Shown: positions 1 to 42,164 of the stretch, piece after piece
Numbering within the stretch: position 1 is the first letter of the stretch
Layout of the letters: each line of letters starts with the position of its first letter
Assembly (NCBI GenBank): GCA_028286365.1
Contig: JAQBRR010000002.1
Location: forward strand, 1-42,164
From: Candidatus Saccharimonadota bacterium
Lineage (GTDB): Bacteria; Patescibacteriota; Saccharimonadia; Saccharimonadales; Saccharimonadaceae
DNA: 42,164 nt
Reading direction: 5' to 3'
Program-made: the position numbers and the translations under genes
Notes under the pieces: model-generated
What the model saw: only the letters and a program-made list of their open reading frames with translations
Told to the model about the DNA's origin: nothing
Database searches by the model: none

Positions 1-372
<372 letters not shown>

Positions 373-520
373 TTATGTCCTTTTCACCAACCGTTAGTGC
401 TTGCATTAACAGAGGTGATAAGGTAGACTTAACTAGTATTTGATGATAATCATCAAGCGTCAGTTTTTTGAAAATTCGTACATCCAAATCATCGTGTCCA
501 TCTTGTATGGGCATCGAAGA

Positions 521-572
521 AAGGTTTAGGCCCACTGATCTCTATATATCAGGACCAAGCGCACTAAACCTT
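521..572 (+). other. Hairpin in the 23S-5S spacer, likely rRNA processing stem
   Basis: A 9-bp perfect arm pair (AAGGTTTAG at 521-529 with CTAAACCTT at 564-572) encloses a smaller stem (CTGAT with ATCAG). It stops 2 nt before the 5S sequence. Long stems flanking rRNAs are usual RNase III substrates, so a processing role is inferred. The spacer at 373-574 holds no tRNA gene that I can see. Confidence 0.5.
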
Positions 573-574
573 CC

Positions 575-684
575 TTCGGTGTCCATGGCGCTGGGGAAAT
601 ACCTGTTCTCATTCCGAACACAGAAGTCAAGCTCAGCAGCGGCGATTATACTGTCACAAGCGGGAAACTAGCACGATGCCGAAT
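575..684 (+). rRNA. rrf: 5S ribosomal RNA
   Basis: The ends pair as expected for helix I: TTCGGTGTC at 575-583 with GATGCCGAA at 675-683, including one G-U pair. The loop B/C hallmark (CATTCCGAACACAGAAGTCAAG) lies at about 612-633, and the size of about 110 nt is normal for the molecule. The RNA is part of the large-subunit central protuberance. It sits about 200 nt behind 23S and directly before a terminator. Confidence 0.93.
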
Positions 685-693
685 TATGAATGA

Positions 694-724
694 GGCCATC
701 CGAAAGGATGGTCTTTTTCTTTTT
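694..724 (+). terminator. Intrinsic terminator of the rRNA operon
   Basis: GGCCATCC (694-701), a GAAA tetraloop and GGATGGTC (706-713) form an 8-bp stem, followed by a T-rich tract to about 724. It lies 10 nt after the 5S gene. Confidence 0.92.
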
Positions 725-749
725 AACAGTAGTAGGCAAATCAGATATA

Positions 750-796
750 TTGACAAAATATTATATATATGCTAATATTTTATCAAAGATTTGATA
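750..796 (+). promoter_or_regulatory. Strong promoter and 5' hairpin of the secreted protein gene
   Basis: TTGACA (750-755), a 17-nt spacer and an extended -10 (TATGC then TAATAT, 773-778) form a near-consensus promoter. TATCAA-AGAT-TTGATA (781-796) would be a hairpin at the very 5' end of the transcript. The same promoter pattern occurs at 1483-1511 and 22873-22901. Confidence 0.8.
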
Positions 797-819
797 CATA
801 AAATAAAAAGGATAAATAA

Positions 820-1329
820 ATGAGTGCAGAAACAGCAGAACGAGAGAATAACACAGCAAAAGGTGATAAATGGCGCAAAACACTTGCTGTTACCTCACTT
901 GCTCTCGTTGGCGCTAGTCTACCTGTCGCTGCATTTGAGGCTAGTAGCGCTGTGAGTGCTGACCAACAGGCACATCACGACCTAACGAGCATTGAGAGTG
1001 TAGAGGCCACGCAAGGAAACTCTGACGCCGAGGGCGCTGCGTTTACCCTGTCAAATAAGACTTTGCTTGATCCTTCTGATATCGACATTTTGTATAAAAC
1101 ATCATCAATACAAGTCCCAGTGAACGCTGCGGATATCAATGGACCAACGGTAGCTCAAGAAATTCCTCCGCTGGCACGGGATTTAGATTCACAGGCTCTT
1201 GCATTTAGAGCTCATGGTGAGCTCGAGCAGCGCAATATTGATGCAGGTCTCGCTGGATCACTCGGACTCCTGACTATTAGTGGTGGGATCGGCGCAATGT
1301 CCGCTCTCAGTAAAAAACGTAAATCTTAG
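820..1329 (+). CDS. Small secreted or membrane-anchored protein of unknown function
   Basis: I do not recognise a family. Residues 16-20 are basic, residues 21-39 are hydrophobic, and an AVSA motif at 44-47 gives a good signal peptidase site, so the mature part is about 120 residues outside the membrane. A second hydrophobic stretch near residues 143-161 ends in a basic tail (KKRKS). That resembles a cell-wall sorting tail, but no LPxTG motif precedes it, so a C-terminal membrane anchor is more likely. The middle is rich in Ala, Ser and Asp and has no Cys. The start at 820 follows AAAGGA (808-812). The gene has its own near-consensus promoter, directly after the rRNA operon, and a terminator, so it is probably expressed well alone. 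Confidence 0.8.
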   Translation: MSAETAERENNTAKGDKWRKTLAVTSLALVGASLPVAAFEASSAVSADQQAHHDLTSIESVEATQGNSDAEGAAFTLSNKTLLDPSDIDILYKTSSIQVPVNAADINGPTVAQEIPPLARDLDSQALAFRAHGELEQRNIDAGLAGSLGLLTISGGIGAMSALSKKRKS

Positions 1330-1340
1330 AAATCTTTAAC

Positions 1341-1375
1341 AAAAACGACCGCTCTCGCAGAGACGGTCGTTTTTA
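1341..1375 (+). terminator. Intrinsic terminator after the secreted protein gene
   Basis: AAAAACGACCG... (1341) and ...CGGTCGTTTTT (to about 1374) form a long stem with a one-base bulge and a short loop. The A-run on one side and T-run on the other make it potentially bidirectional. Confidence 0.88.
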
Positions 1376-1482
1376 GTTGGATGAATCATAATTTTGGATT
1401 CAAACAGGTGCTAAATAATAATATCGCACCCCGTGGATATATGCAATGGTAGCATTAAAATAAAAAAGTGCTTATGTACATA

Positions 1483-1580
1483 TTGACATAATGCCTATGT
1501 TATGCTAATATGAATTCATACACATATCATGTGTGAGGTAAACACGAGGGTTTCTACGTTAGTAATAGCGCGGGAACCCT
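1483..1580 (+). promoter_or_regulatory. Strong promoter and structured 5' UTR of the KGG protein gene
   Basis: TTGACA (1483-1488), a 17-nt spacer, and TATGC with TAATAT (1506-1511) form the promoter. The expected start site is near 1518. The leader then shows a hairpin ACACAT-ATC-ATGTGT (1520-1534) at the 5' end and a second stem AGGGTT (1547-1552) with AACCCT (1575-1580). The leader is about 80 nt long, unlike the very short leaders of many genes here. Confidence 0.75.
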
Positions 1581-1600
1581 TTAATATAAGGAGAAATACC

Positions 1601-1807
1601 ATGGCAGGAACAAAAGCAGGCGGCAAACTAGCTGCACAAAAGAACCTAGCAAAAGACCCAATGTTCTACGCGAAAATTGGTGCCAAAGGTGGTCGTAATG
1701 GTCACACTGGTGGTTTTGCTGCCAACCCTGAACTAGCCCGCAAGGCTGGTGCTATCGGTGGTCGTATTAGTCGTCGCAAGAAGACTACTGCATCAACTGA
1801 AGTCTAA
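1601..1807 (+). CDS. KGG-motif general stress protein
   Basis: A 68-residue, strongly basic, Gly-rich protein with several Lys/Arg-Gly-Gly repeats (GAKGGRNG, ARKAGAIGGR), as in the KGG stress-protein family (GsiB, conidiation-specific Con-10 type). Members are small hydrophilic, probably disordered proteins induced by stress; their molecular role is unclear. The start at 1601 is preferred over an in-frame ATG at 1529 because AAGGAG (1588-1593) sits at ideal distance and the 1529 codon falls inside a leader hairpin. It stands alone between its own strong promoter and a strong terminator. Basic charge would also allow nucleic-acid binding, which is inference only. Confidence 0.85.
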   Translation: MAGTKAGGKLAAQKNLAKDPMFYAKIGAKGGRNGHTGGFAANPELARKAGAIGGRISRRKKTTASTEV

Positions 1808-1821
1808 TCTATTAGATCTTC

Positions 1822-1856
1822 AATAAAATAAGCCCTTTCGGGGGCTTATTTTATTT
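1822..1856 (+). terminator. Intrinsic terminator after the KGG gene
   Basis: AATAAAATAAGCCC, a short TTTC loop and GGGGGCTTATTTTATT form a long stem flanked by A- and T-rich arms. It could serve both strands, which fits the convergent minus-strand gene ending at 1959. Confidence 0.9.
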
Positions 1857-1872
1857 ACACAATCTACAAACG

Positions 1873-1959
1873 GGTGGCGCGAGGCGGGACAACACCCACT
1901 TCGAGTCTGGTAATCCAGCGAGAAGTAGGGGTGGACCGAGCGACAGGACTCGCTCTACC
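1873..1959. repeat. Nested 87-bp inverted-repeat element between convergent genes
   Basis: Three nested stems can be read: GGTGGCGCGAG (1873-1883) with CTCGCTCTACC (1949-1959), one mismatch; CACCC-ACTTC (1893-1902) with GAAGT-AG-GGGTG; and the tip CTGG-TAAT-CCAG. Its last base overlaps the stop codon of the HExxH gene. The ends (CGGGTGGC and CAGGACTCGC) recur at 40536-40564 in the same order. It could be a structured RNA, a terminator for the minus-strand gene, or a dispersed repeat. Confidence 0.5.
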
Positions 1960-2426
1960 TAGATGGTATATCTCCTTAGCGCGCAGATTCTTGCTTCATT
2001 GACACGCCAATTGTGGTGACAGGCAGGGCAGGTGTATACGCGTTGTTTGATCTGTAAGCCGATGGCTTTACAGTTAGGACAGGTACTGCGGGCGTGGAGC
2101 CAGTCTCGGTAGGAATCAAGCGTTGTCTCGACCGTATCCTCTGTGATAACTAGATTATAAGAGGGTGCCAATTCGACAGCTTTATCCCAGGCGGCACGTT
2201 CCATAGCGATCAATCCGACATCTCGGTTGTACTCGGCGTGGCCAAGCAGCCCGTGAGACAACTCATGGAGTAAAAATGCATAGTCAGCCTCGGCACCGGT
2301 GTAATAGACAGTGTGTTCACTAGGCGACCACAAAAAGCGCTTGGCTTTCCTGAAACGAAACTCAGGATAATCTGATTTAAGCTGGTGTATCAGCGAGGGC
2401 GTCGAGGGCATAGTAGTAGCATCCAT
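1959..2426 (-). CDS. HExxH zinc metalloprotease-like protein with C-terminal zinc ribbon
   Basis: A 155-residue protein with HELSH at residues 54-58 and a following LLGH, the zinc-binding pattern of ImmA/IrrE-type peptidases. Its C-terminus carries two CxxC pairs (CPNC at about 116-119, CPAC at about 133-136), a likely zinc ribbon. ImmA-type proteins cleave repressors, but no helix-turn-helix partner is adjacent, so the substrate is unknown. The start overlaps the end of the ROK kinase gene by about 50 bp; an internal ATG (residue 6) would shorten the overlap. The pair is probably cotranscribed. No signal peptide is seen, so it should be cytoplasmic. Confidence 0.75.
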   Translation of the reverse strand: MDATTMPSTPSLIHQLKSDYPEFRFRKAKRFLWSPSEHTVYYTGAEADYAFLLHELSHGLLGHAEYNRDVGLIAMERAAWDKAVELAPSYNLVITEDTVETTLDSYRDWLHARSTCPNCKAIGLQIKQRVYTCPACHHNWRVNEARICALRRYTI

Positions 2427-3198
2427 AAATAACGGCTTGTTCGGGGTGTTTAGCTTTTACGATCTTGGGGATGGGAATATGTGGTGGCATTTTCTGTTTC
2501 AAGATATCGTTTAGCGGCTCAATGAATTGTTCGAAGTAAACACCTATACTACCACCAATAATAATAATATCTGGTTGCAGAATGGGGGTGAGTGCCAAAA
2601 ATCCGCGGCTAATACGATCCGCAATCTGGCGCCACGTTCGTTTGCTGTGAATATCACGACCAAACTTGTGATACATCCGATAAATTGCTTTTCCTGATGC
2701 AAATTTCTCCCACTGGTGCATCGATCCATCGAACTCCAGTAGTGTCAGACCACCTTGGCCATGTTGCAGGCTCGAATTGATGCGTCCGTTCGTAATAATG
2801 CCGGTTCCAACCCCCGTACTTACTGTTACGTAGAGCACAAATGGTGGGGTCTTGGTTAAACTTCGCGCTTCTGCAAGGCCGGCTAGATTGGCATCGTTCT
2901 CGACTAGGACTGGGGCATCGCCTAGGACCCCCTTGAATGCCCCCGCTACATCAAAATTGGCCCAACCCAGGTTATTACACCAGACGGCAACGCCATCTTT
3001 TATGATGCCTGGGATTGCAATAATAACTGCATCAACAGATTGACCACCATATTCTTCGAGAAGTGTTTCCGTCAATAATTTAACGTATTCACTTGTTGTT
3101 TTAGGGGTAGGAAACTTGATCATTTGACCTAAAACTCCATCCTCAGAGAAGCTGGAAACCAGCGTCTTTGTCCCACCCGTGTCGACCGTCACTAACAT
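2377..3198 (-). CDS. ROK-family sugar kinase-like protein
   Basis: A 273-residue ASKHA-fold protein. The phosphate-1 loop DTGGTKT is at residues 6-12, the catalytic ENDAN block at 100-104 (Asp102 the likely base), and the second phosphate loop STGVGTG at about 127-133. ROK proteins phosphorylate hexoses such as glucose or N-acetylmannosamine, or act as sugar-responsive repressors; no DNA-binding domain is present, so a kinase is likely. The usual CxCGxxGC zinc motif and the Glu-x-x-His pair before it are missing from the region around residues 147-170, so the substrate cannot be assigned. A -10 box sits 6 nt from the ATG, predicting a leaderless mRNA. The HExxH gene lies downstream and overlaps it. 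Confidence 0.85.
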   Translation of the reverse strand: MLVTVDTGGTKTLVSSFSEDGVLGQMIKFPTPKTTSEYVKLLTETLLEEYGGQSVDAVIIAIPGIIKDGVAVWCNNLGWANFDVAGAFKGVLGDAPVLVENDANLAGLAEARSLTKTPPFVLYVTVSTGVGTGIITNGRINSSLQHGQGGLTLLEFDGSMHQWEKFASGKAIYRMYHKFGRDIHSKRTWRQIADRISRGFLALTPILQPDIIIIGGSIGVYFEQFIEPLNDILKQKMPPHIPIPKIVKAKHPEQAVIYGCYYYALDALADTPA

Positions 3199-3212
3199 GT
3201 CTCTAGTGTAGC
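3199..3212 (-). promoter_or_regulatory. Extended -10 promoter of the ROK gene (leaderless)
   Basis: On the minus strand TGC-TACACT (hexamer 3210-3205) ends 6 nt before the ATG at 3198, which would put the transcription start on or next to the start codon. Confidence 0.6.
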
Positions 3213-3277
3213 ATATTGACGCTGTTGCGCTTTTACGAAAATAAAGGTATAATACAAATTATTAGAGAGGTACCGTT

Positions 3278-3676
3278 ATGTCAGTGAGCAAGAATCACCA
3301 AGCCGGTTCGGCTACTACGTTTGTTATTATCGCCGTTATTTTAGTGGCTGCTACGATTGGTGGCATTTACTTTGTTGTGCAGCGCGGTGATCAGGCTCGT
3401 AAAGATCAGACTGCTAGCAGATTAGCTCAGCAACAGGCTGCACAGAAGGCAACTGATGCAAAGAATGCGGCTGCTGCAAATGCTGCGAGCAAACCAGTTG
3501 CATCTAACTCCTCGACCTCAACTGCTACAACCGCAAGTACAAGCACTCAAGATGCAACTACACTGCCAACAACCGGTACAGAGCTAGATATCGTGCGTAT
3601 GCTCGCAGTCGGCTTACTAGCCGGCACACTGACATCATTTGTACTATCTCGTCGTGGCCTCAAGCGCCCCCTCTAG
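3278..3676 (+). CDS. LPTTG surface protein, likely sortase substrate
   Basis: A 132-residue protein with an N-terminal hydrophobic segment (about 13-34), an Ala/Gln/Ser/Thr-rich linker (about 40-94), the sortase motif LPTTG at 96-100, a second hydrophobic segment (about 106-124) and a basic tail (RRGLKR). This is the order of a cell-wall sorting signal: a sortase would cleave between Thr and Gly and attach the protein to the envelope. The exposed part is only a short, low-complexity stalk with no folded domain, so it may be a spacer or a minor surface polymer subunit. No clear signal-peptidase site follows the first helix, so it may stay membrane-bound at both ends. TATAAT at 3248-3253 and AGAGAGG before the start support expression. 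No sortase gene is in the window. Confidence 0.75.
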   Translation: MSVSKNHQAGSATTFVIIAVILVAATIGGIYFVVQRGDQARKDQTASRLAQQQAAQKATDAKNAAAANAASKPVASNSSTSTATTASTSTQDATTLPTTGTELDIVRMLAVGLLAGTLTSFVLSRRGLKRPL

Positions 3677-3778
3677 ACATCTGTTCTTATCTGAGGTACA
3701 ATAGTAGCAATCTAGGGGTTTGCTTGTCTTATCATGCGCCCCGAGAATATTAATTAAGGAAGGAGTCTACTTAGACTT

Positions 3779-4858
3779 ATGGCAACAAAAGCCTCAATAA
3801 CAATGGATGAACTGCTCGCTCTCGGTGACGATAGCGTTAAGCAATTAACACAAGGTGAAGTAATCGTAGGAAAAATCCTTACGATTCGTAAACATGAGGT
3901 CCTCGTTGACCTTGGTCCTCAAGGAATTGGTCTCGTACCACGTCGCGAAGTTGGGTACTCACGTACGCTAAATATTGGTGATGAAGTAACGGCAAGTATT
4001 GTCGATCCAGAACTTGATAACGGTTACGCACTATTATCACTTCGCAAGGCCGCTAAGGACCGCGGATGGGATGAAGTACAGGCTCGCATGGATAGCGGTG
4101 AAATCATTGAAGTGTCTCCATATGACGCAAACCGTGGTGGTCTCTTGGTTGAATTCGACGGTGTTCGTGGATTCCTACCGGTTTCACAACTGTCTGCTGA
4201 ACACTATCCACGAGTTGGATCAAGCGATAAAGACGAAATTCTTCAGCGTTTGAACGTTCTCATTGGTCAAACATTAAAGGTTCGTATCCTTGACTGTGAC
4301 CGCAAGGCAAACAAACTTATCTTTAGTGAAAAAGAAGCAATCAAAGATGGCCTGTCTGCACGATTTGAAAAACTTGCTGTTGGAGATACTGTTCAAGGTG
4401 TCGTTACAGGCGTTGTCGACTACGGTGTCTTTGTAAATGTTGAAGGTATCGAAGGCTTAGTCCACATCAGTGAAATTAGCTGGGAGCGTGTAAACAACCC
4501 TGGTGATTACGTAAAAGTTGGCCAGAACATCGATGCTAAAATTATTGCAATCGACAAAGATCGCCTAAGCCTTAGTATCAAACAACTATCCGAGGATCCT
4601 TGGATGAGCGAAGTCGACCAGTTTAAACCTGGTGACAAAGTTGAAGGTACGGTTACTCGTATCACGCCATTTGGTGCATTTGTCCAAATTAGCCCAGCTG
4701 TTGAAGCACTCATGCACGTCAGCGAACTTGGCGGTGGTGATGACACTGATCCAGAAAAGGTATTCACTCTTAACGAACGTAAAGAATTTACTGTTCTAGA
4801 CATTGAAAAAGATAGTCGAAAGATTTCACTCAGTTTGAACACAAAAGCAAAAAAATAA
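3779..4858 (+). CDS. rpsA: 30S ribosomal protein S1
   Basis: A 359-residue protein made of four S1 (OB-fold RNA-binding) repeats at about 21-90, 105-175, 197-266 and 283-352. The third and fourth show the classic pattern (GVVDYGVFVNV...GLVHISEIS and ITPFGAFVQI...ALMHVSEL). S1 holds mRNA on the small subunit and helps initiation on structured leaders. E. coli S1 has six repeats; a four-repeat form is normal in many Gram-positive-type and reduced genomes. The first two repeats are more diverged. A good AAGGAAGGAG ribosome site precedes the start. infB follows after 20 bp, making an initiation operon. Confidence 0.93.
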   Translation: MATKASITMDELLALGDDSVKQLTQGEVIVGKILTIRKHEVLVDLGPQGIGLVPRREVGYSRTLNIGDEVTASIVDPELDNGYALLSLRKAAKDRGWDEVQARMDSGEIIEVSPYDANRGGLLVEFDGVRGFLPVSQLSAEHYPRVGSSDKDEILQRLNVLIGQTLKVRILDCDRKANKLIFSEKEAIKDGLSARFEKLAVGDTVQGVVTGVVDYGVFVNVEGIEGLVHISEISWERVNNPGDYVKVGQNIDAKIIAIDKDRLSLSIKQLSEDPWMSEVDQFKPGDKVEGTVTRITPFGAFVQISPAVEALMHVSELGGGDDTDPEKVFTLNERKEFTVLDIEKDSRKISLSLNTKAKK

Positions 4859-4878
4859 GCTAGAAAGGAGCCCACATT

Positions 4879-6648
4879 ATGGCAGAGAAAATTATTGTCG
4901 TTGCCGAATCGATTACTGTGGGTGAACTAGCTCAAACGCTTAATTTACCCGTTACAAATCTGATTGGCGAGCTATTTAAAAATGGTATCGTTTCGACGAT
5001 TAATCAACGCATCGACTTCGAAACTGCAACGATTATCGTTGAAGAACTAGGGTTAGATGTTGAACTTGAGAAGAAGGCTGCAGCCACGATTAGTGAACGC
5101 AAAGTTCACGAACTATCAGACAAGGCTGTCACACGTCCGCCAATTGTTGCTGTTATGGGACACGTTGATCATGGTAAAACTAGTCTTCTCGATGCTATCT
5201 TAAAGCAAAAAGTTGCTGACGGTGAAGCTGGCGGTATTACTCAACATATTAGTGCCTACCAAACGGTCCGTAACGGTCGAAGCATTACGTTACTTGATAC
5301 ACCTGGTCATGAGGCGTTCGCAGCGCTTCGTCAACACGGTGCAACCTTAACCGACGTTGTTATTATTGTTGTTGCCGCAGATGATGGCGTAAAGCCACAG
5401 ACGATCGAAGCAATTCGCTTTGCAAAATCTGCCAATGCCAAGATTGTCGTTGCAATCAACAAGATGGACAAAGAGGCCGCCAATGCACAGCTCGTAAAGA
5501 CACAGCTTGCAACTGAACATGGACTTAACCCAGAAGAGTGGGGTGGTGATACCGTTATGGTCGAGGTTAGCGCCAAGACTGGTGCTGGTATCGAGAAACT
5601 ACTCGATATGGTGTTACTCGTCGCGGATCTTGAAGACCTCAAGGCTGACATTGATACACCAGCCGAGGGCCTCGTTATTGAATCACACATGGAAACAGGT
5701 CGCGGATCAGTTGTCGGACTTCTGGTTGAGCAAGGAATGCTTCGCCCAGGACATTTCTTGGTTGCTGGTACTGCCTACGGCAAGGTTCGTACGCTGCTTG
5801 ATTTTGCAGGTAACACGCTCAAAGAAGCTGGTCCATCAACACCGGTAACAATTACTGGATTCAAGGAATTGCCACAATTTGGTGATACATTTACGACATA
5901 CAAGAATGAAAAAGAAGCGCGCAGTGCTGTTTCGATTGCTCGAATTGAAAACGAAAAGAACGCCGCCAGCACAAACGTAACTGGTGCAGACCTTCTCAAG
6001 ATGATGAATCAGCAACACGAATCACAAGACCTTAACATCATTGTAAAAGCTGACGTACAGGGGTCACTTACCTCTGTCGTTGATAGTCTGCGTTTGATTG
6101 ACACAGATGGCGAAATTGCTCTGCGTGTTATTGGGAGTGGTGTTGGTAATATCTCTGAAAATGACGTCCGATTGGCTGCCGATGCTTCAACAATCATTTA
6201 TGGCTTCAATGTTGTACTACCTCCTGCAGTTAAGCAGCTAGCGGCTCGCGATAAGGTGCAAATTCGATTGTACAAGGTTATTTACGAGCTACTTGATGAC
6301 GCACGTGCTTCAATGGAAGCAATGTTAGCACCTGAGGTCGTTGAGACTGAGATAGGTAAACTAACGATTAAGGGCATTTTCCGTACATTAAAGGATACAG
6401 TTATTGCCGGTGGTGAAGTAACGAGTGGTAAGGTCTCAAAGGGCCTAATTGCACGAGTTTTCCATGGTGATGAACAGATCGCTGAAGCCGAAGTTACGAG
6501 CGTGCAACGTCAGCAACAAGAGGCCAAAGAGGTATATGAGGGCGATATGTGTGGCCTCAGTCTTAAGACGAGTAAGAAGCTTCTCCTCGAAGAGGGTGAT
6601 AAGCTCGAATTCTTTACTCGTGAACTTCTGAAGCGCACGCTCAAGTAA
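4879..6648 (+). CDS. infB: Translation initiation factor IF-2
   Basis: A 589-residue GTPase that brings initiator tRNA to the 30S subunit and promotes subunit joining. An IF2-N-like domain occupies residues 1-55. The G domain follows with G1 (GHVDHGKT, 94-101), G3 (DTPGHEAF) and G4 (NKMD), then domain II, a linker helix and the C-terminal fMet-tRNA-binding domain. E. coli IF-2 is about 890 residues; the long charged N-terminal extension is absent here, as in other reduced bacteria. AAAGGAG precedes the ATG. It follows rpsA at 20 bp; the next gene is 71 bp on with its own promoter-like TACAAT. Confidence 0.97.
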   Translation: MAEKIIVVAESITVGELAQTLNLPVTNLIGELFKNGIVSTINQRIDFETATIIVEELGLDVELEKKAAATISERKVHELSDKAVTRPPIVAVMGHVDHGKTSLLDAILKQKVADGEAGGITQHISAYQTVRNGRSITLLDTPGHEAFAALRQHGATLTDVVIIVVAADDGVKPQTIEAIRFAKSANAKIVVAINKMDKEAANAQLVKTQLATEHGLNPEEWGGDTVMVEVSAKTGAGIEKLLDMVLLVADLEDLKADIDTPAEGLVIESHMETGRGSVVGLLVEQGMLRPGHFLVAGTAYGKVRTLLDFAGNTLKEAGPSTPVTITGFKELPQFGDTFTTYKNEKEARSAVSIARIENEKNAASTNVTGADLLKMMNQQHESQDLNIIVKADVQGSLTSVVDSLRLIDTDGEIALRVIGSGVGNISENDVRLAADASTIIYGFNVVLPPAVKQLAARDKVQIRLYKVIYELLDDARASMEAMLAPEVVETEIGKLTIKGIFRTLKDTVIAGGEVTSGKVSKGLIARVFHGDEQIAEAEVTSVQRQQQEAKEVYEGDMCGLSLKTSKKLLLEEGDKLEFFTRELLKRTLK

Positions 6649-6719
6649 AGCTCTAGCACCACCAGCTAACAGATGGTACAATAAATTCAGAATGACGATA
6701 ACAACCAAGGAGCATCACA

Positions 6720-7154
6720 ATGTTTCAACTCGATGATAAATTTTTAGAAGAAGTCGGCCTCGCCGGTATGCCAGAAGAGCAGAAAAAGCCTTTTTTGCAG
6801 CATATCTACGACGAGCTCGAACTTCGTGTTGGAACCAAGCTGTCTGAAGGTATGACGGACGGACAATTAGAGGAATTTGAATCAATTATTGATCGCAAAG
6901 ATGACATTATAACTGCTTGGCTAGCCCAGCATGTACCTGATTATCACAACGATCAGTCATTCGGCCGTATTCAGCAGGCGACTGGTCTTGATATTAATGA
7001 CCCAGGCCTCCGTGCGGAATATACGGCAACAAAATGGCTTGAAGTTAATCGTCCAGATTATCGTGACGTTGTCGCGTCAGTCTTAGTTGAGATTAAGAAA
7101 GAAATTAGTGGCAGTAAAGATGCACTCTTAGGAACAAGTCAGCCCGCTGCGTAA
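6720..7154 (+). CDS. DUF5663-like protein
   Basis: A 144-residue acidic protein with no membrane segment. The N-terminal part (about 7-60) has the helical pattern of DUF5663 (LxELGLxxLPEEEKxxFLxxI...LExRVGxxLxxxLxxxQLxEF), a family common in Patescibacteria and of unknown function. The C-terminal half contains a second helical segment around VPDYHNDQSF and NRPDYRDVV. It has its own TACAAT box near 6675 and AAGGAG before the start, so it can be expressed apart from infB. Its end overlaps the end of the convergent fmt gene by 16 bp. The placement beside infB suggests, but does not show, a link to translation. Confidence 0.75.
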   Translation: MFQLDDKFLEEVGLAGMPEEQKKPFLQHIYDELELRVGTKLSEGMTDGQLEEFESIIDRKDDIITAWLAQHVPDYHNDQSFGRIQQATGLDINDPGLRAEYTATKWLEVNRPDYRDVVASVLVEIKKEISGSKDALLGTSQPAA

Positions 7155-8026
7155 CCGTTGAGAAACGCTGCTGAACTCATAGTTCGACCACTTGGTGCGA
7201 CGAGCTCGTCGATATGTAAAAATGTACTGTCTTTACACGTAATATCGAGTATAGATTCAGCTTGATGTACGACATGGGCTTTTGTAACAATAATGAGGTG
7301 GTCGTTGATTGTTATTTTTGTCTTTGGAAAGACTAAATGTGCACGAATCTTTCTTTCACACTGCTCGGCTGTGAGGTGCACTTCATCGAGCACAGAATCA
7401 GCTTTTGTTAGTAGCTGAGTATAGGTAGCCTGTGTTTCATCCTGGTCGACTACGGTGCAAGATCCATCAAGAATGAGAGGAAGTACCTTTCTGAGTTCCT
7501 GTGCGCCTTCATGAGCAGCACGCTCGTAGAGATCTGCCTGGGTTTCAGTACCATCCAGGTCTAGGAGCGCATATGCATATACTGGTCCCGCATCCATTTT
7601 TGCACTCAGACGCATAATCGAAATTCCCATTTGCGTATCACCGTTCGCGATAGCTGATTCGATTGGTGTTGATCCTCGGTAATGTGGTAATAGCGACGGG
7701 TGGACGTTAATAATCCCGGGTGTAAATAAATCAATGATGTGTTGAGAAATAATTTTTCCGTAACTTACGAGGATGCCCGTAACACTTCCCATAGCGGCAA
7801 TGTTGTCCGCTATGTCATCTAGCTTTTCTGGCTGCCAAACAGGAATGCTGTGTTTAGTCGCAATCTCTTTTACGAGCGACGGGCTTACTTTTAGTCCACG
7901 ACCCTTTTTGGTGTCTGGTTTTGTGACGACTGCACGAATATCATAGCCGTTTTCAATAAGCATAGTGAGCGATGGTGCACTGAAATCATCAGTTCCAAAG
8001 AATATCAGAGTTTTTGATGTCGTCAT
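7139..8026 (-). CDS. fmt: Methionyl-tRNA formyltransferase
   Basis: A 295-residue enzyme that formylates Met-tRNA(fMet) with 10-formyl-tetrahydrofolate, needed for bacterial initiation. The catalytic triad is in place: Asn107 and His109 in the NVHPSLLP motif and Asp145 in KMDAGPVY; SLLPHYRGSTPI is the family signature. The C-terminal OB-type tRNA-binding domain follows. The reading frame is open 72 codons further upstream, but that extension lies inside def in another frame and lacks similarity; the ATG at 8026 begins the Rossmann strand (TLIFFGTDDFS) as expected. It overlaps def by 38 bp and is translated with it. Confidence 0.95.
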   Translation of the reverse strand: MTTSKTLIFFGTDDFSAPSLTMLIENGYDIRAVVTKPDTKKGRGLKVSPSLVKEIATKHSIPVWQPEKLDDIADNIAAMGSVTGILVSYGKIISQHIIDLFTPGIINVHPSLLPHYRGSTPIESAIANGDTQMGISIMRLSAKMDAGPVYAYALLDLDGTETQADLYERAAHEGAQELRKVLPLILDGSCTVVDQDETQATYTQLLTKADSVLDEVHLTAEQCERKIRAHLVFPKTKITINDHLIIVTKAHVVHQAESILDITCKDSTFLHIDELVAPSGRTMSSAAFLNGYAAG

Positions 8027-8561
8027 AATCAACTGGTTGGAGATCGCCTTTCTCGTCGAGATTGTAAAATGCATCCTCGTTATCCTGGATGTGGTCAATA
8101 AAAACAATACCGTTTGTGTGATCAACCTCGTGTTGGATAACACGGGCAAGGAATCCTTCGGCCTTGAAACGAACCTCATTGCCGTCTTGGTCGAGGGCCT
8201 TGATACGAATTTTACTATGCCTAGGTACTTTTCCATACACATCAGTGACGCTCAGGCAACCTTCGTAGTCATCTTCGATAACACCTTCGTATTTGATGAT
8301 GACTGGATTAATGAGGGCTGTAAACTCGCGTGACTGTTTGTCATCGAAGTCTGCACGTACGATAATAACTTTTTCTGGTCGATCGATTTGAATCGCAGCG
8401 AGGGCTGCGCTAATTTCATGTGGGCGACTGTCTTCCCAGTCCAGAGCTGCCGAGACCATATCATGAATAAGCGTCCGAGTATCGTCAGTGACGACGTGAA
8501 CCTTAGTAGATTTCTCTCGTAACTGGGGAGCGGGTAATGTGATGATGTCTTCTTTTTTCAC
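7989..8561 (-). CDS. def: Peptide deformylase
   Basis: A 190-residue metalloenzyme that removes the formyl group from new proteins. Motif 2 (EGCLS, 100-104, Cys102) and motif 3 (QHEVDH, 143-148, His144 and His148 as metal ligands, Glu145 catalytic) are intact. Motif 1, normally GxGLAAxQ, reads AALAAIQ here: the Gly before Leu is Ala and the preceding Gly is lost; the Gln is kept. The protein starts with GTG at 8561, with TATAAT 7 nt upstream on the minus strand, so the mRNA is probably leaderless. It leads a def-fmt operon, joining formylation and deformylation. Confidence 0.93.
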   Translation of the reverse strand: MKKEDIITLPAPQLREKSTKVHVVTDDTRTLIHDMVSAALDWEDSRPHEISAALAAIQIDRPEKVIIVRADFDDKQSREFTALINPVIIKYEGVIEDDYEGCLSVTDVYGKVPRHSKIRIKALDQDGNEVRFKAEGFLARVIQHEVDHTNGIVFIDHIQDNEDAFYNLDEKGDLQPVDYDDIKNSDILWN

Positions 8562-8577
8562 TGCCCGTATTATACCA
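8562..8577 (-). promoter_or_regulatory. -10 promoter of def (leaderless)
   Basis: Minus-strand TGG-TATAAT (hexamer 8574-8569) is 7 nt from the GTG start codon, leaving no room for a ribosome binding site. Confidence 0.65.
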
Positions 8578-8584
8578 GGGGTGA

Positions 8585-10528
8585 TTAGAGTAGGCTAGTA
8601 GGGTCGAGCTCAGATTGCCAGTGGGCTACAGGGACAAAGGCTAAAGCTTCAATTAAATATTCTCGTTTTGGACTTTTGAGAACGAGTTGCCATCGGTAAC
8701 TATCACGTTGACGTTCGTAAAAGGCAGGTGTCGGACCGAGGATTGTGATGTGGGGGTTTACTCGTTGTTGTAGGTCCAGAGCAAGTGCTTTGGATGCTTT
8801 TATACTTGCAGCTTCAGTCTTGAATGAGCAGGTTAGTTTGAGTAGATAGGTAAATGGGGGGAACAGGGCTTTTTTGCGCTCCTTGAGGGCATAATCGTAA
8901 AATGAATCGTAATCTTGCGCCAGTCCAAACGCTACACTTGGGTGAGTCGGTTGGTAACTTTGTACAATTACCTGCGTCTGGTGTTCATTACGACCAACTC
9001 GTCCAACGACCTGTGCAAGGAGCTGAAATGTTCGTTCGCTGGTACTAAAGTCGGGCAACGCCAAGCCACCGTCCGCTTGGATCACACCAACAGTACGAAG
9101 ATGAGGCAGGTCCAGGCCCTTGGCGACTACTTGTGTACCAATGGCGATATTAATTTCACCGCTATATAGTTCACTATAGCGAGCGTTGACGGTTTGCTTA
9201 GCATCATTATCGGCGTCAAAACGCGCAATGTTTGCCTTGGGGTAGAGCTTACGTAATTCTGACTCGATTAATTTTGTGCCAAAGCCTTTATGAATGATGT
9301 CGACGTGGTGGCAAACGGGGCACATGGTCGGGACTTTCTCTTGATGGTCGCAAATATGACAACGGAGCAGGTGCTGATCATTATGTAGCGTCAGTGGAAC
9401 AAAACAGCGTGGACACTCAGCGGTCCAGCCGCAATTCTCGCATAGGGTCGATGAGGCACTACCCCGACGATTATGAAATATGAGCGCTTGTTTGCCACTA
9501 GTGAGTGTTTCGTCGAGTGCAGACAGGAGCTGCTTTGATAAGAATCTATGCCCATTAAAGTTAGCGCGCTTGGTCATATCTACGAGAGTAATAGTAGGAG
9601 CAATTCTATCCGTGCGTGCTGAAGTCGTAAGTTTTAGAATAGGGCGACCAGATTGTTCAGCCAGATAACGATCGGCAACTGTTGGTGTAGCGCTGCCAAA
9701 AATAACTCGTGCATCGTGGAAGCGGCCAAGCATTGTTGCGGCTCGTAACGCAGAATAGCGAGGTGCTTGCTCTTGTTTGTAACTTGGCTCGTGGGCTTCG
9801 TCAACAATAATTGCGCCAACATTTGGTAATGGCGTAAATAGGGCAGACCTGGCGCCGATAACTACCCGAGGTGTTGTTGAATGTAAAGCTTCCCGCCACG
9901 TAGTATGACGCTCTGCCTCAGTAATAGTCGAGTGAACGACAAGGATGTCTTTAAAATGATGTGAAAACTCGGCTATTATCTGTGAGGTTAGCGCAATTTC
10001 GGGTACCAACACAATGGTTGACTGACCCTTTTCGAGCATCTGTTTGGCGAGTTCTATATAAATTTCTGTCTTGCCAGATCCAGTAACGCCCTGCAGTAGA
10101 AACGTACCTGAATCAGACGACTCGAGAGTTTTGATGACACTCGACTGCTCTTTATTGAACACAATATTTGTTCGATTTCGTTTTGTAACTGCAGGAATAG
10201 TTTTGGTATTTGCCCGTCGTACAGTTTGTAGACCTCGTGGTAGGAGTGTCTGCAGGACGAGTGACAGAGGCGTAACGTAATACTCTGCAAGCCAACTCGC
10301 CAAGCGTACTAGCTGATCTGGCAGAGGCCTGTCTTCGATGAGCAACGAAATAGGTTTGGTTTTATAGGTCGGTTCCTTTGTCTCACGCATAATAAGACCG
10401 ATCATCTGTTTTTTACCCACCTCGACTACAACGAGTTGACCTACAGAAAGTGCCGTCTCCGAACTGTACGTAAAGACATCATGACCAGGCCTCACGATCT
10501 GATTTGGGGCAACCTCAAAGTAGTGCAT
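8585..10528 (-). CDS. priA: Primosomal protein N', replication-restart helicase PriA
   Basis: A 647-residue superfamily 2 DNA helicase that loads the replisome at stalled forks. The N-terminal DNA-binding domain is followed by Walker A (GVTGSGKT), the DEAH box (DEAHEPSYKQ), then the zinc module with four CxxC pairs (CENC, CPRC, CHIC, CPVC) inserted in the helicase core, and motifs V-VI (GTQVVAKGLDLP, QVVGRVGR). The frame is open 40 codons upstream, but MHYFEVAP begins the family's usual N-terminus, and TATAAT lies 7 nt before this ATG. It diverges from the PRTase-like gene with only 29 bp between the start codons. Confidence 0.93.
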   Translation of the reverse strand: MHYFEVAPNQIVRPGHDVFTYSSETALSVGQLVVVEVGKKQMIGLIMRETKEPTYKTKPISLLIEDRPLPDQLVRLASWLAEYYVTPLSLVLQTLLPRGLQTVRRANTKTIPAVTKRNRTNIVFNKEQSSVIKTLESSDSGTFLLQGVTGSGKTEIYIELAKQMLEKGQSTIVLVPEIALTSQIIAEFSHHFKDILVVHSTITEAERHTTWREALHSTTPRVVIGARSALFTPLPNVGAIIVDEAHEPSYKQEQAPRYSALRAATMLGRFHDARVIFGSATPTVADRYLAEQSGRPILKLTTSARTDRIAPTITLVDMTKRANFNGHRFLSKQLLSALDETLTSGKQALIFHNRRGSASSTLCENCGWTAECPRCFVPLTLHNDQHLLRCHICDHQEKVPTMCPVCHHVDIIHKGFGTKLIESELRKLYPKANIARFDADNDAKQTVNARYSELYSGEINIAIGTQVVAKGLDLPHLRTVGVIQADGGLALPDFSTSERTFQLLAQVVGRVGRNEHQTQVIVQSYQPTHPSVAFGLAQDYDSFYDYALKERKKALFPPFTYLLKLTCSFKTEAASIKASKALALDLQQRVNPHITILGPTPAFYERQRDSYRWQLVLKSPKREYLIEALAFVPVAHWQSELDPTSLL

Positions 10529-10557
10529 ATCTTCTATTATACTGCTAATATAAGCGT
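10529..10557. promoter_or_regulatory. Compact divergent promoter between priA and the PRTase-like gene
   Basis: The 29-bp gap holds two back-to-back -10 boxes: minus-strand TATAAT (10541-10536), 7 nt from the priA ATG, and plus-strand TGC-TAATAT (10546-10551), 6 nt from the ATG at 10558. Both transcripts would be leaderless, and RNA polymerase could not bind both at once. Confidence 0.65.
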
Positions 10558-11214
10558 ATGTATTTTGAGAGTAGAGCTGAGGCGGGGCAAAAACTTGCCA
10601 CCGAGTTATTAGAAAAGTATCGCTATGAAAACTGTGCAGTGGTTGCACTCAGTGATGGAGCGGTTCTTGTTGGCGAGCAAATTGCTAGTAGTCTTCACGC
10701 TGTACTGATGATGCTTCTAACTGAAGAGATCGTAGTACCTGGTGAAGGGCAGAGCTTTGGTGCAGTCTCACAGGATGGAGGTTTTACCTACAACGGTATG
10801 TTCTCAACCGGGGAAGTCGAAGAGTACGAGAGTGAATTTCACGGATATCTTGATGAACAAAAACGTGAAGCTTTCCAGAGAATTAACCGATTACTAGGTG
10901 ACGGCGGCATTATTGACAGTGAACTACTCCGTGATCATGTTGTCATACTAGTATCTGACGGTATTGATAATGGTTCTGCGATTGATGTAGCGATTGATTT
11001 TATGAAACCGATCCAGGTGAAACGATTAGTTGTTGCAACGCCAACGGCGAATGTTCAGGCAGTTGATCGATTACATATTCTCGCTGATGAGCTTCACATT
11101 CTCGACGTAAAAGAGAATTTTATGAGCGTTGACCACTATTACAATGTGAATGATATTCCAAATCACGAAGATACGATCGCAAAAATAAACCAGATTGTGC
11201 TGAATTGGCGTTGA
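10558..11214 (+). CDS. Phosphoribosyltransferase-like protein
   Basis: A 218-residue protein with the type I PRTase fold. The hydrophobic strand plus loop VILVSDGIDNGSAI (128-141) matches the PRPP-binding motif, but the usual acidic pair (DD) reads SD and the following Thr is Asn, so activity is uncertain. An N-terminal part (LSDGAVLVGEQIA, 31-43) matches the loop I region. Family members salvage bases or act as regulators in nucleotide metabolism; I cannot name a substrate. The ATG is preceded by TAATAT at 6 nt and no ribosome site. The next gene, an HTH regulator, is 67 bp downstream with its own TAGAAT box. Confidence 0.75.
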   Translation: MYFESRAEAGQKLATELLEKYRYENCAVVALSDGAVLVGEQIASSLHAVLMMLLTEEIVVPGEGQSFGAVSQDGGFTYNGMFSTGEVEEYESEFHGYLDEQKREAFQRINRLLGDGGIIDSELLRDHVVILVSDGIDNGSAIDVAIDFMKPIQVKRLVVATPTANVQAVDRLHILADELHILDVKENFMSVDHYYNVNDIPNHEDTIAKINQIVLNWR

Positions 11215-11281
11215 CCCACATGCCACAAAAAGTGTAGAATAAAAAGCAACAGTAAGGTCGGAGAGTTAAACAAGGGAATTC

Positions 11282-11581
11282 ATGTTAGACGTTTTTATTA
11301 CATCTCGGGTGCGACGTAAGATTGTGGTTGTATATGCCAAGTATCCTGATTTCCGTACACATGTTCGCGGTCTTGCAAAACTTATCAAAGAAGACCCAGG
11401 TAACATTCAACGCGAACTCAAACGCCTGGAAAAAGTCGGATTCCTAACGAGCGAAAAACAGGGTAATACCAAGATTTACGCTACGAATAAGCAGTTCCCT
11501 ATCTTTAAAGAACTACAGAGCATCGTTATAAAGTCACAGCAGCAGGCAGGACGACCAAAGCGTTCTACGTCTGATATCTAG
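11282..11581 (+). CDS. Small winged-helix DNA-binding protein
   Basis: A 99-residue, basic protein. Residues 10-75 read as a winged helix: a helix with RRKIVVVYAKYP, a recognition region (VRGLAKLIKEDPGNIQRELKRLEKVGFL), and a beta wing (TSEKQGNTKIYATN). This is the ArsR/MarR-like pattern, but the ArsR metal-binding Cys residues are absent, so it is unlikely to be a metal sensor. The C-terminus is a short Lys/Arg-rich tail that may contact DNA. The stop codon TAG is followed immediately by the recJ ATG, so the two genes are translationally coupled. It may control recJ or the upstream PRTase gene. Confidence 0.8.
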   Translation: MLDVFITSRVRRKIVVVYAKYPDFRTHVRGLAKLIKEDPGNIQRELKRLEKVGFLTSEKQGNTKIYATNKQFPIFKELQSIVIKSQQQAGRPKRSTSDI

Positions 11582-13207
11582 ATGTCACTCTTTGACGATA
11601 TCTTAGCCGCTCGCGGCCTCTCCGGCGTGTCGGCTGATTTTTTATTTCCGGATTACGACAAAAAACACGACCCCTATTTGCTACCCGATATGGAAAAGGC
11701 CGTGAAGCGCCTGGTGAAGGCACGTAAAAATCAAGAACATATTACAATCTACGGTGATTACGACATTGATGGATTGACAGCGACGACAGTGCTCATTGAT
11801 GCGTTTGCTTCATTTGGGTTTGAATATGTTGATGCGTTTATACCGAATCGTTTTGTCGAGGGATATGGGTTAACAGTAAATGCAGTTGAGCAAATTGTGG
11901 CGAGCGGCACGCAGCTAATTGTGACCGTCGACTGCGGAAGCGTGAGTTACAAGGAAGTTGAAAAGGCTAATGAGCTAGGCGTAGATGTGATTGTGACAGA
12001 TCACCATACGATGGGTGATAATTTACCGCCAGCAGTTGCTGTTATTAATCCCAAGCGATCCGCTCATACCTATCCATTTATCGACCTTGCCGGTGTGGGT
12101 GTGGCGTTTAAATTAGTGCAGGCACTACAAACTAGGCTAGAGGGTTTGCCTGAGGGCTCTGAGAAATGGTTACTAGATCTCGTTGCACTTGGTACGGTTT
12201 GTGATGTAGTGACGTTACTCGATGAAAACAGAGCAAATGTCTATTGGGGTTTGCAGGTTCTCGCGAAAACTCGTCGACCGGGATTAAAGGCCCTAATGGC
12301 AGTTGCACGGGTTGAACCTGGAGCGCTGAATAGTCGTTCGCTCGGGTTTGCGCTCGGTCCCCGTATGAATGCATCAGGGCGACTTGAAACAGCCAGACAC
12401 AGCTTAGATATGCTTTTGGCGACGGACAGTGCTATAGCACTCGAGAAAGCAGAGCAGCTCGATGCGCTCAATGTCAGTAGACGCACCGACCAAGCGAAGA
12501 TTTTTAATGAAGCAATTATTCAAGCCGAGAAATATATCAATGACCCAGTATTAGTCGTCAGTGGCGCTGATTGGAATCACGGAATCGTCGGAATTGTTGC
12601 CGCTAAGCTACTGGAGAAATACCAGAAGCCGACCTATGTACTGCAGGAGATGGGTGAAAGTAGCAAGGGCTCGGCGCGTAGCTACGGTGGGTTTAGTGCT
12701 GTCGCTGCGATTCGTGCAGCCGGCGATATTATTACGAAAGGGGGTGGGCATACACTCGCAGCTGGTGTGACACTGCCAACAGCGAACATTGACGCTTTCC
12801 GCACACACGTCAATAAGTTTTACAAATCTTTGAAGTTAACTGATCAAGCTGCGCTTTTACTACCAAAAGCTGATGTGGTCATTAACGATTTGTCGGAGGT
12901 AACGGAGGATTTGGTGATGAAATTAGCTGGGCTTGAACCATTTGGTAGTGGTAATCCCGAACCAATTCTCCAGATAGAGGATGTTATTGTGACCGATGAG
13001 CGCAAGATGGGTACCGAGAATCAACACGTCAAACTCGAGGTAAAGGACAAGACCGGTAAGCGAATTCAGGTCATTGCCTTCAGTGCACCTGATCATTTCT
13101 TTGCCACACCAGGTGAGCAGGTGAGTATTCTATTTCAGCCGACACTCAACGAATGGAAGGGTAGGCGAAGTGTCGAGGGAAAGTTACTTCACGTCAATCG
13201 TGATTAG
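11582..13207 (+). CDS. recJ: Single-stranded-DNA-specific exonuclease RecJ
   Basis: A 541-residue 5'-3' exonuclease of the DHH family used in recombination and mismatch or base-excision repair. The DHH domain has YGDYDIDG (57-64) and VTDHHTMG (138-145), metal-binding motifs; DCGS lies at 117-120. The DHHA1 domain carries the GGGHTLAAG motif (about 384-392), and an OB domain closes the protein. Size is close to the usual 560-580. It starts on the base after the HTH gene's stop codon. Confidence 0.95.
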   Translation: MSLFDDILAARGLSGVSADFLFPDYDKKHDPYLLPDMEKAVKRLVKARKNQEHITIYGDYDIDGLTATTVLIDAFASFGFEYVDAFIPNRFVEGYGLTVNAVEQIVASGTQLIVTVDCGSVSYKEVEKANELGVDVIVTDHHTMGDNLPPAVAVINPKRSAHTYPFIDLAGVGVAFKLVQALQTRLEGLPEGSEKWLLDLVALGTVCDVVTLLDENRANVYWGLQVLAKTRRPGLKALMAVARVEPGALNSRSLGFALGPRMNASGRLETARHSLDMLLATDSAIALEKAEQLDALNVSRRTDQAKIFNEAIIQAEKYINDPVLVVSGADWNHGIVGIVAAKLLEKYQKPTYVLQEMGESSKGSARSYGGFSAVAAIRAAGDIITKGGGHTLAAGVTLPTANIDAFRTHVNKFYKSLKLTDQAALLLPKADVVINDLSEVTEDLVMKLAGLEPFGSGNPEPILQIEDVIVTDERKMGTENQHVKLEVKDKTGKRIQVIAFSAPDHFFATPGEQVSILFQPTLNEWKGRRSVEGKLLHVNRD

Positions 13208-13248
13208 TGTTGCGTCAGCGACCGTTCTCTGTTAGAATAATTTACTAT

Positions 13249-13464
13249 ATGGTACAAGTAACCCGAAAAGATGAACGAGAAGCAAACGAGAATATTATTC
13301 GTCGTTTCAACCGCAAAGTTTTGCAGAGCGGTGTTTTAGCTGAAGCTAAAGCTGTTATGCGTTTCGAAAAACCAATCAGCAAAACCGAACGCCGTAAGAA
13401 AGCGATTATTCGCAAGGCTCGTAAGGCTGACAAGCTAGACAAAGCGCGCCTAGGACTCCGTTAA
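13249..13464 (+). CDS. rpsU: 30S ribosomal protein S21
   Basis: A 71-residue, very basic protein matching bS21: Val/Asn-rich start, a FNRKVLQSGVLAEAK core and a long basic helix (KTERRKKAIIRKARKA). It sits near the anti-Shine-Dalgarno end of 16S rRNA and aids initiation. The frame opens 14 codons earlier at 13207, but MVQVTRKDE is the expected start, and a TGT-TAGAAT promoter box (13233-13238) lies between, so the leader is only a few nucleotides. yqeY follows after 2 bp, the common rpsU-yqeY pairing. Confidence 0.92.
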   Translation: MVQVTRKDEREANENIIRRFNRKVLQSGVLAEAKAVMRFEKPISKTERRKKAIIRKARKADKLDKARLGLR

Positions 13465-13466
13465 AC

Positions 13467-13919
13467 ATGGCTCTTAAGGAGCAAATCAATAATGATCTCA
13501 AAGCCGCCTTATTAGGCGGCGATCGTTTTACTGGTGAAGTTCTTCGTGGACTTAAATCAGTTATTCTCAACGAAGAGGTCAAGCAAAACAAACGCGACGA
13601 AGGCTTGGACGACAGCACGATCGAGCAGCTTATTGCTCGTGAAATCAAAAAGCGTAATGATAGTGCAACGCAGTATGAAGCAGCTGGCCGCCCAGAATTA
13701 TCAGAAACAGAGCTAAAAGAAGCTGCTGTTATTACAGCCTATCTTCCTGCTCAGGTATCTGAAGATGAGATCCTTAGTACTATCAAAAAAACCATCACAA
13801 CGCTGAATGTTACCAATATGGCTGGCATGGGACAGGTGATCGGTGCAGTTAAGGCAGAGCTTGGTAATAGTGCGGATGGCTCAACCATTGCTCGCCTCGT
13901 CAAAGACGCGTTACAATAG
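13467..13919 (+). CDS. yqeY: GatB/YqeY domain protein
   Basis: A 150-residue helical protein of the YqeY family, related to the tail domain of the tRNA amidotransferase subunit GatB. The family pattern is clear: LKEQINNDLKAAL, then RGLKSVILNEEV, EQLIAREIKKRNDS and the C-terminal AELG...DGSTIARLVKDAL. The GatB tail contacts tRNA, and YqeY is presumed to help in translation or tRNA handling; its exact role is unproven. Length is typical. It is only 2 bp behind rpsU and precedes adk by 27 bp, so it sits in the rpsU-yqeY-adk-map run. Confidence 0.92.
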   Translation: MALKEQINNDLKAALLGGDRFTGEVLRGLKSVILNEEVKQNKRDEGLDDSTIEQLIAREIKKRNDSATQYEAAGRPELSETELKEAAVITAYLPAQVSEDEILSTIKKTITTLNVTNMAGMGQVIGAVKAELGNSADGSTIARLVKDALQ

Positions 13920-13946
13920 AACAAAACAGATTGTAAAGGATAAATA

Positions 13947-14492
13947 ATGATAGTATTTTTCGGTCCTGTCGGTGCAGGAAAAAGTGTTCAAGGCAAAATG
14001 TTGGGCGAGCGATTCGGCTGGGATTGGATTAGTACCGGCAATATTTTTAGGGCGAGTACAGACCCCGATATCCAGGCAACACTTGCTGCAGGACAGTTGA
14101 TATCATCAGAACAGACTTATCAAGTACTCGGTGAAGCGCTTGAAAATGTCCGCCACCAACAGATTATTCTTGATGGATTCCCTCGTAGGAAAGAACAGGC
14201 CGAGTGGCTTATTGCAAATCAAGCTGCTTTTGATTTTACCGTCGATCTTATTATTGTGATTGATGTTGCTAAGGATGAAATTTTAAAGCGCCTGACTGCT
14301 CGTGGTCGCGTTGACGATGATGCGGCCGTCATTGAAGGGCGTCTAAAAATTTATCATGATGAAGTTGATCCTATTTTGCAGTACTTGTCCGAGAACAATG
14401 TTCCAGTTGTTCATGTTGATGGGGTTGGTGATGTCGACACTATTCACGGCGAAATTATGGAGCAGATTGTTGCTCACAACTTGGACGTATAA
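13947..14492 (+). CDS. adk: Adenylate kinase
   Basis: A 181-residue enzyme interconverting ATP plus AMP with 2 ADP. The P-loop is GPVGAGKS (6-13), the NMP-binding region contains STGNIFR (29-35), and the Walker B-like DGFPRR is at 76-81. The lid is the short form (TARGRVDDDAAVIEGR), without zinc-binding Cys. Catalytic Arg residues in the lid are present. AAAGGA gives a good ribosome site. map follows after 2 bp, the arrangement found in the spc operon, although secY is not here. Confidence 0.94.
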   Translation: MIVFFGPVGAGKSVQGKMLGERFGWDWISTGNIFRASTDPDIQATLAAGQLISSEQTYQVLGEALENVRHQQIILDGFPRRKEQAEWLIANQAAFDFTVDLIIVIDVAKDEILKRLTARGRVDDDAAVIEGRLKIYHDEVDPILQYLSENNVPVVHVDGVGDVDTIHGEIMEQIVAHNLDV

Positions 14493-14494
14493 AT

Positions 14495-15250
14495 ATGATT
14501 CAACGTATAAAAACAGCTGCTGAAATTGAAGCGATGCGCGAAGGTGGCAAAATTTTAGCTGGTATCTTTAGAGATCTGCGAGAAAGAGTTGTTCCAGGAA
14601 TTACAGGCCTCGAACTCGACGTATGGGTAGGGAAGGAGATTGTCGAACGCGGTGCAATCGTGACTTACAAGACCTCTGAAGTAAATTTTCCTGGCAGCAT
14701 ATGTATTTCGATTAATGATGAAATTGTTCATGGTATCCCAACCGACTATGCACTCGAAAAAGGTGATATCGTGAGTTTTGACCTCGTTATTACGTATAAG
14801 GGCATGAAAACAGACAGCGCATTTACGATGGTTGTTGGCAATCAACCAACGGGCGCGATCAAGCATCTCATAAATCTCACCGAGCGTAGCCTGTATGCTG
14901 GTATTGATGCAATTAAGGGGCCAGTTTATACGGGTGATATCGGTGCAGCGGTTGAAAAGGTACTTAGTGGTGGCAAACTTGGTATTATACGCGCATTGGT
15001 TGGCCACGGTGTCGGTCATGAAATGCATGAGGCCCCCGAGATTCCAAATTACGGTACGAAGGGGAGCGGTACTCTACTAACTGTCGGTGATACGATCGCG
15101 ATTGAACCAATGGCTACACTGGGCGGCGAAGGCATCAAAACCGATAGTGACGATTGGACAATTCGTACTCGTGACGGTAGTATGGCTGCACATTTCGAGC
15201 ACACAGTTTTAATTCTTGAGAACGGTGTCGAGATCCTCACGCAACTTTAA
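14495..15250 (+). CDS. map: Methionine aminopeptidase, type I
   Basis: A 251-residue metalloprotease removing the initiator Met. It has the pita-bread fold signatures: the His of NDEIVHGIP, the metal Asp pair in SFDLVITYKGMKTDS, the GHGVGHEMHE His residues, Glu in IEPMATLG and Glu in FEHTVLI. There is no N-terminal zinc-finger extension. Together with def and fmt in this window it completes N-terminal processing. It follows adk by 2 bp; a hairpin repeat lies just after its stop codon. Confidence 0.95.
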   Translation: MIQRIKTAAEIEAMREGGKILAGIFRDLRERVVPGITGLELDVWVGKEIVERGAIVTYKTSEVNFPGSICISINDEIVHGIPTDYALEKGDIVSFDLVITYKGMKTDSAFTMVVGNQPTGAIKHLINLTERSLYAGIDAIKGPVYTGDIGAAVEKVLSGGKLGIIRALVGHGVGHEMHEAPEIPNYGTKGSGTLLTVGDTIAIEPMATLGGEGIKTDSDDWTIRTRDGSMAAHFEHTVLILENGVEILTQL

Positions 15251-15256
15251 TTTTTG

Positions 15257-15283
15257 CTGAGCAGAGGACGGACCTTTGCTCAG
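15257..15283. repeat. Dispersed hairpin repeat, copy 1
   Basis: CTGAGCAGAGG (15257-15267), loop ACGGA and CCTTTGCTCAG (15273-15283) form an 11-bp stem with one wobble. No T-run follows on either strand, so it is a poor intrinsic terminator. Its reverse complement shares 19 identical bases (CTGAGCAAAGGTCCGTCCT) with the element at 22809-22835. Confidence 0.7.
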
Positions 15284-15346
15284 ATTAATTTAAGGTTATG
15301 AGAGGTCTTTTGAAACAAGAACTGACTCATGGCTGAATATATGGCT

Positions 15347-15374
15347 TTGCAACAACTTCCATAAGCGATATACT
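15347..15374 (+). promoter_or_regulatory. Promoter of ftsA (leaderless)
   Basis: TTGCAA (15347-15352), a 16-nt spacer and TATACT (15369-15374). The ATG is 6 nt after the -10 box, so the mRNA should start at or near the start codon. Confidence 0.65.
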
Positions 15375-15380
15375 AATGCT

Positions 15381-16613
15381 ATGCAAGAGAATTCTAAGTA
15401 CGCTGTCGGACTCGACATCGGTACCGTCACAGTCCGTTGTGTTGTCGCACATATCGATGGAACAACTGGAGCACCAACGATTGTTGGCGTAGGTAGCGCG
15501 CCCAACAGCGGTATGCGTAAGGGGACTGTTGTCACGCTAAGTGGCCCAGCACAAGCAATTGATGATGCGCTTGGCGAAGCAGAACGCATGAGCGGTTACC
15601 AGGTTGACGCCGCAACGATTAGTATTAACGGAACACATATTATTAGTACTCACACTGATGGCATGATTGCAGTAGGCGCATCAGACCACGAAATTACTCG
15701 AGACGATTTACTGCGTATTGAAGAAGTTGCGACACTCGGCAAGGTACCTGCAAATCGTGAGATTCTTGATGTGATTCCGCACGCTTACAAGCTTGATGGC
15801 CAAGATAATATCAAAGATCCACTAGGTATGACCGGTACACGCCTGGAGATCGACGCGCATGTAGTGTCGGCGCTGACTCCACACCTCGTAAATGTACAAA
15901 AGGCAGCTGACACGGCCAAGCTTATTCCTAAATCGGTTATTGTGGCTGGTGTTGCGGCGGCACGTGCAGTACTAAGTGAGCAACAGCTCGAAAATGGAGT
16001 TGCACTCGTCGATATTGGCGGCACAACGACTAATATTGCGATTTATGAGGAAGGCGATTTACAATATGCGGCTGTTTTGCCTCTGGGCGGTGTTAATATC
16101 ACCAACGATCTCGCGATTGGGCTGAAGACAGATCCCGAAATTGCAGAACTCGTGAAGATTGAACACGCATCGGCAGTCGCACGAAACGAAAATTCTGGTG
16201 TCAGCCTGAAACATGGCGGCGAGATATATAATTTTGACACGCGTGATATCGATGAAATTGTCGAAGCGCGCCTCGAAGAGATATTTGAAGCGATTCAAAA
16301 CGAATTTAAACGCGCAGGCCGTGCTGGTAAATTACCAAGCGGTGTCGTTCTTACTGGTGGAACTGCGCAACTGAAAGATATTGTCAGTTATGCCAAGGAA
16401 TCTTTAGGCCTTGCTGCACGCATTGGTAAAACTGCTGGTTATGGTGGTGTAGCTGATAATATTGAAAAACCTCAATTTGCGACCGCTGTGGGACTAATGC
16501 TCATTGACAGCGAGGGTGAAGTCACTGCTCCAACTCGAAAGAAAAAAACTAGTAATTCGATCTCAAATGCTAGCGGAGTAATATCTCGTTTTATGGCTCG
16601 CTTCAAGGCATAG
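15381..16613 (+). CDS. ftsA: Cell division protein FtsA
   Basis: A 410-residue actin-like ATPase that tethers FtsZ to the membrane. The phosphate-1 motif GLDIGTVTVRC is at the N-terminus (about 9-19), the 1C subdomain covers roughly 85-165, the second phosphate loop is ALVDIGGTTTNIAIY, and the adenosine motif GVVLTGGTAQLKD follows. The last residues (ISRFMARFKA) form a short amphipathic, basic helix, the expected membrane anchor. It has its own promoter-like boxes and no ribosome site; ftsZ follows after 65 bp with a separate TATACT. Confidence 0.95.
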   Translation: MQENSKYAVGLDIGTVTVRCVVAHIDGTTGAPTIVGVGSAPNSGMRKGTVVTLSGPAQAIDDALGEAERMSGYQVDAATISINGTHIISTHTDGMIAVGASDHEITRDDLLRIEEVATLGKVPANREILDVIPHAYKLDGQDNIKDPLGMTGTRLEIDAHVVSALTPHLVNVQKAADTAKLIPKSVIVAGVAAARAVLSEQQLENGVALVDIGGTTTNIAIYEEGDLQYAAVLPLGGVNITNDLAIGLKTDPEIAELVKIEHASAVARNENSGVSLKHGGEIYNFDTRDIDEIVEARLEEIFEAIQNEFKRAGRAGKLPSGVVLTGGTAQLKDIVSYAKESLGLAARIGKTAGYGGVADNIEKPQFATAVGLMLIDSEGEVTAPTRKKKTSNSISNASGVISRFMARFKA

Positions 16614-16678
16614 TATTTTTTTGAACTACAGTGGTATACTAAGTAGTGAATACGAAGTCTAGGGAGATTTAGAGAGAC

Positions 16679-17872
16679 ATGCCTGAAGTAAAACCAAGCG
16701 ATATACAGACGTTTGCTAGTATTAAAGTAGTAGGTGTTGGTGGTGCCGGCGGTAGTGCGGTTAACCGCATGAAAGACGCAGGCCTAACGGGTGTTCAATT
16801 CATAGCAATGAATACTGACGCACAGGCACTCCATAACTCAAAAGCTGATGTTAAATTACATCTTGGTCACACCACAACAGGTGGACTAGGTGCTGGAGCT
16901 GACCCTGCGACTGGTGAAGCTGCAGCTAACGAATCACGAGATGAGATCCGTGAGGCTCTTACAGGTGCAGATATGGTCTTTGTGACTATTGGTGCCGGCG
17001 GTGGAACGGGTAGTGGTGCTGGGCATATCGTCGCTGAAGTTGCACGCGAACTCGGTATCTTGGTTGTCGGTGTTGCCACTAAACCATTTAGCTTCGAGGG
17101 CGAAAAGCGTCGTCAGAATGCTGAATGGGCGATTTCTCAGTTGGGACGACAAGTTGATACATTGATTACGATTCCAAATGACCGCTTACTACAGACAATC
17201 GACCGTCGTACACCGCTTCTTGAAACGTTCAAGATTGCAGATGATGTACTTCGCCAAGGTGTCCAAGGTATCTCGGAGTTAATTACCGAACACGGACTTA
17301 TCAACCTCGATTTTGCTGACGTTAAGGCCATTATGAGCAACGCTGGATCGGCTCTTATGGGTATTGGACGTGCAAGCGGGGACAATCGTGCCTCTCAGGC
17401 TGCTCAGCAAGCCATTGAGTCACCACTAATTGAAGTTTCGATTGATGGTGCCAAGGGAGTTCTATTCAATGTTACCGGTGGCTACGATATGAGTATGAGT
17501 GAGATTCAAGAAGCTGCTGAGATTATTACCAGTGCTGTCTCACCTGATGCAAACATTATCTTTGGTGCAACCCTTAAGCCAGAACTTGAAGATGAGCTCA
17601 TCATTACGGTTATTGCAACTGGTTTTGACTCTGCGTACTTCCACCAGAAGGCAAATGATATTCAAGAGGAAGCATCAGAGAAAACTGAACTGACCGAAGA
17701 CGCAGTTAACAACATTGATATGAACCTTGATCACACTGAGGCTGCCGCTGCCTTTGCTGAGGAAAATACTCACGATATTTGGAATCAACCAAACGAGGAT
17801 GAGGAAGAGTCTGATACACCTGCGTTCCTACGTCGTCGCAAGAAAAACAAGAAACATAACAAGGAAGACTAA
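16679..17872 (+). CDS. ftsZ: Cell division protein FtsZ
   Basis: A 397-residue tubulin-like GTPase forming the division ring. The N-terminal nucleotide loop GVGGAGGSAVNRM, the signature GGGTGSGAG and the T7-loop region NLDFADVKAIM are intact, so it should bind GTP and polymerise. An acidic linker (about 325-380) leads to TPAFLRRR, the conserved C-terminal peptide that binds FtsA, followed by an unusually basic tail (RRKKNKKHNKED). A TATACT box and GGGAGA lie before the start. nrdR follows by 6 bp. Confidence 0.97.
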   Translation: MPEVKPSDIQTFASIKVVGVGGAGGSAVNRMKDAGLTGVQFIAMNTDAQALHNSKADVKLHLGHTTTGGLGAGADPATGEAAANESRDEIREALTGADMVFVTIGAGGGTGSGAGHIVAEVARELGILVVGVATKPFSFEGEKRRQNAEWAISQLGRQVDTLITIPNDRLLQTIDRRTPLLETFKIADDVLRQGVQGISELITEHGLINLDFADVKAIMSNAGSALMGIGRASGDNRASQAAQQAIESPLIEVSIDGAKGVLFNVTGGYDMSMSEIQEAAEIITSAVSPDANIIFGATLKPELEDELIITVIATGFDSAYFHQKANDIQEEASEKTELTEDAVNNIDMNLDHTEAAAAFAEENTHDIWNQPNEDEEESDTPAFLRRRKKNKKHNKED

Positions 17873-17878
17873 CGCCTA

Positions 17879-18334
17879 ATGGCCAAGTACAACATCGGTG
17901 ACAGTCGAGTAATTGAATCACGCGAAGTTAGTGATGGTGTAACAATTCGTCGCCGCCGCGAGTCGCCCGACGGGAAACGGTTTACAACGTATGAGCGTGT
18001 CGAGAAGCCAAATCTAGCAGTTATAAAAAAAGACGGTGGACGTGAATTATTCGATCGCGAAAAACTCGCCAATGCTATTAAACGTTCAGTCGGTAAGTTC
18101 TTTGCATCCGAAGTAGAAGTCGAAGAAATGATCAATGAGATTGAGGATGCCCTTTATGCGATTGGCGAAAATGAGATTACGTCAAAGCAGATTGGCGACA
18201 AGGTTCTCGATGAACTTGCAGAGCGTAACGAAGTTGCCTATGTACGATTTGCGAGTGTTTATCACGAATTTAAAACACTTGATGATTTTGTGAAAATCCT
18301 TGAGCATAGCCGTAAACCAAAAAAGAGTGAGTAA
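17879..18334 (+). CDS. nrdR: NrdR-type regulator lacking its zinc ribbon
   Basis: A 151-residue protein. From DSRVIESR through IRRRRE, KRFTTYERVE and the ATP-cone (about 45-135, VIKKDGGRELFDREKLANAI... to VYHEFKTLDDF) it follows NrdR, the repressor of ribonucleotide reductase genes that senses ATP/dATP. In NrdR the first 10 and the 30-35 region hold two CxxC pairs that form a DNA-binding zinc ribbon. Here they read AKYN and ESPDGK: all four cysteines are gone and the protein has no Cys at all. The arginine-rich strand is kept. DNA binding must therefore be zinc-free or lost. It follows ftsZ by 6 bp, a placement that may link nucleotide supply with division. Confidence 0.88.
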   Translation: MAKYNIGDSRVIESREVSDGVTIRRRRESPDGKRFTTYERVEKPNLAVIKKDGGRELFDREKLANAIKRSVGKFFASEVEVEEMINEIEDALYAIGENEITSKQIGDKVLDELAERNEVAYVRFASVYHEFKTLDDFVKILEHSRKPKKSE

Positions 18335-18341
18335 CAAATAG

Positions 18342-18602
18342 ATGAAGGTAGTCATTGTATATAAAAATGATAGTGATTCCGCACGCGACGTGCTCGATTT
18401 TTTGCGTGATTTTGAGCGTCAAACGGGGCATCCTCTTAAGACGCTCGAACCTGAATCCGCAGAGGGTGAGCAGTTTTGTAGAGCCTACGACATAGTTGAA
18501 TACCCAACTGTCATTGCGCTATCTGATGACAGTGTTATGCAAAATACATGGACTGGACTACCGCTACCCACGATTAGTGAGGTAAGTTACTATGTTCAGT
18601 AA
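18342..18602 (+). CDS. Thioredoxin-fold protein without CxxC
   Basis: An 86-residue protein with a beta-alpha-beta start (MKVVIVYKND), a central FCRAYDIVEYPTVIAL segment and a closing helix. The YPT is the cis-proline turn of the thioredoxin fold. The active-site CxxC at the first strand end is missing (KNDSDS), and only one Cys remains (about residue 46), so it cannot be a dithiol reductase. The end overlaps the VKOR gene by 11 bp, so the two are made together; the natural partner of VKOR is a thioredoxin-like protein. It may bind rather than reduce partners. Confidence 0.7.
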   Translation: MKVVIVYKNDSDSARDVLDFLRDFERQTGHPLKTLEPESAEGEQFCRAYDIVEYPTVIALSDDSVMQNTWTGLPLPTISEVSYYVQ

Positions 18603-19227
18603 ATTTAAAATATTCTTCACTCATAAGGATAAAAACCTTCGAGATAACCGCTGGATCTTTACTAGTATGCTTATTGGAGCAGCATTTAGCCTTCTTGCTG
18701 CTTTTGTCTTATCTGTTGAATCAATTGATATCGCTAAAAACCCAAATGCACAACTGAGTTGTAGTATTAACGCTGTTATAAACTGTGCTACCGTTGCCAG
18801 ACATCCTTCGGCGTCACTGCTAGGGTTTCCTAATAGTTTCCTCGGCCTCGTTGCCGAACCAGTTGTTATCACCGTCGCAATTGCAGGACTCGCTGGTGTG
18901 AAATTTCCGAGGCGATTCCTCTTTACCGCACAAATTTTTTATGCAGCTGGCTTTGTCTTTGCATACTATCTGTTTTTCACAAGCATGTTTGTGATTCAGG
19001 CGCTCTGTCCATGGTGTTTGCTCGTGACACTTTCGACAACCTTTGTTTTCTTCTCGATGGCGCGCTATAACATTCGCGAAGATAATTTATACTTGCCCAG
19101 AGCAGTAGCTGCGAAGGCAAAAGCCTTCATTACTCGTGATTATGACAAATTTACCTTAGCGATTATTGTTGTTGCGATTATTGCGGGCATTATTCTCAAA
19201 TACGGCTCTGCCTTATTTGCGCAATAG
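18592..19227 (+). CDS. VKOR-family disulfide-forming membrane protein
   Basis: A 211-residue membrane protein with about five hydrophobic segments. The VKOR pattern is intact: the loop cysteine pair (Cys57 and Cys65, LSCSINAVINC), the GFPNS motif near residue 78, and the quinone-facing active site CPWC (139-142). Bacterial VKOR replaces DsbB: it passes electrons from secreted thiol oxidases to quinones and so drives disulfide formation outside the membrane. Many bacterial VKORs carry a fused thioredoxin domain; here the following part ends in one more membrane helix and no such domain. The overlapping upstream gene encodes a thioredoxin-fold protein, but without CxxC. Confidence 0.92.
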   Translation: MFSKFKIFFTHKDKNLRDNRWIFTSMLIGAAFSLLAAFVLSVESIDIAKNPNAQLSCSINAVINCATVARHPSASLLGFPNSFLGLVAEPVVITVAIAGLAGVKFPRRFLFTAQIFYAAGFVFAYYLFFTSMFVIQALCPWCLLVTLSTTFVFFSMARYNIREDNLYLPRAVAAKAKAFITRDYDKFTLAIIVVAIIAGIILKYGSALFAQ

Positions 19228-19282
19228 CTTGTACTTGCATCTGCTACGTTAACTGACTATACTTATCCTTAGAAGCGCCCAC

Positions 19283-19457
19283 CTAGGTGGTAAGTGGTTA
19301 TCACCCACAAATGCTCCTAGAAGAAACCCTGCAAGGGAAGTAGAACTAGGCGTTAATCGGCACGTTAGATCGAACAAATAAGTGCTAAAAGAATCACGTC
19401 TTTTGGAAGCCAGATGGTAACGTCCACATCGGACTCTGGCAGACTAAAGAGGTGATT
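19283..19457 (+). promoter_or_regulatory. T-box-like leader of ileS
   Basis: Elements in order: hairpin GGTGGTAA-GTGG-TTATCACC (19286-19305) with an ATC that could be an Ile specifier, a small stem CCCT-GCA-AGGG (19327-19337), stem III-like GGCAC/GTGCT (19359-19386), then an antiterminator-like domain: GCCAGA (19409-19414), 7-nt bulge TGGTAAC, GTCC, ACATC, GGAC and TCTGGC (to 19440). The bulge TGGT would pair with the ACCA end of tRNA-Ile. A helix AATCACGTCTTT (19392-19403) with AAAGAGGTGATT (19446-19457), one mismatch, encloses it and runs into a T-rich tract. Transcriptional or translational mode is not clear. Confidence 0.65.
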
Positions 19458-19478
19458 TTTATTTTAGAAAGGTAAAAT

Positions 19479-22340
19479 GTGAAATTTAAAGCCAACACTC
19501 GTCGTCGAGCTCTCGAATACGAAAAAGATCTGGTACAGCAATGGAAAACGAACAAGACGTTTGAAAAGTCGGTTGCGCAGCGTTCCGTCAATAATTCCTA
19601 TGTTTTTTATGATGGCCCTCCGTTTATTACGGGCATACCGCATCATGGCACACTACTGAGTTCTATTGTTAAAGACGTCGTGCCTCGCTATCAGACGATG
19701 AAGGGTAAGCATGTCGAGCGTGTTTGGGGCTGGGATACACATGGGCTGCCAGCAGAAAATTTCGTTGAGAAAAAGCTCGGTATTACGAGTCGTCATGACA
19801 TTGGTGAAAAGATTAGTTTAGTTGATTACATTACAACTGCTAGGGAGAGTATGGTCAGCAATGCTGCACTCTGGGAGAGTACGATTGATCGGATTGGTCG
19901 TTGGGTTGATTTTAAGGGCGCATATAAAACAATGGACAAAGATTATATGGAATCTGTCTGGTGGGCGTTTAAACAGTTATACGAAAAGGGCAAAATTTAC
20001 GAAGGTGAACGAGTACTTATGTATGACACCAAATGGGCAACGCCACTTTCCAAGGCTGAGGTTACGATGGACGCAGGTGCGTACCAAGTCGTCACTGACC
20101 CAAGCGTTTATGTGAAGTTTAAGTTAGTCGATGAAGATGTGTTCGTCCTCGCCTGGACAACGACACCATGGACACTTCCAGCTAACACAGCTCTCGCGGT
20201 TAATTCTGAAGTTGAATATGTTGAAGTTGAATTAGATGGTACTCACTATATTGTTGCTAAAGAGCTAGCGAGCAAAGTATTTACAGATGAAAAGCACCAA
20301 GTCCTTAACTACAAAGTCGTGCGTTCATTCAAAGGCTCTCACTTGGTAGGCAAAAAATATGAGCCATTATTTGAAGATCGTGGTGAGAATGCGCATGTGA
20401 TTTGGGCTGCTGAATATGTTACGACCGAATCAGGTACAGGCATTGTTCACTTGGCACCTGCCTATGGCGAAGAGGATTTTCTGTTTGCTAAAGAAGTTGG
20501 CATTCCTGTTGTCCATGTTCTTGACGAATATGGAATTTATACAGAAGGTGATTGGGTTGGCGAAGATGTCTGGATTATTAACAAAACCATCGCAAAGACA
20601 CTGCTCGAACGTGGTGTTGTTTGGAAAATTGACTATATTCAACACGAATATCCGCATAATCCACGCACAGGTAATCGTTTGATGTATCGTGCGCATCCAA
20701 GTTGGTTTATGGATATTGATGGTCAGCGCACTGAGATGCTTGAGCAAAATAGTGAGAATATTACGTGGTTTCCAGAACACATCAAACATGGACGATTTGA
20801 AAAAACTATCGAAACAGCACCCGACTGGAACTTGTCTCGTGATCGATTCTGGGCAACTGCAATGCCTGTTTGGAAAGGCAGTGATAATGATGGTAATGAG
20901 CGTATCAAGGTGATTGGTAGTTACGCAGAACTTGCTGAACTAAGTGGTGTGACACTTGATGATTACCACCGTCCATGGGTCGACGATATTACTTTTGAAA
21001 TTGACGGCGTGACCTATACAAGAATTGAGAAGGTTATGGATGGTTGGTTTGAAAGTGGCAGTATGCCATTCGCACAGTTTCATTATCCATTCGAAAATGT
21101 CGAGAAATTTGAACAAAATTTCCCTGGTGATTTTATTGTTGAATATGTCGGGCAAGTTCGTGCCTGGTTCTATTATGTCCATGCGGTGAATGTCGGTTTA
21201 TTTGGGCACAACGCATTCAAGAATGTGATTGTAACGGGTAATATTGCTGGTAATGATGGCCGCAAGATGAGTAAATCATTAGGTAACTTTACCGATCCGA
21301 ATGTTTTAATGGACGAATATTCAGCTGATAGTCTCCGCCTCTTGTTGTTACAATCACCAGTGTTAAATGGTGAGGATTTTGCGTTGCAGGACAAGGAAGT
21401 AGGGGACGTCGCACGTAAACTCAGCATGGTCTGGAATATGTATGACTTCTTTACAATGTACGCTGAAGTCGATGGCTGGGAATTTAATGGTGACCTGTCC
21501 GATCCGACTGAGAACCTAGAGAATCCACTCGATCAATGGGTAGTAAGTCGCGTGCATCAGCTAACAGCTGAGGTAGGAAAATACATGGATGCATACGATA
21601 TTCCAAATGCAGTAAAGCCGATCTTACCATTCATCGAAGATGCCAGTAACTGGTATGTTCGTCGTTCACGTCGCCGTTTTTGGAAATCAGGTGACGACAC
21701 GGACAAGAATAATGCCTACCGAACACTCCATTATGTGTTGGTTCAATTGTCTCAAATTTTAGCACCGTTTACACCATTCCTCGCGGAGGAGTTGTACCAG
21801 AAACTCACTGGCGGCGAGAGTGTGCATCTTCTCGATTGGCCAACTGGAGGACATGTTAATGAGCTAGTCGTATCGGATATGGAGCTTGTTCGTGAGTATG
21901 TGAATCAAGGCCTCAGTATTCGCGCCAAAGAGCGACAGAAAGTTCGACAGCCGCTTGCCAGTGTGACTGTCCCGACGTTCGGAACGACGATAGATTTCAA
22001 GGATATTTTAAAGGACGAGTTAAATGTTAAGGACGTTTTTGACGGTGGAGAAGTCTCACTTGATTTATACGTAACACCAGAACTCGCTCGCGAAGGTTTG
22101 ATGCGTGAGGTCGTACGTCATGTCCAGAGCGCACGTAAAGACGCGGGCCTTAACGTTGATGATCGAATCAATCTGAGCCTAAAAGCAGATGATAATAACT
22201 TGCAAACTGCTATTAAAGAATACGAGACAATCATCACTGACGAAACATTGGCTACGAATCTTAATGACGGCGAATATACCTATACGGCAACGGTAAAAAT
22301 TGATGGAGTAGAGCTACTTATCAGTCTGGAAAAGGCCTAA
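19479..22340 (+). CDS. ileS: Isoleucyl-tRNA synthetase
   Basis: A 953-residue class I synthetase charging tRNA-Ile. The HIGH motif appears as GIPHHGTLL near residue 52, the editing domain (CP1) contains WTTTPWTLPANTAL and YGEEDF, and the KMSKS loop is GRKMSKSLGNF. The C-terminal anticodon domain and a tail with beta strands follow; no C-terminal zinc-binding Cys cluster is seen, as in the eukaryote-like IleRS type. It begins with GTG at 19479, preceded by AGAAAGG. A 250-bp leader with T-box features sits before it. It overlaps the NUDIX gene by one base (TAATG). Confidence 0.96.
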   Translation: MKFKANTRRRALEYEKDLVQQWKTNKTFEKSVAQRSVNNSYVFYDGPPFITGIPHHGTLLSSIVKDVVPRYQTMKGKHVERVWGWDTHGLPAENFVEKKLGITSRHDIGEKISLVDYITTARESMVSNAALWESTIDRIGRWVDFKGAYKTMDKDYMESVWWAFKQLYEKGKIYEGERVLMYDTKWATPLSKAEVTMDAGAYQVVTDPSVYVKFKLVDEDVFVLAWTTTPWTLPANTALAVNSEVEYVEVELDGTHYIVAKELASKVFTDEKHQVLNYKVVRSFKGSHLVGKKYEPLFEDRGENAHVIWAAEYVTTESGTGIVHLAPAYGEEDFLFAKEVGIPVVHVLDEYGIYTEGDWVGEDVWIINKTIAKTLLERGVVWKIDYIQHEYPHNPRTGNRLMYRAHPSWFMDIDGQRTEMLEQNSENITWFPEHIKHGRFEKTIETAPDWNLSRDRFWATAMPVWKGSDNDGNERIKVIGSYAELAELSGVTLDDYHRPWVDDITFEIDGVTYTRIEKVMDGWFESGSMPFAQFHYPFENVEKFEQNFPGDFIVEYVGQVRAWFYYVHAVNVGLFGHNAFKNVIVTGNIAGNDGRKMSKSLGNFTDPNVLMDEYSADSLRLLLLQSPVLNGEDFALQDKEVGDVARKLSMVWNMYDFFTMYAEVDGWEFNGDLSDPTENLENPLDQWVVSRVHQLTAEVGKYMDAYDIPNAVKPILPFIEDASNWYVRRSRRRFWKSGDDTDKNNAYRTLHYVLVQLSQILAPFTPFLAEELYQKLTGGESVHLLDWPTGGHVNELVVSDMELVREYVNQGLSIRAKERQKVRQPLASVTVPTFGTTIDFKDILKDELNVKDVFDGGEVSLDLYVTPELAREGLMREVVRHVQSARKDAGLNVDDRINLSLKADDNNLQTAIKEYETIITDETLATNLNDGEYTYTATVKIDGVELLISLEKA

Positions 22341-22768
22341 TGGAACCACGAGTTGGTGTCGGCGTTTTTGTGATTCGTGGCGGCAAATTCCTCATGGGAC
22401 ATCGCAACGGTTCACATGGATCAGGTACCTGGTCAATCCCAGGTGGCCATATGGAGTTTGGTGAATCTTTTGAACAAACAGCCAAGCGAGAAGTCATGGA
22501 AGAAACAGGGATGACTATAAAAAACGTTCGTTTCGGTGCGGTCACTAATGATTTCTTTGAGAGTGATAACAAGCATTACGTAACTGTTTGGGTTATTAGT
22601 GAATGGGATAAGAATGAACCACAGCTCACTGAGCCTGATAAATTTGTTGACCAAGAGTGGATAGATATCGACAATTTGCCAGAACCTTTATTCCAGCCTT
22701 GGGACGCGCTTTTGAAGAGTGAGTTTATCGACGAGATAAAACAGCAAATCAAAACCTCCGCTACCTAG
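22340..22768 (+). CDS. NUDIX hydrolase (NUDT15/MTH2-like)
   Basis: A 142-residue nucleotide-pyrophosphate hydrolase. The full Nudix box is present from GGHMEFGE to REVMEETGM (about 34-57), with the metal-binding REVMEE. The start (PRVGVGVFVIRGGKFLMGHR) and SWSIPGGH-like context (GTWSIPGGH) match the NUDT15/MTH2 group, which removes oxidised or abnormal nucleoside triphosphates. The exact substrate is not fixed by sequence. The ATG shares a base with the ileS stop codon, so it is coupled to ileS translation. A hairpin repeat follows its end. Confidence 0.92.
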   Translation: MEPRVGVGVFVIRGGKFLMGHRNGSHGSGTWSIPGGHMEFGESFEQTAKREVMEETGMTIKNVRFGAVTNDFFESDNKHYVTVWVISEWDKNEPQLTEPDKFVDQEWIDIDNLPEPLFQPWDALLKSEFIDEIKQQIKTSAT

Positions 22769-22808
22769 CACTATATTCAGTTATCTGCGTTTGAAGCCTG
22801 AAATTTTC

Positions 22809-22835
22809 CTGAGCAAAGGTCCGTCCTTTGCAGAG
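22809..22835. repeat. Dispersed hairpin repeat, copy 2
   Basis: CTGAGCAAAGG (22809-22819), loop TCCGT and CCTTTGCAGAG (22825-22835) form a stem whose inner part (GCAAAGG/CCTTTGC) is perfect. The flanks ATTTTC and GAAAAT extend the pairing. It is the inverse-orientation copy of 15257-15283. Confidence 0.7.
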
Positions 22836-22872
22836 AAGAAAATGGGGAATTCGTCAAAAGGAAGAACCTATA

Positions 22873-22901
22873 TTGACAATTTATAATGTTTATGCTAATA
22901 T
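22873..22901 (+). promoter_or_regulatory. Strong promoter of the acidic protein gene
   Basis: TTGACA (22873-22878), a 17-nt spacer and TATGC with TAATAT (22896-22901). It is the third member of the promoter set at 750-778 and 1483-1511. The start codon is 29 nt downstream after an A-rich leader with no clear ribosome site. Confidence 0.8.
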
Positions 22902-22930
22902 GTATGTAATAACACTTTAAAAATAAATAT

Positions 22931-23143
22931 ATGTCATTACTACAATACCTAAAACTTCAGCCACTTGAACCAAACGATGATGGGACGTCTAGTAGTCCAC
23001 TCGATGATTATGCTCAGGACGAGAGTATTTCACTTGATGATGATCTCGATGAGCAAGCGCTTGATGAGGCCTGGAATAATATCGTAAAAGATATTGAACA
23101 GGATCCTGAATGGTTTCGTTTTAACGACGACGATAAAGAATAG
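22931..23143 (+). CDS. Small acidic protein of unknown function
   Basis: A 70-residue, strongly acidic protein with about one third Asp and Glu, few basic residues and no Cys. The middle (GTSSSPLDDYAQDESISLDDD) should be disordered; a helix with conserved-looking aromatic residues (ALDEAWNNIVKDI...PEWFRF) ends it. No family is recognised. Its strong promoter and lone start suggest high expression. The zincin gene begins 17 bp downstream, behind its own -10 box. An acidic partner or inhibitor for that enzyme is possible but only a guess. Confidence 0.75.
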   Translation: MSLLQYLKLQPLEPNDDGTSSSPLDDYAQDESISLDDDLDEQALDEAWNNIVKDIEQDPEWFRFNDDDKE

Positions 23144-23148
23144 TTTGC

Positions 23149-23154
23149 TATACT
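23149..23154 (+). promoter_or_regulatory. Extended -10 promoter of the zincin gene (leaderless)
   Basis: TGC-TATACT (hexamer 23149-23154) ends 6 nt before the ATG at 23161, inside the 17-bp gap after the acidic protein gene. Confidence 0.65.
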
Positions 23155-23160
23155 AAGTAT

Positions 23161-23559
23161 ATGAATTTAAGTGATGAGGAATTTGATCGTCTGATTACCC
23201 GAGCAATGGACGAGCTTCCTCAAAAATACATTAAGGGTCTACAGAACGTAGCGATTGTCTACGCTGATGACCCCGATCAATATCAGCACGTGAAGGCACA
23301 GTTAACAGAGAATAGTCTGTTATTTGGATTATACGAAGGCATACCACTGACGAAGCGGGGAATCGGCTATAATTTTGTACTGCCTGACAAAATTACCTTG
23401 TTCAAGAACCCTATCCTGTTTGTTTCACATACACCCGAGCAGCTATTCGAACAGATCAAACGGACACTTTGGCATGAAATTGCGCACTATTATGGGCTCA
23501 ATCACGATCGTATTCATGAACTAGAGCATCGCATAAAACCAACCGAACAGTTACAATAG
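23161..23559 (+). CDS. Zincin-type metallopeptidase family protein
   Basis: A 132-residue protein of the small metallopeptidase family (PF06262/COG3824 type). Its zinc site is HEIAHYYGLNHD (about 105-116), giving the extended HExxHxxGxxHD pattern of metzincin-like enzymes. The N-terminal LSDEEFDRLITRAMDELPQKY is the family start. No signal peptide is seen, so it should be cytoplasmic; the substrate is unknown in the family. It is predicted to be leaderless. The galU-like gene starts 4 bp after its stop codon. Confidence 0.88.
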   Translation: MNLSDEEFDRLITRAMDELPQKYIKGLQNVAIVYADDPDQYQHVKAQLTENSLLFGLYEGIPLTKRGIGYNFVLPDKITLFKNPILFVSHTPEQLFEQIKRTLWHEIAHYYGLNHDRIHELEHRIKPTEQLQ

Positions 23560-23563
23560 ACGC

Positions 23564-24376
23564 ATGATAACCAAGGCAATTATTTCGGTTGCGGGCTGGG
23601 GAACCAGACGTCTTCCTATTACAAAATCAATTGAAAAGTGCATGCTACCTGTTGGCAATCGGCCACTCGTCGATTACGTTGTGCAGGACTGTATTAGTGC
23701 AGGTATTACAGACATCTATTTCATTATTGCTGAGGGTAGTACCCAGTTGAAGCAATATTACTCAGATAACGATACGCTCAATCAATACCTGATCGAGAGC
23801 GGTAAAAATGAAGCATTCAAGTTAATTGCATTACCCGAAGGAGTGACGTTCCACTATATTGAGCAGCCCCAGGCTGGCAAATACGGCACGGCTATTCCAG
23901 TTGCACTCGCTGCTAGGTATATCGTTGATGAAGAGTCAGCTGTTGTCGTCGGGGGAGATGATTTTATCTATAACGCGGATGGATCCAGTGAGATCAAGCG
24001 ATTACTCGACGCAACTCCAGAGGGCGGCAATTCGATGCTGGCAGTAAATGTTCCGAAGGAGCAAGTTGCAAACTACGGGGTTATAGAAATAAATGAGGAT
24101 CATGAGTTTGTTCAGATTGTTGAGAAGCCTGCACCAGAATACACACCGAGCACGCTCATTAATATTAGTAAGTATGTTCTTAATCATGATGCACTGATGG
24201 CAATCGTTGATTTTGCCTCATCTGAGCAAACCGGAGAATATTACATTACTGATCCAATTAACCATTATGTTACTGGTGGTGGGTCACTGAAAGTTGTTGA
24301 AGCACAGGGCGAATATCTCGATGGCGGTAGTACTGCAGGATGGCTCCACGCTAATCGCGTTGTCCTAGGTGATTGA
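23564..24376 (+). CDS. UTP-glucose-1-phosphate uridylyltransferase-like nucleotidyltransferase
   Basis: A 270-residue sugar-nucleotide pyrophosphorylase. The N-terminal signature AGWGTRRLPITKSIEKCMLPVGNRPLVDY corresponds to the nucleotide-binding loop of GalU (positions 10-38 or so), followed by VVGGDDFIY, a metal-binding Asp region, and VEKP. GalU makes UDP-glucose, used for glycolipids, teichoic-type polymers and capsules. Key Lys residues match GalU, but Trp at AGWGTR and Cys at EKCMLP are unusual. Length is near the usual 290. It follows the zincin gene by 4 bp and lies 76 bp before rplU. Confidence 0.87.
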   Translation: MITKAIISVAGWGTRRLPITKSIEKCMLPVGNRPLVDYVVQDCISAGITDIYFIIAEGSTQLKQYYSDNDTLNQYLIESGKNEAFKLIALPEGVTFHYIEQPQAGKYGTAIPVALAARYIVDEESAVVVGGDDFIYNADGSSEIKRLLDATPEGGNSMLAVNVPKEQVANYGVIEINEDHEFVQIVEKPAPEYTPSTLINISKYVLNHDALMAIVDFASSEQTGEYYITDPINHYVTGGGSLKVVEAQGEYLDGGSTAGWLHANRVVLGD

Positions 24377-24452
24377 CGTCTCAGGCGTATTTACATTGCT
24401 CCTCGTATCTGTTACAATGAACAACTGATTAATTAAACGTTAAAGGAACAAT

Positions 24453-24761
24453 ATGACAAAAGCAGTCGTGAAGATCGGTGGAAAGCAATTTATTGTCACC
24501 GAAAAAGAGACCCTTCTGGTGGACCTCCTCCAAGAAGGAACTAAAGAGCTCACTTTAGACGCGCTATTGGTTATCGATGGAGAGAAGATCTCTGTTGGAA
24601 CACCAACCGTTAAAGGTGTAGTCGTAACCGCTAAGGTTATCGACGATCTTGTAAAAGGTGATAAAATTCGTGTGATTCGCTACAAATCAAAGAAGCGTGT
24701 CCACAAAGAAAATGGTCACCGCCAGAAGTACTCTCGTATAGAGATTGCCTCTATCAAATAA
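24453..24761 (+). CDS. rplU: 50S ribosomal protein L21
   Basis: A 102-residue protein matching bL21: KAVVKIGGKQFIVTEKE at the start, the beta-rich middle with VGTPTVKGVVVTAKVI and the C-terminal KSKKRVHKENGHRQKYSRIEI, which contacts 23S rRNA. Length is normal. A TACAAT box near 24414 and AAAGGA precede it. rpmA (L27), its usual neighbour, is absent; a strong terminator directly follows, so rplU is monocistronic here. Confidence 0.96.
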   Translation: MTKAVVKIGGKQFIVTEKETLLVDLLQEGTKELTLDALLVIDGEKISVGTPTVKGVVVTAKVIDDLVKGDKIRVIRYKSKKRVHKENGHRQKYSRIEIASIK

Positions 24762-24765
24762 CATC

Positions 24766-24796
24766 AAATCTCCGCCCGTCCAGGCGGAGATTTTTG
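24766..24796 (+). terminator. Intrinsic terminator of rplU
   Basis: AATCTCCGCC (24767-24776), a 6-nt loop and GGCGGAGATT followed by TTT form a strong GC-rich stem with a T-run, starting a few bases after the stop codon. Confidence 0.93.
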
Positions 24797-24806
24797 TATA
24801 GACGCA

Positions 24807-24828
24807 TGCTATATCCGCGGATATAGCA
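24807..24828. promoter_or_regulatory. Perfect 22-bp palindrome upstream of parAB
   Basis: TGCTATATCCG followed by its exact reverse complement, with CCGCGG at the centre. It lies between the rplU terminator and the parA promoter (TGC-TATAAT, 24885-24890), about 80 bp before the expected start site. No T-run follows, so it is not a terminator. It does not match the usual chromosomal parS (TGTTTCACGTGAAACA). It may be a lineage-specific ParB site or an operator. Confidence 0.6.
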
Positions 24829-24884
24829 CTTCCTTGCTCTGAATAAGATGAGTAAACTCCCCTTATTCTCTCACTGTGTCATGC

Positions 24885-24890
24885 TATAAT
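24885..24890 (+). promoter_or_regulatory. Promoter -10 box of parAB
   Basis: TGC-TATAAT is an extended -10 box. The transcript would start near 24897 and carry GAAGGGG (24901-24907) before the GTG start of parA. Confidence 0.6.
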
Positions 24891-24918
24891 GAGACGAAAA
24901 GAAGGGGTAGTTAGACAC

Positions 24919-25683
24919 GTGGCGACGGTAATTTCGGTGACCAATCAAAAAGGTGGAGTGGGGAAGACGACGACAGCCGTTAATCTTGCGTATTATCTCA
25001 CTAAACTAGGTAAGAAAACACTGCTTATTGACTTCGACCCACAGGGTAACGCGACCAGCGGTCTTGGTTTTGATAAACAATCCCTGAAGATTACGATGGC
25101 TGACGTTATTATGGCTAACAAGACACTTGATGAGGTAGTACTACCAACCAAATACAAGAATTTATTCTTAGCTCCTACGACACCACTGCTCGCAAATACT
25201 GAGGTTGAGCTAGCGCAGGCCGACCAGCGATTTACGCGCCTTAAAACTGCTATTGAGGCTAGTAAAGGTGAGTATGACATCGTCGTTATTGATAACCCGC
25301 CAAGCCTTAGCCTCCTAACGGTCAATGGTCTGATAGCCGCGAAGTATGTATTATTACCAGTTCAGACCGAATTCTATGCGCTAGAAGGTCTTGGGCAGTT
25401 GCTTGAGACGATGAAGTTAGTTCGAAAAGGTATGAATCCAACACTCGAACTACTTGGTGTTTTACCGACTATGATTGATGGACGCACGACGCTGAGTGGG
25501 CAAGTACACGCCGAGATCAAGAAGCACTTTCCAGGTAAAGTATTTAACACTGTTATTCCGCGTAATATCCGCCTCGCTGAAGCACCAAGTCACGGTCTAC
25601 CAGTCGGCGTTTATGACAAGTTTAGTAAGGGTGCTAGAGCGTATAAATCCCTTGCTAAGGAAGTTATGGAGCGGGTATCATGA
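24919..25683 (+). CDS. parA: Chromosome-partitioning ATPase ParA/Soj
   Basis: A 254-residue deviant Walker ATPase that positions ParB-bound origins. The Walker A motif KGGVGKTTT with its signature Lys lies near residues 11-19, IDFDPQGNAT and IDNPPSL (Walker B-type) follow. The GTG at 24919 is preferred over an ATG at 24889, which overlaps the -10 box and adds an unrelated extension; GTG gives the usual ATVISVTNQKGG start. The stop overlaps the parB start (ATGA). Confidence 0.94.
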   Translation: MATVISVTNQKGGVGKTTTAVNLAYYLTKLGKKTLLIDFDPQGNATSGLGFDKQSLKITMADVIMANKTLDEVVLPTKYKNLFLAPTTPLLANTEVELAQADQRFTRLKTAIEASKGEYDIVVIDNPPSLSLLTVNGLIAAKYVLLPVQTEFYALEGLGQLLETMKLVRKGMNPTLELLGVLPTMIDGRTTLSGQVHAEIKKHFPGKVFNTVIPRNIRLAEAPSHGLPVGVYDKFSKGARAYKSLAKEVMERVS

Positions 25684-26570
25684 GTATTAAAAAAGGACTA
25701 GGTCGTGGTTTTGAGTCACTGATTCCTATGGATTTGATGGATGAATCATTCGATCCGACATCAAAACAGGACGAGCAAGTTAGTGAACTTCGTCAAATTA
25801 AACTATCGCAAATTGTAGCTGATCCTGATCAGCCACGTAAGCAGTTCGATGCGGGTGCACTCGAGGAATTAGCGGATTCGATTCGTGAGCATGGTATTGT
25901 TCAGCCAATTGTTGTCGTACCAAAAGGCGAGGGCTATCAAGTCGTCGCAGGCGAACGTCGTTACCGCGCGGCCAAGCTTATTCACTTAGAAAAGATCCCA
26001 GCGCTTGTTCGTACGCTCAGTGATCAACACAAATTAGAAATTTCTTTGATCGAGAATCTTCAACGTAAAGATCTCAATGCGATGGAAGCGGCTACAGCTT
26101 ATGCTAAACTTCGCGATCAGTTTAATCTGACGTTTGAACAAATCGGTAAACGTATGGGCAACAAGTCTGTGAGTGCAATTAGTAATACGATTCGTTTACT
26201 GAGTCTACCTCAGGCGGTCCGTACCGCGCTTCGTGAAGGCAAGGTTAATGAAGGACAAATGAAGCCTTTTGTCGGTGTTAAGGACGATCTAGTCGAAAGT
26301 ATCCTGCCCCGCATTATTCGTGAAGGTTGGACGGCTCGCTTTGCTGAACAATATGCAGCAAACTTACGACAATCAGGTATTAAGGATGCTAAATCGGCTC
26401 CAGGGATTGTTGTTGAATCACGATTCGAGCCAGATGTTCGTCGACTTGCTCAACACTTCCAGGCGGATATTCGTATCAAAACAGGTATGAAAGGTGATGG
26501 ACAGATCATCATCAAGTTCAAGGACGAAAAAGAGTTTCGTCGTATTCAAGAAATGCTTGAAAAAGAGTAG
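25680..26570 (+). CDS. parB: Chromosome-partitioning protein ParB
   Basis: A 296-residue protein that binds parS and spreads as a CTP-dependent clamp. The N-terminal KGLGRGFESLI motif contacts ParA, the CTPase region has GERRYRA (91-97) and ENLQRKDLN, the central helix-turn-helix follows (FEQIGKRMGNKSVSAISNTIRLL), and the C-terminal dimerisation domain closes the protein. It overlaps parA by 4 bp. Its end faces lepB with 5 bp between the stop codons and no terminator. Confidence 0.95.
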   Translation: MSIKKGLGRGFESLIPMDLMDESFDPTSKQDEQVSELRQIKLSQIVADPDQPRKQFDAGALEELADSIREHGIVQPIVVVPKGEGYQVVAGERRYRAAKLIHLEKIPALVRTLSDQHKLEISLIENLQRKDLNAMEAATAYAKLRDQFNLTFEQIGKRMGNKSVSAISNTIRLLSLPQAVRTALREGKVNEGQMKPFVGVKDDLVESILPRIIREGWTARFAEQYAANLRQSGIKDAKSAPGIVVESRFEPDVRRLAQHFQADIRIKTGMKGDGQIIIKFKDEKEFRRIQEMLEKE

Positions 26571-26575
26571 CTGAC

Positions 26576-27181
26576 TTAGAACCAGCGGATTTTATCGAAT
26601 GGAAAAATTCGTATACTAACTGGCCCAACAACATCATAGAAAGGAATTGTTCCGAGACCATTACGTGAGTCGAGTGAAAAGCTGCCTTGGCGGTGGTCAC
26701 CTGATACGAATAGCTCACCTGCTGGTACTGTCTCGTCGATTGCGCCACTTGTTGGGCTACCCGGCTCACCATGATTAGCATCATCAGGATTAAAACCGCT
26801 CGGGTGAGCAGAGTTATAAACGATGTAATGACCATCCTGGATCGTGACTCGCTCGCCAGGAAAGGCGATCACGCGTTTGACGATATATTCATCTGTCATG
26901 CCTGAACTATATAGAGGGTTTTTAAATACAATAATTTGTCCACGATTAGGGATGTACGTCTTGTTTTGAATTTGTGCCCAGGTAACAGGAAGGCGATCAA
27001 CAATGAGGCGATCATTCGTGTAAAGTGTCGTCTCCATACTTGGTCCAATAACGCTAAAACTACGAAATACAAAGCTATTAATAAGTAATGTGCCAATAAG
27101 AACACAGACAATAAAAATGCCGATGCTTAGTGCATCCTTTATAAAAGGGTGTCTTTGAAGAAATGACGCTTCCATCTCCAC
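26576..27181 (-). CDS. lepB: Signal peptidase I
   Basis: A 201-residue membrane protease that cleaves Sec signal peptides. One N-terminal membrane helix (about 16-37) is followed by the catalytic Ser48 in GPSMETTL, Lys102 in IVKRVIAFPGE, and box E (GDHRQGSFSLDSRNGLG). This is the Ser-Lys dyad arrangement of the family and the Gram-positive size class. It would process proteins such as the secreted protein at 820-1329. A TATAGT box sits 8 nt upstream of the ATG. It converges on parB. Confidence 0.95.
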   Translation of the reverse strand: MEMEASFLQRHPFIKDALSIGIFIVCVLIGTLLINSFVFRSFSVIGPSMETTLYTNDRLIVDRLPVTWAQIQNKTYIPNRGQIIVFKNPLYSSGMTDEYIVKRVIAFPGERVTIQDGHYIVYNSAHPSGFNPDDANHGEPGSPTSGAIDETVPAGELFVSGDHRQGSFSLDSRNGLGTIPFYDVVGPVSIRIFPFDKIRWF

Positions 27182-27276
27182 TTACTATACACGTTTGTCA
27201 GTTAACCTGGTAATAAATGGTTATGATTTTGTAGTTCAAAATATGGTCGAAGTTAGGTATAGTAGTAGGAGCATTT

Positions 27277-28971
27277 ATGAAAAGTAATCGACCATCAATA
27301 GACGGCTTTGTGCCACGACGTATCGGTAGCCAGTTAGGTGAACTTCATGGTAATAGCCATATTAAAGCTGGCGTTCAGCCGATCGACAGGTCACTTCATA
27401 CAGGTAATGATGAAATCAAAAATCCTGTCGGTGTTGCTCGACCAGGACAGGCAATCGGTCGTTCTGATATTGATGAGTCTCTCCGCGAGATTGATAGCCT
27501 AGAGCCTACCAAAAAGCTCTCTAAGCGACAAGTTCGACGCCTCAAGAAGCAAGCAGGTCAGCGAGATAAGAAGAAACGTTCACGTACTTGGCGCATCATA
27601 AAGTGGGTACTCATACTCGCTGTTATCGTAGCTGTTGGTATTGCAGGCTACACTGCATTTCAGACCTTCATTGCAGGAGGCAAGATTTTCAAGGGAAATC
27701 TTTTTGATATTCTAACGCAGACTAATCAGCCGCTTAAGCAAGATAGTAACGGCCGCACAAATATCTTAGTACTGGGTACCTCTGAGGACGATCCGGGGCA
27801 CCAAGCTGGTAATCTGACAGATTCAATGATGATTCTCAGTATTGATCAGACAAACAAAAATGCCTATATGATTAGTATCCCTCGTGATCTGTATGTTCAA
27901 TATGGTCAAGCCTGTGACGCAGGATACGCTGGTAAGATTAACGTTTACTATAGTTGTGTGACCGACGGTACGTCTGTCGATGCACAGCGGGCTGCCTTAA
28001 CCAAGACGGCATCGTTTGTCGGTAATATCTTTGGACTTGATGTTCAGTACGGCGTGAACGTGAATTACACAGTATTTCGTGATGTGGTTAACGCGCTGGG
28101 CGGTACGATTACCGTCACTATTAATAGCCGTGATCCACAGGGACAGATGGATAGTAATTTCGACTGGAAGTGTGGAGCGAGTTACTCTACGCGTCTAAAA
28201 AACTGTCCACCGGACGGCCATTACATTCAGTATACAAACGGCCAACATGTCATTGATGCAGAGCATGCCCTGTACCTCGCTCAGGCGCGTGGTGATACAG
28301 CACCAACGTATGGTTTTGAGCAGTCTAACTTCGACCGTGAGAAGAACCAGCAAATGATCATTAAAGCTGTCCGAGACAAGGCAGCGAGCGTTGGTCTCTT
28401 CACTGACGTAAGCAAAATTAACACAGTTATTTCTAGTCTTGGTGACAACTTGCGCACAACATTTGCGGCGAATGAGGTAAAGACACTTGTATCTCTGGCT
28501 CAAAACATCAAGGATAGTAATATTAATTCGATTAGCCTGATTGATGGTACGACGCCTATTATGACAACAGGTTCAATCAATGGACAAAGTTCGGTATTTC
28601 CAGCGGCTGGAACGTACGACTACAGCGCACTCCAGGCATATATCAAAAAGTCACTTTCAAGTGATCCTGTAACACGTGAGGGTGCACCTGTTGCAGTCTA
28701 TAACGGTTCAGGTGTTGCAGGGCTAGCTCAGACTGAAGCCAATACGTTAACGTCTGACGGATTCACGGTATCGACAATCGCTTCGACTCCTGCTGCAGGT
28801 TATGCTAAATACGAATTGTATCAAGTAGGGACAGGTAATTCTGCAACTAAGGCAAAGCTCGAGAAGCTACTCGGTGTAACTACCAAGACCACGGCGCTAC
28901 CTATATCAGTCTCGTCCACTGCAAAGTTTGTCGTCATTATTGGTACTCAGCCGACTACAACAACCCATTAA
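27277..28971 (+). CDS. LytR-CpsA-Psr (LCP) family cell-envelope ligase
   Basis: A 564-residue protein with a long basic cytoplasmic N-terminus (1-105), one membrane helix (about 106-128), the LCP catalytic domain (about 160-370: NILVLGTSEDD, TDSMMILSID, ISIPRDLYV, NFDREKNQQMI), and a C-terminal LytR_C domain (about 468-560, VAVYNGSGVAGLA). LCP enzymes transfer polyprenyl-linked glycopolymers to peptidoglycan outside the cell. The usual Arg before TDSMM is Asn-Leu here, which may affect lipid phosphate binding. It starts downstream of a TATAGT box. UppS in this window makes the polyprenyl carrier. Confidence 0.92.
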   Translation: MKSNRPSIDGFVPRRIGSQLGELHGNSHIKAGVQPIDRSLHTGNDEIKNPVGVARPGQAIGRSDIDESLREIDSLEPTKKLSKRQVRRLKKQAGQRDKKKRSRTWRIIKWVLILAVIVAVGIAGYTAFQTFIAGGKIFKGNLFDILTQTNQPLKQDSNGRTNILVLGTSEDDPGHQAGNLTDSMMILSIDQTNKNAYMISIPRDLYVQYGQACDAGYAGKINVYYSCVTDGTSVDAQRAALTKTASFVGNIFGLDVQYGVNVNYTVFRDVVNALGGTITVTINSRDPQGQMDSNFDWKCGASYSTRLKNCPPDGHYIQYTNGQHVIDAEHALYLAQARGDTAPTYGFEQSNFDREKNQQMIIKAVRDKAASVGLFTDVSKINTVISSLGDNLRTTFAANEVKTLVSLAQNIKDSNINSISLIDGTTPIMTTGSINGQSSVFPAAGTYDYSALQAYIKKSLSSDPVTREGAPVAVYNGSGVAGLAQTEANTLTSDGFTVSTIASTPAAGYAKYELYQVGTGNSATKAKLEKLLGVTTKTTALPISVSSTAKFVVIIGTQPTTTTH

Positions 28972-29006
28972 AGCCCACCAAACTCGTGATATACTAGAAG
29001 TTAATT

Positions 29007-29816
29007 ATGGAGTTTTTAAAGATTGTCAGACGTCGTTCCTTTTTAAGTGAAGTCGTCTATACTGTACTCAATATCGCACTTGCCGTTGCGGTAGTTGTCA
29101 TTATTCAAGCAACCCAATCTCCGTGGCTTGCAATCGTACTTGTACTTATTAGTAAATGGAGAGTGTTAGCAGTTCGACCTCGTTATTGGTTTGTGAACGT
29201 TCAGGCAAATCTCGTTGATTTCATGGTTAGCCTAAGTCTGATTATATTTCTCTATACAACTGAGATTGGTTCGACAGACGATTCGCAAAAGCTCTTTATA
29301 ATAACAGTTCTGACGATTTTATACATTGGATGGTTACTATTCTTGAAGCCACGGTCAAAACGAAAATATATTGTTGCTCAGGCGGGTGTGGCGTTGTTTG
29401 CGGGAACCGCTGCGCTATTCATTTTGTCATATGCTTGGCCTGCATCTGCAGTCGTACTAATTATGTGGCTAATTGGTTATTCGACTGCTCGTCATATCCT
29501 ATCAAATTACGACGAAACCCATATATTGTTTCTGAGTCTTTTATGGGGATTGATGCTTGCCGAAATAGGTTGGCTTGCATATCACTGGACTGTCGCATAC
29601 AGTCCTCTCGGCATTCAGAATGTTATTTTCCCTCGTGTTGCGCTAACTGTATTTTGCATAGGATTCGTATTACATCGTGCCTATGATTCGTTTTATCACC
29701 ACCAGAAAATTCGTGGCAATGATGTCATACTGCCAATTCTATTTACGATTAGTATTATCATTATTCTGCCAATCGTATTGAATCTACTTGGCGCAAACAT
29801 AACAATCGGTATCTAG
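29007..29816 (+). CDS. Polytopic membrane protein of unknown function
   Basis: A 269-residue protein with about seven or eight hydrophobic segments spread along its length, few charged residues between them and no recognised catalytic motif. Small loops contain WRVLAVRPRYWFVN, which is basic and would be cytoplasmic. The family is not recognised; conserved membrane proteins of this type are common in Saccharibacteria. A TATACT box lies 11 nt before the ATG and 35 bp after the LCP gene. Its stop codon shares bases with that of the convergent prmC (CTAG). Confidence 0.75.
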   Translation: MEFLKIVRRRSFLSEVVYTVLNIALAVAVVVIIQATQSPWLAIVLVLISKWRVLAVRPRYWFVNVQANLVDFMVSLSLIIFLYTTEIGSTDDSQKLFIITVLTILYIGWLLFLKPRSKRKYIVAQAGVALFAGTAALFILSYAWPASAVVLIMWLIGYSTARHILSNYDETHILFLSLLWGLMLAEIGWLAYHWTVAYSPLGIQNVIFPRVALTVFCIGFVLHRAYDSFYHHQKIRGNDVILPILFTISIIIILPIVLNLLGANITIGI

Positions 29817-30676
29817 TCGTTGCCGACGTTTCGCTCGAGAGCGATACAATAAGCATCCTGATGTAGTACATGAAAAGTATGTTGTTGGGCGAACTGAGTA
29901 ATCGCATGATGTTGTGAGGGGTCGGCTTCGAGAATAATAATTCCTTTAGGCCTAAGAGTTGTCGAAGCCTGGGTAATTAATTTATAAATTAAAGCTTTGC
30001 CGCCATCACCTGCAAATAAAGCAAGTGAGGGTTCTTTATCAGTCTCTAGTGACCGTTCCCAGGACGCATCAACATAGGGTAGGTTAGCCAAGATAATATC
30101 TGGAGTAAAGGGATAGCCGGTGAGTAAATCGCTTTTAAGGGCTTGAACATCAGCGTGCAAAGATACAGCATTTGTTTCAGCAACCTTTAACGCTGGTAGG
30201 CTAATATCAAGCAGTGTGATATCTAGTTCTGGCCACTCTAGCTTAGCTGTAATGCCTAAGATACCACTGCCTGTACCAACATCGACGACGCGTATCTTCT
30301 CGGTGAACAACGTTTCATTTTTAGGTAAAACTTCCCTCAGTACATCGATTATTGTTTCAGATTCAGGACGGGGGATTAGCGTAGCGGTTGTGACTTTGAA
30401 TCTGCGGCCGTAAAACTCTTTGTGGCCAATGATATACGCAACAGGAACATGGTCCGATCGTAGGGCAATCCGAGCATCGGCGATTTCCTGCATTCGTGCA
30501 TCTAACGGCTCATCACCGTGAGCATGTAAATACGTTCGGTGCTTGCGTAGGGTGTGAGCTAAAAGAATCTCTGCGTCGAGTTGCGCAGTGTTAATTTGGG
30601 CATGCTTCAAGATATCAGCTGCAGATTGCAGCCAGTCATCAATTGCTAGCACTTGCTGCTGAGAGTTCTCGTTCAT
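29813..30676 (-). CDS. prmC: Release factor glutamine methyltransferase PrmC
   Basis: A 287-residue enzyme that methylates the GGQ glutamine of release factors using S-adenosylmethionine. The N-terminal helical domain (1-90) is followed by IPRPESE (101-107), the AdoMet loop VDVGTGSG (131-138) and the substrate motif, which is NLPY (198-201) rather than the canonical NPPY. The side chain of Asn, which binds the glutamine, is kept. It follows prfA with a 38-bp overlap, the usual prfA-prmC order, so enzyme and substrate are cotranslated. Confidence 0.93.
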
Positions 30677-31709
30677 AATTTTGGAGATGCTCGATTATGT
30701 CTTCAATAGCGCCATTCATTGCGCCGGGAATATTACTACGACTGTAGCCGATGCGGTGATCAGTAATGCGATCCTGAGGGAAGTTATAGGTACGGATTTT
30801 TTCGCTGCGATCACCACTGCCAATTAAATTACGACGTTCAGCATCAAGCTTTGACCGTTCTTCGTCAAGTTTGATTTGAAGCAGACGACTTCGCAGGACT
30901 GACATGGCTTTTTCTTTATTTTTGAGTTGTGATTTTTCATCTTGGTTAATCACGACTAGTCCTGAAGGAATGTGGGTGATTCGAACAGCGCTGTCAGTAG
31001 TGTTGACGGATTGACCACCATGGCCACCAGATCGATAGATGTCAATGCGTAGGTCATTTGGGCTAATCTCGACGTCAGTTTCTTCGGCTTCAGGAAGGAC
31101 AGCAACAGTGACGGTACTGGTGTGAATGCGACCTTGTGATTCAGTCGCTGGAACACGTTGGACACGGTGAACACCAGATTCAAATTTCAACTGTGAGTAG
31201 ACAGATTCGCCTCGGACACTAAAGATAACTTCTTTATATCCGCCCGTATCGTTGGCACTTTCGCTGATCATCTCAGTGCGTAGACTATGCGCCTCGCAGT
31301 AGCGAAGGTACATACGGAAAAGTTCTGCAGCGAATAAGCTTGCTTCGTCTCCGCCTGCACCGGCACGAATTTCGATAATGACATTCTTTTCGTCATTAGG
31401 ATCACGGGGTGCTAGCATAATAAATAGTTCGTCTTCGATTTTTTGAAGTTCGTCTTCGATGTCGCTCACTTCGAGTTTTGCGACTTCAGCTAACTCGTCA
31501 CTACCGCCCATTAACTCCTTAGCTTCGATTAGCTGCGCTTCGAGTGTGGCGCGTCGATTGGCTTTCTCTAGGATCCCGTCAAGTTCGGTGAAGCGTTTGT
31601 TCTTGCTCGTGTAGTCATTGTCGGCGTAGGCATCAGGACGCGCCAAGAACTCACCGAGCTGAACCTTCTCGGCCTGTAGTTCATCGATGTTTAAACTAAT
31701 CTTTGCCAT
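30639..31709 (-). CDS. prfA: Peptide chain release factor 1
   Basis: A 356-residue factor that ends translation at UAA and UAG. Its stop-codon recognition motif reads PAT (187-189) in [10 protein letters not shown], which makes it RF1 and not RF2, and the catalytic GGQ is at 231-233 in [11 protein letters not shown]. Length is typical. The start follows TAAGGAATG-like sequence on the minus strand. RF2 would be needed for UGA; UGA stops in this window imply that prfB exists elsewhere. Confidence 0.96.
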
Positions 31710-31731
31710 TTCATTCCTTATTATCGCATAT

Positions 31732-31762
31732 AAAAAGAGACTGCGGCTAGGCAGTCTCTTTG
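31732..31762 (-). terminator. Intrinsic terminator after rpmE2
   Basis: Read on the minus strand: AAAGAGACTGC, a 6-nt loop (CTAGCC) and GCAGTCTCTTT followed by TTA, an 11-bp perfect stem between rpmE2 and prfA. It would end the L31 message and limit read-through into prfA. Confidence 0.9.
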
Positions 31763-31769
31763 AACGTAG

Positions 31770-32096
31770 CTATTTGTCTTCGTTAGCTTTTTTTGCTTTA
31801 ACAGCAGCAGCCTTCTTGGCTTTACTTGCAAGGAGGTCCTTGCGAGCTTCGGCAGCAGCAAACTTCGCCTTGTAGCGATCAACACGACCTTCGGTGTCTA
31901 TAATCTTTTCTTCACCAGTGAAGAATGGGTGAGATGCTGAAGAGATGTGCATCTTTATAAGAGGGTATTCGTTACCGTCTTCCCATTTTATGGTTTCATT
32001 GGTTGGTGCTGTTGACTGCGTAAGAAACGCAAAGCCAGCAACGTCGTCGCTAAAGACAACGGGGCGGTAATCTGTTGGGTGTAAACTTGCTTTCAT
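31770..32096 (-). CDS. rpmE2: 50S ribosomal protein L31, type B
   Basis: A 108-residue bL31 of the zinc-free type: [15 protein letters not shown] at the start, then the [35 protein letters not shown] core, without the CxxC pairs of type A. The C-terminal part (about 75-108) is a Lys/Ala-rich extension likely to bind rRNA. The ATG at 32096 is preferred to 32108, which overlaps a TACAAT box. Type B L31 normally replaces the zinc form under zinc limitation; here it may be the only version. Confidence 0.9.
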
Positions 32097-32181
32097 AATC
32101 TGAATCATTGTATCTGTTTTTGATTGATTTGTCTAGAGGTGAATGATACGCTGAGTCTATAAATATAAGTAAAAAATAAAT

Positions 32182-34032
32182 ATGCCAGAACAATTTGTCG
32201 AAAAAACAGCCATATCATCAGAACTAAGCAGTGTAGGTACTGATCCTATTGATCAGGAAATACGTGCGTTAGAGGCAAGTTTACAAGGTGACAACCGTCA
32301 AGTTACGACAGAGTTTTACGATTCCTCTCACATAAGCGCCCTAGCAGGAGAATTGGCTAAGTTGGACCATCCAGATATGAGTGTTGGTGCGGCTGACGTG
32401 GAGTATATTCCTCAACAGCCTGACGCTGAATCAAGAATACTGAGTGTAGAGATACAGAATAAGTCTCCGGTTGAACAGGTTATAGAAAGCGCCAGAGCTG
32501 TTGCCGCAGAACAGGCGGCGGAGGCTATTGAGCACAGTGAGTTTACTGGTCCTGAGGTGGAGAGTGCTGTAAAAAACTACTATACGGACCACGAAGTAAC
32601 ACTGAAACTACTCGGTACTTTAGTGGAAGGCTCACCCGATGATGCGGTCGATATTCTCAATATCGACGAAAAGTCTCTTGGTATAGAAAGTGATTTGCTC
32701 CGTTTGGTAGTACAACAACTAGCACGACTACGTATTGGACAGAGCGACGAAAAGTTTAGAGAACTTGCTGCAGCTTTGTGTCATGATGCGCTGTTTCGAG
32801 AACCATGCGTGGGACAATCGACCCTTACGGATAAAACCATTGAGGGGGTTGTAGAGGAGATGAATCGACTACAGCAATTAATGTATCCTTCCGAAGGACC
32901 GTATGCCCAAAAGCCAAAACTCATAGATGCTGGGTGGATTCGTCAATCAATGGAAAATGCTAATAACGAAGTACGTCCTGCTGGACAACTCCTATTTCAC
33001 AACACACCCTATGGGCGTGATATTTCTGGCGGGCACGATAAGAGCCTTCAGGGACGAGCAAGACAAAGGCAATCAGTAAAAACTGGTCATCAAGAACGCG
33101 TTAGGATGGTAACTTCTGCTGATGAGGGTCATTCGGACAATATTCACTGGAGTGAACTTTATGATCCTATAACGTATAAATACGTTGATAACCGCACCCC
33201 CGGCATTGAACAGGTTCCTCCAGATCGAGTACAAGGCGTAACCTTCGCGATACCGTTAGCCGAAATCATAGAGCAGGCGCCAATTGGGCGCGGAATCAGA
33301 TATGCAGTAGTGGAGGGCAAGCCTGGTGCAGTGTCGCTCAAGCCAGATGAGTCTTCAGGCGGACCCACTGGAAATATAGGTGTCGGGTCTCCCGACGCAG
33401 TGGGGCGAAGTGCTTCCATCGATAGGGTATTTTGGGCATCTGAGGAAAGTCGCGACAGAGCGACAGATTACGAAGTATCTCTATGGGGGAATGATACTGT
33501 AATAAATAATCCGGCTACTGGACAAGCCGAGAGCTCGATCTATATGATTCAGTCGGGTGTAGATCGACTATGGAACTATAGGTTCAGGAGAGAGCGTATT
33601 GTCGAAGGTAGTCTCGAAGATGATCAGCTTCAGGCTGACGGACGTAATTTATCAGAGAAAGACTTCTTAGATAAATACGGTGCCGGTATACTTGCTCCGC
33701 AGGATTCTGATACCGATGAAGTTCATCCCAAGGCGGTATTTATAGATGATCTAAAAGTTCCGAGTGCTGACCAGACTGCTGTTGAAGCCAAGAAGGGTGG
33801 TGACTCGGTCATTGGTAGGGACCCAATCCTCAAAGATAGAGTTAGCCGTGAGGTTATGGTCGCCAGTGCTGAACCGGTTATCCATGGGCTACAAGAGGAA
33901 AGTAGGCGACGCTTTAGTGGCAAATACGTCGTTCCGCTCAGGGCTATCTACGCAGAGTTCATGAATGGCAGCGATAATATTATAGATAATCAATACGGAG
34001 AGAATGTGGGTCGCCTACTAAGACGTGCCTAG
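32182..34032 (+). CDS. Large cytoplasmic protein of unknown function
   Basis: A 616-residue acidic protein with no signal peptide, membrane helix or recognised domain. An Ala/Glu-rich helical N-terminal half (about 1-235) is followed by a globular part with LLFHNTPYGRD (271-280), GVTFAIPLAEI (352-362) and many charged residues. It uses AGA/AGG and ATA codons visibly more than the ribosomal genes around it, so it may have been acquired. It stands alone between rpmE2 and rpsB, with an A-rich leader but no clear promoter or ribosome site, and no terminator before the rpsB promoter. The FHxT-type segment recalls ADP-ribosyltransferase-like folds, but key residues are not convincing. Confidence 0.7.
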   Translation: MPEQFVEKTAISSELSSVGTDPIDQEIRALEASLQGDNRQVTTEFYDSSHISALAGELAKLDHPDMSVGAADVEYIPQQPDAESRILSVEIQNKSPVEQVIESARAVAAEQAAEAIEHSEFTGPEVESAVKNYYTDHEVTLKLLGTLVEGSPDDAVDILNIDEKSLGIESDLLRLVVQQLARLRIGQSDEKFRELAAALCHDALFREPCVGQSTLTDKTIEGVVEEMNRLQQLMYPSEGPYAQKPKLIDAGWIRQSMENANNEVRPAGQLLFHNTPYGRDISGGHDKSLQGRARQRQSVKTGHQERVRMVTSADEGHSDNIHWSELYDPITYKYVDNRTPGIEQVPPDRVQGVTFAIPLAEIIEQAPIGRGIRYAVVEGKPGAVSLKPDESSGGPTGNIGVGSPDAVGRSASIDRVFWASEESRDRATDYEVSLWGNDTVINNPATGQAESSIYMIQSGVDRLWNYRFRRERIVEGSLEDDQLQADGRNLSEKDFLDKYGAGILAPQDSDTDEVHPKAVFIDDLKVPSADQTAVEAKKGGDSVIGRDPILKDRVSREVMVASAEPVIHGLQEESRRRFSGKYVVPLRAIYAEFMNGSDNIIDNQYGENVGRLLRRA

Positions 34033-34102
34033 CAAGATTAATAGCAATCAGAAAGCATGAGTGAGCATTTTTCACGTCCTTGATATCATGATTGTCATCT
34101 GT

Positions 34103-34172
34103 TATAATGACGAGGTAACAATTTTTAATGACACAACTTACCGCATAACTCCTAGAATTTTAGGGCGGTAGG
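34103..34172 (+). promoter_or_regulatory. Promoter and structured leader of rpsB
   Basis: TATAAT at 34103-34108 precedes a hairpin: CTTACCGC (34137-34144) with GCGGTAGG (34165-34172), and an inner CCTA/TAGG stem. It lies about 25 bp before the rpsB ATG. r-protein S2 leaders often bind S2 to control the operon; that is inference here. Confidence 0.55.
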
Positions 34173-34196
34173 TGAGGGAACAAGGAGTACAAACTA

Positions 34197-34913
34197 ATGA
34201 CAGTATCTGTCGATATTAAGGCGTTGCTCGAAGCCGGTGTTCATTTTGGACACAAAACGAGCCGTTGGCATCCTAAAATGGCGCCATACATTCATAGCAA
34301 ACGTCAGGATGCACACATCATTGACCTAACCAAGACTGTCGAAGGTCTTGAAGTGGCGCTACCATTTATTACTAAGGTCGTCGCTAGTGGCAAGCAAGTT
34401 TTGTTTGTTGGTACCAAGAAGCACACCAAAGAGATCGTGAAGGCAACAGCTGAAGCGCTGAAACAGCCATATGTAACTGAACGATGGTTGGGTGGAATCC
34501 TTACGAACGTTGCAACTGTTGGTAACCAGATCAAGAAACTTAAAGATCTTGAAAAGCGTATGGACAGCGGTGATCTTGAAAAGCGCTACAACAAGCTTGA
34601 AGTTCAACGTTTCCAAGAGGAAATTGATGAGCTCAACGCAAAATACAGTGGCATCAAAGACCTAAATGGCAAACCTGGTGCAGTATTCATCATCGATGTC
34701 ATTGGTGATCTTAATGCAATCAAAGAAGCTCGAACACTCGGTATTCCAGTCGTTGCAGTTGTTGATACCAACGCTGATCCATCACTTGTTGACTACGTAA
34801 TTCCTGGTAATGACGATGCGATTAAGGGTATTCAATTACTTCTTGACTATGTATCAGCAGCAGTAAAAGAAGGCCTTGGTGCAGTTAAAGCAGTACCTGG
34901 CGAGGAGAAATAA
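34197..34913 (+). CDS. rpsB: 30S ribosomal protein S2
   Basis: A 238-residue uS2. The family signatures LLEAGVHFGHKTSRWHPKMAPYI, GTKKHTKEIV, YVTERWLGGILTN and PGAVFIIDVIGDLNAIKEARTLGIPVVAVVDTNADP are clear. It assembles S1 onto the small subunit, and S1 is also encoded here. AAGGAG precedes the ATG. tsf follows by 2 bp, the universal rpsB-tsf order. Confidence 0.97.
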   Translation: MTVSVDIKALLEAGVHFGHKTSRWHPKMAPYIHSKRQDAHIIDLTKTVEGLEVALPFITKVVASGKQVLFVGTKKHTKEIVKATAEALKQPYVTERWLGGILTNVATVGNQIKKLKDLEKRMDSGDLEKRYNKLEVQRFQEEIDELNAKYSGIKDLNGKPGAVFIIDVIGDLNAIKEARTLGIPVVAVVDTNADPSLVDYVIPGNDDAIKGIQLLLDYVSAAVKEGLGAVKAVPGEEK

Positions 34914-34915
34914 CA

Positions 34916-35512
34916 ATGAGCGTATCAATTGACGACATCAAAAAGCTAAAAGAACTAACTGGTATCGGTCTGACTGACGCAAAAACAGCGCTCACTGAGG
35001 CTAACGGCGATTTCGATAAGGCGCTTGAAGTACTTCGTAAGAAAGGTCTCACCAAAGCTGATAAAAAAAGCGATCGTGAAGCTCGTGAAGGTCTTATTGA
35101 TAGCTATGTTCATGGTGGACGTATCGGCGTACTTGTCGAAGTTAACTGTGAAACTGATTTTGTGGCACGTACTGATGGGTTCAAAGAGTTTGCTCACGCG
35201 ATTGCACTTCAAATTGCTTCAATGTCACCACGTTATATCTCAGAGGCTGACATTCCAGCCGAAGAACTTGAGCGTGTACGCAGTGAGGCCAAAGACAAGG
35301 TTATTGCCGATGGCAAGCCTGCTGATATGGCGGACAAAATTGTTGAAGGTCAGGTAAAAAAGCACTTTGCAGACAAAGTACTTCTTAATCAGGCCTACAT
35401 CATGGATGACTCAATGACTGTTGAGACATTCCTCAAAGAAAACATCGGTAAAATGGGTGAAAACATCATTATTCGTCAGTTCAAGCGTATTGAACTCGGC
35501 GTAAACGAATAA
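34916..35512 (+). CDS. tsf: Elongation factor Ts
   Basis: A 198-residue guanine-nucleotide exchange factor for EF-Tu. The N-terminal UBA-like domain (IKKLKELTGIGLTDAKTALTEANGDFDKAL) and the TDFVARTDGF motif that inserts near the EF-Tu nucleotide site are present. E. coli EF-Ts is 283 residues; the second half-repeat and coiled coil are shortened, as in Thermus and many reduced genomes. A terminator follows after about 20 bp, ending the rpsB-tsf operon. Confidence 0.95.
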   Translation: MSVSIDDIKKLKELTGIGLTDAKTALTEANGDFDKALEVLRKKGLTKADKKSDREAREGLIDSYVHGGRIGVLVEVNCETDFVARTDGFKEFAHAIALQIASMSPRYISEADIPAEELERVRSEAKDKVIADGKPADMADKIVEGQVKKHFADKVLLNQAYIMDDSMTVETFLKENIGKMGENIIIRQFKRIELGVNE

Positions 35513-35535
35513 TCCTTAGCAACCATTCCAATTAC

Positions 35536-35559
35536 ATCGCTCCGAAAGGGGCGATTTTT
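35536..35559 (+). terminator. Intrinsic terminator of rpsB-tsf
   Basis: ATCGCTCC, GAAA loop and GGGGCGAT followed by TTTT (one G-U pair). The -10 box of frr starts 3 bases after it. Confidence 0.9.
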
Positions 35560-35561
35560 GG

Positions 35562-35567
35562 TATAAT
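35562..35567 (+). promoter_or_regulatory. -10 promoter of frr (nearly leaderless)
   Basis: TGG-TATAAT (hexamer 35562-35567) lies 8 nt before the ATG at 35576, right behind the tsf terminator. Confidence 0.65.
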
Positions 35568-35575
35568 GAGGATAT

Positions 35576-36130
35576 ATGTTTGACACTAAACCATTTGAAA
35601 CGAAATTTGAACAAGCTGTAACTTACTTTGAAGATGAATTAAAAAAAATTCGCACTGGTCGCGCTCATCCAGGTCAACTTGATGGCATAAAAGTTGAAGT
35701 CTATGGAACTTTGCTACCACTTAATCAAGCCGCCAATATCACTGCACCTGAAGCACAACTTCTGCAAGTAACTCCCTTTGATCCAGGCAACATTCAAGCG
35801 ATTAGTGCGGCCATTCGTAATGATCAGTCACTTGGTTTCAATCCAAGCGACGATGGCCGACTTATCCGTATTCCGGTACCCGCTCTCACCGAAGAACGCC
35901 GTAAATTACTTGTTAAGCAAGCCAGTGAAAAAGTTGAAGATGCTCGTATTACACTACGAACCGTCCGCCAGGATGCGCTAAAAGAAGCAAAGCGTAAAAA
36001 GGAAGCCAAAGAACTCTCCGAGGATGACGTGAAGCGTGTCGAAAAGGGCATTGATGACGATATGGTTACTTACAACACAAGATTAGACGATCTGCTGAGG
36101 GCGAAAGAGAAGGATATACTCACAATCTAA
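35576..36130 (+). CDS. frr: Ribosome recycling factor
   Basis: A 184-residue factor that splits post-termination ribosomes with EF-G. The long helices and the signature IRTGRAHPGQLDGIKVEVYGTLLPLNQAANI are present, as is the PVPALTEERRKLLVKQASEKVEDAR hinge region. Length is normal. It probably has no leader. Its last base overlaps the start of uppS (TAATG). Confidence 0.97.
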   Translation: MFDTKPFETKFEQAVTYFEDELKKIRTGRAHPGQLDGIKVEVYGTLLPLNQAANITAPEAQLLQVTPFDPGNIQAISAAIRNDQSLGFNPSDDGRLIRIPVPALTEERRKLLVKQASEKVEDARITLRTVRQDALKEAKRKKEAKELSEDDVKRVEKGIDDDMVTYNTRLDDLLRAKEKDILTI

Positions 36131-36825
36131 TGACTGATGAAGGGATTATACCGCGTCATCTAGGTTTTATTATTGACGGTAATCGTCGCTGGGCTAAAAA
36201 GCATGGCTTACCTCCATACGAGGGACACCTTGCGGGTTACAACGCACTAAAAGACGTTGTTGTAAGTGCAGCCGACTCGGGCGTGAAGTTCATCTCACTC
36301 TATACATTTTCAACAGAGAATTGGAATCGTGCCAAGGAAGAGGTTAATAACATCATGGCACTCATGATGCGATTATTTAAAACAGACGTCCATTTACTAC
36401 TAGAAAATGACTTACGTCTCGTGGTGCTTGGTTCACATGCACGACTGCCTAAGCGTATGCGCGACGCAATCGACAGCGTCGAGCGTCAAACAGCTCATTG
36501 CCAGAAATCGACGGTCGCTGTCTGTTTTAATTATGGTGGCCAACAAGAGGTGGTCGCTGCAGTGAAGCGAATCGTTGAACAAAAAATTGACGCAGACGAT
36601 ATTACGACTGAACTGATAGCTGAAAATCTTTATCACCCAGAAGTTCCAGAGGTTGATTTGATTGTTCGGACAAGTGGCGAGAAGCGACTTAGTAACTTTA
36701 TGTTGTGGCGATCACCTTACAGCGAACTGCTATTTTTGGATAAGTTCTGGCCAGACATGAAAAAAGCCGACGTGACTGATATACTGGATGAATACAGTAG
36801 GCGCCATAGGCGATTTGGGGGATAG
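36130..36825 (+). CDS. uppS: Undecaprenyl pyrophosphate synthase
   Basis: A 231-residue cis-prenyltransferase making the C55 lipid carrier for cell-wall and surface polymers. IIDGNRRWAKKHG holds the catalytic Asp and the phosphate-binding residues, then YTFSTENWNRAKEE, and the C-terminal RTSGEKRLSNFMLWRSPYSEL motif binds isopentenyl diphosphate. Length is typical. It is coupled to frr, and rseP begins directly after its stop codon. The product serves the LCP ligase and peptidoglycan assembly. Confidence 0.95.
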   Translation: MTDEGIIPRHLGFIIDGNRRWAKKHGLPPYEGHLAGYNALKDVVVSAADSGVKFISLYTFSTENWNRAKEEVNNIMALMMRLFKTDVHLLLENDLRLVVLGSHARLPKRMRDAIDSVERQTAHCQKSTVAVCFNYGGQQEVVAAVKRIVEQKIDADDITTELIAENLYHPEVPEVDLIVRTSGEKRLSNFMLWRSPYSELLFLDKFWPDMKKADVTDILDEYSRRHRRFGG

Positions 36826-37959
36826 ATGGAACTGATTTTTGGTATAGTGCTGGGGCTTATTATTCTAGTCTTGTTGGTGAGCGTTCACGAACTTGGACAT
36901 GCAATTGTCGCAAGACGTAGTGGTGTTGTCGTTGAGGAATTTGGTATCGGCTTTCCGCCACGTGCTTGGAGTCGCAAACTTAAAAACGGTGTTTTATTTA
37001 GCCTGAACTGGTTACCTCTTGGGGGTTTTGTAAAGTTACAGGGAGAGCACGATGCGGCAAATCATAAGGGTGATTATGGTGCGGCGACCTTTTGGCAAAA
37101 AACAAAGATACTACTTGCTGGGGTTGTCATTAACTGGTTAACAGCTGTCGTACTACTAACGATCCTTGCCATTACGGGACTACCTAAAATTTTGCCTAAT
37201 CAATTTGTGATTGCAAGTGATACTACTTCAACGACGCAACCAGTTGAAATCACAGCTCTCACTCCGGGTTATCCAGCCGAAAAAGCAGGTTTAAAGCCTG
37301 GAGATACAATTCTTCGTTTTGATGGACAGGCAGTTCCTGATACTCAATCACTCATTAATCAAACGAAAACTGATCGATCAAAGACAGTTGAGCTGGTATA
37401 TAGTCGTGATGGTGTCGAGGCGACAACTAAGGTTACCCTTCGAAAGGATAATCCTACGTTTGGGGTGGGGCTTGGTGAACGAGTTCTCACGAAGGCAACT
37501 TGGTCGGCACCAATTGTTGGTATTGTAACCACAGGGCAATTTACCTGGGCAACACTTCAGGGACTTGGAAACTTAGTTACTAACTTGGTGAGTGGTATTG
37601 CCTTGCAACTAAGTCCAGATTCAGCGAGTCGTGCGACGGGAAGTAGTAATCTGAAACAAGTCAGTGAAAGCGTGGCTGGTCCAGTTGGTATTCTCGGCAC
37701 CATTTTCCCTCAGGCCGAAAAGGCTGGTCCAACTCAACTGGTATTCCTGAGCGCAATCATATCACTCACGCTTGCGGTTATGAACGTACTGCCAATCCCA
37801 GCGCTCGATGGAGGACGATGGTTTGTCATGGCTCTATTTAGACTGATTAGGCGTCCGCTTACAAAAATACGCGAAGAAAAAATTCAGACTGTTGGCTTCA
37901 TGGTGTTAATAGGCCTTGTCCTACTGGTAACGATTGGCGATGTCACAAAACTCTTCTAA
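36826..37959 (+). CDS. rseP: RseP-family site-2 protease
   Basis: A 377-residue intramembrane zinc protease. The zinc motif HELGHAIVAR is in the first membrane helix (about 22-31), a PDZ domain spans about 130-215 (PAEKAGLKPGDTILRFDG), and the second motif NVLPIPALDGGRWF lies in the third helix (about 328-341). It would cut membrane-bound regulators or signal-peptide remnants. It is typically found behind uppS/cdsA; cdsA and dxr are missing here, so frr-uppS-rseP is contracted. The CPBP gene overlaps its end by 26 bp. Confidence 0.94.
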   Translation: MELIFGIVLGLIILVLLVSVHELGHAIVARRSGVVVEEFGIGFPPRAWSRKLKNGVLFSLNWLPLGGFVKLQGEHDAANHKGDYGAATFWQKTKILLAGVVINWLTAVVLLTILAITGLPKILPNQFVIASDTTSTTQPVEITALTPGYPAEKAGLKPGDTILRFDGQAVPDTQSLINQTKTDRSKTVELVYSRDGVEATTKVTLRKDNPTFGVGLGERVLTKATWSAPIVGIVTTGQFTWATLQGLGNLVTNLVSGIALQLSPDSASRATGSSNLKQVSESVAGPVGILGTIFPQAEKAGPTQLVFLSAIISLTLAVMNVLPIPALDGGRWFVMALFRLIRRPLTKIREEKIQTVGFMVLIGLVLLVTIGDVTKLF

Positions 37960-38740
37960 CGAACAGGGAGATACAAAAAAGAAGCGTCGTTCATGGCGTG
38001 AGTGGGCGATGATTCTCATACTGCCTGTCTGGGTGCTCGTTAGTTTCTTGGCTGCACAGCAGGTAACAATTGGAGTTTTGTGGGTTCTAAAACAACTCCA
38101 TGTGCCACTTGGGTCAATCAATCAAAACGTTATGACGACTATTCTATCGGTCTTTGTCTATCTCGTGGCAATTGCTCTTACGATAGGCCTACCATGGCTA
38201 GTTATGAAGCAACGAGTCTCTAGGGATGAGCTTGGTATTCACCGTCTGCCGTTTTGGAAAGATATCTTGATGGCACCGGCTGGTCTAGTCCTCTATCTTA
38301 TTTTATCGTTTTTGTTAATGCTTATTCTAGGAGTATTCATACCAGGTCTTAATGCCACTCAGACTCAAAATACCGGATTTACCGGATTTACCGGATTGGG
38401 CCAGCAATACGAGCTGATCCTTGCATTTATAACCCTCGTTGTTATTGCGCCAATTGCCGAAGAATTACTTTTTCGAGGCTACTTATTTAGCAAACTACGA
38501 AAATATGTACCTGTTTGGGCTGCAATCCTCGCAACAAGTGTTTTATTTGGCCTTATCCACGGTATCGGTGGTACGTGGAGTTTAGTAATCGATACATTTG
38601 CGCTTAGTGTTGTGCTATGTTTACTACGCCTGAGTACCAAGAGCCTCTGGGCATCGATGCTACTTCATATGATAAAAAATGCCATCGCATTTTTCTTTCT
38701 CTTTGTTTATCCAGTTTTGCACGGTACAATAGGGTCATAA
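37934..38740 (+). CDS. CPBP-family intramembrane protease (CAAX protease type)
   Basis: A 268-residue membrane protein with about six hydrophobic segments. The three ABI/CPBP motifs are present: EELLFRGYLF (about 177-186) with the catalytic Glu pair, FGLIHG (His), and HMIKNAIAFF (HxxxN). Bacterial members process exported peptides or act in bacteriocin immunity; the target here is unknown. The region around TGFTGFTGL has three 9-bp tandem repeats. The ATG overlaps rseP, so the two membrane proteases are translated together. Confidence 0.88.
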   Translation: MAMSQNSSNEQGDTKKKRRSWREWAMILILPVWVLVSFLAAQQVTIGVLWVLKQLHVPLGSINQNVMTTILSVFVYLVAIALTIGLPWLVMKQRVSRDELGIHRLPFWKDILMAPAGLVLYLILSFLLMLILGVFIPGLNATQTQNTGFTGFTGLGQQYELILAFITLVVIAPIAEELLFRGYLFSKLRKYVPVWAAILATSVLFGLIHGIGGTWSLVIDTFALSVVLCLLRLSTKSLWASMLLHMIKNAIAFFFLFVYPVLHGTIGS

Positions 38741-38741
38741 T

Positions 38742-39986
38742 ATGCGCGTATCCAAGCTTTTTACGAAAACCAGCAAATCAGCACCAAGTGATGAAGTATC
38801 TAAAAATGCGCAACTTTTGATTCGTGCCGGTTTTATTAATAAGGAAATGGCAGGTGTTTACACATACTTGCCACTAGGCAAAATTGTCCTCGATAAAATC
38901 ATCAACATTATTCGTGAAGAAATGAATGGAATTGGCGGCAATGAGGTTAGTATGACGGCCTTGCAGCAAAAAGATGTCTGGGAAACGAGTGGTCGATGGA
39001 GTGATGATGTCATTGATGTATGGTTCAAAACCAAACTCGCCGGCGGTAGTGAAATTGGTCTCGCCCCAACACACGAAGAACCGCTGACGCAACTTATGAA
39101 GAATTTCATTCATAGCTATAAAGACCTACCAGTCTACCCGTATCAGTTTCAGATTAAATTCCGTAACGAACTGCGTTCTAAATCAGGGCTTATGCGTGGA
39201 CGCGAATTTTGGATGAAGGATTTGTATAGTTTCAGTCGCACCCAAGAAGAACACGACGCATTTTACGACAAGATTAGCGACGTTTATTTACGCATATATG
39301 ATCGTCTCGGCCTTGGTGAATTAACGTACAAAACATTCGCGAGCGGTGGTAGCTTTTCAAAATACAGTCACGAATTTCAAACAGTGAGTCCAGTCGGCGA
39401 AGATACAATCTACGTACATGAAGGCAAGAAAATTGCGATCAACCAAGAAGTTTTTAATGATGAAGTGCTCGAAAATCTTGGGATTTCGCGTGATGAGTTG
39501 GTCGAAAAAACAGCAGTTGAAGTAGGAAATATTTTTACGCTCGGTACTAAATATAGTGATGCACTAGATCTGACATTTACCGACGAAGATGGAACAAGCA
39601 AAAAAGTCTTCATGGGTAGTTATGGGATTGGCCCAAGTCGTCTCATGGGTGTGATTGCAGAACATTTTGCAGATGATAAGGGTCTCATATGGCCAGACAA
39701 TATTGCACCAGCCAAGGTCTATTTGGTTCGTATTGGTGATGAGGCAGCAGTGAAACAGGCCGATGCACTATATGATGAACTGACAGGTCAGGGGATCGAA
39801 GTGCTTTATGATGATCGCGACGTTCGACCAGGCGAGAAGTTTGCAGATAGCGAACTTATGGGGGTCCCCGTACGCGTAACGGTGAGTGATCGTTTAATGG
39901 CTGATAACAAATACGAACTTACTGAGCGCCGATCTGGCGAGACAAACTTGTTGACACACGACGAGCTGCTTGCTAAACTTAGCTGA
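38742..39986 (+). CDS. proS: Prolyl-tRNA synthetase, short form
   Basis: A 414-residue class II synthetase. Motif 1-like ALQQKDVWETSGRW, motif 2 FRNELRSKSGLMRGREFWMKDLYSF and motif 3 GSYGIGPSRLMGVIAEH are present, with the anticodon-binding domain at the C-terminus. Bacterial ProRS is about 570 residues because of an editing (INS) domain of about 180 residues between motifs 2 and 3; only about 100 residues separate them here, so post-transfer editing of Ala-tRNA-Pro is likely absent. It follows the CPBP gene by 1 bp; a TACAAT box lies 11 nt upstream. Confidence 0.94.
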   Translation: MRVSKLFTKTSKSAPSDEVSKNAQLLIRAGFINKEMAGVYTYLPLGKIVLDKIINIIREEMNGIGGNEVSMTALQQKDVWETSGRWSDDVIDVWFKTKLAGGSEIGLAPTHEEPLTQLMKNFIHSYKDLPVYPYQFQIKFRNELRSKSGLMRGREFWMKDLYSFSRTQEEHDAFYDKISDVYLRIYDRLGLGELTYKTFASGGSFSKYSHEFQTVSPVGEDTIYVHEGKKIAINQEVFNDEVLENLGISRDELVEKTAVEVGNIFTLGTKYSDALDLTFTDEDGTSKKVFMGSYGIGPSRLMGVIAEHFADDKGLIWPDNIAPAKVYLVRIGDEAAVKQADALYDELTGQGIEVLYDDRDVRPGEKFADSELMGVPVRVTVSDRLMADNKYELTERRSGETNLLTHDELLAKLS

Positions 39987-40019
39987 CTGTAGAATTTCGA
40001 GAGAGAATTTACAAAGAAT

Positions 40020-40040
40020 GGTGCCCAACAGGCACCTTTT
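40020..40040 (+). terminator. Intrinsic terminator of the proS operon
   Basis: GGTGCC, CAACA loop and GGCACC followed by TTTT, a 6-bp GC-rich stem in the 79-bp gap before greA. Confidence 0.85.
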
Positions 40041-40065
40041 AGATTAACGAGGAAACATACCACTA

Positions 40066-40521
40066 ATGAAGAAATTATACCAAATCACTACAGAGGGCAA
40101 AAAGGAACTAGAGGCAGAGCTGGCGGAGCTTAAGAGCCATCGTGGGGCTATTGCTGACAAGATTGCAGATGCACGTGACTTTGGTGATCTATCCGAAAAC
40201 GCCGAATATGATTCTGCTCGAGAAGAGCAGGGGCTTTTAGAGAGCCGTGTTGCTGAGATTGAAGATATTCTCCTGAACGCCGATATTATTAAGAGTGGTG
40301 GCAAGACAAAAGTAGCACTTGGTAGCAAGGTAGAGCTCAAGAATGGTCACAAATCTGTCATCTACACGATTGTTGGTCCTGTTGAGGCCGATCCACTTGA
40401 CGGTAAAATCAGTAACGAATCACCAATTGGTGAAGCAGTCTTTGGTAAAAAAGTTGGTGATAGTGCTACTATCACGACGCCAAAAGGCAGTGTTACCTAC
40501 AAAATCGCTAATATTGGCTAG
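40066..40521 (+). CDS. greA: Transcription elongation factor GreA
   Basis: A 151-residue factor that rescues backtracked RNA polymerase by stimulating transcript cleavage. The N-terminal coiled coil (1-75) contains DARDFGDLSENAEYDSAREEQ, whose Asp and Glu at the coil tip coordinate the catalytic metal, and the FKBP-like C-terminal domain holds SPIGEAVFGKKVGD. Size is close to the usual 158. A GAGGAAA ribosome site precedes it. The gap after it holds a GC-rich hairpin element. Confidence 0.96.
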   Translation: MKKLYQITTEGKKELEAELAELKSHRGAIADKIADARDFGDLSENAEYDSAREEQGLLESRVAEIEDILLNADIIKSGGKTKVALGSKVELKNGHKSVIYTIVGPVEADPLDGKISNESPIGEAVFGKKVGDSATITTPKGSVTYKIANIG

Positions 40522-40531
40522 TTTTTAGAGG

Positions 40532-40567
40532 CCTGCGGGTGGCATTCGATGGGGCAGGACTCGCCCA
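40532..40567. repeat. GC-rich inverted-repeat element between greA and lysS
   Basis: CCTGC (40532-40536) pairs with GCAGG (40554-40558), or alternatively GGGTG with CGCCC. Its ends CGGGTGGC (40536-40543) and CAGGACTCGC (40555-40564) are those of the 1871-1959 element, but the middle is much shorter. It could also terminate greA transcription, although no T-run follows. Confidence 0.4.
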
Positions 40568-40595
40568 AAATTAATACTTCAAAAGTGCTATATGC

Positions 40596-40601
40596 TATAC
40601 T
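40596..40601 (+). promoter_or_regulatory. Extended -10 promoter of lysS
   Basis: TGC-TATACT (40596-40601) is 9 nt before the ATG at 40611; the leader would be only a few nucleotides. Confidence 0.6.
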
Positions 40602-40610
40602 GTAACGGAT

Positions 40611-42113
40611 ATGGCGACATTAAAAGATTTTCGTGACGAGCGGCTACGCAAGCTAGATGAACTTAAGGAACTCGGGATTAATCCATACCCCGCTGATTCT
40701 CATCGGACGCACAATGCGGGTGATATTGTTAGTAAATTCGATGATCTCGAGGGCCAGACTGCAACTATCGCAGGACGCATCACGGGGATTCGTAAGTTCG
40801 GTAAGCTTGCTTTCATTGCGGTTAAAGATTTTAGTGGCTCGATTCAACTTTTTATTCAAGAGGGGACCATTGCAGAGCGTGAAGCGAAGATCGGTCAACT
40901 CGGCTTAGTTGATTTACCGCTTCTTGATACAGGTGATTTTATAGAAGCAACAGGTGACATTATTAAGAGCAAGACTGGTGAAATTTCTATCAGTGTTAAA
41001 ACACTTCGCTTACTCACAAAATCACTTCGACCGACCCCAACAGAGCTAACGAGTAAAGAGGAGCGCTTTAGGCGCCGTTATCTTGATATGAGCGTTAACC
41101 AGGACGTTCGTGATCGCTTTGTTCGTCGCTCTAAATTTTGGCAGGCAACTCGCGACTTCTTGAATCAACACGACTTTGTTGAAGTAAACGTACCAGTACT
41201 AGAACATACAACTGGTGGCGCAGACGCTAATCCATTCGTGACGCATATGGATGCACTCGATCAGGATTTTTACCTTCGTATCAGCCATGAGCTACCACTT
41301 AAACGACTCATCGGAGCTGGTTTTGAAAAAGTGTATGACATCGGTGCGCGTTTTAGGAACGAGAATTACAGTGACGAACATTTACCAGAACACGTGGCAA
41401 TGGAATGGTACTGGGCCTACGCCAACTGGCAAGACGGCATGAAATTTATGAGTGAAATGTACAAATTTGTCCTTGAGGCCACATTTGGAACACTGCAATT
41501 TGAACTTGATGGTAAGCAGATTGATATGTCTAAGGAATGGGAAATTTGGGACTACGCGACAGTCATCAAGGATCACTTTAACATCGATGTTCATACCAGC
41601 ACGCTTGACGAAGTCAAACAGGCACTTTTGGATAATAAACTAGAAGTCGAACAGACCGAGAATCGCGCACGTGGCATCGATAAACTTTGGAAGCACATCA
41701 GAAAAGACGTGGTTGGTCCTGTTTGGTTGATCAACACTCCAACATTCATTAGTCCTCTTGCGAAAACTGATCCAAATAACGATCAGATTGTTGAGAGATT
41801 CCAGCCGATTATTGCAGGCTCAGAACTTGGCAACGGCTTTTCTGAACTTAACGACCCAATCGATCAACTCAACCGCTTTGTCGAGCAACAGAATATGCGA
41901 GACAGTGGTGATGATGAAGCAATGATGCTTGATATCGACTTTGTTGAGATGCTCGAATACGGTATGCCACCAGCCTGCGGCTGGGGTTTTAGCGAACGGG
42001 TTTTCTGGATATTCGAAGGTGTTACAGCCCGCGAAGGAGTGCCATTCCCGCAACTACGGCTTGAAATTGATTCGACTACACGCGAAATCTACCCTGATAC
42101 TAAGTTCGAGTAA
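40611..42113 (+). CDS. lysS: Lysyl-tRNA synthetase, class II
   Basis: A 500-residue enzyme charging tRNA-Lys. The N-terminal OB domain binds the anticodon (about 45-140, TIAGRITGIRKFGKLAF), motif 1 is around NVPVLEHTTGGADANPF, and motif 2 is FEKVYDIGARFRNE. In motif 3 the canonical GxGIDR reads GWGFSERVFWIFEG: the Arg is kept but the Gly-Ile-Asp is changed, and the end is REIYPDTKFE rather than the standard tail. The EHVAMEWYWAYA segment also differs from the standard EFTMMEFYQAYA. It appears to be a diverged but intact LysRS. Confidence 0.92.
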   Translation: MATLKDFRDERLRKLDELKELGINPYPADSHRTHNAGDIVSKFDDLEGQTATIAGRITGIRKFGKLAFIAVKDFSGSIQLFIQEGTIAEREAKIGQLGLVDLPLLDTGDFIEATGDIIKSKTGEISISVKTLRLLTKSLRPTPTELTSKEERFRRRYLDMSVNQDVRDRFVRRSKFWQATRDFLNQHDFVEVNVPVLEHTTGGADANPFVTHMDALDQDFYLRISHELPLKRLIGAGFEKVYDIGARFRNENYSDEHLPEHVAMEWYWAYANWQDGMKFMSEMYKFVLEATFGTLQFELDGKQIDMSKEWEIWDYATVIKDHFNIDVHTSTLDEVKQALLDNKLEVEQTENRARGIDKLWKHIRKDVVGPVWLINTPTFISPLAKTDPNNDQIVERFQPIIAGSELGNGFSELNDPIDQLNRFVEQQNMRDSGDDEAMMLDIDFVEMLEYGMPPACGWGFSERVFWIFEGVTAREGVPFPQLRLEIDSTTREIYPDTKFE

Positions 42114-42121
42114 AGTGCTGT

Positions 42122-42147
42122 CCTAAAAGGGTATTTCGCCTTTTGGG
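42122..42147 (+). terminator. Hairpin after lysS, possible terminator
   Basis: CCTAAAAGG (42122-42130) pairs with CCTTTTGGG (42139-42147), including one wobble, with an 8-nt loop. No T-run follows the stem, so termination is not certain; the window ends 17 bp later. Confidence 0.4.
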
Positions 42148-42164
42148 CTGCCTCCCATAAAGTC

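Follow-up and report, generated by a model that had tools for sequence, protein, structure and literature searches.

The gene directly behind ftsZ in a contig of a Candidatus Saccharimonadota bacterium encodes what is very probably a true NrdR, with the zinc ribbon rebuilt as a metal-free three-stranded ribbon. NrdR is a gene switch that controls the production of DNA building blocks, and the zinc ribbon is the part by which it is described to bind DNA. The window, the whole stretch of DNA to which positions refer, spans 42,164 nt of contig JAQBRR010000002.1 (assembly GCA_028286365.1, Saccharimonadaceae), and the features under discussion are collected in Table 1. The encoded protein starts with ATG, contains no Cys in any of its 151 residues and has no His in residues 1-45. 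The first-pass annotation had read AKYN and ESPDGK at the positions of the two CxxC pairs of a Cys-free protein, and the open reading frame bears this out. The protein scores above the curated equivalog cut-off for NrdR, and Pfam detects the ATP-cone and, starting at model position 10, the NrdR ribbon. The residues of the two nucleotide sites described for the NrdR cone (PMC9110341) are kept as V48, K50, E56, F58, K62, F124, V127 and Y128. The two zinc-holding CxxC pairs, a defining feature of NrdR, are absent both here and clade-wide; since the zinc ligands are missing and the other testable defining features are present, the protein is an NrdR variant rather than an ordinary member. The annotation's statement that the entire zinc ribbon had been lost is accurate for the ligands but too strong for the ribbon itself, which is predicted to persist. 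A hidden upstream start with cysteines is ruled out, because the ftsZ stop lies just upstream in the nrdR frame and no Cys-bearing N-terminus can hide there. A TIGR00244 search of the window genome (850,738 bp, 99.98% complete) returned no further NrdR; the second, weak match is the ATP-cone of NrdA.

Table 1. Features of the Cys-less nrdR locus in window coordinates, and the predicted box pair of nrdA in L090
Feature	Position	Strand	Basis or remark
ftsZ, upstream neighbour	16679..17872	+	stop 6 bp before nrdR
nrdR, Cys-less form, 151 aa	17879..18334	+	TIGR00244, 142 bits (equivalog cut-off 124.65); sole NrdR of the genome
Ribbon, residues 1-40, predicted metal-free	17879..17998	+	AlphaFold2, alignments, DNA contacts in NrdR structures
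Site of the first zinc knuckle (CPxC), replaced by AKYNIGD, shorter by two residues	17882..17902	+	alignment to NrdR of E. coli and Cys4 relatives
Site of the second zinc knuckle (CxxC), replaced by ESPDGK, tight turn	17960..17977	+	alignments
ATP-cone, residues 47-132	18017..18274	+	PF03477, E 3.8e-20
Small thioredoxin-like gene (fold assigned by eye), at the place taken by nrdJ in Cys4 relatives	18342..18602	+	neighbour table
Predicted box pair of the window genome's nrdA	L090 5462-5447 and 5429-5414	minus-strand gene	position model

NrdR is present in 146 of the 151 genomes of the same family. The collection and alignment of NrdRs that the annotation had proposed covers 137 distinct sequences: 81 lack the zinc cysteines, 56 have all four, and none has between one and three. 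The 81 Cys-less sequences come from many independent assemblies, form one clade within Saccharimonadaceae and share the ribbon IGDSRVIESREVxDGxTIRRRRExPDGKRFTTYER; among the named members are Candidatus Nanosynbacter (L079), TM7 oral taxon 352 (L072) and Candidatus Microsaccharimonas (L060). The other 56 NrdRs examined in the phylum all have four cysteines, lower-scoring ones from other families included; in the remaining genomes among the 188 that bear NrdR, the ribbon type is judged solely by proxy, from where the alignment starts (position 1-3). A single N-terminal Cys in L166 and L168 turned out to lie upstream of the start codon. We built the tree from the ATP-cone alone, excluding the ribbon, and thereby kept the Cys trait itself out of it. 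With the most distant sequences left out, the 41 Cys-less rows all group in a single clade (SH-aLRT 93, not starred); with these sequences included, one long-branched Cys-less row (G010) strays, and a second, independent loss in G010 was rejected since it appears only in the presence of the distant long branches. The Cys-less gene is nested within the family in the cone tree and occupies the same slot behind ftsZ as the Cys4 gene, as befits orthologous descent. Most likely, the cysteines were lost once, inside Saccharimonadaceae, when nrdR was already located behind ftsZ. A literature search yielded no report joining NrdR with Saccharibacteria, Patescibacteria or the candidate phyla radiation. 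Many genomes of the family, the window's own not among them, also contain frames of about 90-200 aa that match the ATP-cone weakly (G124:C3:82325, G007:C5:148165, G140:C4:15224 and others), possibly stand-alone ATP-cone proteins.

The ribbon is the best-conserved part of the Cys-less protein. Among close relatives, pN/pS is 0.04 in the ribbon against 0.11 in the ATP-cone, and pN is about threefold lower in the ribbon (0.028 against 0.089); these values derive from 482 non-independent pairs, with pS near saturation for ribbon and cone alike. Identity of the ribbon core reaches 0.85 across the whole Cys-less clade, against 0.66 among the Cys4 members of the family, and 15 of the 27 invariant columns in the Cys-less alignment fall within residues 11-39. 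The substitution pattern indicates that the Cys-less nrdR is not decaying. The annotation had named two findings that would speak for an artefact or a relic, Cys4 relatives as a sign of sequencing or assembly error and a second complete NrdR alongside a decaying one; both are excluded, by the recurrence of a common ribbon in many assemblies, its strong purifying selection and the single NrdR copy in the genome.

In solved NrdR structures, DNA is contacted by D15, R17, R26-R29 and R37 (PMC9110341, PMC12176259). Their equivalents in the window ribbon are E13 (for D15), R15, R24-R27 and R34, all invariant in the Cys-less clade; the replacement of D15 by E is also present in Cys4 relatives. AlphaFold2, with input restricted to Cys-less sequences, predicts strands at residues 10-16, 22-28 and 34-40, whether the full-length protein or just the ribbon is modelled, and may still lean on a memory of NrdR in doing so. 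Compared with E. coli NrdR, the full-length model gives a Z of 15.8. With the predicted ribbon alone, the top Foldseek matches are all NrdR, and the VIA Z against NrdR is 4.4, level with unrelated folds. The Cys-less ribbon is predicted to keep the three-stranded sheet, with a D-G turn in place of the second zinc knuckle. Across the clade, D31 of this turn is nearly invariant and G32 is invariant. Some Cys-less genera have a second knuckle one residue longer (SLDGKH), which suggests that this knuckle was probably shortened after the loss of the cysteines.

Candidate operators were sought with a position model of the 16-bp NrdR box trained on promoters from Cys4 genomes only, with RNR start codons assigned by rule, 200 shuffles per region and 596 control windows from nrdR loci. 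A box pair unmatched by any shuffle precedes an RNR gene in 37 of the 39 Cys-less genomes, which are related to each other and therefore not independent; the two misses are G008 (1 of 200 shuffles as high) and G093 (17 of 200). Promoter scores exceed 15 in 38 of the 39 genomes, against a maximum of 10.7 in the controls. The window's genome is among the 37: the search for boxes before its own nrd genes, another check the annotation had called for, places the predicted pair AAACTATATATGGGGG-17-GCACTACATATGTAGT before the class I nrdA (L090, start 5286, minus strand) with a score of 23.9. Six genomes of the same genus have another RNR, lacking an ATP-cone, with near-perfect box pairs (33.7-37.5). 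In G056, where no NrdR was found, the position model detects no boxes upstream of its two nrdD genes; reading was not reliable for L257 and L259 (nrdD regions).

Many nrdA promoters have box 1 in the interval from -35 to -10, a 16-bp spacer, and box 2 after -10. In many Cys-less genomes, the conserved C/G is missing from both outer half-sites of the proximal nrdA pair and kept in the inner ones; in the window genome this holds for box 2 only. Binding at such degenerate sites could differ, and their degeneracy, seen with the position model, accounts for the failure of the strict published box expression on nrdA promoters. An additional distal CGCTATATATAGCGTTGTAAATAACAAAC element was observed in nrdA promoters (L090 5414-5462 and L191-L212). 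The nrdA leader of G034 (L213), from a Cys4 genus, resembles a cobalamin riboswitch by eye and suggests B12 control of a class I RNR.

The gene, its conservation, its residues, the predicted fold and the candidate operators are established directly for Cys-less NrdR. Since a box model trained on Cys4 genomes finds pairs in nearly all Cys-less ones, there is good reason to consider the Cys-less protein a dATP/ATP-dependent repressor that is conventional apart from its lack of zinc; with target sites and DNA-touching residues still present, it is most likely still a DNA-binding switch. We infer that it folds without metal, binds DNA, forms tetramers and represses. On rising dATP, the ATP-cone would hold ATP in the inner and dATP in the outer site, and NrdR with both nucleotides bound would assemble into a tetramer. 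Two pairs of metal-free ribbons would then grip the two NrdR boxes across the RNR promoter and shut the gene off, as NrdR tetramers do in Streptomyces and E. coli. The shortened N-terminal loop and the D-G turn would stand in for zinc in holding the ribbon together.

Several other accounts of the Cys-less protein have to be weighed against a zinc-free repressor. The first-pass annotation had offered, next to a zinc-free mode of DNA binding, an ATP-cone sensor acting by protein contact alone, and the retained contact residues, the predicted ribbon fold and the box pairs favour the former. A protein that no longer binds DNA, and whose cone senses ATP/dATP and contacts a protein such as RNR or FtsZ, would agree with the missing zinc ligands and the constant ftsZ neighbourhood. 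It is nevertheless improbable: the DNA-contact residues are invariant even though they would be free to drift, the boxes are retained before RNR genes, and the ftsZ neighbourhood is older than the loss of the cysteines. Alternatively, the protein might bind DNA and repress RNR with a metal held in the ribbon by Asp and Glu. Nothing points directly to such a site other than the near-invariance of D31, and the small, polar and turn residues at the former knuckle positions, in a stretch of 45 residues free of Cys and His, make it still less probable. Least credible of all is that the boxes are read by a different regulator and that NrdR itself is decaying or error-ridden, given the low pN/pS of the ribbon, the recurrence of this form across many assemblies and a genome with no second NrdR.

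The neighbourhood of ftsZ requires an explanation of its own. An ftsZ gene lies within 300 bp upstream of nrdR at 96 of 99 Cys-less loci and at many Cys4 loci. The arrangement ftsZ-nrdR-nrdJ, with a Cys4 NrdR, occurs both outside this family, elsewhere in the order and class, and within several of its genera. Further Cys4 genera have no nrdJ at this position; there nrdR is flanked by ftsZ and a thioredoxin-like gene, which is also the slot of the Cys-less genes. The neighbourhood is best read as the relic of an nrdRJ unit in which nrdR stayed when nrdJ left. Accordingly, the annotation's suggestion that adjacency to ftsZ links dNTP levels with division finds no support: the adjacency descends from an older arrangement, ftsZ-nrdR-nrdJ, and does not speak for such a link. 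A coupling of dNTP level and division through NrdR would be in keeping with the tight spacing of ftsZ and nrdR, kept clade-wide. We regard it as scarcely more probable than a metal site of Asp and Glu, since descent explains the position of the gene and the position model finds no box pair in the 42-kb window (top score 9.2). Positions 18342-19227, following nrdR, encode a small thioredoxin-like protein that lacks CxxC and a membrane protein resembling VKOR (both named by eye), and homologues follow nrdR in most Cys-less genomes.

The absence of zinc ligands is not confined to NrdR in a sample of proteins from the window genome. DnaG has no CHC2 zinc ligands (GLSPFSGEKTPSF ... IWHDFSSGRGG; L268, G000:C1:87716-87991, minus strand), and neither have the other readable DnaGs of the order (L270-L298), families with Cys4 NrdR included. 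Sequence comparison indicates that DnaG, a protein of replication, lost its zinc ligands before the NrdR change; a joint loss in the two proteins is thereby ruled out, and NrdR appears as a later step of selective zinc loss. Zinc-free forms of the ribosomal proteins L36, S4 and S14 are known elsewhere, and here too the three are free of zinc ligands (L299 17837-17953 and 16405-17070, minus strand; L300 3786-4055, minus strand). The 39 ORFs of the window have a Cys content of only 0.39%, and IleRS (953 aa, 19479-22340) and FtsZ have none. The lineage has not given up zinc altogether: CxxC pairs are kept in PriA (8588-10531) and in a SprT-like ORF (1962-2429), and an alcohol dehydrogenase also retains its zinc motifs. 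The NrdR change may have been caused by zinc or cysteine saving, oxidant tolerance or drift. Speculatively, a single-step, clade-wide swap to a metal-free ribbon, with the half-sites adjusting, might belong to a gradual elimination of zinc sites among the proteins of replication, translation and regulation in the host-dependent Saccharibacteria, a scenario that we advance as possible rather than probable.

A natural Cys-less clade that keeps target sites and contacts shows what the ribbon cannot do without, and offers a metal-free NrdR for structural work. It opens the question of zinc saving in tiny epibiotic bacteria to experiment, and corrects the idea of ftsZ adjacency as a division signal. 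Genetic tools are available for cultured Saccharibacteria (PMC10633639). The Cys-less form resembles the NrdRs of Streptomyces coelicolor and E. coli (PMC9110341, PMC12176259) in its combination of ribbon and ATP-cone, about 40% identity, the DNA-contact and nucleotide-site residues, and the paired 16-bp boxes before RNR genes. Unlike them, it has no zinc ligand, both knuckles are shorter, and some of the nrdA operators are degenerate on the outside. Cren7/Sul7, archaeal chromosomal proteins that arose from a zinc ribbon by metal loss (PMC5906684), are likewise DNA-binding zinc ribbons minus the metal, with knuckles turned into turns; however, they form an SH3-like barrel, package DNA unspecifically and have no homology to NrdR as far as tested. 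L36, S4 and S14 parallel NrdR in that the protein is kept and the ligands are lost, but these proteins are held by rRNA inside the ribosome. The comparison within the same lineage is with the DnaG of Saccharimonadales, a DNA-metabolism protein with a zinc ribbon, which has likewise lost every ligand, although earlier than NrdR and also in families whose NrdR retains four cysteines.
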